Shown piece after piece: positions 1 to 64,000 of a stretch of 64,000 nucleotides of DNA (position 1 is its first letter; every line of letters begins with the position of its first letter). Under the pieces are notes generated by a model. It ran no database searches. It was given only the letters and a program-made list of their open reading frames with translations, and was not told where the DNA came from. Made by a program: the position numbers and the translations under genes. The DNA comes from Ruminococcus sp. Lineage in GTDB: Bacteria; Bacillota; Clostridia; Oscillospirales; Ruminococcaceae. The stretch lies in the NCBI GenBank assembly GCA_015066875.1, contig SVNM01000003.1, forward strand, positions 19,091 through 83,090, given 5' to 3'.

Positions 1-1
1 C

Positions 2-349
2 CGCCTTGCAAGTAATTCTCTGCTTGAGGCTCTTGTGTTCTCACGCCGTGCTTCTGAGGATATTGCACGCAAGATTGATAAATGTCCCGAAGGCTTTGAT
101 ACAGTTGAATTTGCTCCCTCTACAGACCGCGAGCCTATCCCTCACGGCTTCCGTACAGAGGTAAGAAGAATTCTTCAGCAGTGCCACTTTGTTATCCCCG
201 ATAAAAAGTCTGCTTCCGAAAGCTTCAGGCGTGTGGAGGAAATACGTGAAACTCTGCTTAACGGCAATTTCCTCATCGACGCAGACTACGTTGAGGCTAA
301 ATCCCTCGTTACAACCGCCTACATCATTTTAAAGGAAGTTATCCGATAA
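2..349 (+). CDS. nadB: L-aspartate oxidase, C-terminal part (truncated by window edge)
   Basis: Reading frame is open from base 2 (RLASNSLLEALVFSRRA...), a typical NadB motif; directly followed by nadC. Confidence 0.85.
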   Translation, partial: RLASNSLLEALVFSRRASEDIARKIDKCPEGFDTVEFAPSTDREPIPHGFRTEVRRILQQCHFVIPDKKSASESFRRVEEIRETLLNGNFLIDADYVEAKSLVTTAYIILKEVIR

Positions 350-367
350 TCCGAAAGGGGTTTTAAT

Positions 368-1213
368 ATGAAACTTTTACAGTGCTATATTGACAATATA
401 ATCAACAACGCTCTTATGGAGGATATCAGCTACATCGATGCTACGGCAGATAACCTTATTCCCGAAGAGCATACAAGCAAGGCTTATTACGTTGCAAAGG
501 CTTCAGGCGTGCTCTGCGGTATCGATATCGCAAAGCGTGTTTTCGAGCTTGCGGGCGGTAATGTAAGCTTCAATATTCTCCTCAGAGACGGCGCCAAGGT
601 AAACGAGGGCGATATCATTGCTGAAATGGAAGGAAGCACTCTTACTCTTCTCAAGGGCGAGCGTACTGCTCTTAATATTCTCCAGCATATGTCGGGAATT
701 GCAACCGCAACAAATGTCTGCGCTGAGCTTGTAAAGGGCACAAATGCTCACGTTACAGATACAAGAAAGACTCTTCCCGGTCTGCGTGCGCTTCAGAAGT
801 ATGCTGTTACTGTGGGCGGAGGCAAAAATCACCGTTTCAACCTTTCCGATGCGGCTATGCTTAAGGATAACCACATCGACGCTTACGGCGGAATTACCGC
901 TGCGGTAAACGCTCTGCGTGAGAAAATCGGACATACAGTAAAGGTTGAGGTTGAAGTCCGTACTCTCGATGAGCTTCGTGAGGCGCTCAGCGTTAACTGC
1001 GAAATCATTATGCTTGACAATATGAACTGCGACCAGATGCGTGAGGCTGTGGCTATCACAGACGGCAAGGCTCTGCTTGAGGCTTCAGGAAATATCACAG
1101 CTGATAATATCCGCTCTGTTGCCGAAACAGGCGTTAATATCATTTCTCTCGGAGCTCTTACCCACTCGGTAAAGGCATTCGATATTTCAATGAAAATCAA
1201 AAGCGATAAATAA
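368..1213 (+). CDS. nadC: Nicotinate-nucleotide pyrophosphorylase (carboxylating)
   Basis: 281 aa; motifs TRKTLPGLRALQKYAVTVGGGKNHRFNLSDAAMLKDNH and VEVEVRTLDE typical of NadC. Confidence 0.95.
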   Translation: MKLLQCYIDNIINNALMEDISYIDATADNLIPEEHTSKAYYVAKASGVLCGIDIAKRVFELAGGNVSFNILLRDGAKVNEGDIIAEMEGSTLTLLKGERTALNILQHMSGIATATNVCAELVKGTNAHVTDTRKTLPGLRALQKYAVTVGGGKNHRFNLSDAAMLKDNHIDAYGGITAAVNALREKIGHTVKVEVEVRTLDELREALSVNCEIIMLDNMNCDQMREAVAITDGKALLEASGNITADNIRSVAETGVNIISLGALTHSVKAFDISMKIKSDK

Positions 1214-1218
1214 AATAA

Positions 1219-1249
1219 ATCCCCGCAGGCATAAAAAGCTTGCGGGGAT
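1219..1249 (+). terminator. Hairpin after nadC
   Basis: atccccgcaggc-ataaaaa-gcttgcggggat inverted repeat just after stop; weak T-run. Confidence 0.5.
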
Positions 1250-1255
1250 ATTTGT

Positions 1256-1682
1256 AAGGCTCTCCTTTAAGTAAATTATCCATACGGAAGCATTATGTGT
1301 ATTTAGTGGGGGAACCTTTCTGAAGAAAGTTTATGCCTGACAGGCACCCGTCCCCTCTGTCAGCTTCGCTGACATCTCCCCACCCCGTGGGGAGTCACCC
1401 ACACCCCCTACAAAGACTTTTACTCTGAATTAAATCCCCATATGGTACACACTAATAACGAGATGTTAAAATCTTATCAAAATGGTGTGTGTACCATATG
1501 GGGAATTAATTTAAAAATGAAAGTTTTAGGAAAGGAGTTTGAGGATTACTCCCCGCAGTGCGGGGAGATGTCCGAAGGACAGAGGGGACAGGCTCCCGTT
1601 GGGAGAACCCTTTTTCAAAAGGGTTTTCCTCAATAAATCACGTAAATACTTCTGTGTGAAAAGTCTCCTAAGGGTGAGCCTT
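1256..1682. repeat. Structured intergenic element, copy A (~427 bp, two sub-module insertions)
   Basis: Imperfect terminal inverted repeats (AAGGCTC...GAGCCTT at base), arm hairpins and central hairpin CCCCATATGGTACACAC...GTGTGTACCATATGGGG; same architecture at four other loci. Confidence 0.85.
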
Positions 1683-1693
1683 AATTTTTGTTA

Positions 1694-3256
1694 TCAGACA
1701 AGTCCCATAAACTCTTCCATGGTCTGTATGTACTCGTCAGTTGTTGTTGAGACATAGGCGTAGTAGCTGAGGATACTTGCCGCATCGGTGGGAGTTATTT
1801 TTTCGTCCTTATTTACATCTGCGGCAGTGAACTCCACGTATGTAAGCCCTACACTTCCTGTTGTCTGCCCATCAGCATATGCTGAGAGTGCCTTTGCTGC
1901 ATCGGTAGGAGTAATCTGTCCGTCGCAGTTCACATCGCCAAGCATAACCTCAGGCGCAGAGCTTGTAGTCGGCGTTGTATAAGTAGTAGTTGAGGTAGTT
2001 GTTGTGGTAGTAGTTGTTGTTGAAGTGGTGGTAGTAGTCGTTGTAGTAGTTGTTGTAGTTGTAGTGGTGCTTGTAGTAGTCGTTGTTGTAGAAGTTGTAG
2101 TTGTAGTCGTTGTAGATGTTGTAGTCACAAGAGGCTCGTTGCCTGCTACCTTAAGGTATGTTTCATATGCAATTTCGGGATACTCTGCCTTATCCTCAAG
2201 ACTTTCAAACGTTGTCTTTAAAAGACCGTTATCGTTGTGAAGCTCGCCTATCTGCTCAAGAACAGCACAGGCAATGGCAATATGTCCCTTCTGATTGGGG
2301 TGGAAGTCCATATTGTTTATATCAAACTCGCCTGTTTCGGGCTGGATATCTGTGAAATAGTAGGCATAGCCCTGATTTTCCTTTGAAGGAGACTCGTTTG
2401 AGCTGAACTCGTAGAATATATCGGCAATTTTCACTCCCTCAATAGTCTGCAGGGCGTCACGATAAAGCTCCATAGCGCTTTCCAGGTTTTTTCTGAGAGT
2501 ATTTATTGCCATTGAGTATGTTTCATTTCCTGCAATATCAATGCTTCCGCTCCAGTATTCGGGAGCAAACTGAACAGGCTGATAAACTGTCTGAATGATT
2601 ATCTGAGCGTCGGGATTAAGCTCCTTTATCATAGAAACGATTTCAGCTGTTTCGGGAACATACTCTGTCTGAACAAGACCTGTAGGATTATTTGTTGTAC
2701 CGGCAAGCTCCTTTTTAAGTCCTGAAATAAACGGAGTTGCTGCCATAGGATTAGCCTCAAAGTAATCCATCAGCACTGCCTTATCAATCAGACGGTTCAT
2801 ATCGTCAAGAGTAGGGTCCTCAGGAATATCAGCTGATGAATAGCCCTCTTTGAACATGGGATATGTATCGGAATTTATTGTTCTTGCGTATTCAAGAGAA
2901 TACTTTGCCATATGACGGAGCATATTGTTTCCGCCTATTGAAATTACTACAACCTCAGCTTCTTCTGCAGACGCAATAGCCTCAGCGTCGTTTGAAAGAG
3001 CACTGATAAGGTCATCTGTTCTCAGACCGTCCTTAGCGTAGTAATCGACCTCCCAGCCGAGGTAATCGCCGATAATATCGCCGTATTTATGCTCAACAGT
3101 ACCGCCCATTGAAGTGCCCGATGCAATGCTGTCGCCCATAACGAAAACGCTGTTTGTATTATCGCTTTCAGCAGTCTCCTGAGCACATACCGCTGAAGCT
3201 GTAACAGACGATACAGCCAGTACTGCAGATAAAAGCGCTGATAATGTCTTTTTCAT
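1694..3256 (-). CDS. Secreted SGNH/GDSL-type hydrolase with Thr-rich linker and C-terminal type I dockerin
   Basis: Signal peptide; VFVMGDSIASG (block I), SIGGNN, DFHPNQKGH; poly-Thr linker; GDVNCDGQITPTDAAKAL...ADVNKDEKITPTDAASIL dockerin repeats. Confidence 0.88.
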   Translation of the reverse strand: MKKTLSALLSAVLAVSSVTASAVCAQETAESDNTNSVFVMGDSIASGTSMGGTVEHKYGDIIGDYLGWEVDYYAKDGLRTDDLISALSNDAEAIASAEEAEVVVISIGGNNMLRHMAKYSLEYARTINSDTYPMFKEGYSSADIPEDPTLDDMNRLIDKAVLMDYFEANPMAATPFISGLKKELAGTTNNPTGLVQTEYVPETAEIVSMIKELNPDAQIIIQTVYQPVQFAPEYWSGSIDIAGNETYSMAINTLRKNLESAMELYRDALQTIEGVKIADIFYEFSSNESPSKENQGYAYYFTDIQPETGEFDINNMDFHPNQKGHIAIACAVLEQIGELHNDNGLLKTTFESLEDKAEYPEIAYETYLKVAGNEPLVTTTSTTTTTTTSTTTTTTSTTTTTTTTTTTTTTTSTTTTTTTTTSTTTYTTPTTSSAPEVMLGDVNCDGQITPTDAAKALSAYADGQTTGSVGLTYVEFTAADVNKDEKITPTDAASILSYYAYVSTTTDEYIQTMEEFMGLV

Positions 3257-3303
3257 TGTTAATCCTCCTTTAAATTCAAAAAAGCTTTCTTTTTATACAC
3301 TTA

Positions 3304-3332
3304 ATTATAAACCATTGAAGTCTGCCTGTCAA
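3304..3332 (-). promoter_or_regulatory. Sigma-A type promoter for SGNH-dockerin gene
   Basis: Minus strand TTGACA-17 bp-TATAAT. Confidence 0.75.
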
Positions 3333-3350
3333 CAGGAAACCACTGCCTTG

Positions 3351-3854
3351 TTATCTCACAGGAGCCTTTATAACTCCCTTGACTGTAAGTGCATACACTG
3401 TAACGTATGACGCAAAGGGTACTGCAACAAGGGGAAGCATCAGCCATACCTGTGCCGATGTAAGAGCCGAGCTTGACGCATCAGAGTTGATAAAGTTGTA
3501 AATCTGAAGAAAATATGCGTTCAGAAGCTTGTGCCATTTGTAAAAGTCAAATCCCGATGTTTTGTGGGATACAAAAAGCACAATCCAGCTTGCAAGTGAC
3601 GGAAGCGAAGCCGTAACTCCCGTTGCAAGCGGTACAAGAGGACTCAGCTTCAAATTCTCTGTTCTGCTTTTTTTCAGATCCTCAGAGGCTGTATTCATTG
3701 CAAAATTCGCCATAAGACAGATAAGTATTCCCACTGTGCACACAGCGCAGATAAGCTTCATAAAGGTCATTGCCGATGATGCAAGGGTAAGACCGATAAA
3801 AAGCGAAAGTATTTCAGATGCCACTATGTAGCCGATTGCTTTAAGATGTCTCAT
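3351..3854 (-). CDS. Hypothetical membrane protein
   Basis: 167 aa with several hydrophobic segments. Confidence 0.6.
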   Translation of the reverse strand: MRHLKAIGYIVASEILSLFIGLTLASSAMTFMKLICAVCTVGILICLMANFAMNTASEDLKKSRTENLKLSPLVPLATGVTASLPSLASWIVLFVSHKTSGFDFYKWHKLLNAYFLQIYNFINSDASSSALTSAQVWLMLPLVAVPFASYVTVYALTVKGVIKAPVR

Positions 3855-3952
3855 ATCAAAAATTCCTTTTCTTTTATGTATAACAAAGATGATTTACGGG
3901 ATAATATTATCGCTGTTACCCTGAGCCCTGCAGAACGAAAGGAGCACTCTAT

Positions 3953-4132
3953 ATGCATATTATACCATTCAATAATAACGATGATGCGGTAAAAATCTAC
4001 ACTCCGCCGTCAAGAAACAGCAAAGCTAAGATGCAAAACGCACTTTCCGAGGACAACGATAATGTGAGAATTTACAGTATACGCTCACACCAACAGTCAG
4101 ATTCATCTTCTGATAATTCTTCCGATAAGTGA
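3953..4132 (+). CDS. Small hydrophilic protein (59 aa), absent from the ORF track
   Basis: AAAGGAG SD upstream of ATG; translates MHIIPFNNNDDAVKIYTPPSRNSKAKMQNALSEDNDNVRIYSIRSHQQSDSSSDNSSDK*; convergent with znuB. Confidence 0.5.
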   Translation: MHIIPFNNNDDAVKIYTPPSRNSKAKMQNALSEDNDNVRIYSIRSHQQSDSSSDNSSDK

Positions 4133-4930
4133 AAACACAAGGAAGAAGAATACATTTACGATTACGATGCTTGCTCCGGGAGCAGTATTGAACATAAGGG
4201 CGATGAACATTCCCAGAAGAAAGCTTGCTACGGAAACTGCTCCTGCTGTGAGGACAACTCCGCGGAAGCTTTTGCATACTCTCATTGCGGTAAGCGATGG
4301 AATTACTATCAGGCTTGAAATAAGAAGCGAGCCCATCATCATCATTCCCAGAACAACGGTTACAGCTGTTAAAACCGCGAATATCATATTGTATATTCCC
4401 GCATTTACTCCTGTGGCACGGGCAAAGTTTTCATCAAAGGTAACCGAGAAGATCCTGTTGTACAGGAAAATGAATGCAAGTATCACAACTACCGACAGCA
4501 CTACGCTGAGCACAACGTCCTCAGTTGTCATAGCAAGTATGCTTCCGAACATATAGTGGCTCACATCATTGGTGAGTCCAGCCTTTGAGGAAACGAGAAT
4601 TCCTATGGCAAGAGCTGTTGTGGAAAAGAGCGCTATTGCCGAATCGCCGTGAAGCTTGCTGTTTTCGCTGAGCCTCAGCAGTATAAATGCTGCAACGATA
4701 ACTACAGGCAGAGCTACCTTCAGGGGAGCTAAATTCATTACTGCCGCAACGGATAATGCTCCGTAGCCGATGTGTGAAAGTCCGTCGCCTATCATAGAGT
4801 ATTTCTTCAGCACAAGAGTTACTCCCAGAAGTGAGGCACATATCGTAACCGCAATTCCTCCTATAAGTGCAGGGAGAAGTATGTGGCGGAAGAATTCAGG
4901 TGAAAACATTAATTCAAAATTTTCTGTCAT
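4103..4930 (-). CDS. znuB: Zinc/metal ABC transporter permease
   Basis: ABC-3 family permease sequence; 4-bp overlap with upstream znuC. Confidence 0.9.
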   Translation of the reverse strand: MTENFELMFSPEFFRHILLPALIGGIAVTICASLLGVTLVLKKYSMIGDGLSHIGYGALSVAAVMNLAPLKVALPVVIVAAFILLRLSENSKLHGDSAIALFSTTALAIGILVSSKAGLTNDVSHYMFGSILAMTTEDVVLSVVLSVVVILAFIFLYNRIFSVTFDENFARATGVNAGIYNMIFAVLTAVTVVLGMMMMGSLLISSLIVIPSLTAMRVCKSFRGVVLTAGAVSVASFLLGMFIALMFNTAPGASIVIVNVFFFLVFSLIGRIIRR

Positions 4931-5640
4931 AGTTTCTGATCTCCGATAAATTTATTGCTGATGTGTGATGAAGCGTATTCCTGGGGAGTTCCGAAAAAGC
5001 TGTCACTGCTACTGCACAGGCACAGTATCTTCGATGAGTACTCAAGTGATTTTGCTATATCGTGGGAAACCATTATTATGGTCATTTTATCCTTCTCGTT
5101 AAGCTCTGAAATAACGGAATAGAGCTCTGCTGAAGCTGTGGGGTCAAGTCCTGTTACAGGCTCGTCAAGAAGAAGGAGCTTTTTTGCCGAGCATAACGCT
5201 CTTGCAAGAAGCATTCTCTGTTGCTGTCCGCCCGAAAGCTCACGACAGCCTCTTGAAGCAAGGTCGTAAATTCCCAGACGCTTCATTGCATTTGACGCAA
5301 TTTCCTTTTCGGCAGATGAATAGAAGGGACGATATCCTCTTCTTCCCAGACAGCCCGAAAGCACTACCTCGGAAACAGTAGCGGGAAATCCCGACTGCAT
5401 AGGCGTGTGCTGAGGAAGATAGCCTATATCGGTGTGCTTAAGTCCATCGCCAAGAGTTATTTTTCCTCCGTCGGCAGGCTTTATTCCAAGCAGACACTTT
5501 ACAAGGGTGCTTTTTCCCGAACCATTTTCTCCTAAAATACACAGATAATCGCCCTCGCTTATTGAAAATGAAAGCGAATTTATAACCTTTACTCCGTCAT
5601 AGCTTGCGGTAAGGTTTTCACAGGTAAGTATTTTTTTCAA
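4927..5640 (-). CDS. znuC: Zinc/metal ABC transporter ATP-binding protein
   Basis: Walker A GENGSGKST, signature LSGGQQQR, Walker B LLLLDEP. Confidence 0.92.
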   Translation of the reverse strand: MKKILTCENLTASYDGVKVINSLSFSISEGDYLCILGENGSGKSTLVKCLLGIKPADGGKITLGDGLKHTDIGYLPQHTPMQSGFPATVSEVVLSGCLGRRGYRPFYSSAEKEIASNAMKRLGIYDLASRGCRELSGGQQQRMLLARALCSAKKLLLLDEPVTGLDPTASAELYSVISELNEKDKMTIIMVSHDIAKSLEYSSKILCLCSSSDSFFGTPQEYASSHISNKFIGDQKL

Positions 5641-6701
5641 TACAGAGCCTCCCTTAAATTATTGAGATTTTCTCTCATAAGCTGAATATACGTTACGTTG
5701 TTTTCAAAATCTTCGCCTGATACATTGTGGCAGGAATGAAGTGTGAGCATCTGTGCGCCTGTCGCGTCGCAGAGCTTTTCCGCAAGCCTTTTCGTTGAAA
5801 ACTCAAGGCAGAATACGGTATCGATGTTATGCTCAAGTATCTCGTCTATCAGAAAAGCCATTGTATATACTCCCGGCTCTGATTCAGAACTGCATCCGCT
5901 GAATGCCGCAAAGTACTCCAGCCCCAGATCGTGTGTAAGATATCTGAAGGGGAAGCGGTCTCCTATGACTATTATATCAGTGGGAGCGTTCTCTGCCATT
6001 TCCGCAAAATCCTCCTCAAGCTCCTCAAGCTGAGAGATGTAGCCTTCCGCATTGACGCTGTAGTACGACTGCCGGTCAAAGCTGATATGTTCGGGCACTG
6101 CCGAGCACAGAGCGTCTCTTATACCCTCTGTGCAAAGCACAGCATTTGAAGGAGAAAGCCAGAAATGCTCGTCATATCCGAGATAATCGTTTTCTGCATG
6201 ATTGTGTCCGCAGTTTTCATCGTGATGATGCTCCTGTTCCTGTACGCTGTGAGAGTCCTCTTCCTCCTCTTCTTCGTTATGAGAATGGTCGTGGGAATGA
6301 CCGCTGGGAGAAGCTCCGTGCACCTCCTCTTCTTCAAGAGGCTCTACATAATCAAAAAGTCTTATTACTGTTTTATTGTCAGTACCCACCGATTCCAGTA
6401 TTTCCTCTGCCCATACCTCGCCTGAGCCCCCAAGATAAATAAACACATCGCACTCCTGAATTTTCAGTATGTCAAGCGGTGTAGGCTCGTAGGAGTGAGC
6501 CTCGGCGCCGGGACAAAGAAGCATTGTTATATCGGCGCTTTCCCCTGCAACAGCTCTTGCAAAGTCATAAGGCGGAAAACAGGTTGTCACTATGGAAAGC
6601 TTGTCCGGTTTCTTCTCTGCAGAGCTGTCTGCGCACCCTGTAAGGAGTCCCGAAACAAATAAAACTGCTGTTATAATCGTTACAAAGAGTCTTTTTTTCA
6701 T
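5637..6701 (-). CDS. znuA: Zinc-binding lipoprotein of ABC transporter
   Basis: Lipobox LLTGC; His-rich loop GHSHDHSHNEEEEEEDSHSVQEQEHHHDENCGHNH; start moved to MKKRLF. Confidence 0.92.
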   Translation of the reverse strand: MKKRLFVTIITAVLFVSGLLTGCADSSAEKKPDKLSIVTTCFPPYDFARAVAGESADITMLLCPGAEAHSYEPTPLDILKIQECDVFIYLGGSGEVWAEEILESVGTDNKTVIRLFDYVEPLEEEEVHGASPSGHSHDHSHNEEEEEEDSHSVQEQEHHHDENCGHNHAENDYLGYDEHFWLSPSNAVLCTEGIRDALCSAVPEHISFDRQSYYSVNAEGYISQLEELEEDFAEMAENAPTDIIVIGDRFPFRYLTHDLGLEYFAAFSGCSSESEPGVYTMAFLIDEILEHNIDTVFCLEFSTKRLAEKLCDATGAQMLTLHSCHNVSGEDFENNVTYIQLMRENLNNLREALY

Positions 6702-7117
6702 TCTTCCTCCGAACCCGAACACTCTGAGCATTTGCCGTAGAAAACCGTCTGTGTAGAGTTTACGGTAAAGCCGTGATGCTCAAAAATATGCTTGTTTACT
6801 CCCGAAAGAAAGTCACAGTCGATGTGAATAAGCTGACCGCAACAGACGCATTTCAGATGAAAATGCTCGTGACAGCTGTTATCCCCGATATACTGAAAGC
6901 AGGCTCCTGTTTTGCCATCAAGAACGTATTTACGTACAATTCCACGCTCCACAAGCTTTTCAAGCTGGCGATAGATAGTAGCTGTACCCACAGGCGAGCC
7001 CTCCTGTGCAAGATAAGAGCTTATTTCCTGGACATTTGTATGCCTGTCCTTATTTTTTATAAGAAAAGCAATAAGATTTTCCTTTTGCTTTGTTTTGTAC
7101 TCATTAGAAAGCTTCAT
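6698..7117 (-). CDS. zur: Fur-family regulator, probably Zur
   Basis: Fur fold with CVCC and CSEC metal motifs; co-operonic with znuACB; start moved to MKLSNEY after GGAGG. Confidence 0.85.
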   Translation of the reverse strand: MKLSNEYKTKQKENLIAFLIKNKDRHTNVQEISSYLAQEGSPVGTATIYRQLEKLVERGIVRKYVLDGKTGACFQYIGDNSCHEHFHLKCVCCGQLIHIDCDFLSGVNKHIFEHHGFTVNSTQTVFYGKCSECSGSEEE

Positions 7118-7134
7118 AAAACCTCCGTTAAAAA

Positions 7135-7155
7135 TGAAAATGATTTTCGTTTTCA
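7135..7155. promoter_or_regulatory. Fur/Zur-type operator
   Basis: 21 bp near-palindrome TGAAAATGATTTTCGTTTTCA just upstream of zur-znuACB. Confidence 0.7.
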
Positions 7156-7235
7156 ATTTTATCACATATTCCCCTCAATGTCAAGGAAAAGTGAGGGCTG
7201 TGCATTACTTAAAACAAAAAAATAATAAAACAGCC

Positions 7236-7264
7236 TTGACAAATAAGAACATATGTTTTATAAT
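7236..7264 (+). promoter_or_regulatory. Consensus sigma-A promoter with LexA-box-like spacer
   Basis: TTGACA (7236-7241), 17 bp spacer, TATAAT (7259-7264); spacer contains GAACATATGTTT (7247-7258). Confidence 0.85.
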
Positions 7265-7280
7265 ATCCTTACAAGGAATA

Positions 7281-7292
7281 GAACATTCGTTC
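7281..7292. promoter_or_regulatory. LexA (SOS) operator
   Basis: GAACATTCGTTC matches the Firmicutes LexA box GAAC-N4-GTTC. Confidence 0.75.
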
Positions 7293-7344
7293 GATAGCTA
7301 CCTTAGGTGCTTCTCCCTAAATAAATGACTGTGGAGGATTACCA

Positions 7345-7578
7345 ATGAAAGAACTTATTAGAAATTATCAGACAAGCTGTGAACTGGTTAAATCCCGTAT
7401 AGACCAGCTTACCGCTGAGCTCAACGTACTTATCAAAAACGGAGGTGAACAGGAAATTTCAGACAGAAATCTCAGACAGCGTATAGCTTTGCTTTATACT
7501 GAGCACAGGGAAATGCGCGATATCATCGGTCATCTTGACTCTTATGCAAGGGCGGTGGAAAATCGTGCCCAGACGTAA
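7345..7578 (+). CDS. Small coiled-coil-like protein of unknown function, first gene behind LexA boxes
   Basis: 77 aa; GGAGG SD; downstream of LexA-box promoter. Confidence 0.75.
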   Translation: MKELIRNYQTSCELVKSRIDQLTAELNVLIKNGGEQEISDRNLRQRIALLYTEHREMRDIIGHLDSYARAVENRAQT

Positions 7579-7873
7579 TACTTATTCCGATACGTTTTCA
7601 GGCCAGGCTGACCGTGGAATACGTGCCATTCTTCAGGAAAAGGATAACGATTCCGGAGAATTTATGAGTCGTCTGAAAAAAGTGCTGTTAAAAGTTATAA
7701 ATAATGAGCTTACCACAAGACAAAAGGAAATAATTGTGCTATACTATTTTAAGAATATGGACATCGTTCAGATTGGCAGGCTTCTTGACGTATCGCCTCA
7801 GTCGGTATCAGTATGTATGAAGCGTGCACGCCTTAAAATCTATCGCTGTCTGCAATATAATATCAATATGTAG
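7565..7873 (+). CDS. Sigma-70 region-4-like HTH protein
   Basis: ELTTRQKEIIVLYYFKNMDIVQIGRLLDVSPQSVSVCMKRARLKI; GTG start inferred, overlapping previous gene. Confidence 0.75.
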   Translation: MPRRNTYSDTFSGQADRGIRAILQEKDNDSGEFMSRLKKVLLKVINNELTTRQKEIIVLYYFKNMDIVQIGRLLDVSPQSVSVCMKRARLKIYRCLQYNINM

Positions 7874-7885
7874 TGGGAGGTTTCT

Positions 7886-9214
7886 GTGAATACGCCCGTT
7901 TATGATTTTCTAAAAAAATATTCCCGAAGCGATTTTCTGCGCTGTCATATGCCCGGTCATAAGGGAGCAGAATTCTGCGGACTTGCTCCTGAGATTTACA
8001 GTCTCGATATAACCGAAATAAACGGCGCCGACAGTCTCTTTGAAAGCGACGGTATCATTGCCGAAAGCGAAAGGAATATGTCATCGCTTTACAATACAAG
8101 GGCTACTGTTTTCTCTGCGGGAGGCTCTACCCTTTGTATACAAGCTATGCTTTATCTTATGAAAAAAGAAAACAGACGCGTTTTTGCCGTCCGCAATGTT
8201 CATCGTGCATTTCTCAATGCCTCCGCTCTGCTGGATATTGACGTGGAATGGATTATGCCCGATTACTCGGACAGTCTGCTTTCGGGAGAGCTGTGCCTTG
8301 CTTCAGTGGAAAAACTCCTTTCAGAGTGTGAAAGCTCTGCCTGTGTTTATGTTACATCTCCCGATTATACAGGAAAGCTTGCGGATATAAAGGCTCTCAG
8401 CGAAATCTGTCACAGATATGACGCTCGTCTGCTTGTGGATAACGCTCACGGAGCTCACACTGCCTTTTTCCCGCAAAGTCTTCACCCTATTGCTCTCGGA
8501 GCAGACCTTTGCTGTGACTCGGCTCATAAAATGCTTCCAGCACTTACAGGCTCTGCTTTGCTACATACCTCTCGTGAGGAGTACGCTCCACTTCTTAAAC
8601 AGGCTATGAGCATCTTCGGCTCTACAAGTCCCTCGTATCTCATTATGTGCTCGCTTGACCTTTGCTGTGATTACATAGAAAAGCATATACGTGAGGATAT
8701 ACGCATCGGCGCAGAAAGAATAACGGCTCTGAAAAATAATATTTCTCATCTTGTTTCCTTTGCGGATACTGAGCCCTTTCACATCACTGTAAAGGCACAG
8801 GAGTGCGGTTTCAACGGTCTTGAGCTTGCCGATATACTCCGCAGTTTCAATGTTGAGTGCGAGTATGCCGACGACAGTATAGTTATTCTGCTTATGGCTC
8901 CCGTTAATACGGAAAAGGACTACGATACGCTTGAAAAGGCTCTTGAAAAAGCTCTTGAAAAAGCAGAAAGGCACTCTCCTGCAGTAAGAAAGCTAAGCCT
9001 TCCCTCTCCTGTGAAGGCTATGAGCATCAGAGAGGCTGTCTTTGCTCCTTCCGAGGAAATTTGCGTCAATTCTGCCGAAAACAGAATATGCGCTTCAGTA
9101 AAGGTGCCCTGTCCCCCCGCTGTACCCATTGCAATAAGCGGAGAGCTCATCACACGTGAACATATAAAAATTTTCAATAGGTATGGCATTTTTACTGTGA
9201 ATGTGGTAAAATAA
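7886..9214 (+). CDS. Orn/Lys/Arg decarboxylase-family PLP enzyme (YaaO-like)
   Basis: FLRCHMPGHKG, DITEINGADSL, DNAHGAH, CDSAHKMLPALTGSALLH. Confidence 0.88.
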   Translation: MNTPVYDFLKKYSRSDFLRCHMPGHKGAEFCGLAPEIYSLDITEINGADSLFESDGIIAESERNMSSLYNTRATVFSAGGSTLCIQAMLYLMKKENRRVFAVRNVHRAFLNASALLDIDVEWIMPDYSDSLLSGELCLASVEKLLSECESSACVYVTSPDYTGKLADIKALSEICHRYDARLLVDNAHGAHTAFFPQSLHPIALGADLCCDSAHKMLPALTGSALLHTSREEYAPLLKQAMSIFGSTSPSYLIMCSLDLCCDYIEKHIREDIRIGAERITALKNNISHLVSFADTEPFHITVKAQECGFNGLELADILRSFNVECEYADDSIVILLMAPVNTEKDYDTLEKALEKALEKAERHSPAVRKLSLPSPVKAMSIREAVFAPSEEICVNSAENRICASVKVPCPPAVPIAISGELITREHIKIFNRYGIFTVNVVK

Positions 9215-9242
9215 ATATAATAAATTCAAAGAGGTGTCGGAT

Positions 9243-9569
9243 ATGAAACTTATTTTTGCTATTGTTAACGGCGATGACAGCCAGCCTGTCTCAAACGCCC
9301 TTATGGAAAACGGATTTTTCGCTACCAAGCTCGCTTCTACAGGCGGTTTTCTCAGTTCGGGAAATACTACCTTCCTCATCTGTACCGAAAACGAAAGAGT
9401 AGATGACGCTATTAACGTTATTGCTTCAAAAAGCCGTAAAAGAAAAGAGTTTGTGAAAAACTCTATGTCAGGACTCTCCTCTGATTCCTTCAGCTCATTT
9501 CCTATGGAGGTTCAGGTCGGCGGTGCTACTATCTTCGTAACCGATGTAGAGCGCTTCGAGAAAGTCTGA
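9243..9569 (+). CDS. darA: Cyclic-di-AMP receptor (DarA/PstA, YaaQ family)
   Basis: MKLIFAIVNGDDSQPVSNALMENGFFATKLASTGGFLSSGNTTFLI is YaaQ-like; conserved yaa synteny. Confidence 0.9.
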   Translation: MKLIFAIVNGDDSQPVSNALMENGFFATKLASTGGFLSSGNTTFLICTENERVDDAINVIASKSRKRKEFVKNSMSGLSSDSFSSFPMEVQVGGATIFVTDVERFEKV

Positions 9570-9570
9570 T

Positions 9571-10551
9571 ATGGAAAAGATTTACGGCAATAAACAGCTT
9601 CTTGCAACAATCGGAAATATGATTTCTTCAGACCGTGCAGGCCATACCGTTATGTTTTACGGCGAATACGGTCTGGGAAAAAAGCATATGGCGGAATATT
9701 ATACCGCTTCCCTGCTTTGCGAAAATCCCGTGGACGGCGCTCCCTGCGGAGTCTGCCGTACCTGTCTCAATGTGGCACGCAATAATCACCCCGATGTGAT
9801 GTATGTTCCCACAAGCGGTAAGCTGGGCGGTTACTCTGCCGAAACTGCAAGAGCTGTTGTAAGCGACGCAAGTATAAAACCGAATAACAGCACAGGCAAA
9901 AAGGTGTATATCTTCCGTGATTGCCGTGATATCTCTGCGGTTACTCAGAATATCCTGCTTAAAATTATCGAGGAGCCACCCGATTACGCCTACTTCATCT
10001 TTACTGCAGAGTCTAAAACCAACTTCCTTCCTACCATAATTTCACGTTGTTTATGCTTCGGTATGTCTGTGTGCTCTGAGGAGGAAACCGTTGAGGCTTT
10101 GAGAAGCAGAAACTGCTCGGAAGCAGAAATCGCCTCGGCTGTAAAGTGCTTCCACGGAAATGTGGGACAATGCCTGGATTATCTCAGAAACGACAGTCTG
10201 AAGAAAATTGTGGATTTGACAAAAACGCTCACAGATAGTATAATAAGAAAAGATGAGTATGCGCTGAATGTTACACTGTTTAATCTGGGTAAGGAGCGTT
10301 CTGATGTCAAAAATACCCTTATCCAGCTGGATAAGCTGGTGAGAGACTGCGCTGTTCTTGCCAGGGATAAAAATTCCGCTACTATCGGTTGCTGGTATGA
10401 CGGAGCTGTTGCTCTTTCGGAAATGCTTACCGTGCATCAGGCTTCAAGGCTTCACAGCTGTATTGAACGAGCCTGGAATAAAATCGGCGCCAATGTAAGC
10501 ATACCGCTGGCACTCGCCTCAATGGCAGGCGAAATAATGAATTGTTTATAG
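9571..10551 (+). CDS. holB: DNA polymerase III subunit delta prime
   Basis: GEYGLGKKHMAEYYTASLLC, Zn motif CGVCRTCLN, ILLKIIEEPP. Confidence 0.88.
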   Translation: MEKIYGNKQLLATIGNMISSDRAGHTVMFYGEYGLGKKHMAEYYTASLLCENPVDGAPCGVCRTCLNVARNNHPDVMYVPTSGKLGGYSAETARAVVSDASIKPNNSTGKKVYIFRDCRDISAVTQNILLKIIEEPPDYAYFIFTAESKTNFLPTIISRCLCFGMSVCSEEETVEALRSRNCSEAEIASAVKCFHGNVGQCLDYLRNDSLKKIVDLTKTLTDSIIRKDEYALNVTLFNLGKERSDVKNTLIQLDKLVRDCAVLARDKNSATIGCWYDGAVALSEMLTVHQASRLHSCIERAWNKIGANVSIPLALASMAGEIMNCL

Positions 10552-10576
10552 CCGTTTACGGCAGTCTGGAGTCACA

Positions 10577-11443
10577 ATGAAAGAAATTGTTGGTGTTCGC
10601 TTTAAAAGCGTAGGTAAAATATATTATTTCTCACCCGGAGATATTAAGGCTAATTCAGGCGATTACGCTATCGTCGAAACTGTAAGAGGTATTGAGTGCG
10701 GAGAGGTGGCTATCCCTAACCGTATGATCGAGGATAACCAGATTTCATCACCTCTTAAGCCTATTATCAGACTGGCTACTCCCGCCGATCTGAAAATAGT
10801 AGAGAAAAACAAGCAGAAGGAAAAGGAAGCTTTTACTATCTGTCAGGAGAAAATCAATGCACGAGGTCTTGATATGCACCTTGTTGATGTAGAGTGCACT
10901 TTCGATAACAATAAACTGCTCTTCTATTTCACCTCCGAAAACCGCGTTGACTTCCGTGAGCTTGTAAAGGACCTTGCTTCCGTTTTCAGAACAAGAATTG
11001 AGCTACGTCAGATAGGCGTGCGTGATGAGGCAAAAATCCTCGGCGGACTGGGTATCTGCGGAAGAGAATTCTGCTGTAAGGGCTATATGGGCGAGTTTCA
11101 GCCCGTTTCTATCAAAATGGCCAAGGAACAGGGACTTTCTCTTAATCCTACAAAGATTTCAGGTACCTGCGGAAGACTTATGTGCTGTCTCAAAAATGAG
11201 CAGAATGCTTATGAGGCTCTGCTGAAAATTACTCCTAAAATCGGTGCTATTGTCGTTACTCCCGACGGTGATAAGGGCAAAGTCGAGGACGCTAACCTTA
11301 TTACAGGTAAGCTCAGAATCAAAACAGAAAACTCTGAGGTTCCCGTTACTCTCGACAGAAGCGAGGTAAAACTCCTTAAGGACGCTGAAATCAGAGTAAA
11401 CCGCGATGAGCTCAGAGCTCTGAAAGCACTTGAGGATAAGTAA
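10577..11443 (+). CDS. ricT: PSP1/RicT (YaaT) family protein
   Basis: DFRELVKDLASVFRTRIELRQIGVRDEAKILGGLGICGREFCC...GRLMCCLKNE. Confidence 0.92.
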   Translation: MKEIVGVRFKSVGKIYYFSPGDIKANSGDYAIVETVRGIECGEVAIPNRMIEDNQISSPLKPIIRLATPADLKIVEKNKQKEKEAFTICQEKINARGLDMHLVDVECTFDNNKLLFYFTSENRVDFRELVKDLASVFRTRIELRQIGVRDEAKILGGLGICGREFCCKGYMGEFQPVSIKMAKEQGLSLNPTKISGTCGRLMCCLKNEQNAYEALLKITPKIGAIVVTPDGDKGKVEDANLITGKLRIKTENSEVPVTLDRSEVKLLKDAEIRVNRDELRALKALEDK

Positions 11444-11471
11444 TCCTCCGCTTTATTCATAATACAAATTC

Positions 11472-11498
11472 AGGGCAGACGGTTCAGTCTGCCCTTTT
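11472..11498 (+). terminator. Intrinsic terminator
   Basis: agggcagac-ggttca-gtctgcccttttct. Confidence 0.8.
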
Positions 11499-11514
11499 CT
11501 CAGAGAGGTTTTTT

Positions 11515-12144
11515 ATGCAGAAAATAAATTACGGAGCAATGCTTGATAAAAAGCTTGAGGAGCTGAAAAAAACAGGTGAGAAGCCCTCGCTTCTGCTTCA
11601 CGCCTGCTGTGCGCCTTGCAGTAGCTATACACTTGAGTACATACACAGCTTTTTCAATATTATTCTGTATTTTTATAATCCCAATATTGCTCCTCAGGAA
11701 GAGTACAGCTACCGTCACAGCGAGCTTCTGCGTCTTGTAAAGGAAATGGGACTTGATATTCCCGTTATCTGTGAGGAGTACGCTCCGCAACCTTTTTATG
11801 ACCTTGCAAAGGGACTTGAAACGCTACCTGAACGTGGCAAGCGTTGCAGAAAATGCATTGAGCTCCGTCTCAGAAGCACTGCACTGAAGGCTAAGGAGCT
11901 GGGATGCGATTACTTTACCACAACTCTCACAATAAGTCCTCACAAGGACGCTCCTTTCATCAATCAGTGTGGCGGAGCTCTTGCCGAAGAGCTTGGTGTG
12001 CCCTATCTTTTCTCGGATTTCAAAAAGCACGAGGGCTATAAACGCTCTATAGAGCTTTCAAAAATCCATAACCTCTACCGACAGGATTACTGCGGTTGTA
12101 TTTACAGTAAAAAAGCAAGGGAGAATATCAACTATGTGGACTAA
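11515..12144 (+). CDS. queH: Epoxyqueuosine reductase, QueH type
   Basis: LLHACCAPCSSYTLEYI, RCRKCIELRL, DYCGCIYS. Confidence 0.9.
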   Translation: MQKINYGAMLDKKLEELKKTGEKPSLLLHACCAPCSSYTLEYIHSFFNIILYFYNPNIAPQEEYSYRHSELLRLVKEMGLDIPVICEEYAPQPFYDLAKGLETLPERGKRCRKCIELRLRSTALKAKELGCDYFTTTLTISPHKDAPFINQCGGALAEELGVPYLFSDFKKHEGYKRSIELSKIHNLYRQDYCGCIYSKKARENINYVD

Positions 12145-12928
12145 AATTTTCCGTGCAATCAATATAATCGTTATTATCACAATGCCTGTTCTCATTGTGT
12201 ATCAGCTCTTTTTCGCCGAGAAAACAGATGTGAAGCTTGTGGCAAAGGCTGTTTCTCTGCTTATTGTCTATCTGCTGGCTATGCTGAGAATACGCCGTAA
12301 GACTTCTCCCCTTGATTATCTCGTTTTTGAGGAGCAGTACAAGTCTATCCTCGGCAAAGCCTTTTCACAGGATAAGGACTCTTACAGAAAGCTTATGAAG
12401 GCAATAAGCCTGTATAATACCAACAAGCAGGAGAAGTCGCTGGATATTTTAGAGAAGCTCTACAATAACTGCTCAGAGCCCGATGACTATACCGCTGTGC
12501 TCTGCTTCAAGGCTCTTAATCTTGACGAGCTCAAGCGTACCGATGAGGCTATTGCCTGCTATGAGGAGGCTCTTACCCGTGACAGAACCAGATCAACTGT
12601 ATGGTCAAATCTCGGAATACTCTACAAAAACAACGGCAGAAACGACGACGCTGTTAATGCTTACCGCGAGGCTATTACATACGATCCCGAAAACGCCTTT
12701 GCATACAACAATATCGCAAATATCTATCTGCTTAAGGGCAATGCTCAGGAGACCATTACCTACGGGCTGAAAGCTATCGAGCTTAACCCTAAAATGCACC
12801 AGTCAATGAGCGCTCTTGCTGTTGCCTATAAAATGGAGGGCAATATGGAAAAGGCTCTTGAATATCGCAGAATGTACGAGAAAAACGGCGGGGACCCAAA
12901 GGTTATGAAGCTGTTTTTCGGCGAGTAA
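12134..12928 (+). CDS. Tetratricopeptide repeat membrane-anchored protein
   Basis: N-terminal TM segments then TPRs (AIACYEEALTRDRTRSTVWSNLGILYKNNG...). Confidence 0.85.
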   Translation: MWTKIFRAINIIVIITMPVLIVYQLFFAEKTDVKLVAKAVSLLIVYLLAMLRIRRKTSPLDYLVFEEQYKSILGKAFSQDKDSYRKLMKAISLYNTNKQEKSLDILEKLYNNCSEPDDYTAVLCFKALNLDELKRTDEAIACYEEALTRDRTRSTVWSNLGILYKNNGRNDDAVNAYREAITYDPENAFAYNNIANIYLLKGNAQETITYGLKAIELNPKMHQSMSALAVAYKMEGNMEKALEYRRMYEKNGGDPKVMKLFFGE

Positions 12929-12947
12929 ATTACATAAACGCTTCTTG

Positions 12948-13253
12948 AAAGGACTGCTTAAGGGCGCTACCCATATAGAAGTATTTACGTGAATTATTGA
13001 GGGAAACCCTTTTGAAAAAGGGTTATCCCTCAAACTCCTTTCCTAAAACTTTCATTTTTAATTAAATCCCCATAGGGTACACACACCATTTTAAAGAGAG
13101 TTCGATTTCTCGTTATCTGTGTGCACCCTATGGGGATTTAATTCAGAGTAAAAGTCTTTGTAGGGGGTGTGGGGGCAAACTTTCTTCAGAAAGGTTCCCC
13201 CACTAAATACGCATAATGCTTCCGTATAGACAGTACCCTTATGCGGTCCTTTT
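12948..13253. repeat. Structured intergenic element, copy B (inverted relative to A)
   Basis: AAAGGACTGC...GCGGTCCTTTTTT base stem; conserved arm hairpins and central CCCCATAGGGTACACAC...GTGTGCACCCTATGGGG. Confidence 0.88.
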
Positions 13254-13315
13254 TTGCAGTATAAACTCCATATAAGCCACATATAATTTAACAGCTTATG
13301 CAAAGGAGTCTTTCT

Positions 13316-13588
13316 ATGAACAACGAAACAGCTACAGAAGAAAAAGCAGAGCTCTGCTGTGACGACACAAGAGCTCTGCTTGAAAAATACGACAGGAAAG
13401 AGAAAAACCGCAAGGACGATGTCTTTGCTATGCAGACTGCCTTGTGCCTGTTGATTATCACAGCATTTTTAGCTCTGAAAGCGTTTAGTCCCGCTCTCTT
13501 TTCAGAGCTTTTCCATATAGTTTCAGAGCTTATACGCGATGAGAAGGAAATTCTGCCCGAAATCACAGGAAAGCACTCCTTTCTATGA
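13316..13588 (+). CDS. Small single-TM protein; possible SpoIVFA-like remnant
   Basis: AAAGGAG SD upstream of ATG; 90 aa with one TM helix; 4-bp overlap with M50 peptidase. Confidence 0.65.
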   Translation: MNNETATEEKAELCCDDTRALLEKYDRKEKNRKDDVFAMQTALCLLIITAFLALKAFSPALFSELFHIVSELIRDEKEILPEITGKHSFL

Positions 13589-14160
13589 TAAAGCTCTGCA
13601 TAGGAGGAGTGAAAATCACTGCCGAGTTCTCATTCTTTGTCTTTATGGCGATGATGTTTCTCTGCGGTGAAAACAGCCTCATCACAGACTACCTCATTTG
13701 TGTCCTTATCCACGAGTGCGCTCACGGGATAGCTCTGTGCGCTTTCGGAGGAAGTCTCGGCGAAATTTTATTTACAGCCTGCGGAATAAGGCTTATTCCC
13801 GCAAGAGAGCGTATCCTTTCCTACTGCAAGGAGATTTTTGTGCTGTCTGCAGGACCTCTGTCTAACCTTCTGCTGTTTTTTATGCTTCATTCAGCAAACA
13901 CACACAGCTCCTTTGCACTTATAAATCTCGGCACTGCTGTTTTCAATCTTCTGCCCTATTCCCTTCTTGACGGCGGTTGTATACTCATTGTCATATCACA
14001 GTTGTTCAATTGCGAAAAGCTTATGCGGTATTTTCTCACTACAGCTCAGATTTTCCTTTTTGCCCTGTCACTTATCTGCACAGTCACCCTCGGACTCGCC
14101 TTTCTGCCTCTTACGATTTTCACCTTATCCTACGGAATTTATGATATGAAACAAAAATAA
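13585..14160 (+). CDS. Site-2 protease (M50), SpoIVFB-like
   Basis: HECAH (HExxH) in a TM context and NLLPYSLLDGG second motif. Confidence 0.82.
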   Translation: MIKLCIGGVKITAEFSFFVFMAMMFLCGENSLITDYLICVLIHECAHGIALCAFGGSLGEILFTACGIRLIPARERILSYCKEIFVLSAGPLSNLLLFFMLHSANTHSSFALINLGTAVFNLLPYSLLDGGCILIVISQLFNCEKLMRYFLTTAQIFLFALSLICTVTLGLAFLPLTIFTLSYGIYDMKQK

Positions 14161-14463
14161 AGGGAGCTTTATGGGTACTGTCTATACGGAAGCATTATGC
14201 GTATTTAGTGGGGGAACCTTTCTGAAGAAAGTTTCCCACCACACCCCCTCCAAAGACTTTTGAGTCTAATTTAAGCCCCATAGGGTGCACACGGAGAAAT
14301 AATTAAATTTCTTCTTTACTTGATGTGTGTACCCTATGGGGCTTAAATTAAAAACTTGAAAGTTTTAGGAAAGGAGTTTGAGGGATAACCCTTTTTCAAA
14401 AGGGTTTCCCTCAATAATTCACGTAAATACTTCTATATAGGTAGCGCCCTTAAGACTCCCTTA
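14159..14463. repeat. Structured intergenic element, copy C
   Basis: AAAGGGAG...CTCCCTT base; central hairpin CCCCATAGGGTGCACAC...GTGTGTACCCTATGGGG; arm hairpins. Confidence 0.88.
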
Positions 14464-14466
14464 TTT

Positions 14467-15840
14467 TTATATCTGTCTGAATGCTTCGGCAAGCGATGAT
14501 GCTCCGATGATTTTTATGGTATAATCGTTGGGATTGATTCCCGAAAGCGACTGCTTCGGAACGATACACACCTCAAATCCCATACGTTCAGCCTCTTTCA
14601 CACGCTGTACAATATGCGATACCGAGCGTATTTCTCCGCCAAGACCTATTTCACCGAACGCTACAAGTGAGCGATTTATCTGCTTGTCCATTATTCCCGA
14701 ATAAAGAGCCATTGCTACAGGAAGGTCACCTGCAGGCTCGTCAAGGCGAAAGCCTCCCACTATATTGAGGTAAACGTCAAGAGTGTTCAGGTGAATTCCC
14801 AGACGCTTTTCAAGCACGGCAATAATAATGTGAAGTCTGTTGAAGTCAAAACCTGTAACCATTCTTCTTGGTACACTGTAGCTTGTTTTCGACGCAAGAG
14901 CCTGTACCTCGGCAAGAATAGGTCTTGTTCCCTCCATTACACAGGCTACACAGGTTCCCGAAACGTCAAGCGGACGCCCCGAAAGAAGCATCTGCGAGGG
15001 ATTTTCAACCTCACGCAGTCCCTTGTCGATCATCTCGAAAACTCCGATTTCATTTGTAGAGCCAAAACGGTTTTTTACAGCTCTCAGCAAACGATAGCTC
15101 TGATGGCGCTCGCCCTCAAAATAGAGAACGGCGTCCACAATATGCTCCATAACCTTAGGGCCAGCAATAGCTCCGTCCTTGTTGACGTGTCCCACGATTA
15201 TCACAGGAATTTCCTGATTTTTTGCCGTATGCATAAAAAGGTTTGTGCACTCTCTCACCTGTGTAAGACTTCCCGGGCTTGAGCTTATACTGCTTATACT
15301 CATTGTCTGGATTGAGTCGATTATTGCTATATCGGGAGCACACTGAACGATTGTATCCGCAACAGCCTCAGCGTCTGTAGCTGTAAGTATGTAAAGATTT
15401 TCCGTATCAACGCCAAGTCGCTGAGCTCTCAGCTTTATCTGTCTTGCAGATTCCTCGCCCGAAACATAGAGCACCGAGTGCTCCTTTCCTAAAAACTGGC
15501 ATATCTGGAGGAGAATCGTACTCTTTCCGATACCCGGCTCTCCGCCCAGAAGCACCAGCGAGCCCTTTACAAGACCTCCGCCGAGAACACGGTTAAGCTC
15601 GCCCACACCCGTATCGTATCGCACATCATCGTCAACGCCTATATTCTCAAGCTCTAAAATTTTATCGGAAAGGTCCATTACGGCATTTCCCGTTGCAGTT
15701 GAACCTCTTGACGATGCTCTGCTTTCTGAAATCTCCTCCTCAAAGGAATTCCACGCACCGCAGGAAGGACATTTTCCGTTCCATTTTGAGCTTTCATATC
15801 CGCACTGATTGCAGGTATATATAAATCTTGATTTAGCCAT
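14467..15840 (-). CDS. radA: DNA repair protein RadA
   Basis: CNQCGYESSKWNGKCPSCGAWNSF zinc finger, GGEPGIGKST, KNRFGSTNEIGVFEM. Confidence 0.97.
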   Translation of the reverse strand: MAKSRFIYTCNQCGYESSKWNGKCPSCGAWNSFEEEISESRASSRGSTATGNAVMDLSDKILELENIGVDDDVRYDTGVGELNRVLGGGLVKGSLVLLGGEPGIGKSTILLQICQFLGKEHSVLYVSGEESARQIKLRAQRLGVDTENLYILTATDAEAVADTIVQCAPDIAIIDSIQTMSISSISSSPGSLTQVRECTNLFMHTAKNQEIPVIIVGHVNKDGAIAGPKVMEHIVDAVLYFEGERHQSYRLLRAVKNRFGSTNEIGVFEMIDKGLREVENPSQMLLSGRPLDVSGTCVACVMEGTRPILAEVQALASKTSYSVPRRMVTGFDFNRLHIIIAVLEKRLGIHLNTLDVYLNIVGGFRLDEPAGDLPVAMALYSGIMDKQINRSLVAFGEIGLGGEIRSVSHIVQRVKEAERMGFEVCIVPKQSLSGINPNDYTIKIIGASSLAEAFRQI

Positions 15841-15863
15841 ATTCCAGTTCCTTTCAGAGTATA

Positions 15864-16106
15864 TCAGTATTCCTCAACCTTGAAAACTCCCGTAACTATA
15901 TTGCATTTTTCACAGTAATATGCATCGGGTACTTTTGTTTCCGAATACAGCATACTTGTTGTGCCTATTCTCTTTCCTATAGTAAAAGTACGCTTGATAG
16001 GGTGTTTATCATAAGTTTTCTCAGGATACCATACAAGAGCACAACTGTCGGTTACAAGTCCGCCTTTTTCCATTTCTGCTCCGCATTCGGGACATTTCAT
16101 TTTCAT
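15864..16106 (-). CDS. Small zinc-ribbon protein
   Basis: CPECGAEMEKGGL...YYCEKCN. Confidence 0.7.
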   Translation of the reverse strand: MKMKCPECGAEMEKGGLVTDSCALVWYPEKTYDKHPIKRTFTIGKRIGTTSMLYSETKVPDAYYCEKCNIVTGVFKVEEY

Positions 16107-16177
16107 AGCTCCCCTCTGTAATATATAGATAATTATATCATCTGCCTCTCAGAAAGTCAACGGCGGGACAGCCTAAA

Positions 16178-16214
16178 ACAAAAAACGCATCTGCGTCATA
16201 ACACAGATGCATTT
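16178..16214. terminator. Bidirectional intrinsic terminator
   Basis: aaaacgcatctgcgtcataacacagatgcatttt. Confidence 0.7.
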
Positions 16215-16304
16215 TCTGATTTGTCCTTAATTTTGGAATACATAAAGGAATATTTTAAAGCCCTGTTATCGTTTGTGCAGATTACGAGTCACAGGCTTTA
16301 TCAC

Positions 16305-18821
16305 TCAGGATACTTTTTCAAATATCCAGCTCTGACAAGAACTTCCGTTGACCTTCATCTGCTGAACGTTTGCTCCGCTGTCTGTAGAAGCGTTTGCAAC
16401 CTCAACGCATTTTACTCCGCCGGTATAGGTATTTGTATGGATAACGTAACCGCCGTCGGAATTTTTTGTAAAGGTGAACTGCTGACCTCTTGAGCCTGAT
16501 TTCTCCCATATCTGTACGTTTGTACCGTTTGCAACATCTCCGCCGTTTACATCAAGATAGTAGGTGTTTTTGTCGCCAAGCTGTGAAATGAGATAGTAGA
16601 AACCGTTGCCGTCCTCTTCAAGTCTCCAGGTATTGTGTGAAGCGGGACCGTTTGCTCCCCACTGCTGAACATTTGCGCCGTTTTCAGCATTACCGCCGTT
16701 AACCTCAAGATACTGTCCGCTGTTTACATTCTTTATCATATAAACAGAACCCGCTTCAAGAGAAGACTCTCCCACATAGCTGATATCGGGAGTTTCGGGA
16801 GCTTCCATATTATAACCAAGGAAGTAATCAAGCATATTTGCCTGATAATAACCCTTACCTGTCATACAGTTTCTGTAGCAGGGATTCTGAGCAAGACAGT
16901 AAATACGCTCGTTAGTGGTATGAGTTGTTGTATAGATAACAAGCTCATCTGTATCATAGTTTACCTGTACTGTCTCTTCACGCCAGTCGCCTATGATATC
17001 TGCGTGAAGCATTGCAACGCCACGCTCGCTTCCGCTTGAGCCGTAAATCTTCCAGTAGGTATCAACACGCTCAACGCTCTGTGTTTCGTAATTCCAGCCT
17101 TCAAGCTTACCCTCGTTGTAGGATTCGCTGAAAAGGTCGCCGTCCCAGAAGACTCTGAATACGGGATACATATAATTTGTTGAAATAAGCTTGTTGTCCA
17201 TTGAGTAAAGTCCCTGGAAAGACCATACCTCAAGACCATCGTGATTGGGATCGATATCGCCTATATTTCCTCTTGCCACATCGGCAGTACCCTCTGAAGC
17301 ATAGTGTTCCCAGATAAGCTCGCCTGTATTGGCATTGTAGAAGTATTCAAGAAGTCCGCTTGCGTTATCCTGCTGGATACCGTAGCCCATCATTTCATTG
17401 CCGTTGTTTGCATTGCAGAAAGAGCCAACATACCAGCGGTCGCCGTGAACGACGTTCTTTACGGTATATCTGAGACTACCGTCGCCGTTAAGAGCGTAAC
17501 CCATATGAAGAACCTCGTCCTTGCCGTCATAGTCAACATCGGCAACTCGGATATTATGTGCCTCAGCTCCATAAGCACCCGCCTTCCACTGCATTACGAA
17601 ATCGCCGTTTTCGTAGGTGTAGGCAACATTGTAGCTGTTGAAGCTCTTATCATCGTTACGATTTTTGATCCAGCAGACAAGGCTTGGTTTAACTCCGTCA
17701 AGATAGCCTATCTGCATCATACAAGCCTTGGGGCCTGCTTCGATTTTATCATCGGGTACGGGAGCTGTGTCCTGCAAAGCTCCTGTCATACCGTCAACAA
17801 CAGCAATCGCCTGCCCGTTTGTGACGCTGTTGGTGTAGACTGTACCGTCGCCGAAGGTAACTCCGTCAGCGACTCTTATCATAACCTCGGCATATCCGTC
17901 GCAGTCGATATCGTAAACAGTAGCACCGTCCCACATACCGACGTCGATTGTTGAGGGACCCGGCTCTATCTGATAGCGGTCTGTGCTGTTATAGCCCATA
18001 TCAACAGTCCAAAGATATGTTCCGTCGTTAAGGTAGGCTTCAAGCTTCTGAGTATCCTCGTCACAGCGGTCGATAAGGTAATCGTAAGCTCCATCGCCGT
18101 TGAAATCTCCCACCCATACAAAGTGAACTGTACCGCCGTCCTTGATAGGAACAGTATAATATGCGCCTGAGCCCTTATTTGCTTTGAGGGTAAAGCTTCC
18201 GTCAGACTCCTTTTCCACGCCGTTATACACAGTTTTAACCGTGTACGTATTGTCTTTTGTAAGGTCGGCAGTTTTATCGGTATAATTTGTTCCGCCTGTA
18301 ATAACCTCGCTGTTTACCTTTACAGTAGTGCCGTCTGTTGTTCTGTAGACGTTAAATCCCATATCAGGCTCATCTGAAGCAAGAAGTCTCCAGCTTACAT
18401 AAGCAGAGCCACCTGAATTAAGAGCAACAACACCTCGGTCGAGCTTTTCAAACATACGGCTTCCGTCAAGAGTCTTGATACCGTCGTAAACCTCAGGCTC
18501 CTCATAGCTGAAGGAGCTTCCTGCGGGGAAGCTGTCTATTCTTCCCAGAAGATAATCCTGAAGCATTTTTACATCACCGGCATCAAAGCTTCCGCTTTCG
18601 TCAAGGTCAGCTATCTCCAGCATAACACTGCTGAGCGATGTGTTGTTTGCATAAGCGTTTTTCATTGTTGAGAGGTCGAAAACGCTTATAAGGCCGTCGC
18701 TGTCCATATCCCCGTAGATATAATCATCAGCAGAAGCAGAAAAGCCTCCGCAGTACAGACTGAACAGCGCCGAGCCTGTCAGTGCCATTGCAGACACAAT
18801 TGAAATGCCTTTTTTTATCAC
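16305..18821 (-). CDS. Rhamnogalacturonan lyase (PL11-like) with N-terminal dockerin and C-terminal ricin-type CBM13
   Basis: YGDMDSDGLISVFDLSTMKNAY...IADLDESGSFDAGDVKML dockerin; LDRGVVALNSGGSAYVSWRLLASDEPDMGFNVYR PL11 start; RICIN-like SGQYLEVNGGNAENGANVQQW. Confidence 0.92.
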   Translation of the reverse strand: MIKKGISIVSAMALTGSALFSLYCGGFSASADDYIYGDMDSDGLISVFDLSTMKNAYANNTSLSSVMLEIADLDESGSFDAGDVKMLQDYLLGRIDSFPAGSSFSYEEPEVYDGIKTLDGSRMFEKLDRGVVALNSGGSAYVSWRLLASDEPDMGFNVYRTTDGTTVKVNSEVITGGTNYTDKTADLTKDNTYTVKTVYNGVEKESDGSFTLKANKGSGAYYTVPIKDGGTVHFVWVGDFNGDGAYDYLIDRCDEDTQKLEAYLNDGTYLWTVDMGYNSTDRYQIEPGPSTIDVGMWDGATVYDIDCDGYAEVMIRVADGVTFGDGTVYTNSVTNGQAIAVVDGMTGALQDTAPVPDDKIEAGPKACMMQIGYLDGVKPSLVCWIKNRNDDKSFNSYNVAYTYENGDFVMQWKAGAYGAEAHNIRVADVDYDGKDEVLHMGYALNGDGSLRYTVKNVVHGDRWYVGSFCNANNGNEMMGYGIQQDNASGLLEYFYNANTGELIWEHYASEGTADVARGNIGDIDPNHDGLEVWSFQGLYSMDNKLISTNYMYPVFRVFWDGDLFSESYNEGKLEGWNYETQSVERVDTYWKIYGSSGSERGVAMLHADIIGDWREETVQVNYDTDELVIYTTTHTTNERIYCLAQNPCYRNCMTGKGYYQANMLDYFLGYNMEAPETPDISYVGESSLEAGSVYMIKNVNSGQYLEVNGGNAENGANVQQWGANGPASHNTWRLEEDGNGFYYLISQLGDKNTYYLDVNGGDVANGTNVQIWEKSGSRGQQFTFTKNSDGGYVIHTNTYTGGVKCVEVANASTDSGANVQQMKVNGSSCQSWIFEKVS

Positions 18822-18935
18822 TTGTTTTTCCCCCTTTGATATATTTTATCTTTCTTTGATTATAATCCTGTTTCTTTTATCTGTATATAGGGATTCTGAC
18901 CTTTTTTATAGCAAATAGTCTCAAATTTTCGTTTG

Positions 18936-20294
18936 TTATGAGATTAGTCTGTTCTTTAAAAGGCAAAGATCAAATATATCCACTCTTCCGTCATTGTCTG
19001 CGTCTGCCATTTCAGGCTGTTTAAGTGTTGTTGATGACGGGTTGAGAAGCCACATCTGAAGCACTGCAACGTCTGAGATAAGGAAGTTTCCGTCGCCGTT
19101 TATATCTCCCTCCACACTTGCGGGAGCATATGCGTCTCTTATTCTGATAAGCTCCTTCTGAAGCTCGCTGTCGGTCATTCTGTAATTTTTTCTGCTGTAG
19201 TGAAGGTCTGTTACGTCCCAGAGAACAGGACAGATTCCTCCACGTGACATCGAAGCCTCGGCAACTGCACTGATAAATCTTCTTACAGAAGCCTCTTCCT
19301 TATTTTCCTTGGGACAGCCGTATTCACCTATGATTACAGGCACGCCCTTAGATGTAAAGCGTGAAACAAGCTTATCCATATTTCCGTTGAGCTCTGCATA
19401 CTCGGCATCTGTACCCCATGTTGACGTTGCCTTGCCCCAGGAAGCGTCTTCTGTAAGGATAGCAAATCCGGCGGGAGTGTAATAATGAACCGAAACAGCA
19501 CATCTTCCTGCAGGGTCATCAGGCATTTTGAAAAGCGAATCACAGGTAAGAGTTATGTCAGTATTATAGCCTGATATCAGAAGGTGACGCTTTTCGTTGT
19601 TGCCTCCCGAAGAGCGGACGATATCAACAAATTCCTGATTTATTGCATTTACATAGCCGTATGAAACGTCCTTACCTGTGGTGCCTCCCCACTGATTCCA
19701 TACAGATGACCAGCCAAGCTCTTCATTCTGCGACTCGAACATAAGATAATCACCGTAATCGCGGAACTCATCGGAAAGCTGAGTCCATATAGCGCTGTAT
19801 TTTTTCATACACTCATCGTAATTTGTGGGAATTTCCTCAAGCCAGCCACCGTCCCAGTGGAGATTCATAATAACGTAAAGGTCAGCGTCAAGCGCCCAGC
19901 CGATAACCTCTTTTACACGGGCGATATAGTCAGGGTGGATCGTATAATTTCCGTCATCAGACATCATATTGGACCACGCAACAGGAACTCTCACTACTCC
20001 GAAGCCCTCATTGGCATAGCCCTGAATAAGCTCCTTTGTAACGGTAGGACTTCCCCAAGCGGTTTCATAGGCGTTGGGAGTACCGTCACCCCAGTCATCG
20101 ATCCACTGTCCGCTTGATTCAAAGGTATTTCCCAGATTGATACCTATTCCCATATCCTCAATAATATCCATAGTGGTCATATCACGCATAGTATTGTCAT
20201 TTGCGCCAAGAGCAGTATCTGCCTTTTTCCAGCCACCTGCCGAAACAAGCATTGCAGTCGCTGTAACAGCAGAAATAACAGCCTTTAAATTCAT
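18936..20294 (-). CDS. GH5 cellulase/endoglucanase with C-terminal dockerin
   Basis: GINLGNTFES, VVRVPVAWSN, VIMNLHWDGGW, FESQNEELG, IIGEYGCP; GDINGDGNFLISDVAVLQMWLL...ADADNDGRVDIFDLCLLKNRLI. Confidence 0.93.
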   Translation of the reverse strand: MNLKAVISAVTATAMLVSAGGWKKADTALGANDNTMRDMTTMDIIEDMGIGINLGNTFESSGQWIDDWGDGTPNAYETAWGSPTVTKELIQGYANEGFGVVRVPVAWSNMMSDDGNYTIHPDYIARVKEVIGWALDADLYVIMNLHWDGGWLEEIPTNYDECMKKYSAIWTQLSDEFRDYGDYLMFESQNEELGWSSVWNQWGGTTGKDVSYGYVNAINQEFVDIVRSSGGNNEKRHLLISGYNTDITLTCDSLFKMPDDPAGRCAVSVHYYTPAGFAILTEDASWGKATSTWGTDAEYAELNGNMDKLVSRFTSKGVPVIIGEYGCPKENKEEASVRRFISAVAEASMSRGGICPVLWDVTDLHYSRKNYRMTDSELQKELIRIRDAYAPASVEGDINGDGNFLISDVAVLQMWLLNPSSTTLKQPEMADADNDGRVDIFDLCLLKNRLIS

Positions 20295-20335
20295 AAAAAT
20301 TCTCCTTTCAGATTAATCACACATCTGATTACACA

Positions 20336-20366
20336 GGCAGAGCTCATATGCAAGAAGCACTCTGCC
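20336..20366 (-). promoter_or_regulatory. 5-prime UTR hairpin of GH5 cellulase
   Basis: ggcagag...ctctgcc inverted repeat between promoter and start codon. Confidence 0.5.
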
Positions 20367-20393
20367 ATAGACATTACGTTATATTACAATTGA

Positions 20394-20422
20394 ATTATAC
20401 AATCGGTGAAGTGCTATGTCAA
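20394..20422 (-). promoter_or_regulatory. Sigma-A promoter of GH5 cellulase
   Basis: Minus strand TTGACA-17 bp-TATAAT. Confidence 0.8.
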
Positions 20423-20473
20423 CACAGGATATTCGTTTAATCCACCTTTTTTTCAAAATCTGCACTTTTTCTG

Positions 20474-20502
20474 TTGACGATTGATGTAAAATAAGTTATA
20501 AT
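20474..20502 (+). promoter_or_regulatory. Promoter of AraC/GGDEF-like hybrid regulator
   Basis: TTGACG-17 bp-TATAAT. Confidence 0.7.
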
Positions 20503-20528
20503 CATATTGTGTAAAGGAGGTGCTTCAG

Positions 20529-22673
20529 ATGCCAAGAAAAATAATCGCCGTTATTACCGCAAGAGCCGATGACAGCGAGCAAAGAGCTCTTATAAGCGGA
20601 ATTGCTGATATGGCTTTTTCTCTTGACTGCGATGTTGCCGTTTTTTCAAATGTGTACAACCACTGGGTTACCGATGAATTTCTCAACTTTGAAAACCATA
20701 TATACGATTTCTTCTCACCTGAGCTTTTCTGCGGAGTTATTGTTACTGCTGAGGCTTTTCTTGATTTGTCAATCCTCGATGATGTGTTCGTAAAAATACG
20801 TGAAAGCGGTATTCCCGCTGTTATTATCGGTGGCAAGGCTGAGGGCTTTGTAAGTGTCGACTCAGATGATGAAGCCAATATGGAAAAAATCACCGAGCAT
20901 CTTATAACTGCTCACGGAATAAGAAAATTCCATATTCTTACAGGTCCGCCTGATATGGCTGTGTCACCTGTACGAGTAAGAGGCTGTATGAACTCATTTA
21001 AAAAGCATAATATCTCCTTTGACGAAAGCTGTATTTTCTATGGAGATTTCTGGAATACCTCCGGCGAGGCTCTTGCTCAGAGATATCTCAGCGGTGAGCT
21101 TGAAATGCCCGAAGCTATTATCTGCACCAACGATTATATGGCTTACGGACTATGCGATGTGCTTACCTCGGCGGGAGTGCCTATCCCCGAAAAGCTTGCC
21201 GTTACAGGCTATGACCATACCGACGGACGTATTTTCTATTACCCTGTGCTAACAACTTACCGCAGAAACAGATACCAGATGGGCGAAAATGCTGTGAGGA
21301 TTATAATGCAGAAGGAATACTCTGACATATGCAGTGAGGACGGTCTTATGTGCGGAAACTCATGCGGTTGCCGTGTAAATTCCGCTCAGCTGAACGATGA
21401 TACCAGAACCGCGCGTATAGGACAGTTTCACACGGCAATGAACTCTTCTGCCCAGTTTGCAAACCGACTTACCCTGAGCCGTACTCTTTCAGAATATATG
21501 GCTGTTCTCAATGAGTTTTTCTACCTCCTTCACGGAGCTACTACTCTTTATCTTTGTCTCGACAAGGAATGGAACAACACCTATTATGAGGGCGAGGAGT
21601 TTATCTGCTGTAAGGCTTATTATAACTCCACCCCCGAACTGCCTGTCCACTTCAAGCGAAATCAGCTTCTTCCCATTCTGTTTGAAGAGCGTGACAGACC
21701 TGTTGTCTTCTGCTTCAGTCCGCTTTGCTTTCAGACAAGACTTTTCGGATATACCGCACTGATGTACGCTATTCCCCAGTGCTATGATTTCAGCTTCCGC
21801 GACTGGAATAAAACCGTAGCAAATTCACTTGAATTCCTGCGTATGAAAAATGATATCCAGTATCTTACACAGTGTAGACGGGTTTCAACTCTTTATGACT
21901 CGCTTACAGGCTTTTATCATATGCGTGAATTCCGCCAGATTATCGAAACTCTCGGTACCGAATTTTCAGGCGAGTGCTTTTTACAGGCAGTAAAGCTCAG
22001 CTTTTCCGACGACGGCGAGTTCATCTACGGCGAAAATTTCCGTAGCGATATCATCTCCTCATCAGCCGGCGCTATAAAGGACTCATTCGGAAACAAAGCC
22101 GTTTACTGCCGTGGCGGAGACGACCTTTTCCTTGTTCTCTGTCGCGGAGAAAACGCTCACCTGCTTTCGGAAAAGCTTAAGATTATGCTTTATTTCGCAC
22201 TGAACGGAAAATTCGATGAAAACCGTGTTTTTGTAACCTATGCCGAAGTACAGGGAAAGACTGATTCCGATACCGCAGACACTCTGTGCAGAAAGGTAAA
22301 TCAGCTTGCGGAGGAAAACGCTCAGCTTATTCAGGAGCAGAAAAAGCTTCCCCATTACAAATCACTTCTTGCTGTGAGAAACCGTATGCAGAGTCAGCCT
22401 GAAAAGGCTCCCACAACGGAAGAGGTGTGCAGAGCCTTGTGTATGAGCGATGGCTATTTCAGAGTAAGCTATAAAAAATGCTTCGGTACAAGCTATGTTC
22501 AGGACTGCATCAATGCACGTATAAAAAAAGCATGCTACCTTTTGTGTACAACAGCTATGAGCGTGTATGCCATCGCCCTGAAATGCGGTTATACCGATGA
22601 AAAGTACTTCTCACGCCAGTTCAGACAAACTACAGGCTGTTCACCTGTGCAGTACAGAGAAAGATATTGCTGA
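20529..22673 (+). CDS. LacI-type sensor + degenerate GGDEF + AraC HTH hybrid regulator
   Basis: Periplasmic-binding-like N-terminus (IICTNDYMAYGLCDVLTSAGVPIPEKLAVTGYD), DSLTGFYHMREF and RGGDDLFLVL GGDEF-like motifs, C-terminal AraC HTH (ALKCGYTDEKYFSRQFRQTTGCSPVQYRERY). Confidence 0.85.
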   Translation: MPRKIIAVITARADDSEQRALISGIADMAFSLDCDVAVFSNVYNHWVTDEFLNFENHIYDFFSPELFCGVIVTAEAFLDLSILDDVFVKIRESGIPAVIIGGKAEGFVSVDSDDEANMEKITEHLITAHGIRKFHILTGPPDMAVSPVRVRGCMNSFKKHNISFDESCIFYGDFWNTSGEALAQRYLSGELEMPEAIICTNDYMAYGLCDVLTSAGVPIPEKLAVTGYDHTDGRIFYYPVLTTYRRNRYQMGENAVRIIMQKEYSDICSEDGLMCGNSCGCRVNSAQLNDDTRTARIGQFHTAMNSSAQFANRLTLSRTLSEYMAVLNEFFYLLHGATTLYLCLDKEWNNTYYEGEEFICCKAYYNSTPELPVHFKRNQLLPILFEERDRPVVFCFSPLCFQTRLFGYTALMYAIPQCYDFSFRDWNKTVANSLEFLRMKNDIQYLTQCRRVSTLYDSLTGFYHMREFRQIIETLGTEFSGECFLQAVKLSFSDDGEFIYGENFRSDIISSSAGAIKDSFGNKAVYCRGGDDLFLVLCRGENAHLLSEKLKIMLYFALNGKFDENRVFVTYAEVQGKTDSDTADTLCRKVNQLAEENAQLIQEQKKLPHYKSLLAVRNRMQSQPEKAPTTEEVCRALCMSDGYFRVSYKKCFGTSYVQDCINARIKKACYLLCTTAMSVYAIALKCGYTDEKYFSRQFRQTTGCSPVQYRERYC

Positions 22674-22680
22674 GTAATGT

Positions 22681-22976
22681 AACAGGACATTTATCGTTGC
22701 TGTTCTTATATAAGCATTATATATTTTTCGGGGGAAACTTTCTGAAGAAAGTATCCCCCATACCCCCTCCAAAGACTTTTAATCTGAATTTCAGCCCCAT
22801 AGGGTGCACACCGAGAGAATTTTAAGCATCTCAGTTGTTTGTTGTGCACCCTATGGGGCTGAAATTAAAAACTGAAAGTTTTAGGAAAGGAGTTTGAGGG
22901 AAACACTTTTTCAAAAGGGTTTCCCTCAATAAGTGTGTAAAACTTCTATCAAAGCATTAACTATGAATGTCCCGTT
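22681..22976. repeat. Structured intergenic element, copy D (most diverged)
   Basis: AGGACATT...AATGTCCC base; GGGGGAAACTTTCTGAAGAAAGTATCCCCC arm; central CCCCATAGGGTGCACA...TGTGCACCCTATGGGG. Confidence 0.85.
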
Positions 22977-22979
22977 TTA

Positions 22980-23702
22980 TTATTTCCCGCAGATAAATTC
23001 GTTGAGTCCGCTGAATATGGTAAAGGCGACCTTGCGCTGATACTCCTCAGTTTTGAGAAGCTCGGCCTCTTCGGGATTGGATAGAAATCCGCACTCTACC
23101 ATAACTGTGGGATTGTCACTGTAATAGCACAGGAAAAGCTCCTTTCCGCAAAGCTTTATCTCTCTTGTGTTTTCGGGCTGAAGGTACTCTGCAAACTTTT
23201 TCTGCAGAATTCCCGCAAGCTGTTCATTGCTGTTGTTGCTGTCGGAATAAAACATCTGCGCTCCGCTGTATTTGGGATCGGTAAACTGATTCTGGTGAAT
23301 GGATATGCACACAGCATCGGGCTCGCTGTTGAAAATCTCAAGCCTGTTATCCATATCCGAGCTTTTCTGATTTGCAATGCCCTCAATCCCCTTATCGTGA
23401 ATGGATTTGTCGCTGTCTCGTGTAACCTTAACCTCATAGCCGTTTATTTCAAGCATATCCCGAAGAGTAAGAAGTATATTCAGATTAATGCCTTTTTCGG
23501 GAACTCCGTCTGCTGTGGAACAGCCTCCGTCTATACCGCCGTGTCCTGCGTCGAGGATTATCACAGGCTTCTGCTGAGTATAGTCTGCTATGACAGGCAC
23601 GGCTTCATTGCTTCTACCGATAAGTGAAAAGGCTGTGGGAACGGCTACAGCCGTTGCAAGTACAAGAGCTCCCACAATAATTTTTCGTTTGATTTTCTTC
23701 AT
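22980..23702 (-). CDS. N-acetylmuramoyl-L-alanine amidase (CwlD-like)
   Basis: VIILDAGHGGIDGG, SIHQNQF, VMVECGFLSNPEEAELL. Confidence 0.9.
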   Translation of the reverse strand: MKKIKRKIIVGALVLATAVAVPTAFSLIGRSNEAVPVIADYTQQKPVIILDAGHGGIDGGCSTADGVPEKGINLNILLTLRDMLEINGYEVKVTRDSDKSIHDKGIEGIANQKSSDMDNRLEIFNSEPDAVCISIHQNQFTDPKYSGAQMFYSDSNNSNEQLAGILQKKFAEYLQPENTREIKLCGKELFLCYYSDNPTVMVECGFLSNPEEAELLKTEEYQRKVAFTIFSGLNEFICGK

Positions 23703-23814
23703 ATAAGCACTCCCGCAAAGTTATTTTAGTAAAGGATATGCTGTTAAAATGTCCGCTATGACAGAAATTTGTCCTTATACTGCAATAAAAAATCAAAAAG
23801 AGAGAAAATACCCG

Positions 23815-23843
23815 TTGCAGTATCAAAAAAAATATGGTATAAT
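23815..23843 (+). promoter_or_regulatory. Promoter upstream of prfB
   Basis: TTGCAG-17 bp-TATAAT. Confidence 0.6.
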
Positions 23844-23950
23844 AAATAGGATATGGTATCTGAAAGGACTGAATTACTATGGGAATCTGACGTGTTCCGC
23901 TTTTTTCACATACATCAGCTTAATTTTTGTTTACGAAAGGATTGAATTAT

Positions 23951-25069
23951 ATGATTATTCTCGACGACCTCAGAGTCGAAATGGTCGGCTATAGAAAAGA
24001 AATGACCGAGCTTGCCGATGTTCTTAACATCAAGTCTGCTAAGGAAGAGCTTGATGAACTCAACAAACAGGCTTCTCAGGAGGGCTTCTGGGAGGATCTT
24101 GAAAATTCTCAGAAAGTTCTTCAGCAGACAAAGGCTTTGGAAAAGAAAATCGCACGCTATAATCAGCTCAACGACAGCCTTGAGGATCTGATTACTCTCA
24201 TTGAGCTTTCTATCGAGGAAGAGGACGAAAGCTCTATCGAGGAAATCAAGTCTGAATCAGCTATGTTCAAAACAAAGCTTGAGGACGAAAAGCTTTCTAC
24301 TCTGCTTACAGGCGAATACGATAACTCTAACGCTATTCTCACATTCCACGCAGGCGCAGGCGGTACTGAGGCTCAGGACTGGGCTGAAATGCTCTACAGA
24401 ATGTACAACCGCTGGGCTGAGCGCCACGATTATAAGGTTACTCTTATGGATTATCTCGACGGCGATGACGCAGGACTCAAGTCTGCTTCTATTCTCATTG
24501 AGGGCGAAAATGCTTACGGCTATATGAAGTCTGAGTCAGGAGTTCACCGTCTTGTTCGTATATCTCCCTTTGACTCTTCCGGAAGACGTCATACTTCCTT
24601 CTCTGCTCTTGAGGTAATGCCCGAAATCGATGACTCTATCGAGGTTGATATCCGTCCCGAAGATATCGAAATGGAGGTTTACCGTTCAAGCGGTGCAGGC
24701 GGACAGAAGGTTAACAAGACCAGCTCTGCTGTAAGACTTATCCACAAGCCTACAGGAATCGTTGTTTCCTGTCAGACTCAGCGAAGCCAGTATCAGAACA
24801 AGGACTACGCTATGAAGATGCTCCGTTCAAAGCTCATTGAAATCAAAGAGCGTGAGCACCTTGAGAAAATCGAGGACATCAAGGGTGTTCAGAACCAGAT
24901 TGGCTGGGGCTCGCAGATACGCTCATACGTATTTATGCCCTACACTCTTGCCAAGGACCACAGAACAGGCTTTGAAAACGGAAATATCCAGGCTGTAATG
25001 GACGGCGATATTGACGGCTTTATCAACGCTTACCTGAAATCGCTCTCACACGGCACATTACAGAAATAA
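23951..25069 (+). CDS. prfB: Peptide chain release factor 2, no programmed frameshift
   Basis: HAGAGGTEAQDWAEML and SSGAGGQKVNKTSSAVRL (GGQ); no internal UGA needed. Confidence 0.96.
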   Translation: MIILDDLRVEMVGYRKEMTELADVLNIKSAKEELDELNKQASQEGFWEDLENSQKVLQQTKALEKKIARYNQLNDSLEDLITLIELSIEEEDESSIEEIKSESAMFKTKLEDEKLSTLLTGEYDNSNAILTFHAGAGGTEAQDWAEMLYRMYNRWAERHDYKVTLMDYLDGDDAGLKSASILIEGENAYGYMKSESGVHRLVRISPFDSSGRRHTSFSALEVMPEIDDSIEVDIRPEDIEMEVYRSSGAGGQKVNKTSSAVRLIHKPTGIVVSCQTQRSQYQNKDYAMKMLRSKLIEIKEREHLEKIEDIKGVQNQIGWGSQIRSYVFMPYTLAKDHRTGFENGNIQAVMDGDIDGFINAYLKSLSHGTLQK

Positions 25070-25071
25070 TA

Positions 25072-25106
25072 TCAAAGGGACTGCATAAACTGCAGTCCCT
25101 TTTTGT
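25072..25106 (+). terminator. Intrinsic terminator of prfB
   Basis: aaagggactgca-taaac-tgcagtcccttttt. Confidence 0.85.
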
Positions 25107-25125
25107 GTGTGACAGATACAAATCT

Positions 25126-25419
25126 GTAGGGGACGATGCACCCCAAGAGTACTTCCTTCGGGCGCCCACATCGTCCCGATATTTACACAATCTGTTATTT
25201 CAATCTGATGTAGGGGCGGATATCATCCGCCCGAAACACCGCAACAATGAATTATCCCGTTGCACATAAAATTGTAGGGGACGATGCCCACATCGTCCCG
25301 CACAAATAAAACAACGTCACGTATACACGCTGTTCAATAACGGGCGGATGCTCACATCCGCCCTACACATTCGGTAAATCAACATATGCAAAAATAAAAG
25401 GGCGGATTTTATCCGCCCT
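25126..25419. repeat. Cluster of five short palindromic intergenic repeats
   Basis: GTAGGGGACGATG...CATCGTCCC (25126-25180, 25274-25300) and GGGCGGAT...ATCCGCCC (25210-25234, 25341-25369, 25400-25419). Confidence 0.85.
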
Positions 25420-25447
25420 GAATATGTACGATAATCAATCCCGTCCA

Positions 25448-25921
25448 TTACTTCTGCTTGTTTGCGGAAGCTGTTGCCTTGCCTTCTATTCTTGACTTCA
25501 TAACCTTCATTTCCTGAAGTGCACGTGAATAGTGAAGCTCGGTATCGTTCATAAGCTTGTTTACTGAATTGATTGCATTCTGCTGAAGTGTCTTTGAAGC
25601 TGTCTGAGCCTTTGTAAGCATATCAATAGCCTTTTTCTTTGCCTCAGTAACAATAGCTTCCTTAGAAACTATCTGCGCTGCGCGCTCCTCAGCCTTTCTG
25701 ATAATAGCCTCTGCATTGATTTTAGCTTCATTAAGAATTCTCTGGCAGTCAAACTCAATCTTCTTAGCCTCTTTAAGCTCGTGAGGCATATTAAGACGCA
25801 CGTCGTTGATAAGCTCGCGGAGTCTTTCGCCGTCGATTACCTTTTTATGTGATGCAAAGGGCACGGAAGCAGACTTGTCAAGAAGCTCGTCCATTTCTTC
25901 AAGAATTTCATCAATACTCAT
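25448..25921 (-). CDS. Coiled-coil ATPase-like protein of unknown function
   Basis: 157 aa, Ala/Lys/Glu-rich coiled coil; downstream of coaD. Confidence 0.65.
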   Translation of the reverse strand: MSIDEILEEMDELLDKSASVPFASHKKVIDGERLRELINDVRLNMPHELKEAKKIEFDCQRILNEAKINAEAIIRKAEERAAQIVSKEAIVTEAKKKAIDMLTKAQTASKTLQQNAINSVNKLMNDTELHYSRALQEMKVMKSRIEGKATASANKQK

Positions 25922-25927
25922 ATTAAT

Positions 25928-26419
25928 TTACCTCTCTTTAACTAATCTTTCTTTTATATTTTCAAGAATACATTCGGGAACAAAGTGGCTTATATCGCCT
26001 CCGAAATAAGCAATCTGCTTTACCACACTTGAACTGAGGTACATATTTTCGGAAGCTGTTGTAAGGAATACAGTTTCTGCACCTGCATACAGCTTTTTAT
26101 TGGCGAGAGCCATCTGAAATTCATATTCAAAGTCACTTACAGCTCTTAAACCCTTGACAATGGCAATTGCGCCCACATTCTTGACGTAATCGGCAAGCAA
26201 TCCGTCGAGAATATCAATAACCACGTTATCAAGATTTTTTGTAACAGCCTCGATCATCAGCATACGCTCGGTAGCTGTAAAGCTTGGCTGGCTTTTTCCT
26301 GCATTTCTTGAAATCAGCACGATAACCTTATCAAAGAGCTTTGAAGCACGTGTGATGATATCAAGATGTCCGAGGGTTACAGGGTCAAAGCTTCCGGGAC
26401 AAACGGCTATTCTTCTCAT
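25928..26419 (-). CDS. coaD: Phosphopantetheine adenylyltransferase
   Basis: AVCPGSFDPVTLGHLDIITRA, IAIVKGLRAVSDFEYEFQMA, YLSSSVVKQIA. Confidence 0.97.
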   Translation of the reverse strand: MRRIAVCPGSFDPVTLGHLDIITRASKLFDKVIVLISRNAGKSQPSFTATERMLMIEAVTKNLDNVVIDILDGLLADYVKNVGAIAIVKGLRAVSDFEYEFQMALANKKLYAGAETVFLTTASENMYLSSSVVKQIAYFGGDISHFVPECILENIKERLVKER

Positions 26420-26424
26420 TTTAC

Positions 26425-26979
26425 TTATTCCTCCTCATCGTCATCGGGCTTACGATAAATGGTTACGTTGATCTTTCCGTATTTGTAAGTCTTTCTGACA
26501 ACAAGTCCGTCGGGAGCCTCAGGCGCCTGTGCACCTGACTCATACTCACAGATTATACTTCCCCCCGCATTGAGCTTCTGTGAAGCAAGCGGAAGAACTC
26601 TGTCAATATGTCCGCAGTTATAGGGCGGATCGAGAATGATTATATCAAAAGACGAAGCTGTAAGACGGATATAGTCAAAGCTGTCTCTTGAGATGATCTC
26701 TGCCTGTGAAATGAGCTTTGTCTCACGCAGATTATCGGTAATGCATTTTATTGAGCGGGCGGAATTATCCACAAAAACAGCCCTTGAAGCACCTCGGCTG
26801 AGCGCCTCAATACCCATCTGACCGCTTCCTGCAAAAAGGTCGAGCACAACCGCACCTTCAAGCTCAAACTGAACGGCTGAAAAAACAGCCTCCTTGACCT
26901 TATCGGTGGTAGGTCTTACGTCGAGGCCTTCAGGTGTAGAAAGTCTGCGTCCTCTTGCGATACCGGTAATAACTCTCAT
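26425..26979 (-). CDS. rsmD: 16S rRNA (guanine966-N2)-methyltransferase
   Basis: MRVITGIARGRRL, RPTTDKVKEAVFS, LDLFAGSGQMGIEALSRGA, ILDPPY. Confidence 0.95.
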   Translation of the reverse strand: MRVITGIARGRRLSTPEGLDVRPTTDKVKEAVFSAVQFELEGAVVLDLFAGSGQMGIEALSRGASRAVFVDNSARSIKCITDNLRETKLISQAEIISRDSFDYIRLTASSFDIIILDPPYNCGHIDRVLPLASQKLNAGGSIICEYESGAQAPEAPDGLVVRKTYKYGKINVTIYRKPDDDEEE

Positions 26980-27200
26980 AATAAGACTCCGCAACGTGCG
27001 AAGGCAATAAGCTTCAGCACGAAGTCTCCGTATTTACGGCTACGGGTGCCGTATTTCCGAAGAATATAAATTTTCAGATTATATCAGATTAATTATAACC
27101 GATTTTCTTCAGCTTGTCTATATTATTTCCGCAAAATAGGCGATTTTGCACAAATATTTCTCCCTGTAACTATGCACTTTTACATCTTCTCAGCAAAAAA

Positions 27201-27571
27201 ATACCAGAGAATTTAAAGGTAATGACCATACAGAAGTAATTACGTATAATAATGAGGAAAACCCTTTTGAAAAAGTGTTTTCCTCAAACTCCTTTCCTAA
27301 AACTTTCAAGTTTTAATTTCAGCCCCATAGGGTGCACACAGAGAAATACTTATATTTCTTTTTTACTTGGTGTGTGTACCCTATGGGGCTGAAATTAGAC
27401 TCAAAAGTCTTTGTAGGGGGTGTGGGTGACTCCCCACAGTGTGGGGAGATGTCAGCGAAGCTGACAGAGGGGACGGGTGCCTGTCAGGCATAAACTTTCT
27501 TCAGAAAGGTTCCCCCACTAAATACATATAATACTTCTATATGAGCATAACCCTTAACTGCTCCGGTATTT
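27201..27571. repeat. Structured intergenic element, copy E (inverted, one sub-module insertion)
   Basis: AAAAATACC...GGTATTTTT base; central hairpin; sub-module at 27426-27492 shared with copy A. Confidence 0.87.
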
Positions 27572-27584
27572 TTAATATTCACAA

Positions 27585-28214
27585 TCAGCTGATAGCGTCC
27601 ATTGAATCAGGTGAAAGCTTCCAGCCCTCGCCCTTGATTTTGATAACATCAAGCTCAGTTTCGTCTGAGTTCTTACCTTCCTTACCCTTTACAGTAAGCT
27701 CAACCTCAAGCTCATAGCCCTTTGAGATTTCGATATCAGAGTCATAAGCACTGCTGTAGAGAGTCTCAAGCTCTTTAAGATCGTCCTTATCGATTTTTTC
27801 CTTATCCTTGATCTTGATTGAGAACTTAGCGTTATCGCCATACTGCTCTTTAGCGCTCTCGGTGATATAGCCAAGAAGGTTATCCATAAGCTCTAAACCT
27901 TCCTTACCCACTTCATCGATCATATCATCAGTAAGCATTGTTTCCATAAACTTTTCGCCATCGCCCTTGTTAAGAGCCTTTTCAAAATCCTTTACAGGAG
28001 TCTTATATCCGCCTGAAAGCGAAGAAATAAGCATAACAAGGATAATGATCAGGAGCAGTGCTCCACCCGCAATAACGATCATTCCCTTTGTCTGATTATT
28101 TGTAGCCGGCTGATTGATCTCCTCTGCTGTCACAGCGGGAGTTGTCTGGGCTCCACCGCAATCGCAAGCTGAACCCTCGGGAATTTCCTTCCCGCAGAAT
28201 TTACAAAATGCCAT
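27585..28214 (-). CDS. Zinc-ribbon single-TM protein
   Basis: MAFCKFCGKEIPEGSACDCGG plus TM segment. Confidence 0.75.
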   Translation of the reverse strand: MAFCKFCGKEIPEGSACDCGGAQTTPAVTAEEINQPATNNQTKGMIVIAGGALLLIIILVMLISSLSGGYKTPVKDFEKALNKGDGEKFMETMLTDDMIDEVGKEGLELMDNLLGYITESAKEQYGDNAKFSIKIKDKEKIDKDDLKELETLYSSAYDSDIEISKGYELEVELTVKGKEGKNSDETELDVIKIKGEGWKLSPDSMDAIS

Positions 28215-28281
28215 AATAAATCCTCCATATCTAAAATTTACACACTAATAATACCATTTTGTTATTATTTTGTCAAGAGTT

Positions 28282-30012
28282 TTACTGCCGTGAAGCTTCC
28301 GCAGTCTCCTCTTCATATTTTCCAAGGCACTCATCGGTATATTTCAGAATATACTCTTCACGGCGGTTTGCGAACTCATTGATAATTTTAAGCTGTCCGT
28401 TAAGGTGTCCGCCGGCTGTCCATATAGAGCTGTCGCCCTCTTTACGAAGATTATCGAGATGTCCGTAATACTTCATCTGCTCGAAATAGCGTGAACCGTT
28501 CAATGTATCAAGCACAGCCTTTATATTTTCCCCGTCAAGAGCTCCCTCTGCAAGCTCATACATCTTATTTCTGAAATACTCACGGCAGTCGCTACGGTTC
28601 ATCATATTTGCAAAAAGCGGAGAATATCTGTCGCTGTTTTCATCGAGAATACGCTTCAGATTATTGTATCTTGCCTGAACCTCTGCCTGTTCGTACATTC
28701 CGAGGGAATAATCCGTATCGTGTAGCAGAAACCTCCATCTTCCGTCATAAACGCTTTCCTCAAAGGACTCGCCCTCTGCTGACACATATTTATAGCACTT
28801 AAAGTTGTTCTGTGGCCAGTCGCGGTTATTTATATAGATGTTGAAGGCAAAATAATCAAGATAATTCTCAATGTCCATAAACTGATTAAGCTTTTCATAC
28901 TCGGAAGCGTCTGTAAGGTCGGCAGAGGCAAAATATTCGTACTGCTCGTTGAATTCCTGACTATAGACAGACTCTTCTTCCTCTTCGTCAACGTTTTTCT
29001 CTGCGTCGGTGCCCTCGGCTATGACAAACTCGCCCATTGCAGTTTCATTTGGATATTTCTTCTTGAAATAGTCATCGCAGTAGCTTTCGTGAAGCCACAG
29101 CAGTCCGTAATACTCGCCGTTAAGATAGCATACAGCAGGCATTACAGCCTCGTAATCCGTAAATCCAGCCTGCTGAGCCAGAGTCTGACAGAGCTCGTCA
29201 CGTATAAACGCAAACTGATAGTCGTTGCCCGCATTTCTCAATACAAGCTTATCGTACTCGGAAATAATATTGCCTGAGCCGTCCTCAACGGGAGTTTCAA
29301 AGATATCCGTATGGAATTTTCCTACTCCCGATGAATAGCTCTTTCGCGCATAAAACTTCATTGACTTTACTGTATTTCCTCTTGAGCCTGCTCCGTAAAT
29401 ACGCACACCGCAGTACTGTCCCAGTATCTGATTGCCGAAGCTGTCCCAGGCTGAAAGATAGACCTCACGCTCGCTTTCTCTGCCACGCTGTTCATAATTT
29501 TTGCCGTAGAATATTCCGTCGGGACCTTCCGTAAGTACAGAGGGCTCGCCACTAATTGAGAATACATACTCTGAAAAACGCTCGTCCACACCGACAGCCG
29601 AAAAATACGTATGCACGGAAACATCAGATTCTGTTCCGTCGGGATAATAAGCCTTTGCCTTGATCGTATGAGCTGTAGGATACTTGCTGTCCTCGCACTC
29701 AAACAGCAGAGGCTCTGTATAAAGAGTATCTGTTTTATCAGGCTCGCTTCCGTCCTGAGTGTAATATATTTCTGCTTCGGAAACAGTTTTCAGCTCTACC
29801 GAGATGCTTGCGGGATAAAAAAGCTTGTCAAGCGAGAAAACAGGTGAATTATCGGTAAAGATATACTGCTTGTCCTCAGGCGCTGAAATAATTACAGGCT
29901 CAGGCTCGGTAACCTCTTCAATTACGGAAGAGCCCTTACCCTTGTCTGCACAGGCACAAAGCAGTGAAACAGCTGAAAAAACAGCCGTAAGCTTCAGCAA
30001 AAGTCTGTTCAT
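28282..30012 (-). CDS. CotH kinase-family lipoprotein
   Basis: Lipobox LLCAC; KFYARKSYSSGVGKFHTDIF...YDKLVLRNAGNDY, WRFLLHDTDYSLGMY; N-terminal chitobiase-like EIYYTQDGSEPDKTD. Confidence 0.85.
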   Translation of the reverse strand: MNRLLLKLTAVFSAVSLLCACADKGKGSSVIEEVTEPEPVIISAPEDKQYIFTDNSPVFSLDKLFYPASISVELKTVSEAEIYYTQDGSEPDKTDTLYTEPLLFECEDSKYPTAHTIKAKAYYPDGTESDVSVHTYFSAVGVDERFSEYVFSISGEPSVLTEGPDGIFYGKNYEQRGRESEREVYLSAWDSFGNQILGQYCGVRIYGAGSRGNTVKSMKFYARKSYSSGVGKFHTDIFETPVEDGSGNIISEYDKLVLRNAGNDYQFAFIRDELCQTLAQQAGFTDYEAVMPAVCYLNGEYYGLLWLHESYCDDYFKKKYPNETAMGEFVIAEGTDAEKNVDEEEEESVYSQEFNEQYEYFASADLTDASEYEKLNQFMDIENYLDYFAFNIYINNRDWPQNNFKCYKYVSAEGESFEESVYDGRWRFLLHDTDYSLGMYEQAEVQARYNNLKRILDENSDRYSPLFANMMNRSDCREYFRNKMYELAEGALDGENIKAVLDTLNGSRYFEQMKYYGHLDNLRKEGDSSIWTAGGHLNGQLKIINEFANRREEYILKYTDECLGKYEEETAEASRQ

Positions 30013-30099
30013 AACAAATTCCCCTAAAAGTTTTTTATTTGATTATAACCCAACAACTTCATTTCGTCAATAGAAATGTAGAATTATCCAAAAACAAAA

Positions 30100-30129
30100 A
30101 GGTATCGCACCACAAGATACGATACCTTT
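30100..30129 (-). terminator. Intrinsic terminator
   Basis: aaaggtatcg...cgataccttt inverted repeat. Confidence 0.65.
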
Positions 30130-30135
30130 GACTTT

Positions 30136-31134
30136 TTAAATTACTCCGGAGGACTGAAGGAATGTAAGCAGAAAAGTTACTGCAAAATAACCGCCTGAAG
30201 AAAGTGCCAGAATAATAAGCACAATAATAAGAATATTAAGAGGCTGAACTCCGCCCTTTGCTCTCAGTCGCTGAGGAGTAAGGGGCATATCCGAATTGCG
30301 CTTCATCTTTCTGATTTTACTGAGAATAAACTTCATATACAGCCAGTTTGCAAATATGCACATACAGAATCTCAGGGCAAAATCTGCAAATCCGCAGATT
30401 TCGTTAAGACTGAGGATCAGGTCATCGTATTCGCTTATAAACGAAGCAATCTCCTGCATAAACTTATAGGGCATACCCGAAAGCTCTTCACCGATAAGGT
30501 AAAGCATTGACGGAATATTCAGAATAAGGCTTGCAAAAGCGGTAATCAGCGCCCACAGCCACATTTTTCTGTTGGCAAAGTAAAAATACGGGAAAAACAG
30601 GCATATCATATTGAAGGATATTTTCGAGCCCAGGTCCTTCATTCGCTTGAAAAGCGGGATATAATAAAATGTATTCGTGCCCACAAAGTTTGAAACTTCG
30701 CTTAAGGTTGCTCCGCCGAAATCCTCATCGGGATTAAAGCCCATATATTCCTTTGTAAGGTCGATTTCCTCAAAGCCCTTTGCAAATCCGCCCTCCTGAG
30801 CATCACTGCGTCTGTCTGTTCTGATTTTTTTTACCTGAACAAGAGGCGTTCCGCAGTTATCGCATTTTTCCTTTTCGGGATCATCGTATATCCGCAGACA
30901 TTTTGTACAGAAGGAGGAAGCGCCTGCTGTATCGTCGTCGCCCACAGCGTTATTCATTTCACTGCTTCTTTTCCAGCCCTCGCCCGACTCGTGAAGCTGA
31001 TGATTGAGGCACTCGCCCGCAGATTTATAACACTGCCTGTGATACGGCGTACCGCAATCGGGGCATACAACTACATCATCGTCATCGGTAAAGGTATTTC
31101 CGCAACTGAAGCATTGTTCACCTGTATAATACAC
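30136..31134 (-). CDS. Prokaryotic RING-finger-like membrane protein
   Basis: CFSCGNTFTDDDDVVVCPDCGTPYHRQCYKSAGECLNH, second zinc ribbon CTKC..CDNCG, then TM helices; GTG start after GGAGG. Confidence 0.75.
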   Translation of the reverse strand: MYYTGEQCFSCGNTFTDDDDVVVCPDCGTPYHRQCYKSAGECLNHQLHESGEGWKRSSEMNNAVGDDDTAGASSFCTKCLRIYDDPEKEKCDNCGTPLVQVKKIRTDRRSDAQEGGFAKGFEEIDLTKEYMGFNPDEDFGGATLSEVSNFVGTNTFYYIPLFKRMKDLGSKISFNMICLFFPYFYFANRKMWLWALITAFASLILNIPSMLYLIGEELSGMPYKFMQEIASFISEYDDLILSLNEICGFADFALRFCMCIFANWLYMKFILSKIRKMKRNSDMPLTPQRLRAKGGVQPLNILIIVLIILALSSGGYFAVTFLLTFLQSSGVI

Positions 31135-31253
31135 GCTATCCCTCCTATAATAATTATAACAGACTTATTATATCATCTTTACTGCTGTAAAATCAAGTGT
31201 TTTTTTGGTATTACAGGTAAAATCCTGTTGAAAATTCTGTGAAAACCGATTCA

Positions 31254-33161
31254 TTACATAAGAAGATCGCAGACCTTGTTTGTGAATTCCAGAGGATTTT
31301 CCACGTTCATACCCTCGTTGATAAGTGCAAGATTGTAAAGAATATCGGCATATTCCTTGATCTGTCCGCTCTGTTCGGAAGCAAAGGATTCTTTCAGAAC
31401 ACCGAATATTTTATGCTCGGGATTGATTTCAAGAACACGCTCAGCCTTGATTTTCTGGTCTGTAGGCATTGAATTGAGAACACGCTCCATTTCAAGTGAG
31501 ATCTGTCCCTCGCTTGAAAGGCATACAGGGTGGGATTTAAGTCTGTGGGAAAGAACAACCTTTGTTACCTTTCCGTCAAGTCCCTCTGCAAGAGCCTTGA
31601 GAAGCTCAGCATTTTCCTCTTCCTTAGCCTTTATCTCCTCTTTCTTTCCGTTGTCCTCTAAACCGAGATCATCTGAAGAAACAGAACGGAACTCCTTATC
31701 CTTGTACTTCATAAGAGTCTTTACGGCAAATTCGTCGATATTATCTGTAAGATAGAGTATCTCAAAGCCGTTATCCTTGATAAGCTCTGTCTGAGGAAGC
31801 TGTTCAATACGTGCAATACTCTCGCCTGTTGCGTAGTAAATGTACTTCTGCTCCTCACGCATAGCAGTAACGTACTCGTCAAGAGTAACAAGCTTGCTTT
31901 CGTTTGATGAGGTAAACATAAGAAGGTCCTGAAGCTTTTCCTTGTTCATACCATAATCGCTGTAGATGCCGTATTTAAGCTGTAAACCAAAGGCTTTCCA
32001 GAACTCCTCATACTTTTCACGCTCGTTTTTCAGCATCTTTTTCAGCTCGCTTGAGATTGTTTTCTCAATACTCTTTGCAATAACCTTAAGCTGTCTGTCG
32101 TGCTGAAGCATCTCACGTGAGATATTGAGTGAAAGGTCCTCGCTGTCAACAAGTCCCTTTACAAAGCTGAAATAATCGGGCAGAAGGTCTGCGCACTTAT
32201 CCATAATGAGAACGCCGTTTGAGTAAAGCTGAAGTCCCTTTTCATACTCCTTGGAATAGAAATCAAAGGGAGCCTTGCCCGGAATATAAAGAAGTGCATT
32301 GTAGTTTGCATTGCCCTCATTCTTGACGTGAGCGTATCTTAAGGGCTCGTTGTAATCATAGAACTTCTCAACGTAGAAATGCTTGTAATCCTCTTCCTTA
32401 AGCTCAGTCTTGTTCTTCTTCCAGAGAGGAACCATACTGTTGAGTGTTTCATCTTCAATGTACTCCTCAAATTCAGGAGCCTTGCCCTCTGCCTTTTCTT
32501 CCTCGGTCTGAGTAACGGGACGGCTGTGTGTAACCTCCATTTTAACGGGGAAGCGGATATAGTCAGAATACTTTTTGATAAGTCCCTTAATGCGGTACTG
32601 GTCAAGGAAATCGGAATACTTCTCGTCCTCAGTATCCTCAAGAAGCTCAAGAATAATCTCAGTTCCGGCAGTTGCCTTATCCGCTTCTGAAATTGTATAT
32701 CCCTCAACGCCCTCAGACTCCCACTGATAAGCCTTATCACTTCCGTAAGCCTTAGAGATTACAGTTACCTTTTTTGCAACCATAAACGCTGAGTAGAAGC
32801 CTACGCCGAACTGTCCTATAATCTGGCTTTCGTCGTCAAGCTTGTTTTCGCTTTTGAATTTAAGTGAACCGCTGTTTGCGATAATTCCAAGGTTATTTTC
32901 CAGCTCTTCTTCAGTCATACCGATACCGTTATCACTGATTTTAAGAGTACGGCTATCCTTATCGGCAGTAATGCGGATTGCAAAATCGTCCTTTGAAAGT
33001 CCTACATTCTCGTCTGTAAGAGACTTGAAATAGAGCTTGTCTATAGCGTCGCTTGCGTTTGAAATAAGCTCACGAAGGAAGATTTCCTTATGTGTATAAA
33101 TTGAATGAATCATCATTTCCATAAGTCTTTTGGACTCGGCTTTAAACTGTTTTGTTTCCAT
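31254..33161 (-). CDS. htpG: Molecular chaperone HtpG (Hsp90)
   Basis: [43 protein letters not shown]. Confidence 0.98.
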
Positions 33162-33184
33162 TTTAACATCTCCGAATTATGTTT

Positions 33185-33211
33185 TTAGCACTCTCAACCT
33201 CAGAGTGCTAA
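33185..33211. promoter_or_regulatory. CIRCE element (HrcA operator) of htpG
   Basis: Perfect TTAGCACTC-N9-GAGTGCTAA. Confidence 0.95.
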
Positions 33212-33215
33212 AATA

Positions 33216-33245
33216 AGTATATAACTTTTCCTTATACAATGTCAA
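33216..33245 (-). promoter_or_regulatory. htpG promoter
   Basis: Minus strand TTGACA-18 bp-TATACT immediately upstream of CIRCE. Confidence 0.7.
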
Positions 33246-33332
33246 GCAAACGCCGTATTGTTTACACTTTGTTCATATATAAACTCCAAAAGAAAAAGGA
33301 CAGCACAAATAAGGCTGTCCTGATTTTTTATT

Positions 33333-33989
33333 CTATCCCTTCCACTTTTTCTTGAAGTCTCTGCGTCTTTTCCAGTCCTTGATATTGAAAACGATATCGC
33401 CCCAGAAGAAAAGAATTATATTTCCCACTGCGATAATAAGAGCAAGCTTGCCTGCCCATCCGCTTAAGATAAAGCTCCTCAGAAGCAGAAATGCGTCAAA
33501 AAGAGCAAACCATTTTGCCTTGACCGGTATACAGAAAAACAGCAGAAGCTCGTAATTGGGATAAATTATTGCAAAGGCAAGGAACAATGAAAGGTTAAGG
33601 AAGTAATTTGTTGCAAAGCCTGTGATAAATCCCATTGCAACAGTACATAACGCTCCTGTAAAATAGAACAGATTGAACTTGAATGAGCCCCACTGAGACT
33701 CCAGCGCCGAGCCTATAAACCAGTAGAAATAAAGTGAGAAAAATATGAATATCAGACTGCTGTCGGGGGGAAGAAGCAGAAATGTTACTGCACGCCATAC
33801 CTGTCCCTTTAAAAAGAGTGCGCGGTCAAACACCATTGCCGAATAAAGACTGAAATTCAGCTGTGGGAAGATAAAAGTGTCGGCGACGAAAACTGCGCCC
33901 ATACCGATAATGATATAAAGCATCAGATTATCAATGGCAAATCTTCCGAATTTTCTGTCGAGTCTGTCAAGCAGACGCTGTTTGTTCAT
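33333..33989 (-). CDS. Rhomboid-like membrane protein, probably inactive
   Basis: Rhomboid-like architecture (VWRAVTFLLLP...GSALESQWGSFKFNLFYFTGAL) but no GxSG motif seen. Confidence 0.6.
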   Translation of the reverse strand: MNKQRLLDRLDRKFGRFAIDNLMLYIIIGMGAVFVADTFIFPQLNFSLYSAMVFDRALFLKGQVWRAVTFLLLPPDSSLIFIFFSLYFYWFIGSALESQWGSFKFNLFYFTGALCTVAMGFITGFATNYFLNLSLFLAFAIIYPNYELLLFFCIPVKAKWFALFDAFLLLRSFILSGWAGKLALIIAVGNIILFFWGDIVFNIKDWKRRRDFKKKWKG

Positions 33990-34018
33990 AGTATAGCCTC
34001 CCTGCTGTATGAATTTGA

Positions 34019-35518
34019 TTACAGGCCAAGATACGCCTCAAAGGTAATATTGTCTCCGCCTGTTGAAACATATGCATAGTACTCAAGAATTTTAGCTGCG
34101 TCTGTTACAGTTGATGCTCCGTCGCCGTTTGCATCGCCCAGCTTTTCCTGAAGAGGAACAAGTGAAGATACTCCTCTTGAAGCGTTGTCGGCATATCCGC
34201 CAAGAATTGTTGCGGAATCCGAAGCTGTGATTTTTCCGTCGAAATTCACATCGCCGAAGGGAATACTCTCAATGCTCTTGAAATTGTAATTGTAATATTC
34301 AGCGTATGCCTGAGCTGTAGAGCCTTCATAGCCGATAATTGTTCCGTAGAAAACACTGCAGTCAACAGCTGTGTGGTCCCAGGCATTGCTTACACAGGCG
34401 CCGTCCTGATAAATCTCGCACTGAGGATTTGAAACGACCAGATATCTGAGATTAGGCATACGGTAATATGTTTCGTTGAAAATTTTAGGTGAATTTACAG
34501 GCACCTCGAAAATACTCAGACCTGTGAATGCAAAGTTCTCATAGCCTATAGCCACGCCTTCGGGAACTCTTATTGCGGAAAGCTTGTCACAGTGATAGAA
34601 TGCGCTCTGATTTATCTTTGTCAGTGTTGAAGGAAGCTTTACGTATTCAAGATTATCGCAATCGGGGAAGCTGTCACGTCCGATTGAGGTTATGCCCTCG
34701 CCGATAACTATATTTGTAATCAGACTGCGGAAATAGTACCAGGGCGGTGTGAAATCGCTGTACCATACATACTCTGTTTCGTCACTTGCTGTGCTTCGCT
34801 CGCCCCAGCTGAATGAAGGCATTTCACCGCTTCCTGTTATAGTAAGCGTGCCATCGGGGTAAAGAGTATAGTCAAGATTTTCGGGCTCTCTGAGATCAAG
34901 CTTGCCGATATCCCCAAGAAACAGGCTTATCTGGTCGTATTCGATCCATTTTGTATCTTCTATGCCTCTATATACCTTCTCGCTTACGATATTACTGAAT
35001 TCCTCGTATGTGATTCCGTTTCCGTTATTGGTGTACGAACTTACCGTACTGCCTACTCCGTCTACTCCGATAAAATAACGCGAATCATGAACAAGCTTGT
35101 TTTCGATGATATTCTGGCCGTTTTCAACACGGAATATCATATAGCAGTCGTACTCGCTGTCATCATCATACTGAGTATAATACAGCACATAATTGCCTGT
35201 TTCTTCATTACTGCCGATATAATAGAAATTCGTGCCTATTGTGGTAAGCTTGACAGCTTTTTCACCGTCATAGGTGTAAACACCGCCGTCAGCCTTTGCA
35301 AATTCAGCATACACAACAAGCTCCGGAATATTATCGTCATCAAGAAATACTGCGTCATAAAGGTAATCTGTACCTGTAGCGTTATACTCCTCAACGATTT
35401 CTGTGTAGGCGTCAACCCACTCAAAGCCGTCTGTTGCCGATGAGGCAATGGGTGTGGGCATCATTGATACTGCCACTCCAAGCGACAATACTGCTGATAA
35501 AAGTCTGTTTTTTTTCAT
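34019..35518 (-). CDS. Secreted LRR_5 protein with C-terminal dockerin
   Basis: Signal peptide; LRR (ITSIGRDSFPDCDNLEYVKLPSTLTKINQSAFYHC); GDVNFDGKITASDSATIL...GDANGDGASTVTDAAKIL. Confidence 0.85.
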   Translation of the reverse strand: MKKNRLLSAVLSLGVAVSMMPTPIASSATDGFEWVDAYTEIVEEYNATGTDYLYDAVFLDDDNIPELVVYAEFAKADGGVYTYDGEKAVKLTTIGTNFYYIGSNEETGNYVLYYTQYDDDSEYDCYMIFRVENGQNIIENKLVHDSRYFIGVDGVGSTVSSYTNNGNGITYEEFSNIVSEKVYRGIEDTKWIEYDQISLFLGDIGKLDLREPENLDYTLYPDGTLTITGSGEMPSFSWGERSTASDETEYVWYSDFTPPWYYFRSLITNIVIGEGITSIGRDSFPDCDNLEYVKLPSTLTKINQSAFYHCDKLSAIRVPEGVAIGYENFAFTGLSIFEVPVNSPKIFNETYYRMPNLRYLVVSNPQCEIYQDGACVSNAWDHTAVDCSVFYGTIIGYEGSTAQAYAEYYNYNFKSIESIPFGDVNFDGKITASDSATILGGYADNASRGVSSLVPLQEKLGDANGDGASTVTDAAKILEYYAYVSTGGDNITFEAYLGL

Positions 35519-35541
35519 AATTAATCCCTCTCCTTAAAAAT

Positions 35542-36453
35542 TTATATTCCTGTTGCACTTTCTGCATAGAAAGCCAGTATCTGTGCTCCGTCTGTAGGAG
35601 TAACGCTTCCGTCACGATTATAGTCCGCGGTCTTTTTTTCTATATCGGTCAACACGCCCGAACCTGTAGTCGCTACCGAAGCATACTCTGAAAGAGCAAG
35701 AGCAGAATCTGTGGGGGTAATTCTGCCGTCAAAATTAACATCGCCGAGCCAGTCAGCATAGAAATCCCCAAGTGAAACAAACTGATTGCCCAGCTCCTGA
35801 GCAAGAGCCTGTGCTGTAGAGCCTTCATAACCGTAAATTACAACATTGGAATAAAGCGACCACGATGACATTTCAAGCTGGCAATCCGGATTGAGTACCG
35901 TAAGCTTTTCAAGAAATCCACAGCGGTAAAACGCGTTTTCAACATATGTGACACTGGGCGGAAGCACTGCTTCTGCAAATGAGTTGTAGTCAAGTCCCGC
36001 AATGCTCTGCAGACCATAATCAAATGTAAGCTTTGAAATATAGCACTCATAAAAAGCGTTAGGTTCTATGGTGCGAACGCTTGAAGGAATATGCACCTGC
36101 CCAAGAAAGTGTGCCTGATAGAATGCTCCCCACCCGATAGTTTCTATTGTATCGGGAAAAGTAACCGATGTAATGCCCTCGCAGTAATTGAATGCGCCGG
36201 GACCGATTATTTTTACAGGAGTTTCCTCAATATATGAAGGAATAACCACTTCTCCCTCATAGGCATCAGGGAAATCGGAAATCACAGCATAGCGTTCACC
36301 ATTTTCATCGGAACGTATTTCATAGGAAAACTCATTTATTGTTCCTGTTGAAATCACATCGTCTGTATTTCCGATAGCTGAAGCTGTTGAGCCTGCCGAT
36401 GCTCCTGCAATACACAGCGACAACGCTACTGATATTACTCTTTTAATTTTCAT
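35542..36453 (-). CDS. Secreted LRR_5 protein with C-terminal dockerin
   Basis: LRR (IKIIGPGAFNYCEGITSVTFPDTIETIGWGAFYQ); GDVNFDGRITPTDSALAL...ADYNRDGSVTPTDGAQIL. Confidence 0.85.
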   Translation of the reverse strand: MKIKRVISVALSLCIAGASAGSTASAIGNTDDVISTGTINEFSYEIRSDENGERYAVISDFPDAYEGEVVIPSYIEETPVKIIGPGAFNYCEGITSVTFPDTIETIGWGAFYQAHFLGQVHIPSSVRTIEPNAFYECYISKLTFDYGLQSIAGLDYNSFAEAVLPPSVTYVENAFYRCGFLEKLTVLNPDCQLEMSSWSLYSNVVIYGYEGSTAQALAQELGNQFVSLGDFYADWLGDVNFDGRITPTDSALALSEYASVATTGSGVLTDIEKKTADYNRDGSVTPTDGAQILAFYAESATGI

Positions 36454-36562
36454 TTCAACTCTCCATATCCAAACAATCAGGGACGAATACAGTGCGCCTT
36501 AAAGGCTCATTCTGAAGTCGTCCCTACATTATTGTTTTATCTTGTTCTGCTGTTACAGGGAT

Positions 36563-37015
36563 TTACATCAGACCTGCGTCATACATATTATCCTCAAGAT
36601 TATCGATTACCCATTTTACAAGAAACTCTCTGAAAGACATCTTGTAAAGCTTGTTATATCCGTGATCAAATTCATAGAAATTACCGCAGTCATCAATTAC
36701 AAGCATTGAGCCGTCGCCGATATAATGTCCGACAATAAAGCATACGTCAATACCCTCAACATCATCATGGGTATATCTGCGTATTGATTCAAAAGGAAGA
36801 ATATCCGCAGTCGAGTTCATATCAAAACCGTTTGAAAGCATATACCAGCATTTCAGCTCCTGCGGAAGAGTGATGCCGTTATCGCGCTCCCACCTGCATA
36901 TATCCTCTTCATCTGCGGGAGAATAAAGCTTATAGCTGTCATAAGACGCCTCTTCAAGCTTTCCGCAGTATTCCTTTATTTTGCAAAACTGTTCATAAAT
37001 CGGGTTATTCTGCAT
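36563..37015 (-). CDS. SMI1/KNR4 (SUKH) family protein
   Basis: EEDICRWERDNGITLPQELKCWYMLSNGFDM. Confidence 0.8.
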   Translation of the reverse strand: MQNNPIYEQFCKIKEYCGKLEEASYDSYKLYSPADEEDICRWERDNGITLPQELKCWYMLSNGFDMNSTADILPFESIRRYTHDDVEGIDVCFIVGHYIGDGSMLVIDDCGNFYEFDHGYNKLYKMSFREFLVKWVIDNLEDNMYDAGLM

Positions 37016-37029
37016 TTTCAGCCTCCGGT

Positions 37030-38976
37030 TTATCTTATCTTTGCACCAACAGGAACGCTGTCATCAACGAAAAGAACCTTTACGCCGTCGGGAGTATCAG
37101 CTGCGCAGATCATACCGAAGCTGTCAACACCGCAGAGCTTACAGGGCTTGAGATTAGCGATAATCTGCACCTTCTTGCCGATAAGCTCTTCGGGAGTATA
37201 ATACTGGGCTATACCCGAAACGACCTGACGTCCGCCCATACCGTCGTCCAGCTGGAGACAGAGGAGCTTCTTTGATTTCTTGACCTTCTCACATTCCAAA
37301 ACCTTTGCAACACGGATTTCAACCTTTGCAAAGTCGTCGATTGTGATTTCGGGCGCAAATACGATTTCTTCCTTTGCTTCCTCCTCAGCCTTTGCTGCAG
37401 CAATCTGAGCAGCCATTTTCTCAGCTGCCTCCTGCATAAACTTTTCAGCGTCAATTCTTGCAAAAAGCGGTACAGGCTCGCCTACAGACTTACCTGCCTC
37501 AAGTCCGCCGAAGCTTTCAAGACTTTCAAGAGTACGTGCAGAAGCACCTATCTCGTCAAGAATCTTGTCTGCTGTTTCAGGCATAAAGGGAGTAAGAATA
37601 ACTCCCAGGAAGCGTATAGCTTCAAGAAGATTGTAAAGAACAGTACCGAGTCTGTCGCTCATAGCTTCGTCCTTTGCAAGAACCCACGGAGCAGTCTCGT
37701 CGATGTACTTGTTTGCACGTCTTGCAAGGCTCATAATGGCTTCCATAGCGTCAGCCATACGGTACTCGTCCATATATTTTGCAACAAGCTGAGGCATTTC
37801 AACAGCCTTAGCAATAAGCTCATCATCAACAGCTTCTGCACATACGGGAGCCTTTATTTCTCCGCCAAAGTACTTCTTTGACATTGCAACACTTCTGTTT
37901 ACAAGATTTCCCAGTGTGTTTGCAAGGTCTGAGTTGTATCTTTCGATAAGTGATTCGTAAGTAATTGAGCCGTCTGAATTTATAGGCATTTCGCTGAGAA
38001 GATAATATCTTGCACCGTCAACTCCGAAAGAGTCCACAACATCGTTTGCATAGATAACATTTCCGCGTGACTTGCTCATCTTGTCCTCGCCGAATAAAAT
38101 CCAGTTGTGTCCGAAAAGCTTCTTGGGAATTTCAAGTTCGAGAGCGTGAAGCATAATCGGCCAGTAGATTGAGTGGAATCTCATAATATCCTTGCCGATA
38201 ACGTGACAGTCGCAGGGCCAGTACTTCTCGAAAAGCTCGGAAGAGCCGTCGGGGTCATAGCCCATTGCTGTGATATAGTTTGAAAGCGCGTCGATCCATA
38301 CATAGATTACGTGCTTGGGATCAAAGGTTACAGGGATACTCCATGTGAAAGATGTTCTTGAAACGCACAGGTCCTGAAGGCCGGGCTTGATGAAGTTGTT
38401 GAGCATCTCCTTCTTACGGCTTTCGGGAACTATGAAATCAGGGTTCTGCTCGATATAGTCCTCAAGCCACTGCTGATACTTTGAAAGGCGAAGGAAGTAC
38501 GCCTCTTCATTTGCGGGCTGAACCTCTCTTCCGCAGTCGGGACACTTTCCGTCTACAAGCTGTGAAGCTGTCCAGAAGCTCTCACAGGGAGTACAGTAAA
38601 GTCCTTCATATGAGCTTTTGTAGATATCTCCGCTCTCATAGAGCTTGTTAAAGATCTTCTGAACCACCTTTTCGTGCTGTTCATCTGTAGTTCTGATAAA
38701 ACCGTCATAGGAAACATTCATAATGTTGCAGATATCCTTGATTTCTCCTGCAACCTTATCAACGTGCTCCTTGGGAGAAATGCCCTCAGCCCTGGCAAGC
38801 TCCTCAATTTTAAGACCATGCTCATCTGTACCTGTAAGGAAGTAAACGTCATAGCCCTGCATTCTCTTGAAACGTGCAACTGCGTCTGTAAAGACAACCT
38901 CATAGGTATTGCCGATGTGAGGCTTCTTCGACGCATAAGCGATTGCCGTTGTTATATAAAAAGGTTTTTTTGACAT
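37030..38976 (-). CDS. metG: Methionyl-tRNA synthetase
   Basis: ITTAIAYASKKPHIGNTYE, KMSKSRGN, C-terminal tRNA-binding domain. Confidence 0.97.
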   Translation of the reverse strand: MSKKPFYITTAIAYASKKPHIGNTYEVVFTDAVARFKRMQGYDVYFLTGTDEHGLKIEELARAEGISPKEHVDKVAGEIKDICNIMNVSYDGFIRTTDEQHEKVVQKIFNKLYESGDIYKSSYEGLYCTPCESFWTASQLVDGKCPDCGREVQPANEEAYFLRLSKYQQWLEDYIEQNPDFIVPESRKKEMLNNFIKPGLQDLCVSRTSFTWSIPVTFDPKHVIYVWIDALSNYITAMGYDPDGSSELFEKYWPCDCHVIGKDIMRFHSIYWPIMLHALELEIPKKLFGHNWILFGEDKMSKSRGNVIYANDVVDSFGVDGARYYLLSEMPINSDGSITYESLIERYNSDLANTLGNLVNRSVAMSKKYFGGEIKAPVCAEAVDDELIAKAVEMPQLVAKYMDEYRMADAMEAIMSLARRANKYIDETAPWVLAKDEAMSDRLGTVLYNLLEAIRFLGVILTPFMPETADKILDEIGASARTLESLESFGGLEAGKSVGEPVPLFARIDAEKFMQEAAEKMAAQIAAAKAEEEAKEEIVFAPEITIDDFAKVEIRVAKVLECEKVKKSKKLLCLQLDDGMGGRQVVSGIAQYYTPEELIGKKVQIIANLKPCKLCGVDSFGMICAADTPDGVKVLFVDDSVPVGAKIR

Positions 38977-39140
38977 AGTAAAAATCGCTCCTGTCGTGAA
39001 AATTTCTGCCGTAAGGCATTATTATTTTTATTATACACCATTTTTTCCCGTTTGTCACGTGTTTTCTTAAAATATGCTTGAATTACTTTTTTCCGGGTGG
39101 TATAATTATATTAATAATAAGTATTTGGGAGGGATTACTT

Positions 39141-40349
39141 ATGAAATATAAAAAAATTCTTGCAGGTATTCTTGCCTGTGCCGTTATGGGAGTATCTCTG
39201 CCGTGTGCTCCTTATATATTGTCTGTTACTGAGGTTTCGGCAAGCGAGGAGACTGAATATACCGAAGCTTCCTATGGTGCTCTTACATATCACATTTATG
39301 CTGATTACGCTGTTGTTGCAGATTGCGACGAAGCGTCTGCTGAGGTTGAAATACCTTCTCAGATAGACAATGTTCCCGTAACATCAATCGGTGAGCTTGC
39401 ATTTGATGATTGTACAGTACTGACTAAAGTTGTTATCCCCGATACGGTTACAACCATTAGTTATGGTTCGTTTTGGGGGTGTGAAAGCCTTAATGACATA
39501 AATATTCCTAATAGTGTTACTTTTATTGATAAACAAGCATTCCTTGAGTGTAACAGTCTTGTCAGTATTACTATTCCTGCTTCTGTAACAGAAATGGGAG
39601 TCTATGTTTTTAGTAATTGCGACAGTCTCGAAGCAATTTATGTGGATGATGAAAATACAGCTTACTGCGATTTCGAGGGCGTTCTTTTTGATAAGGCAAT
39701 GACAACTCTTATCCGCTATCCCCGTGCAAAGAAGGCCTCTTCATACCATATCCCCCACGGAGTACTGTATCTTGATAACGGCTGTTTTACCGACTGTGAA
39801 AATCTTACCGAAGTTATATTGCCTGAATCACTCGAACAGCTTATCTACAACACATTTACAGGTTGCGACAATATCAAGGAGTTCACTGTACCCAAAAGTG
39901 TATGGCGTATAGGTGCTTCAGCGTTCAATTGCAAGGGAATGACCGACATTACAATTATGAATCCCGACTGCGTTATCGATGACAGCACTCTTACTATCGC
40001 TAATACATTCAGAGGCGAGTATTCATATACAGGAACAATTCACGGCTATGAAGGCTCAACTGCTCAGGCTTACGCTGAAAAATACGGCTACAGCTTTATG
40101 GCAATCAGCGAACCTTCAACCGAGCCCGCAGAAATAGTTTACGGCGACGCCGACAACGACGGTGAAGTAAAAATGAATGACGTAATAAGAGTTATGCTTT
40201 ACTCTTCCAATTCAAACGCATATCCTCTTGATGAAAAAGCTCTCAATGCCTGCGATGTGTATCAGCGGGGTGACGGCGTTACTCTTTCAGACGCTCTTTC
40301 AATTCAGAAGATGGTTACTCAGATTATCAGAGAGCTTCCCGAATCGTAA
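39141..40349 (+). CDS. Secreted LRR_5 protein with C-terminal dockerin-like module
   Basis: ATG after GGGAGG; LRRs; YGDADNDGEVKMNDVIRVMLYSS...DVYQRGDGVTLSDALSIQKMV. Confidence 0.85.
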   Translation: MKYKKILAGILACAVMGVSLPCAPYILSVTEVSASEETEYTEASYGALTYHIYADYAVVADCDEASAEVEIPSQIDNVPVTSIGELAFDDCTVLTKVVIPDTVTTISYGSFWGCESLNDINIPNSVTFIDKQAFLECNSLVSITIPASVTEMGVYVFSNCDSLEAIYVDDENTAYCDFEGVLFDKAMTTLIRYPRAKKASSYHIPHGVLYLDNGCFTDCENLTEVILPESLEQLIYNTFTGCDNIKEFTVPKSVWRIGASAFNCKGMTDITIMNPDCVIDDSTLTIANTFRGEYSYTGTIHGYEGSTAQAYAEKYGYSFMAISEPSTEPAEIVYGDADNDGEVKMNDVIRVMLYSSNSNAYPLDEKALNACDVYQRGDGVTLSDALSIQKMVTQIIRELPES

Positions 40350-40522
40350 TTCAAGCAATTTATAGGGAATCATCTGTTAGCCATATTGCTGAAAAACTCC
40401 TTAAATATTTGTTCAAGCCTACAATCTTCAGAAAAAAAGTGCGAAATACGCTCTCTTTCTGCAACTAATATATATATAAGGGATTATTATCGACAAATTT
40501 ATTTACGACAGGAGGTTTTATT

Positions 40523-42682
40523 ATGAAAAAAATACTTTCAGTACTGGCATCTGCTACTATTATGCTTTCATCGGTTCCGTTTACAGCCTCTTCAATGGCT
40601 TCGGCGGAATTCTGGACAGAGGAGATTATCCTCCACGCTCCAAATGAAGAACTGCTTTATACGGGAAGCAGTTTCTATCTGCCTTGTACCCAGAATAACT
40701 ACTACCGCTCAAAGTTTTATACAAGTGACGAAAGCGTTGCTTCAGTCAGCGGAAGCTTTGTTACCATAAACGGCACGGGTACTGTTCAGATTACCGGTGC
40801 AATCGGATATGACAGCGGAGAGGCTATTCCTATGGGTACCATAAGCGAAATTCCCGCTGATGTGGAAAATGATGAAACAGACGATATCCCCACCGACCAC
40901 GAAATGTTTGCAGAGGATTTTGATTTCGTGGTGGATACAAGCACAATTACCCTTGAAGTAACTCACGACAGCTTGTTCGCTTCTCCTTCGTCAGAGGGGC
41001 TTCTCTATGAGGTTCAGGAGGACGGTACTGCCCTGATAACAGGCTATGAGGGCAAAAACGCATATCTTCTCATTCCGGAAGAAATCGACGGCTATAAGGT
41101 TTCAGGCATTGCGGAAGAGGCTATAGGCTGGTACACAAAGGATAACTTCAATACACAATTTATTGATATCGAAGCCGAGCTTACAGAGCTTACTCCATAC
41201 GCCTTCATTGATTTCTGGAATCTGCGCCGTGTAAAGCTTCCCGATGGTCTTGAGGTTATTGATAAAAGCGCTTTCGGCAATTGTCGTCTGCTTTCAGAAA
41301 TAAATATTCCCGATACGGTAAAGACTATAGAAAACAATGCATTTTCTTCCTGCTATTCTCTGGCTGAGCTTGAGCTTCCATATGGACTTGAAACTATCGG
41401 AGGTGCATCTTTTTTCAATTGCCGTTCATTAATCAGCCTTATTCTTCCCGATTCACTGACGACTCTTGAGGGATCGGCATTTACAGATTGTACAAGTCTC
41501 ACCTCAATGACAATCCCCGACAGCGTTACTACTCTCGAAGGAAATGTATTCAGTGGCTGTACTGCTCTTGAAGAGGTTATTCTGCCCGACACTCTTACTG
41601 TTCTGCCACAGTACTTCTTCAGCCGGTGCGAAAATCTGACTACTGTAAATCTGCCGTCATCTCTCGTTGAAATTCAGGAGAACGCATTTTCAGGCTGTAC
41701 CGCTCTTAAAAGCATCGATTTCCCCGATGGACTTACAACTATAGGAGATTTCGCTTTTCACAATTCAGGACTTAAATCAGTCTCTCTGCCGGAAAGCCTT
41801 ACAACCACAGGCGAAGGTATCTTTCGGGAATGTCTTTCACTTGTTCACGCAGAGCTTCCTGATAATATGACAACAAATGGAAAAAGTATGTTCTCGTATT
41901 GTTCTGCGCTTGAAACAGTAAAGCTTCCCGCAAATCTTGAGGTGCTGGGCGCATATACATTCACTAACTGCACAAGTCTCAAAACCGTTGATTTGCCTGA
42001 AGGTCTGAAACGAATCAACTCTTACTCATTCCACCGCTGTTCGTCATTCAGCGAGGTCACAATTCCCGAAAGCGTGGAGTATCTGGGACCTGACGCTTTC
42101 AGAGGAACAAATCTCACTGAAATAGTGCTTCCCGAAAATATGAACACTATATCAGACTATGCATTTATATCCTGTGAGAAGCTTGCAAAGGTCAATATTC
42201 CCGAAAAGGTTACTATGATTGAAAACTACAGCTTTGCACACTGTCTCTCGCTTACAGAATTTGTTATCCCCCAAAATATCACTATCATTGAACACGGAGC
42301 ATTCTTGGGCAGTGAAAACATTACTGAAATGACCTTCCTTAATCCCGACTGCAAAATAGAAGAAACTGACATTACTCTTCCCGAATCAGCTGTTATTTAC
42401 GGCTATGAAGGCTCTACCGCTCAGGCTTATGCGGAAGCCTTCAACAGAAGCTTTATGCCTCTTGTCTACGGTGATACCGACAACGACGGTGAAGTAAAAA
42501 TGGCTGATGTTATCAGAGTTATGCTTTACTCGGCAAATCCGACAGCCTATCCTATTGACGAAACAGGCCTCAGCAATGCCGATGTGTATCAGCGGGGTGA
42601 CGGCGTTACTCTTTCAGACGCTCTTTCAATGCAGAAGCTTATTGCTCAGGCAATAACAACGCTTCCCGAATCAGCATTATAA
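40523..42682 (+). CDS. Large secreted LRR_5 (BspA-like) protein with C-terminal dockerin-like module
   Basis: ~15 LRR_5 units; YGDTDNDGEVKMADVIRVMLYSA...DVYQRGDGVTLSDALSMQKLI. Confidence 0.87.
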   Translation: MKKILSVLASATIMLSSVPFTASSMASAEFWTEEIILHAPNEELLYTGSSFYLPCTQNNYYRSKFYTSDESVASVSGSFVTINGTGTVQITGAIGYDSGEAIPMGTISEIPADVENDETDDIPTDHEMFAEDFDFVVDTSTITLEVTHDSLFASPSSEGLLYEVQEDGTALITGYEGKNAYLLIPEEIDGYKVSGIAEEAIGWYTKDNFNTQFIDIEAELTELTPYAFIDFWNLRRVKLPDGLEVIDKSAFGNCRLLSEINIPDTVKTIENNAFSSCYSLAELELPYGLETIGGASFFNCRSLISLILPDSLTTLEGSAFTDCTSLTSMTIPDSVTTLEGNVFSGCTALEEVILPDTLTVLPQYFFSRCENLTTVNLPSSLVEIQENAFSGCTALKSIDFPDGLTTIGDFAFHNSGLKSVSLPESLTTTGEGIFRECLSLVHAELPDNMTTNGKSMFSYCSALETVKLPANLEVLGAYTFTNCTSLKTVDLPEGLKRINSYSFHRCSSFSEVTIPESVEYLGPDAFRGTNLTEIVLPENMNTISDYAFISCEKLAKVNIPEKVTMIENYSFAHCLSLTEFVIPQNITIIEHGAFLGSENITEMTFLNPDCKIEETDITLPESAVIYGYEGSTAQAYAEAFNRSFMPLVYGDTDNDGEVKMADVIRVMLYSANPTAYPIDETGLSNADVYQRGDGVTLSDALSMQKLIAQAITTLPESAL

Positions 42683-42690
42683 TAAAGCAA

Positions 42691-42722
42691 AAAATGCCGT
42701 ACAGCTTTTTGTACGGCATTTT
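42691..42722. terminator. Bidirectional intrinsic terminator
   Basis: aaaaaatgccgtaca-gcttttt-gtacggcatttt. Confidence 0.8.
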
Positions 42723-42727
42723 ATTTT

Positions 42728-44566
42728 TTACATATCCTGTATGATTTTATAAAGCTCTGCTGAGATATCCATATTGACTCCCGCAATTTTTGCAAGCTCT
42801 TCTACAGAGGCTGATTTAAGCTTTTCCTTTGTTTTGAAGTGGAGCTTTAGTTTAGTGGCTTTTTTCTCGCCAATGCCTCTTACGTTTGTAAGCTCTGACT
42901 TGTAGGTTTTCTTCTTATGCTTTGCGTGCATAAAGCTTACCGAATAGCGATGAACCTCGTCCTGAATTCGTGTAACAAGCATAAATGCTGATTTCAGGTT
43001 ATTTATCTGTATCTCTCTTCCCTGAGAGGCTATGGCTCTTGTGCGGTGCTTGTTATCCTTGACCATACCGAAAACGGGGATATCCAGTCCCATTTCACGC
43101 ACAACAGGCTCTACCGAGCTTACGTGTCCCTTGCCTCCGTCAAGGAGTATAAGGTCAGGAGTCCTTCTGAAATACTCGTCCTCATCATCGTTTTCAATAC
43201 GTGCAAGACGACGTCTCAGCACCTCCTGCATACTGCCATAGTCATTCTGAAAAGCCTGTTCCTTTATGCTGAAGCGTTTATATGCCTTTTTAAGAGGTCG
43301 TCCGTCCTCGAAAACAACCATTCCCGCAACCATTGACTCTGAGGAAAGGTTTGAAATATCGTATGCTTCTATATATTTGGGAGGCTTTTTCAGCCCCAGT
43401 ATCTGTCCAAGTTCTTCAAGAGCAACCATTTCCTTGCCTGTGCGGTTGTTTTTCAGTGCGCAATACTCAGCACTGTTGTTTTTTGCAAGACGGACCAGCT
43501 CTGCCAGTCTGCCCCTCTTAGGAGCGCTGATTGTAACCTTTCTGCCTGACTGCACGCTTAAAAACTCACCGATAAGCTCTGCTTCGGCGGGAGTGTATTC
43601 CGTAAGTATCACCTTTGGAATATCGCTTTTCCCGTGATAAAAACGAGTCATAAAAAGGCTGAGTATATCCTCGTCACCATCAGGCTTTTCAACCTCAAAA
43701 ACAGCCTTGTCAAAAAGTCTGCTGTCTCTGTACATAAGAACAGAAATAAAAATTCCGCCGTAATGCTCAGCCATAGCGATTACATCTGCACAGCGCACGG
43801 CACTTCCGATAATTTTCTGCTTTTCCGAAGCTTTTTTCACGGCATTTATACGGTCTCTCAGCATTATGGCGCGCTCGAAATCAAGATTTTCAGAAGCCTC
43901 TGCCATTTCCTTTTCCATACGCTCAACCGAATCCGCACTGCCGTTTCTGATATATTCAACAGCCTGTGCTATGGTCTTTTTATATTCCGAAGAGCTTACT
44001 TTTCCTCTGCAAAGTCCCATACACTGCTTTATATGGAAGTTAAGACAGGCTCTGCCCTTTCCGAAATCGCGTGGAAATTTCTTATGGCATACGGGAAGCA
44101 TAAACACCTTGTTTGCCTCGTTTACAGCCTCTTTTGCTATAAATCCGCTTGTGTACGGTCCAAGATAGGTGCCCGGCTCTTTGGTATTCTTTTCAGCGGT
44201 AATGCGTGGAAACTCCTCATCTGAAATTCTGATATAGTGATAGCCCTTATCGTCCTTCAGCAGAATATTATACTTTGGCTTGTGCTGTTTTATGAGACTG
44301 CACTCAAGCAAGAGAGCTTCATACTCGCTGTCGGTAACGATGAAATCGTAATCGTGAACGTTTGAAACCATTGCCGAAACCTTTGGGGTATGGTCGGGAT
44401 TTTCCCTGAAATAGCTTGTTACACGGTTTTTCAGATTTTTCGCCTTGCCGATGTAGATAATAGCTCCCTCTTTATTTTTCATAATATAAACTCCCGGCGA
44501 GGAAGTCAGCTTTGAGGTTTTTTCCCTCAGAAAAGGAAGTCTTGTGTTCATTTTATTTATCTCCAC
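42728..44566 (-). CDS. uvrC: Excinuclease ABC subunit C
   Basis: SSPGVYIMKNKEGAIIYIGKAKNLKNRVTSYF; DGGKGHVSSV; C-terminal HhH. Confidence 0.97.
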   Translation of the reverse strand: MEINKMNTRLPFLREKTSKLTSSPGVYIMKNKEGAIIYIGKAKNLKNRVTSYFRENPDHTPKVSAMVSNVHDYDFIVTDSEYEALLLECSLIKQHKPKYNILLKDDKGYHYIRISDEEFPRITAEKNTKEPGTYLGPYTSGFIAKEAVNEANKVFMLPVCHKKFPRDFGKGRACLNFHIKQCMGLCRGKVSSSEYKKTIAQAVEYIRNGSADSVERMEKEMAEASENLDFERAIMLRDRINAVKKASEKQKIIGSAVRCADVIAMAEHYGGIFISVLMYRDSRLFDKAVFEVEKPDGDEDILSLFMTRFYHGKSDIPKVILTEYTPAEAELIGEFLSVQSGRKVTISAPKRGRLAELVRLAKNNSAEYCALKNNRTGKEMVALEELGQILGLKKPPKYIEAYDISNLSSESMVAGMVVFEDGRPLKKAYKRFSIKEQAFQNDYGSMQEVLRRRLARIENDDEDEYFRRTPDLILLDGGKGHVSSVEPVVREMGLDIPVFGMVKDNKHRTRAIASQGREIQINNLKSAFMLVTRIQDEVHRYSVSFMHAKHKKKTYKSELTNVRGIGEKKATKLKLHFKTKEKLKSASVEELAKIAGVNMDISAELYKIIQDM

Positions 44567-44626
44567 TAAGATTTTTTATTATTATAGCATTATACGGAAA
44601 AGCTGTCAAACATCAGCCTTTACGTC

Positions 44627-44654
44627 TTGACATTCTGAAATAATGTGGTATAAT
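44627..44654 (+). promoter_or_regulatory. Promoter of candidate sRNA
   Basis: TTGACA-16 bp-TATAAT with extended -10 TGG. Confidence 0.75.
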
Positions 44655-44660
44655 ATAAAT

Positions 44661-44755
44661 AGAAAAGGGTACTGCGATAAGCGGTTCTCCCGATAGTTTT
44701 TGATGTTAAAGAAACACCGCAAACTTTGGTCGAGTTGGGCGGTGTTTTTCTTTTT
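44661..44755 (+). ncRNA. Candidate independent small RNA
   Basis: Consensus promoter, no ORF, 5-prime hairpin GGG..CTGC/GCGG..CCC, strong terminator AAACACCGC...GCGGTGTTTTTCTTTTT. Confidence 0.6.
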
Positions 44756-44767
44756 GATAATAAAACG

Positions 44768-44793
44768 GGAGCTCCTCATCAGAGCTCCCTTTA
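44768..44793 (-). terminator. Intrinsic terminator of TPR gene
   Basis: gggagctcctcatcagagctccc, with T-run on minus strand. Confidence 0.75.
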
Positions 44794-44796
44794 ATT

Positions 44797-45897
44797 TTAT
44801 GCTTCGGGGTTTTCGTTTACTGTTCTTGTGATGTTGGGAGCTCCGCCCTCTGTATTCATAGGAGTTCCGTCACGGTTGATCTGCTGTGCGTTGGGATCAT
44901 ACTTAAGAATAAGCTGTTTGATCTCCTCGTCCTTTGTAAGATTATAGAGGATTTTCAGTGCATTGAGAGCATTTGGAATATCTCCCTTTGCAAGATATGT
45001 TGCACTGAGCTGTGAAGCTGTCTTGATAACATCGGGATCGGGAGCACAGATAAGCTCATACTTTGCAAAGGTCTTTTCTATCTGAGAAGCCTCAGGCTTT
45101 ACAATAGGCTTGTTGAATTTCTGAGCAATGCTTCTGAGCTCGTAAGGAATTGCGGGGTGAGGAGCAACCATTGAGCTTACTGTATAGAACACAACAGCGT
45201 CGTCATACTCGCCCATATCAGCGCACATATAGCCCATATTTGCATAACAGCGTGCAAGAGCTACAGGTGAGGAAGCAACCTTAAGTGTATCCTTTGTAAC
45301 CTCAATGAGCTTCTTTTTGTTCTTGAGAAGCTTATAAACCTCTGCAAGCTCGAACTTAGGTCCGCAGTCTACAGGGTTGAACTCAATAGCCTTTTCAAGC
45401 ACGGGGATAGCCTCAAGAGTAGAACCTGTCTCCACGAGAATAAACGCATACGCGCTGATAAATGTGCAGAAATCAAAGGGAGTACGGTTGATTGTCTTTT
45501 CGGGCTTGAAAAGATTATGAAGAAGAGCGTCCTCAAAGGGATTTCTTGTAGAAACAAACTTTGAATTCTCACCCTCTTTATACTCCTCGGTAATTTTGCA
45601 GTAGAGCTTTTCTGCAATAGGCTTAGCGTCAACGCAGTTCTTTTCGTTTATAAGAGCAACGATTTTCTTGTAAATCTCATCAAGACGCTCACCGTCGATA
45701 TGAGTAAGTCTTTTAATCTCCTCAACCTGCTCTGCAGGCATAATTTCCATCATAAGAGTACCTACGGCTCTTATTCCGTCATCGTTTTTAGCTCTTGCGT
45801 ATTTTTGGCCCTCTGCCTTGAGAATTTCCGCATTTTCGCTGTAATTCTCACCGGTAAGCTTACCTCTGAGCTCTTCAAGAATTTCGTTATATGTCAT
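44797..45897 (-). CDS. TPR-like repeat protein
   Basis: VLEKAIEFNPVDCGPKFELAEVYKLLKNKKKLIEVTKDTLKVASSPVALARCYANMGYMCADMGEYDDAVVFY. Confidence 0.75.
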   Translation of the reverse strand: MTYNEILEELRGKLTGENYSENAEILKAEGQKYARAKNDDGIRAVGTLMMEIMPAEQVEEIKRLTHIDGERLDEIYKKIVALINEKNCVDAKPIAEKLYCKITEEYKEGENSKFVSTRNPFEDALLHNLFKPEKTINRTPFDFCTFISAYAFILVETGSTLEAIPVLEKAIEFNPVDCGPKFELAEVYKLLKNKKKLIEVTKDTLKVASSPVALARCYANMGYMCADMGEYDDAVVFYTVSSMVAPHPAIPYELRSIAQKFNKPIVKPEASQIEKTFAKYELICAPDPDVIKTASQLSATYLAKGDIPNALNALKILYNLTKDEEIKQLILKYDPNAQQINRDGTPMNTEGGAPNITRTVNENPEA

Positions 45898-46007
45898 TGA
45901 TTTTTCCTCATTTCCAAGTAATTTGCGTATTATACGGATTTTCCGTATATATTATTATTGAGATGCCACAGTAAGAATATGTGTGGCATCTCAATATGAT
46001 TTCATTA

Positions 46008-48368
46008 TCAGAAGCCTCGCTTAGCAAGGTCCTTTTTGAATTTCTGGTCGATCTTTTCCTGTTTTTTCAGTGCCTTAAGCTCTGCCTTTGTAAGCGGTCT
46101 TGAAGGCTCCTGAGGCTTGGACTCGGTCTTCTTCGCAGTTGTACTTCTTGTGGGAGCCTTGTACTCCTGGAAAACAGGAACATTAAGCTCTGCCTGTTTC
46201 TTGCGCTTAGCTGAGTCATCGCCCATCTGTGAAAGAACGTCCTCGATTGAATCGAGCATAGGCATCTTATTTCTCTCGTACTCTGCGTCGAGAATATTAT
46301 GCTGGCTTCTTTCTCTTGAGCTTGCGATAGCATTTACAAAGTGCTGAGACATAGGTCTGCGTGCGTTAGAGCCTACCTTTGAAATGTTAACCTGAGGAGC
46401 TGTATAGCCCTGAGGCTGAACAGGTGACTGGGGCATAGGCTGTACAGGAGTGGGAGCCGGCTGAATAGGTGCTGGCTGTACAGGTGTCTGCTGAACAGGA
46501 GCCGGCTGTACAGGAGTCTGCTGAACGGGTGTCTGCTGAACGGGAGCCGGCTGTACAGGTGTCTGCTGAACGGGTGTCTGCTGAACGGGAGTCTGCTGAA
46601 CAGGTGTCTGCTGAACAGGTGTCTGCTGTACGCCCATATTCTGATAATTCATAGGCTGTACGGGAGCAAACATAGGCTGACCGTTCTGGTCGTATCCTAC
46701 TATCTGCGATGGTACATATGTATATACAGGCTGACCATTCATATCATATCCTGTAATCTGCGGAACATTCACGATCATCGGCTGTTCAGGTGAAGGAATA
46801 TTCATCTGAGGTTGTACAGGTGCCTGAGCCATAGGCTGAACAGGTGTAGGCTGTACGGGTGTCTGCTGAACGGGTGCGGGCTGAGCCTTGACCTCATCAG
46901 CAAATACAGGTGCACTGTAAACGTGCTTGTTAGTGTGATTCATTTCAAATTCACCGATAGAATCCATATCATATATTTTCTTTTCTTCTGGCTGTGCAAC
47001 AGGAGCGGGAGCTTCTTCGATCTCAGGCTCTGCCATAGCAACGGGAGCTTCCTCAATCTCAGGCTCTGCCATAGCAACGGGAGCTTCTTCGATCACAGGC
47101 TCTGCCATAGCAACGGGAGCTTCTTCAATCTCGGGCTCTGCCATAGCAACGGGAGCCTCTTCAACCTCAGGCTCTGCCATAGCAACGGGAGCTTCTTCAA
47201 CCTCAGGCTCTGCCATAGCAACGGGAGCCTCTTCAACCTCAGGCTCTGCAACAGGTGCAGAAGCTTCGGGAATACCGATTTCAGGCATTTCGCCTGCAAC
47301 TCCGAACAGCTGATTAGCAACGCTTTCCCACTGAGAAAGGCTGATTTCTTCCTCAGCTTCAGGCTCTGCCATAACTGCGGGAGCCTCCTCTGCAACAGGT
47401 TCTTTCTCAACCTCAGGCTCATAGCTTTCATATGAAGGTGTGCTGAAAATATCATCTGAGCGTGTCATCTGATTTTCTTCAACATCAACTACATTTTCAT
47501 CATTATCATATATACTCTTTTCCTCGGGAACCTTATCAGCAAGAATTTCCATTCCGCTTTCGGGAGCGCCCGATGAAATAGAAAACATCTTCATTATATC
47601 GTCGTCTGAAACATCTGCCTGTACAGGCTCTTCTGCTACAGGAGCACTCTCTTCCACAGGAGCATATGAAGGCTCTGGCACATAGCTTGGCTCAGCGGGA
47701 GCCTCTGTGAAATCAGACATATATGAAGGAGCTTCCTCAGCTACAGGAGCAGTCTCCTCAACAACAGGGGCCACAGGTGCGGGAGCAGGCTCCTCAGCAA
47801 CAGGGCTGGGAATAGCAAACTGAGCAAGGAAATCGTCCTCAGGCTTTTCAGCAGGCTTTTCAGGTTCTTCCTTTGGTACATTTATAGCAAATGCAGCAAG
47901 GTCGCTGTCGATAGCAACGCCTGTTCCGGGAATTGTCATAGGAGCAACAGGCTCAGGAGCAGTAATTTCAGGCTCGGGAGCAGTAATTTCAGGCTCAGTA
48001 AAACGCTCTGGCTCGGGAGTAACAGCTCTGTAGAATGTCTCAGGCTCTTTCTTTTCCTCGGGAGCCTTTGTCATCTTAGCCTGAGTATTTCCAAGCGGAA
48101 CTATGCCGTCATCCTCAATACCCTTCTTTGCACGCGCTTTTTCTTCCTTGATAAGACGTGTTCTTTCCTTCTTATCAGCCTTGATCATCTTCTTTGCAAT
48201 TGCAAATTTACACTTCTCACAGGTAAGCTCCTTCAGGTCTTCCATAACGCCGATCTGCTTGAACATCATTGCATTTTTCATCATGTTCATTCCGCATCCG
48301 GTTTTCTTGCCGTTATCGGTACCATGTACTTCTTCGCTTCCCACAGAAGTAATAAGCATTATTTCCAT
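46008..48368 (-). CDS. Large repetitive Pro/Glu/Gln-rich protein of unknown function
   Basis: ~786 aa from ATG after GGGAG; N-terminal CEKC; tandem EVEEAPVAMAEP 12-mers and QTPVQ 5-mers. Confidence 0.8.
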   Translation of the reverse strand: MEIMLITSVGSEEVHGTDNGKKTGCGMNMMKNAMMFKQIGVMEDLKELTCEKCKFAIAKKMIKADKKERTRLIKEEKARAKKGIEDDGIVPLGNTQAKMTKAPEEKKEPETFYRAVTPEPERFTEPEITAPEPEITAPEPVAPMTIPGTGVAIDSDLAAFAINVPKEEPEKPAEKPEDDFLAQFAIPSPVAEEPAPAPVAPVVEETAPVAEEAPSYMSDFTEAPAEPSYVPEPSYAPVEESAPVAEEPVQADVSDDDIMKMFSISSGAPESGMEILADKVPEEKSIYDNDENVVDVEENQMTRSDDIFSTPSYESYEPEVEKEPVAEEAPAVMAEPEAEEEISLSQWESVANQLFGVAGEMPEIGIPEASAPVAEPEVEEAPVAMAEPEVEEAPVAMAEPEVEEAPVAMAEPEIEEAPVAMAEPVIEEAPVAMAEPEIEEAPVAMAEPEIEEAPAPVAQPEEKKIYDMDSIGEFEMNHTNKHVYSAPVFADEVKAQPAPVQQTPVQPTPVQPMAQAPVQPQMNIPSPEQPMIVNVPQITGYDMNGQPVYTYVPSQIVGYDQNGQPMFAPVQPMNYQNMGVQQTPVQQTPVQQTPVQQTPVQQTPVQPAPVQQTPVQQTPVQPAPVQQTPVQPAPIQPAPTPVQPMPQSPVQPQGYTAPQVNISKVGSNARRPMSQHFVNAIASSRERSQHNILDAEYERNKMPMLDSIEDVLSQMGDDSAKRKKQAELNVPVFQEYKAPTRSTTAKKTESKPQEPSRPLTKAELKALKKQEKIDQKFKKDLAKRGF
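46470..46640. repeat. Tandem ~15-bp coding repeats
   Basis: Repeated acaggtgtctgctga-like units encoding PVQQT. Confidence 0.8.
47000..47250. repeat. Tandem 36-bp coding repeats
   Basis: Repeated gcaacgggagcttcttc.atctcaggctctgccata units. Confidence 0.85.
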
Positions 48369-48972
48369 AAGTAATCTCCCTTTCTGCCTGTCTGAACTCT
48401 TCATCTGCAGTTCATCAGGCTTCCGCTTTTTCGGCTGACGGTACGCCGTAATTCAAAAAACCGGCTCATAATTACCGGTATTGCTCAGCAATATCTTCAT
48501 AAAAAAAGCACGCAGAGCTTCCGAATTTAAAATAACCGCAACAATTAAGACAAAAAACAGTCACAGCAATTTTACATAACATATACATTATACAATATGC
48601 GAATAAAAAAATCAACACTTTCCTGAAAAATCAATGATAAAATTATACGATTTTTAATTTTTTTGGTAAAAACAACAAATTGTTATTGATTTTTTTGTCA
48701 TATTTTTCTTAACATCAATCCCATTTATTGTTAAATATATTCCCATTTCTGCTTCTCGGTACGCTCGTTTTTCCTCTTGCCGTAAACCGTGCAATAGTTC
48801 AATTTATATATGCTCTGCACAATTACACCGAAAAGGCTGTGCAGAGTGTAGAAAAATATCAAAAAGCGTGATTTTGCTCTTGCATTATTTCCGAAATTGT
48901 TGTATTATAATAGTGTATTGTTTATTGATTATTTAAAGGGCTCTTTGCCCTGTATCCTTTAGGAGGAGTTTT

Positions 48973-49986
48973 ATGAAGCTCGTTTCAATTGTTGTCCCCT
49001 GTTATAACGAACAGGAGGTTCTTCCACTTTTTTATGATGAGATTATCAGAGTTACAAATGATATGAAATCGGAATTCCCCGAACTGGATTTCGAGTTTCT
49101 CTTCGTAAACGACGGCTCTAAGGACCGCACACTGGAAATCTTCCGCGAGCTTGCCGATAAGGACAAGCGTGTGAGATATATTTCCTTTTCAAGAAATTTC
49201 GGAAAGGAATCAGGTATGTATGCAGGCCTGAAAAATTCAAAGGGCGATTACGTCGTTGTTATGGACGCTGACCTTCAGCATCCCCCCGCATTTCTTCCCG
49301 AAATGTACCGCTATGTGCGAAACGGCGAGTACGATTGCGCTACCACACGCCGTGTAAGCCGTAAGGGTGAATCCAAAATCCGCTCCTGGTTTGCTATGAA
49401 GTTCTATCAGATCATGAATAAGATCTCTCAGACAGAAATTGTCGACGGCGCTCAGGACTTCAGATTTATGACTCGTCAGATGGTGGATTCAATCCTTTCT
49501 ATGTCTGAATACAACCGCTTTTCAAAGGGTATATTCAGCTGGGTCGGCTTCAATGTAAAATATATCGAATACGAGAACGTTGAGCGTGCCGCAGGCACTA
49601 CTGCCTGGTCTTTCTGGGGACTCTTCAAATATTCCCTTGAGGGTATTATGGCTTTCTCAACTGCTCCACTTGCAATTTCTTCCCTGCTGGGAGTTATTAC
49701 CTGTATCATCGCTTTTATCGCCATTATCGCCACTGTTGTAAAAACTCTGGTGTTCGGCGAGGACGTTTCGGGTTATCCCACAACTCTTTGCGTTATTCTC
49801 CTGTTCAGCGGAATTCAGCTCTTCTGTACAGGTATTCTGGGACAGTACCTTTCAAAAACTTATCTTGAAACAAAGGGACGTCCTATATATATCGCCAAGG
49901 AAACAGACGAAATCTACAGAAATAAAAAGGCAGAGGCTTCTGAGACTGATGCTCAGGATAACACCGGAGACTCTGCTTCCGAATAA
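48973..49986 (+). CDS. Glycosyltransferase family 2, two C-terminal TM helices
   Basis: SIVVPCYNEQEVLPLFY, FVNDGSKDRT, VVMDADLQHPP. Confidence 0.92.
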   Translation: MKLVSIVVPCYNEQEVLPLFYDEIIRVTNDMKSEFPELDFEFLFVNDGSKDRTLEIFRELADKDKRVRYISFSRNFGKESGMYAGLKNSKGDYVVVMDADLQHPPAFLPEMYRYVRNGEYDCATTRRVSRKGESKIRSWFAMKFYQIMNKISQTEIVDGAQDFRFMTRQMVDSILSMSEYNRFSKGIFSWVGFNVKYIEYENVERAAGTTAWSFWGLFKYSLEGIMAFSTAPLAISSLLGVITCIIAFIAIIATVVKTLVFGEDVSGYPTTLCVILLFSGIQLFCTGILGQYLSKTYLETKGRPIYIAKETDEIYRNKKAEASETDAQDNTGDSASE

Positions 49987-50012
49987 TTTGAATACCGGAG
50001 GTGCGGAAATCA

Positions 50013-51080
50013 TTGAATAAACAAACAAAACTGGTGGTTTCCGTGCTTTTTGTCGTTATTGCAGTCCTTGCTGTGGGAATTATCAGCTTCCGCATAAGCA
50101 CTTCGGGCGGTACCGATAACAACAGCGCTCAGACAGAAATCACCCGAAAGCTTGCTATCGACGCTTCGGGAAACAGAATTTTTGAGGGCGACGGCGGTCT
50201 TTACGGTATCGTTGACCACAATGATAAGGTTATTGTCGCTCCCGAATGGACAGAGCTTGAATTCGCCGACGGCTCGCTGTGTATTGCTTCAAAAAGAATC
50301 AACGGAAGAATGTTGTCAGGCTGTATCGACTATGAGGGCAATGTGATGATTCCCCTCATCTACCGCAATATCACCCGTCACGGCACGGATAACTTTACTT
50401 TCTATGTTGCTGAGGCGGATTCCGACAGCTCTTGTATTATCTATAACGAAAATTTCATTCCCCTTTTCAATCGCTCGTGGGAAAGCTTTTCCGTTTCGGG
50501 ACAGGCTCTTACTCTTGCTTCGGAAAATGACTCTTTTGAGTATACCTTCGGCGATAACGGTCTTGTGTGCAGTCACGCAAGCGTTTACAACGAGGTTATG
50601 GGTTGCGGTTTTACTCTCAATATCAGTAGCAGAGTCCTTCTTTCAAAGCTTGACTGCTCAAGTATTGAATATATGGCTGACGGTGTTTCAGCTTACCTTG
50701 AATACGCATATACAGGCAATTATGAGGCTGTTAAAGAGCTCGCCAAGGGTAATCCCGGTGTCGTTCTTACAGGACTTTTCCCCGATGACACCCGTATTAC
50801 TTCAAGACGTCTGCTCGGAATAAGCAGTATATCTATCTACTCTGAAAAAACAGATTCAGGCGTGCTTTACTATAATATTGCGGTCACCGCAGATACAAGA
50901 ATCGGATATACAGGCGAAAACAACCGCTACTCTACCATTACCGATGAGTATAAGGCTGTTGTGAGATTCTCTCAGCCAGACCCCGATGTGAGCATTATTT
51001 CAGGTCTTTTTACCCAGACTCAGCCCGATTATCCAGATGCTGAACTTCTTGAACAGGAGACCGAAAGCTCTGCTGAATAA
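50013..51080 (+). CDS. Membrane-anchored WG-repeat-like protein
   Basis: N-terminal TM; GGLYGIVDHNDKVIVAPEWTELEFADG..GCIDYEGNVMIPLIYRNI; TTG start inferred from GGAGG spacing. Confidence 0.65.
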   Translation: MNKQTKLVVSVLFVVIAVLAVGIISFRISTSGGTDNNSAQTEITRKLAIDASGNRIFEGDGGLYGIVDHNDKVIVAPEWTELEFADGSLCIASKRINGRMLSGCIDYEGNVMIPLIYRNITRHGTDNFTFYVAEADSDSSCIIYNENFIPLFNRSWESFSVSGQALTLASENDSFEYTFGDNGLVCSHASVYNEVMGCGFTLNISSRVLLSKLDCSSIEYMADGVSAYLEYAYTGNYEAVKELAKGNPGVVLTGLFPDDTRITSRRLLGISSISIYSEKTDSGVLYYNIAVTADTRIGYTGENNRYSTITDEYKAVVRFSQPDPDVSIISGLFTQTQPDYPDAELLEQETESSAE

Positions 51081-51224
51081 TCTTTAATTTTTCGGAATTT
51101 ATCATTGCCGTTTTTCTTCTTTACGGCTGTGAATTCAATATATCTTATAATTCGGCGCGCCATCTGCCGTAAATGTGGCTGTCACTACGGAGCTCTTTTC
51201 CGTGTGGACATAACGGAGGACACT

Positions 51225-51725
51225 ATGTCTAAAAAGGTTGCAGTTATTATGGGAAGCGACAGCGATTTTCCCGTAGTAAAATCAGCTCTCACAGAACTTA
51301 AAAAGTATGACGTTCCCTTTGAGTGCCGTGTTATGAGCGCTCACAGAACTCCCGTTGAGGCTGCTCAGTTTGCAGACTCGGCTAAGGAAAACGGCTTCGG
51401 AGTTATTATCTGTGCCGCAGGTATGGCTGCTCATCTCGCAGGTGTTATCGCCGGTCACACTACTCTGCCCGTAATCGGAATTCCTATGAAGTCTTCCGTT
51501 CTCGATGGTATGGACGCTCTGCTGGCTACTGTTATGATGCCCCCCGGAGTTCCAGTTGCTACAGTCGCAATAAACGGCGCTAAAAATGCTGCTGTTCTCG
51601 CAGTTCAGATGCTGGCAGTTTCCGATGAGGAGCTTTCAGCCAAGCTTGTTGCAGAGAAAAATGCTATGGCTGACGGCGTAAGAGCAAAGGACGCTAAATT
51701 ACAGGAAGAAATCGCAGGTATCTGA
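51225..51725 (+). CDS. purE: N5-carboxyaminoimidazole ribonucleotide mutase
   Basis: VAVIMGSDSDFPVVK, SAHRTP, AAGMAAHLAGVIAGHTTLPVIGIP. Confidence 0.97.
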   Translation: MSKKVAVIMGSDSDFPVVKSALTELKKYDVPFECRVMSAHRTPVEAAQFADSAKENGFGVIICAAGMAAHLAGVIAGHTTLPVIGIPMKSSVLDGMDALLATVMMPPGVPVATVAINGAKNAAVLAVQMLAVSDEELSAKLVAEKNAMADGVRAKDAKLQEEIAGI

Positions 51726-52372
51726 TGAACTCTTTTGATACAATTCTCTTTGACCTGGACGGTACGCTTACAGACTCTGCGCCCGGTATTATCGAATGTT
51801 TCAGGTTTACTCTTGCTCATATGGAGTTTCCTGAGCCCGATAATATTATGCAGATTTTAGGTCCGCCTCTGCAAAACTCTTTCTCAGAGCTTTGTGGTAT
51901 GGATTCAGCTCAGACTGATGAGGCTGTGAAGTTTTTCCGCAGACACTACAGTGAAAAATACCTCTTCGTAAACAGCGTTTACGAGGGTGTTCCGCAAATG
52001 CTGGAAGAACTGAAAAGTCACGGTATAAAACTGCTTGTGGCTACCTGCAAGGCAGAGTCTTATGCTCTGCGGATACTGGAAAAATTCGGTCTTTCCCCAT
52101 ATTTTGACTTTGCGGGCGGTGCAGATATCAACGGCTCACGCAGTACAAAGTCTCAGGTTATAGAGTATGTTCTGGAAAACGCAAGGGTTTCCGGAAACAG
52201 CAGAATTCTTATGGTCGGCGATCGTATGCACGATATCGAGGGTGCTCACAGCTGTGGTATCCCCTGTATGGCTGTCGCCTGGGGCTACGGAAACAAAACC
52301 GAGTTCACAGAATATAACGCCGATTTCATTGCAGAAAATCCAAAGGATTTATTAAATCTCATTATCGCTTAA
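51725..52372 (+). CDS. HAD-family phosphatase (phosphoglycolate phosphatase-like)
   Basis: [28 protein letters not shown]. Confidence 0.9.
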
Positions 52373-52424
52373 ATTTGTCCGCAAGGACTCAAATATAATC
52401 ATAATTTCTCAGGAGGAATTTAAA

Positions 52425-53144
52425 ATGGCAAATATAGTTAAAATGGAACAGCTCTATGAGGGCAAGGCTAAGAAGGTTTACGCTACAAATGATCCCGATC
52501 TCGTAATTGTTGACTACAAGGACGACGCTACAGCTTTCAACGGCGAAAAGAAGGGCACAATCTCAGGCAAGGGCGTTATCAACAACAGAATGACTAACTT
52601 TATGTTCAAGATGCTCGAAAAAGAGGGCGTTCCCACTCACCTCGTTGAAGAGATCAGCGACCGCGAAACTATCGTTAAGAAGGTTTCTATCGTTCCCCTC
52701 GAAGTTATCGTAAGAAACGTTGCTGCAGGTAGCTTCTCAAAGAAGCTCGGTATCGAAGAGGGTACTCCCCTTAAACAGCCTACTCTTGAATTCAGCTACA
52801 AGAACGACGATCTCGGCGATCCCTTTATCAACGATTACTATGCTCTCGGTTTAGGTCTCGCTACTCAGGAAGAGATCGACACTATCACCAAGTACGCTTT
52901 CAAGGTTAATGAGTTTATGCTCAAGTTCTTCAAGGAGCTCAACATCGACCTTATCGACTTCAAGATCGAATTCGGCAGAACTTCAGACGGTACTATTATC
53001 CTCGCTGACGAGATCTCTCCCGATACATGCCGTTTCTGGGACAGCACTACTCACGAAAAGCTCGATAAGGACCGCTTCCGTCGTGATATGGGTGGCGTTG
53101 AAGAGGCTTACGCTGAAATTATGAAGAGACTTATGGGTGAATAA
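52425..53144 (+). CDS. purC: Phosphoribosylaminoimidazole-succinocarboxamide synthase
   Basis: [43 protein letters not shown]. Confidence 0.97.
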
Positions 53145-53260
53145 TCCCCCTTCTTTCTCCGATTACATAACCGCATAAATGTTTACGGCACTCTTCCACG
53201 CCGTCGGAAGAGTACGCCGTTTTCCCCTATCCCGACGGCAGAAACGGAGATTGAACTACT

Positions 53261-54682
53261 ATGGGCGGATTCTTCGGAGTAGCTTCCGAAAACGACTGCG
53301 TTACAGACGTTTTCTTCGGAACCGACTATCATTCACATTTAGGTACAAGAAGAGGCGGTATGACCGCTTATTCCGATACGCTGGGCTTTCAGAGATGTAT
53401 CCACAGTATCGAAAACTCGCCCTTCAGAACAAAATTCGAAAAGGACGCTGTTTCTATGAAGGGTAAACTCTGTATCGGCTGTATCAGTGATACAGATCCC
53501 CAGCCTATTCTCGTAAGATCAAAACTCGGCGTTTATGCCATATGTACTGTGGGTATCATCAACAACGCGGAAGAGCTTGCTGATGAACTCTTTGAATACG
53601 GCTGTGACAACTTTGAGGTAATGAGTAGCGGAGCTATCAATTCAGGCTCGCTTATCGGCGCTCTTATCGCTCAGAAGGAAAGCTTTGCTGAGGGTATAAA
53701 GTATGCTCAGGATAAAATAAACGGCACAGTAACTCTCATTATTCTCACCAAAAATGAGATTATCGCTTCCCGTGATAAAAAAGGACGCCTTCCTATTGTT
53801 GTCGGCAAGCGCGATGACGGCTATTGCCTTTCTCTTGAGGATTTCGCTTTCCAGAAGCTGGGCTATGATACCTTTAAAGAGCTTAAGCCAGGTGAAATAG
53901 TACGTATTACCTCAAAGGGCTGTGAAACGCTGGCTGAGGGCAGGGACGAAATGAAGATATGTTCCTTCCTGTGGACATATTATGGATATCCCAATGCCGT
54001 TTACGAAAATGTGAATGTGGAAGTTATGCGTACAAGAAACGGCGAAATTCTCGCCGAAAACGATATTAACGCAGGCAGACTTCCCGATGTGGATTATATC
54101 TGCGGTATCCCCGATTCAGGCGTTCCCCACGCTATAGGCTATGCCAACAGAAGCGGTATTCCCTTTGCAAGACCTTTCATCAAGTATACTCCCACATGGC
54201 CGAGAAGCTTTATGCCTCAGACTCAGGAAATGAGAAATCATGTTGCGAAAATGAAGCTCATTCCCGTTCACGAGCTTATCGAAGGCAAAAAGCTCCTCTT
54301 CGTTGACGACAGTATCGTAAGAGGTACCCAGATGCGCGAAACAGTTGAGTTCCTTTATGCCAACGGCGCTAAGGAAGTGCATATGCGTTCTGCCTGTCCG
54401 CCTATTATGTACGGATGCAGATACCTCAACTTCTCAAGCAGTAAGTCTGAGCTTGAACTCATCGCAAGACAGATTATCAACGAAAATGAAGGCGCTGAGG
54501 GCGTTAAATATATTCAGGAGTACAGCAACTCTGCTACAGAGCGAGGCAAATTCCTCAGAGATGAAATCTGCCGTCGCCTTAACCTTACTACTCTTGAATT
54601 CCAGACTCTTGAGGGTACGGTAAGAGCTATCGGACTTCCCGAAGATAAGCTCTGCACATACTGCTGGAACGGCAAAGGCTGA
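53261..54682 (+). CDS. purF: Amidophosphoribosyltransferase
   Basis: GIPDSGVPHAIGYANRSGIPF, LLFVDDSIVRGTQMRETVEFLYANGAKEVHMR. Confidence 0.93.
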   Translation: MGGFFGVASENDCVTDVFFGTDYHSHLGTRRGGMTAYSDTLGFQRCIHSIENSPFRTKFEKDAVSMKGKLCIGCISDTDPQPILVRSKLGVYAICTVGIINNAEELADELFEYGCDNFEVMSSGAINSGSLIGALIAQKESFAEGIKYAQDKINGTVTLIILTKNEIIASRDKKGRLPIVVGKRDDGYCLSLEDFAFQKLGYDTFKELKPGEIVRITSKGCETLAEGRDEMKICSFLWTYYGYPNAVYENVNVEVMRTRNGEILAENDINAGRLPDVDYICGIPDSGVPHAIGYANRSGIPFARPFIKYTPTWPRSFMPQTQEMRNHVAKMKLIPVHELIEGKKLLFVDDSIVRGTQMRETVEFLYANGAKEVHMRSACPPIMYGCRYLNFSSSKSELELIARQIINENEGAEGVKYIQEYSNSATERGKFLRDEICRRLNLTTLEFQTLEGTVRAIGLPEDKLCTYCWNGKG

Positions 54683-54744
54683 TGCTAAGCTTTGCTGTCT
54701 TTGCAATAAAACATAAATAAAATCCATTTACGGAGGTTATCAAT

Positions 54745-55782
54745 ATGAACAACAGTTTCTCTGAAAGTTACAAAAAGGCAGGCGTTGACGTTACTGCCGG
54801 CTATAAATCAGTTGAGCTTATGAAGGCTCACATCGCCAAGACTATGACTGCAGGTGCTCTTTCAGGTATAGGCGGTTTCGGCGGGCTCTATGAGCTCGAC
54901 CTTACAGGCATCAGCAAGCCCGTTCTCGTTTCAGGTACAGACGGCGTTGGTACTAAGATCAAGATCGCTTTTATTATGGATAAGCACAATACCGTTGGTA
55001 TCGACTGCGTTGCTATGTGCGTTAACGATATCATCTGCTGTGGTGCTAAGCCCCAGTTCTTCCTCGACTATATCGCTTGCGGAAAGAACGTTCCCGAAAA
55101 GATTGCTGATATCGTTTCAGGTGTTGCTGAGGGCTGTGTTCAGGCTGGCTGTGCTCTTATCGGCGGTGAAACTGCTGAGCACCCCGGTCTTATGCCTGAG
55201 GACGAGTATGACCTCGCAGGCTTCTCAGTAGGCGTTGTTGATAAGGACAAGATCCTTCAGCCCGATACTCAGAAGGCCGGCGACGTTCTCATCGCTATCA
55301 AGTCAAGCGGTGTTCACTCAAACGGCTTCTCTCTCGTAAGAAACGTTTTCACTGTTAACGAGCAGAACCTTGCAAGACATTTCTCAGATCTTGGTACAAC
55401 TCTCGGTGAATGTCTGCTTACTCCTACAAGAATCTACGTTAAGGCTATTATGAACCTCATCGACAAGGTTCAGGTAAAGGCTGTTTCTCATATCACAGGC
55501 GGTGGCTTCTATGAGAATATCCCACGTTCACTTCCCAAGAATCTTTCAGCTAAAATCGAAAGAAACGCTGTACAGGTTCTTCCTATCTTCGACCTTATCG
55601 CAAGAACAGGCAATATTCCTGAGCGTGATATGTTCAATACATTCAATATGGGCGTTGGTATGATCGTTGCTGTTGATAAGAACGACGCTGACAAGGCTAT
55701 CTCTGCTCTTACTGAGGCAGGCGAGCAGGCTTACGTTCTCGGTGAGCTTGTTGAGTCTGAAGAGGGCGTTATCATCTGCTAA
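54745..55782 (+). CDS. purM: Phosphoribosylformylglycinamidine cyclo-ligase
   Basis: [48 protein letters not shown]. Confidence 0.97.
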
Positions 55783-55783
55783 G

Positions 55784-56254
55784 ATGTATCTTCTGATTAT
55801 TTCGGGTATTGTTTCTGCACTGCTTGGTGTTCTCCTTATTATAATAGGTGTGCTTCAGTGCAGAAAACGTATATCCTTTGACGATAGCTTCGCTTCCGCT
55901 GAAGGATACGTAACAGGATTTGAAAGCAGACTTGCTTCGGCTTCTGTGAATTTTATCCCTGTTATCGTTACCAGAGAGTACGCTCCCTATGTGAAATATA
56001 TGACGGACAAGGGCGAGTGGATTACGTCAATGCTCCCCTTTACGCTGAAGATTTCTCCCGTTTACCGTGACTATAAACGAAGCTTTGAACACGGTACTGC
56101 ACTTGATGTGCACTATAACCCCGAAAATCCAACAGATTGCCGTTATGGCTCGAAAAGAGCCTTCCGTGTAAGAGAGGTTATCTACAAATTTATCGTTGCA
56201 GTGCCTCTTTTGCTTATCGGATACGCTCTTATATGGAGTCACTTCAATATGTGA
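55784..56254 (+). CDS. DUF3592-like membrane protein
   Basis: Two TM segments around a beta-type domain; ATG 2 nt after purM stop. Confidence 0.65.
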   Translation: MYLLIISGIVSALLGVLLIIIGVLQCRKRISFDDSFASAEGYVTGFESRLASASVNFIPVIVTREYAPYVKYMTDKGEWITSMLPFTLKISPVYRDYKRSFEHGTALDVHYNPENPTDCRYGSKRAFRVREVIYKFIVAVPLLLIGYALIWSHFNM

Positions 56255-56273
56255 AATCACACATTATTATATT

Positions 56274-57158
56274 ATGAAAAAAATTATCGCTTCACTTACA
56301 GCTTCGGCTGTGGTTTTCTCACTTTCGTCACAGTATGCCCTTTCTGCCGGCAATACATACGATTATAACTCTGACGGAGTTACCGATTGCCTTGACCTTG
56401 TTGCTCTGAGACAGTCTGTGGAGAGTGACGCCTCTTCCGCTGAGGAGCTCGGTACTCTGCGCGATTTCCTTCTTGGTCTTGAAATCAGTACAGGTGGCTC
56501 TTATGACTCGGATTACACAATAGATGAGTCATGTATTCTTGAGCCTAAGGGCACTGTCCATACAGGCGACGGCACCTACTACGGCGGTGGCTATGAGGGT
56601 GGCTGTGCTATGCTGGACCCCATTTCAAAAGAGGATTACTGGATCGTTGCCATGAACCTTGAGGACTATAACAACGCTCAGCTGGCAGGTGCCTATATCG
56701 AGGTAACAGGCGAGCTGGGTACAATCAATATGCTTGTTACAGACCTTCTACCCGAAGGTAAAAAGGGCGACCTTGACCTGTATGTTGACGCTTTCCCGCT
56801 GATTGCTCCCGCAGAAAAAGGCAGGGTTCCCGTTTCGTGGAGAATCATTCCCCTTGACAGCGCTGAAAATGCTCCCGTGTGCTATAAGTTCAAGGAGGGC
56901 ACTACTCAGTACTGGTGCGGTGTTCAGGTGAGAAATCACCGCTATCCCATTACAAAGCTTGAATATCTTAATGAAAACGGAGAGTTTGTGGAAATCCCGC
57001 GCCGTCAGTACAACTACTTTGAAAGTATGGATATGGGCGCAGGTCCCTTTACTTTCCGTATTACCGATATTTACGGTCAGGTCATCATCGATAAGGATAT
57101 CCCCCTTCAGACCGATGATTCCGTTATCGTTCAGGGAAATGCTCAGTTTCCTCTGTAA
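56274..57158 (+). CDS. Secreted expansin-like protein with N-terminal half-dockerin
   Basis: YDYNSDGVTDCLDLVALRQSV; expansin DPBB motif HTGDGTYYGGGYEGGCAMLDP and C-terminal carbohydrate-binding-like domain. Confidence 0.8.
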   Translation: MKKIIASLTASAVVFSLSSQYALSAGNTYDYNSDGVTDCLDLVALRQSVESDASSAEELGTLRDFLLGLEISTGGSYDSDYTIDESCILEPKGTVHTGDGTYYGGGYEGGCAMLDPISKEDYWIVAMNLEDYNNAQLAGAYIEVTGELGTINMLVTDLLPEGKKGDLDLYVDAFPLIAPAEKGRVPVSWRIIPLDSAENAPVCYKFKEGTTQYWCGVQVRNHRYPITKLEYLNENGEFVEIPRRQYNYFESMDMGAGPFTFRITDIYGQVIIDKDIPLQTDDSVIVQGNAQFPL

Positions 57159-57181
57159 AATTTCCACAGGAGGTTTTTCAT

Positions 57182-57808
57182 ATGAAAAACATAGCTGTTC
57201 TCGTATCAGGCGGAGGTACTAATTTACAGGCTCTTATCGATGCTGAAAAATCAGGCGTCATCAAGGGCGGTAAGATTACCTGCGTTATATCCTCTAACCC
57301 CGAGGCTTATGCTCTGAAAAGAGCTGAAAATAACGGCATTGCAACAAGAATTATCCCCCGTAAAGAGTACGCTGACGTTGCTTCCTATACAAAGGCTGTT
57401 ACCGACGCTCTCATTGAGGTTAAGGCTGATCTCGTTGTTTATGCAGGCTTTATGACTATCCTCGATGAGCAGATTGTCAAGGCCTTCCCCTATAAAATGA
57501 TGAATGTTCACCCTGCGCTTATCCCCTCATTCTGCGGAAAAGGCTTCTACGGACTACACGTTCACGAAGAGGCTCTTGCTAAGGGCGTTAAGCTTTCAGG
57601 TGCTACCGTTCACTTTGTTACTGAGGTCTGCGACGGCGGTCCTATCATTATGCAGAAGGCTGTTGCTGTTGAAAACGGAGATACTCCCGAAACACTCCAG
57701 CGACGTATTATGGAACAGGCAGAGTGGAAAATCCTTCCTGAATCTGTTTCACTTTTCTGTCAGGACAAAATTGAGGTCATCGACGGAAAGGCTGTAATCA
57801 AAGAGTAA
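57182..57808 (+). CDS. purN: Phosphoribosylglycinamide formyltransferase
   Basis: IAVLVSGGGTNLQALIDA, MNVHPALIPSF, GATVHFVTEVCDGGPIIMQ. Confidence 0.97.
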   Translation: MKNIAVLVSGGGTNLQALIDAEKSGVIKGGKITCVISSNPEAYALKRAENNGIATRIIPRKEYADVASYTKAVTDALIEVKADLVVYAGFMTILDEQIVKAFPYKMMNVHPALIPSFCGKGFYGLHVHEEALAKGVKLSGATVHFVTEVCDGGPIIMQKAVAVENGDTPETLQRRIMEQAEWKILPESVSLFCQDKIEVIDGKAVIKE

Positions 57809-57878
57809 AAACTGTGCAGAGACAATATCGTCCCCTGACAAATTACTATAAAACAAATATCCGAGAGGAGTAATTATT

Positions 57879-58592
57879 ATGATCAAACTTGATATCGCTA
57901 AGGAGCTCAGCTCCAACGACTACCCCGGCAGAGGCATTATCATCGGTAAGTCTGATGACGGCCTTTCAGCTGTAACTGCTTACTTCATTATGGGCAGAAG
58001 CGTTAACAGCCGTAACCGCGTTTTCACTCGCGACGGAAACGGTCTGCGTACTGAGGCTTTCGATCCCAGTCTGCTTACCGATCCCCACCTTATTATCTAT
58101 GCTCCCGTAAGAGTTCTCGGCAATAAGCTCATCGTTACTAACGGCGACCAGACCGATACTATCTATGACCTTATGGATAAGCAGTTTACTTTTGAACAGG
58201 CTCTTCGTACTCGTGAGTTTGAGGACGATGCTCCTAACTATACTCCCCGAATTTCAGGTATCCTCCGCTTTGAAGAGGACGGCTTCAACTATGCTATGTC
58301 TATCCTCAAGAGCGCAAACGGCAACCCCGATTCATGCCAGAGACATACCTTTACATACACAAATCCTCTCAAGGGTGAGGGACACTTCATTCATACCTAT
58401 ATGGGCGACGGAAATCCCCTTCCCAGCTTTGAGGGCGAGCCTAAGCTTATCGGTATTTCAGGCAATATCGACGAGTTTACAGATATGCTCTGGAGCAATC
58501 TCAACGAGGATAACAAGGTTTCTCTCTTTGTTCGCTACGTGAACCTTGAGGACGGTACTGAGGAGACAAGAATCGTTAATAAGAATAAGTAA
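57879..58592 (+). CDS. IMP cyclohydrolase, PurO-like family
   Basis: NDYPGRGIIIGKSDDGLSAVTAYFIMGRSVNSRNRVF typical of IMP_cyclohyd family. Confidence 0.88.
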   Translation: MIKLDIAKELSSNDYPGRGIIIGKSDDGLSAVTAYFIMGRSVNSRNRVFTRDGNGLRTEAFDPSLLTDPHLIIYAPVRVLGNKLIVTNGDQTDTIYDLMDKQFTFEQALRTREFEDDAPNYTPRISGILRFEEDGFNYAMSILKSANGNPDSCQRHTFTYTNPLKGEGHFIHTYMGDGNPLPSFEGEPKLIGISGNIDEFTDMLWSNLNEDNKVSLFVRYVNLEDGTEETRIVNKNK

Positions 58593-58602
58593 TGCTTTTC
58601 CG

Positions 58603-59622
58603 ATGAAAAGAATATATGCTATATTAATTGCAACGACAATGCTTTTCTCGCTTGTTGCTTGTAAAACAGACAAAGATTCTTCTGCCGGTGTGTCAACATC
58701 TGAAATAACTGTGACCAGATCCGGACCGCCGGAAAAAAGTACAGATGATTATTACGATCTGATCGCATCTTTTAAGTTCAATTATGATGATGTTCAGTTC
58801 AGTGACGGCTGTCTTTCCTCTGAAATTCCCGAAACAGCTGTAGTCAAAAAAAGTATATCATATTTTTCAACAGACTATCAGAATATCAAAACTATAAAAA
58901 ATTATGAAATTTACTGCGATGAATATGATAATGAACTGCTCAGACTGGAATCAACAGATGGCGGGAATTTCTATGCTGTATACAATTATAAATACGAGTA
59001 TGATGAAAACGGCAATAAAATCACAGAGTATTATATTGATGAAAACAGCGAATACGTTACAAAGTATCAGTATTATGATAATGGTAAAATTGTAGTGTCT
59101 GAAAGAAAAACCGCTGAAGGAAATCTCAGGGAACGTAATTATACGGAATATGATGAATACGAAAACATAATTTTAAGTTGCCTTGCGTCATATGATATTT
59201 TTGAAAATGATACATTAAAAGAACCCTGGGTTCGGGAATTACGTAATATACACTACGACAGCAACGGCAATATTCTATCATATGATTATTTTTACTTTGG
59301 CGACAACCAACAGCCCATTTCCTCATTTGTCCTTACTTATGATGATAAAAACCGACTGTTGACATCAGAAGAGTATTTTACCGAACACGACAAGTCATAT
59401 TACAATTATTGCGAAAAGCTTGAATATTCTTATGAAGCTGATTGCGATGAACCAACTCTTTTCGTCAAAACCGAAATGGATACTCCTGACCATATTGAAG
59501 GTACTGTTACTGAGGAAAGGAAGTATGATGAAAAAGGACGCGTTGTGTATTATAAAAGCTATAATTCAACATATGACAATGTTGTAACAATTACAGAAAC
59601 CGAATATGAAGAGTTAAAATAA
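58603..59622 (+). CDS. Lipoprotein with YD/RHS-like degenerate repeats
   Basis: Lipobox LFSLVAC; YKYEYDENGNKITEYYIDENSEYVTKYQYYDNGKIV. Confidence 0.75.
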   Translation: MKRIYAILIATTMLFSLVACKTDKDSSAGVSTSEITVTRSGPPEKSTDDYYDLIASFKFNYDDVQFSDGCLSSEIPETAVVKKSISYFSTDYQNIKTIKNYEIYCDEYDNELLRLESTDGGNFYAVYNYKYEYDENGNKITEYYIDENSEYVTKYQYYDNGKIVVSERKTAEGNLRERNYTEYDEYENIILSCLASYDIFENDTLKEPWVRELRNIHYDSNGNILSYDYFYFGDNQQPISSFVLTYDDKNRLLTSEEYFTEHDKSYYNYCEKLEYSYEADCDEPTLFVKTEMDTPDHIEGTVTEERKYDEKGRVVYYKSYNSTYDNVVTITETEYEELK

Positions 59623-59654
59623 CATTTTCGAATTATAAAAAGGAGGACATTACT

Positions 59655-60836
59655 ATGTCAAATGAAATGCAGTTAAAATACGGCTGTAACCCCAATCAGA
59701 AGCCTTCAAGAGTTTATATGGCTGACGGAAGCGAGCTTCCTATCGAGGTTCTCTGCGGAAAGCCCGGCTATATCAACCTTCTCGATGCTTTCAATGGCTG
59801 GCAGCTGGTTAAGGAGCTTAAGGCTGCTACAGGTATGTGCGCAGCTACTTCATTCAAGCACGTTTCTCCCGCAGGCGCTGCTATCGGCAGACCTCTTTCA
59901 GATGATCTTAAGAAAATCTACTGGGTTGACGATCTGGGCGAGCTTACTCCCCTTGCTTCCGCTTACGCAAGAGCAAGAGGCGCTGACAGAATGTCCTCTT
60001 ACGGCGACTTTATCGCTCTTTCCGATAAGGTTGACGTTTGCACTGCTAAGATGATCCAGCGTGAGGTTTCTGACGGTGTTATTGCTCCCGATTACGATGA
60101 CGAGGCTCTTGAAATCCTCAAGTCAAAGAGAAAGGGCACTTACTGCGTGCTCAAGATCGATGAAAACTACAAGCCGGCTCCCATCGAGACAAAACAGGTT
60201 TACGGCGTTTCCTTTGAACAGGGACGCAATGAGCTCGATATCAACCGCGAGCTTCTTTCAAATATCGTAACTGATAACAAGGATATCCCCGATGATAAGA
60301 AGGACGATCTCCTTATCTCACTTATTACTCTTAAGTATACACAGTCTAACTCTGTTTGCTATGTCAAGGACGGTCAGGCTATCGGTATCGGTGCAGGACA
60401 GCAGTCAAGAATTCACTGTACTCGTCTTGCAGGACAGAAGGCTGATAACTGGTGGCTTAGACAGTCTCCTCAGGTTATAGGACTTCAGTTTGTTGACGAT
60501 ATCCGCCGTGCAGACCGCGATAACGCTATCGATGTTTACATAGGCGATGAGTATGAGGACGTTCTCCGTGAGGGCGAGTGGCAGAGAATTTTCAAGGTTA
60601 AGCCCGCTGTTTTCACTGCTGAGGAAAAGAAGGCCTGGCTTGCAAAGAATACAGACGTATGCCTCGGCTCAGACGCTTTCTTCCCCTTCGGCGACAATAT
60701 CGAGCGCGCTAAGAAGAGCGGTGTTTCATATATCGCTGAGCCCGGCGGTTCTATCCGTGATGATAATGTTATCGAGACCTGCAATAAGTATGGTATCGCT
60801 ATGGCATTTACAGGTATCAGACTTTTCCACCACTGA
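59655..60836 (+). CDS. AICAR formyltransferase (stand-alone, no fused cyclohydrolase)
   Basis: LKYGCNPNQKPSRVY, TSFKHVSPAGAAIG, GAGQQSRIHCTRLAGQKADNWWLRQSP; 393 aa, too short for fused PurH. Confidence 0.93.
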   Translation: MSNEMQLKYGCNPNQKPSRVYMADGSELPIEVLCGKPGYINLLDAFNGWQLVKELKAATGMCAATSFKHVSPAGAAIGRPLSDDLKKIYWVDDLGELTPLASAYARARGADRMSSYGDFIALSDKVDVCTAKMIQREVSDGVIAPDYDDEALEILKSKRKGTYCVLKIDENYKPAPIETKQVYGVSFEQGRNELDINRELLSNIVTDNKDIPDDKKDDLLISLITLKYTQSNSVCYVKDGQAIGIGAGQQSRIHCTRLAGQKADNWWLRQSPQVIGLQFVDDIRRADRDNAIDVYIGDEYEDVLREGEWQRIFKVKPAVFTAEEKKAWLAKNTDVCLGSDAFFPFGDNIERAKKSGVSYIAEPGGSIRDDNVIETCNKYGIAMAFTGIRLFHH

Positions 60837-60845
60837 TAAATATAT

Positions 60846-60912
60846 GGGGCGGATATTATCCGCCCTCATATAACATACAGATAATCGGGACGACGTGGTC
60901 ATCGTCCCCTAC
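60846..60912. repeat. Two short palindromic repeats (same families as 25126-25419)
   Basis: GGGGCGGATATTATCCGCCCTC and GGGACGACGTGGTCATCGTCCCCTAC. Confidence 0.8.
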
Positions 60913-60928
60913 AAGAGTTGGTGACGTT

Positions 60929-61228
60929 ATGGAAGAGACAAAAAAGCCTAAGAAAAAAATAGCTCTGAAGATTTTTATCGGCATAATCTCGTTATGGGTT
61001 TTGCTCATAGGAGTTGATTTCGTGCGATTTACTGCCTAAGACAGCTATATCGAACCGCTTGTCTGCATTTACAGCACCGGTTGTAGATGTTATGAGTGGC
61101 GTGAAAAAACAGGCTTGGGCTACAGCTTTGACTACACCTTCTATAATGAAATGAAGCTCAGCAATAAAGAGCCTGAAACAGCTTCATTCAAGCTTTTCGG
61201 AATCGAATTGTACACAAGAGAAAACTAA
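60929..61228 (+). pseudogene. Small membrane protein gene interrupted by in-frame TAA
   Basis: METKKPKKKIALKIFIGIISLWVLLIGVDFVRFTA*DSYIEPLVCIYSTGCRCYEWREKTGLGYSFDYTFYNEMKLSNKEPETASFKLFGIELYTREN*; stop at 61037-61039. Confidence 0.65.
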
Positions 61229-61300
61229 TCGTAGGGACACAGCGTGCTGTGTCCGTGATTGATAATTATTAATGGGACGATGAAACTGTCGTCCCCTACA
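61229..61300. repeat. Two short palindromic repeats
   Basis: GTAGGGACACAGCGTGCTGTGTCC and GGGACGATGAAACTGTCGTCCCCTAC. Confidence 0.75.
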
Positions 61301-61337
61301 AAATGTATATACACAACATAAAGGAGGTCTATCCCCC

Positions 61338-62624
61338 ATGAAAAACATATTAGTAGTCGGCGGTGGCGGTCGTGAGCACGCTATCATTATGAAGCTCGCT
61401 GAAAGCAGTCACGTCGGCAAAATCTACTGTACTCCCGGAAACGGCGGTATATCAAAATACGCAGAGTGCTTTAATGTAGGCGCCACCGATGTTGAAGGCG
61501 TTGTTGCTCTCGCTAAGGAGCTTAAACCCGATATGGTTGTAGTTGCTCCCGATGATCCGCTTGTTCTCGGAATGGTTGACGCTCTGCAGGCTGAGGGCTT
61601 TATGACCTTCGGACCTAAGGCGAATTCTGCAATTATTGAAGGCTCTAAGGTTTTCTCCAAGGAGCTTATGAAAAAATACAATATCCCCACAGCCTTCTAT
61701 GAGGTTTTCACAGAAAGCGATAAGGCTATCGCTTACCTTAAGGAACAGAACAGCTATCCCGCTGTTATCAAGGCTGACGGTCTTGCTCTGGGAAAGGGCG
61801 TTATCATCGCTCAGAATGAGGAGGAGGCTGTACAGGCTGTTCACGATATGATCGACGAGCTGAAATTCGGCAAGAGCTCTGCACGTATCGTTATTGAGGA
61901 GTTCCTCACAGGTCCTGAGGTTTCTGTTCTTTCATTCACAGACGGAAAAACTATGGTTCCTATGATTTCTTCAATGGACCACAAGCGTGCTCTTGACGGT
62001 GATGAGGGACTCAACACAGGTGGTATGGGTACTGTTTCACCTAACCCCTACTACTCTGAGGACATCGCAAAGCAGTGTATGGAGACTATCTTTATCCCCA
62101 CAATGAACGCTATGAACGCTGAAGGTCGTACCTTCGAGGGCTGTCTCTATTTCGGACTTATGCTTACTCCCAAGGGACCTAAGGTTATTGAGTATAACTG
62201 CCGTTTCGGCGATCCCGAAACTCAGGTTGTTCTTCCTATGCTTGACGCTGACCTTTACGAAATTTTTGAGGCTATATACAATCACGAGCTCGATAAGCTT
62301 GACATCAAGTGGCATAAGGGAAGCTGTGCCTGCGTTGTTATGGCAAGCGGAGGCTATCCCGAAAGCTATCCCAAGGGTATCGAAATGAACGGCTTTGACG
62401 AAAAGGGACAGGTTGAGGGCTGTTTTGTTTACCATGCAGGTACAAAGCTCTCAGATGACGGAAAGTTCCTCACAAACGGCGGACGCGTTATCGGTGTTAC
62501 CGCTAAGGGCGATACACTTCAGAATGCTCTTGATACAGCTTATGAGGGTGTAAATAAAATATCATTTGAAGGTGCACACTACAGAAAAGATATCGGTCAG
62601 AGAGCACTTAAGGCTCTCGGATAA
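61338..62624 (+). CDS. purD: Phosphoribosylamine-glycine ligase
   Basis: ILVVGGGGREHAIIMKLAES, KADGLALGKGVIIA, NTGGMGTVSPNPYY. Confidence 0.97.
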   Translation: MKNILVVGGGGREHAIIMKLAESSHVGKIYCTPGNGGISKYAECFNVGATDVEGVVALAKELKPDMVVVAPDDPLVLGMVDALQAEGFMTFGPKANSAIIEGSKVFSKELMKKYNIPTAFYEVFTESDKAIAYLKEQNSYPAVIKADGLALGKGVIIAQNEEEAVQAVHDMIDELKFGKSSARIVIEEFLTGPEVSVLSFTDGKTMVPMISSMDHKRALDGDEGLNTGGMGTVSPNPYYSEDIAKQCMETIFIPTMNAMNAEGRTFEGCLYFGLMLTPKGPKVIEYNCRFGDPETQVVLPMLDADLYEIFEAIYNHELDKLDIKWHKGSCACVVMASGGYPESYPKGIEMNGFDEKGQVEGCFVYHAGTKLSDDGKFLTNGGRVIGVTAKGDTLQNALDTAYEGVNKISFEGAHYRKDIGQRALKALG

Positions 62625-62633
62625 GGAGCTGTT

Positions 62634-63248
62634 ATGCACGAAAAGCTGTCAAGAGGTCTTACTCTGGGACTTGCAGGCAATCTGTTCTTTATTCTTTTCG
62701 GAATAGTCTGCTACATCTACTACAAAACCTATGATCCATACAGCATTATGATGCCATTTATGGAGGCTGTTGCCTACATTTGTGAAGCTCTTGGATTTAT
62801 CTGCCTGCTGATTGCGATTATCAATATCGGCAGAGCTGTAAGAATGAGAAAATGGATCAAGATAGGCTTTCCAATTTATATTGCGGTGGAGCTTGTGCTG
62901 ATGATTATGGAGCTTAACTCTCAGTATTTAAGCTTCTATAAGCCCTATTCGCTTACTCTGGCAATACTTCACGCGGTTTTTTCAGCACTGGTATGCTTCT
63001 CATTCCTTTCGCTTGATCCCGGAAAGGTTCCCTTTGAGGTTGTCATTACAGTAGCAATCGGAATTATGCTGGGCGGTATGCTTGGCAATATTCTGGGAAT
63101 AAGAATTTATTTCAGTATTATCACAAATGCCTTTGCCTATGTTTTCCTTTTCGGAGCTATCAAGTGGCTTCTTTCAAGAGAAATGATCGAGATAGACTGT
63201 CACGGCGATAAAGCACGTGTTGCAGAATTTAAAAGCACTTTGTTCTGA
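62634..63248 (+). CDS. Multi-TM membrane protein, unknown function
   Basis: 204 aa, ~6 hydrophobic segments. Confidence 0.7.
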   Translation: MHEKLSRGLTLGLAGNLFFILFGIVCYIYYKTYDPYSIMMPFMEAVAYICEALGFICLLIAIINIGRAVRMRKWIKIGFPIYIAVELVLMIMELNSQYLSFYKPYSLTLAILHAVFSALVCFSFLSLDPGKVPFEVVITVAIGIMLGGMLGNILGIRIYFSIITNAFAYVFLFGAIKWLLSREMIEIDCHGDKARVAEFKSTLF

Positions 63249-63261
63249 TTTGCAAAAATTC

Positions 63262-63292
63262 AGCCACTTCCCTGTTTTATGGAAAGTGGCTG
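63262..63292 (+). terminator. Intrinsic terminator
   Basis: cagccacttccctgttttatggaaagtggctgttattttttatt. Confidence 0.7.
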
Positions 63293-63961
63293 TTATTTTT
63301 TATTAAAAAGCCTGTAGCGTGAAGCAAACGAGTCTGTCAGACTGCATAAGAGCTCGTAGTTTGTAAGAGCTTTTTCACCTGCTGTCCTTCGCAGAGTCAT
63401 TTCTACTCCCGATGAAGTTGTTATGTTTTTTTCAGCAATAAGCGGATAAAGTCTGCTGTTGAGACTGTCAAGGAGAGTGTAATCTGTCAGGCACAGCAGA
63501 ATACCTGTGCATAGATATTTAAAGCCCGCATTTTTTACTGTGAAGCCTTTGAATTTCAGAAAGAACTCTATTTCGCTTTCAAGACGGTATTCACTGTCAA
63601 AACCAAGCATTCCTGATATCAGCCTGTAAAGCTCCTGAATACCAATGGGCATACCTATTATATAGTCAGCAGATATATTCACAAGAAGCTGTGCAGAATT
63701 TCCGCCTGTAACATTAGTGCAGACTATAATCCTTGCCTGCTCGCTTGTCTTTTTTATTCCGCTTATGAGCAACCGCTCTTTATCTGAAATACTGCCTGAA
63801 AAAATAATCACTGTTTCGGGCGGTTCGCTTTTTATTTCATTTACAAGACATCGGTAATCCTTATGTCTGAAATATTTTATATCAGTTTTTTTCTCAAGAT
63901 AACGTGAAAAAAGTCTGCCGTAATAAGAAGTATTATCGCAGACAACTATCCTCTCAGACAT
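63293..63961 (-). CDS. Receiver-like domain protein
   Basis: N-terminal receiver-like fold (RIVVCDNTSYYGRLFSRYLEKKTDIKYF...PETVIIFSGSISDKERLLISGIKK); C-terminal helical region. Confidence 0.5.
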   Translation of the reverse strand: MSERIVVCDNTSYYGRLFSRYLEKKTDIKYFRHKDYRCLVNEIKSEPPETVIIFSGSISDKERLLISGIKKTSEQARIIVCTNVTGGNSAQLLVNISADYIIGMPIGIQELYRLISGMLGFDSEYRLESEIEFFLKFKGFTVKNAGFKYLCTGILLCLTDYTLLDSLNSRLYPLIAEKNITTSSGVEMTLRRTAGEKALTNYELLCSLTDSFASRYRLFNKK

Positions 63962-64000
63962 AAAAACTCACCCGCTTTCAGTTCATATTCCTATAAATAT

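Follow-up and report, generated by a model that had tools for sequence, protein, structure and literature searches.

Among described elements, the nearest kind to the one presented here is YPAL of Yersinia, many targets of which, as De Gregorio et al. reportedly observed in 2006, coincide with rho-independent terminators immediately downstream of stop codons. PMC2229807, which cites De Gregorio et al. 2006, describes YPAL (also RU-2) as a small, palindromic, non-autonomous element with many intergenic copies and with both empty and filled sites; its targets span or adjoin dyad symmetry, its length is 168 bp, and it has no TA ends and target duplications of 3-26 bp. Non-autonomous inverted repeats with TA ends and target duplication also comprise RUP, ERIC and Correia/NEMIS (PMC2229807, table). 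IS1272 of Staphylococcus, a member of the IS1182 family, targets inverted repeats, that is, stem-loops of unrelated sequence (PMC5678879), and SPRITEs are terminator-like sequences that cluster where genes end, in particular where two genes converge (PMC3049150). REP/REPIN sequences with their REP-associated tyrosine transposases (RAYTs) are high-copy extragenic palindromes in an inverted doublet layout, the REPs being hairpins of 20-40 bp that flank the RAYT gene and are marked on one side by a GTAG or CGTC tag (PMC3733652).

The element found here in Ruminococcus shares with YPAL its small palindromic, non-autonomous make-up and its position behind genes, where a terminator or dyad stands. 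By description, it differs in being about 280 bp long, in its TA ends, and in a central hairpin that is hypervariable and accompanied by two conserved side hairpins. IS1272 encodes a transposase and takes the place of the entire stem-loop with no target-site duplication, whereas the element has no ORF and keeps the host stem. RUP, ERIC and Correia/NEMIS are smaller and of different sequence; a SPRITE is itself terminator-like, whereas in Ruminococcus the terminator is a host structure with the element in its loop. Unlike REP/REPIN sequences, the element bears neither tag and does not flank RAYT genes here. The element probably represents a non-autonomous, palindromic, MITE-like family of mobile DNA that was inserted at TA in the loops of intrinsic terminators. 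A description of this family in Ruminococcus was not found in the searchable literature, most subscription papers lying outside the search.

The window, a stretch of 64,000 nucleotides from a draft genome (88% complete) of the R. flavefaciens group, holds five copies, A to E, of which copy C was the subject of the original prediction:

1256-1682, plus strand: copy A with host terminator arms AAGGCTC / GAGCCTT
12948-13253, minus strand: copy B, host stem AAAGGAC / GTCCTTT, 3' of the TPR-protein gene at 12134-12928
14159-14463, plus strand: copy C with host terminator arms
14159-14169, plus strand: copy C, left arm of the host terminator stem, AAAGGGAGCTT
14170-14171, plus strand: copy C, left-end TA
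14172-14209, plus strand: copy C, left terminal arm TGGGTACTGTCTATACGGAAGCATTATGCGTATTTAGT, pairing with the right terminal arm
14210-14240, plus strand: copy C, side hairpin 1 (GGGGGAACCTTTCTGAAGAAAGTTTCCC...)
14243-14261, plus strand: copy C, linker M, CACCCCCTCCAAAGACTTTT
14267-14350, plus strand: copy C, central long hairpin, its stem variable yet paired and its loop found in both orientations among copies
14359-14383, plus strand: copy C, invariant 25-mer M', AAAGTTTTAGGAAAGGAGTTTGAGG
14379-14412, plus strand: copy C, side hairpin 2, TGAGGGATAACCCTTTTTCAAAAGGGTTTCCCTCA
14414-14450, plus strand: copy C, right terminal arm
14451-14452, plus strand: copy C, right-end TA (apparent target duplication)
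14453-14463, plus strand: copy C, right arm of the host terminator stem, AGACTCCCTTA, followed by TTTTT
22681-22976, plus strand: copy D, host stem AACAGGACATT / AATGTCCCGTT
27201-27571, minus strand: copy E, host stem ATACCGGAG / CTCTGGTAT, 3' of the minus-strand gene at 27585-28214

Three of these copies lie between gene ends. The neighbours of copy A are the genes of a QPRTase (stop 1213) and, on the minus strand, of a GDSL-lipase/dockerin protein (stop 1694); those of copy C are a gene of the peptidase M50-like type (stop 14158-14160) and the minus-strand RadA-like gene (stop 14467); and those of copy D are the gene of an AraC-type regulator (stop 22673) and an amidase gene (minus strand, stop 22980). 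Copies A and E owe their greater length to further hairpin repeats nested within the side hairpins. This second, unrelated hairpin-rich repeat (TGCCTGACAGGCACCCGTCCCCTCTGTCAGCTTCGCTGACATCTCCCC...GGGGAGTCACCC) occupies about 1333-1400 and 1545-1604 in copy A and about 27427-27491 in copy E; it was also seen in copies elsewhere (L016, L147, L151, L157), and a related form occurs in the relative G028 (L132-L134).

All five window copies were present where the original prediction had placed them and in the part order that it gave, but their number falls far short of the family. A search of the draft genome (2.25 Mb) for the 25-mer AAAGTTTTAGGAAAGGAGTTTGAGG gave 68 hits, all with 0 mismatches although 3 were allowed, and 0 hits for the reversed control. 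With copy C as a DNA query, the same genome returned 86 matches, a number that counts both strands of each palindrome. Several of the 25-mer matches lie fewer than 100 bases from a contig end (for example C6:69, C46:41, C58:56, C63:6, C99:13 and C105:13). Since breaks in the draft assembly often fall inside a copy, 68 is possibly an incomplete count. The element is thus both short and present in many copies, as the definition of a MITE demands (about 280 bp, at least 68 in the genome).

What had been taken for a terminal inverted repeat of the element turned out to belong to its surroundings. The outermost repeats differ from copy to copy and pair only with their own partner; they are the stem of the host gene's intrinsic terminator and lie outside the element. 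In the 42 copies with both flanks, the flank duplex energy averaged -16.1 kcal/mol for own partners vs -7.9 for permuted ones (sd 0.5; 0 of 20000). A run of four T follows the flank in 33/42 copies vs 6/42 in a control stretch, and a stop codon lies within 120 nt in 41/42, mostly at 10-30 nt. Two convergent stop codons within 120 nt were found for 23 of the 42 copies, whereas 6 of 52 neighbouring ORF pairs in the window are convergent (p = 1e-11). Nearly all copies, then, sit inside the loop of a gene-end terminator hairpin, a context that was missing from the first account of the family.

The element begins and ends with TA, which in an alignment of 30 of the genome's own copies stands in a fixed column pair on the left in 26 and likewise on the right in 26. 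When the flanks were joined over one TA, a junction-spanning hairpin resulted in 36/36 copies with assignable TA ends, the TA being chosen by motif; the loops had a median of 4 nt and measured 3-8 nt in 32 of the 36. The mean dG of these joins was -14.8 kcal/mol vs -6.8 for mismatched joins (0/20000). A duplication of TA on insertion is therefore suggested by reconstruction rather than by observation, because the nearest genomes are only about 80% identical, and its exact form is an inference, because the TA was picked by motif and three reconstructions were poor, with loops of 11, 14 and 17 nt.

Read from the outside in, a copy consists of the host terminator arm, TA, a terminal arm of about 38 nt, side hairpin 1, linker M and the central hairpin, and continues with linker M', side hairpin 2, the second terminal arm, TA, the other host terminator arm and the T run. 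The RNA fold of copy C reaches -151.9 kcal/mol (z = -15.8 vs dinucleotide shuffles) and its DNA fold z = -11.4 vs shuffles; the fold closes as a junction of the outer stem, the two side hairpins and the central hairpin. The invariant sequence blocks lie in the side hairpins and the two linkers, and the variable parts are the central and outer stems. CAAAGACTTTT within linker M is identical in 48/48 aligned copies and similar in other genera. A small hairpin, AGACTTTTGAGTCT, which had been listed as common to all copies, forms only in some, others reading ACTCTG or AATCTG. The terminal arms are common to the copies, fall into two subtypes in the own genome and pair within copies; in some species, such as that of G028, they are poorly conserved between copies, which makes the outer limits of the element less certain there. 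A deviating subfamily was seen in the relative G032 (L335, L341 and others of L323-L347), in which the usual left arm is combined with a different, non-hairpin right arm (TTTAAAGTAAAGGCTCCGGAAT...).

The symmetric stem substitutions that the original prediction had noted were borne out on a larger set. In the consensus structure of 48 copies, 97.0% of cells are paired vs 90.2% after shuffling, and 33 of 74 consensus pairs have changed on both sides vs 15.7 in shuffled alignments (0/500 shuffles; the value also lies above all slid versions). In the central helix, one Watson-Crick pair is almost always exchanged for another: two-sided changes affect 20 of 24 pairs, and one-sided changes alone affect 0. 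Arms match better within copies than between them, both for the terminal arms (z = 5.4) and for the central stem (z = 5.6). The central loop occurs in two types, each in both orientations (type A 21 times as + and 12 times as -, type B 2 times as + and 7 times as -), and hardly aligns with its own reverse complement.

Beyond the own genome (G000), the element is patchily distributed. It has matches in 22 of 36 Ruminococcus genomes (G000 included), with 0 to 68 copies of the 25-mer per genome: G009 (99% complete) holds 22 and G028 (100%) holds 12. No match was found in 24 genomes of other families of the same order. The conserved right-hand module alone matched in 6 of 123 sampled other genera of the family, and several of these matches share the layout of side hairpin, CC(A/T)AA(A/G)ACTTTTAAT-like linker, variable central palindrome, linker and side hairpin; both conserved arms stay alike, and the central and outer stems differ. 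A DNA search of plasmid and phage records gave no match to the element. Nor did any Rfam family match it at the curators' gathering thresholds, the sub-threshold matches obtained at lax thresholds all lying far below gathering scores with nothing convincing among them. No conserved ORF was found among the copies, in agreement with the original prediction, and the 18 copies in 397 kb of a relative are all element-sized, too small to house a transposase gene.

Presence and absence of the element vary at orthologous places, both across species and across phages. The orthologue of the RadA-like gene next to copy C has no adjoining element in 20 relatives, several of which carry a plain terminator directly after the stop codon, such as CCGGTACATTAATTGTACCGGTTTT; further examples are AACCGGTACATTAATTGTACCGGTTTT in G021, GGAGACAGCTGTGGCTGTCTCTTTTT in G013 and GGAGCGAGTTTAGTCGCTCCGTTTTTT in G001. 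The element is likewise absent from G013 at the other own sites that were checked, one of which holds a different hairpin composite. The search for an exact empty site extended to relatives about 80% identical at the nearest, and the element-free places come from species and phages rather than from near-identical genomes. In a phage contig from IMG/VR, which encodes terminase, portal and major head protein (PHROGs) and is thus a real phage, a copy separates the major head gene from the gene that follows it and is enclosed by the stem ACCGCCCCC...GGGGGCGGT. Three of 16 related phage contigs (L226-L241) end before this spot; in the 13 that can be read, the element is absent (0/13) and a plain hairpin was recognised by eye in 13/13, for example GGATGCTCTGATTTGCAGAGCATCC, GGTGTGCCGCAGTTATTGCGGCATACC and GGGGCGATGAAGACATCGCCCC. 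A hairpin is therefore constant at that place, and its sequence varies between phages. Additional viral pattern scans returned the same phage again and two further stretches. Taken together, the many copies, the absence of a conserved ORF, the TA ends, the element-free relatives and the phage copy support well the non-autonomous mobile element that had been proposed.

The original prediction had also left room for a structured RNA, arguing that paired substitutions mean a maintained structure. This does not follow from the substitutions alone: homogenised arms and an inverted loop, or spacer, are what a polymerase leaves when it switches template from one inverted repeat to the other (PMC8604942, PMC8794818), and because the central loop stands in both orientations and the arms carry this signature, covariation alone does not show selection on an RNA. 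Could the element nevertheless be a multi-hairpin structure of 3' UTRs, selected to protect or process mRNA ends, with covariation reflecting selection for RNA folding? The very stable fold of copy C, the two-sided changes and the position at gene 3' ends would all suit such a role; in the linker stem, whose linkers hardly vary, one-sided departures are all G.U on the plus strand, as RNA selection would leave, and the similarly placed YPAL was proposed to affect transcript stability (PMC2229807, citing De Gregorio 2006). However, insertions occur in both orientations relative to genes without bias (11 vs 7, p = 0.48), and G.U does not consistently outnumber A.C between the arms, as it would if one strand were preferred (20 vs 65 in the central stem, 150 vs 96 in the terminal arms and 22 vs 21 in the host stem, counted over cells that share ancestry). 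Since about half of the copies have an inverted central loop, only 22 of the 36 genus genomes carry the element and Rfam gives no match at gathering score, we regard an RNA under selection as unlikely, and a strand-specific one is not supported. Template switching could also be taken further, such that the copy-specific outer stems were never targets but grew outward from the element as one flank was copied into the other. This process does extend and homogenise inverted repeats (PMC8604942, PMC8794818), and loop inversion, its other footprint, is visible in the element. Yet with an A run, a short stem and a T run the outer stems resemble terminators, and they stand at stop codons, and the orthologous places often hold plain terminators in relatives and plain hairpins in related phages, making outgrown stems highly improbable.

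RUP probably depends on an IS630 transposase for its movement, and the TA target of IS630 (Tc1/mariner) may apply to the present element, which has TA at both ends and for which one-TA joining, as reconstructed, restores a terminator. However, the IS630-type domain PF13358 (DDE_3) is absent from the own genome, an 88% complete draft, and from nearly all element-rich relatives (G008, G009, G013, G028, G032 and others), and we rejected an IS630-type partner on these grounds. An IS1182-type partner was likewise rejected, PF13751 not being found in the own genome (88% complete); most element-bearing relatives searched lack it, too. The same absence bears on the possibility that the element replaces terminator stem-loops or their loops in the manner of IS1272, without target duplication, instead of entering at a TA that is then duplicated. 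Only a little host sequence separates the host stem from the element, and IS1272 reportedly takes the place of its inverted-repeat targets, leaving no TSD (PMC5678879), but here the host stem is kept and one-TA joining gives loops of normal terminator size, so that replacement seems unlikely. A REPIN-like element mobilised by a RAYT is a little less likely still. Y1 enzymes have hairpins as their substrate, RAYT-like genes exist in the own genome, and their presence goes with that of the element across 36 genus genomes (12/7/3/14, Fisher p = 0.008, uncorrected for phylogeny). On the other hand, the fetched flanks of 12 Y1 loci contain no parts of the element, the nearly complete G009 and the complete G028 have no RAYT match despite their copies, and the element greatly exceeds a REP in length and has no GTAG foot. 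Separate GTAG-type palindromes in the window and in relatives fit a RAYT better. Such a GTAG-footed, REP-like palindrome (GTAGGGGCGGATATCATCCGCCC) was seen at 25210 of the window and in the C7 flanks of G013, and in-frame peptides of RAYT-like ORFs of the genus (L253, L259, L267, L272), such as VGANCVRP, look like the GTAG palindrome within coding sequence.

Non-exhaustive searches of the own draft genome and of relatives yielded neither an autonomous copy nor a matching transposase. A scan for the left arm in six genomes likewise met no autonomous copy among those inspected, and several copies in G032 had a different right arm. One copy, in Ruminococcus sp. YE71 (L073), was considered as a decayed autonomous copy and rejected, as its 59-aa peptide had no convincing match in Pfam, PDB, plasmids, phages or 149 genomes. 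On its reverse strand, at about 2400-2700, this copy has a non-palindromic centre that ends in an ORF-like stretch (...RKIRKKLPKVKKY; ...LPKVKKY) before the right arm.

For the mobile palindrome that we favour, the following course of events can be envisaged. An enzyme acting in trans would recognise the two conserved arms and choose a TA in a terminator loop as target, and the element would arrive by transposition with duplication of that TA. Folding as a palindrome, it would let the host terminator stem still close around it, which would make the insertion nearly harmless and allow the copies to survive. Template switching from arm to arm as the DNA is replicated would then be largely responsible for the paired stem changes and for the inversion of the central loop. 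Termination or the stability of mRNA 3' ends may be modestly affected. The preference for terminator loops could reflect recognition of a hairpin or cruciform by the enzyme or selection that purged other insertions, two causes that are inseparable here; target choice is favoured, because the copies sit inside the loop and not merely near the terminator. It is tempting, if distinctly speculative, to extend this view to mobile palindromes across several genera and phages, whose machinery would target the terminator's DNA hairpin as a cruciform or in single-stranded form, insert at TA in the loop and rely on a trans-acting enzyme of a family not yet linked to such elements. The favoured reading, for its part, would make the element a clear natural case of terminators serving as a safe landing place with the terminator stem kept intact, nested hairpins would arise by such insertion into terminator loops, and the enzyme, once found, would give a structure-targeting transposition system. 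The element also calls for caution in a wider sense: strong covariation in bacterial repeats can stem from template switching on DNA and is not proof of a functional RNA.

Two further observations concern repeats within genes of the window. The neighbouring genes at 39078-40349 and 40523-42682 share blocks of 63-109 bp with 78-87% identity, about 2.3 kb apart, and the gene at 46008-48404 contains long coding repeats of 15 bp and 36 bp.
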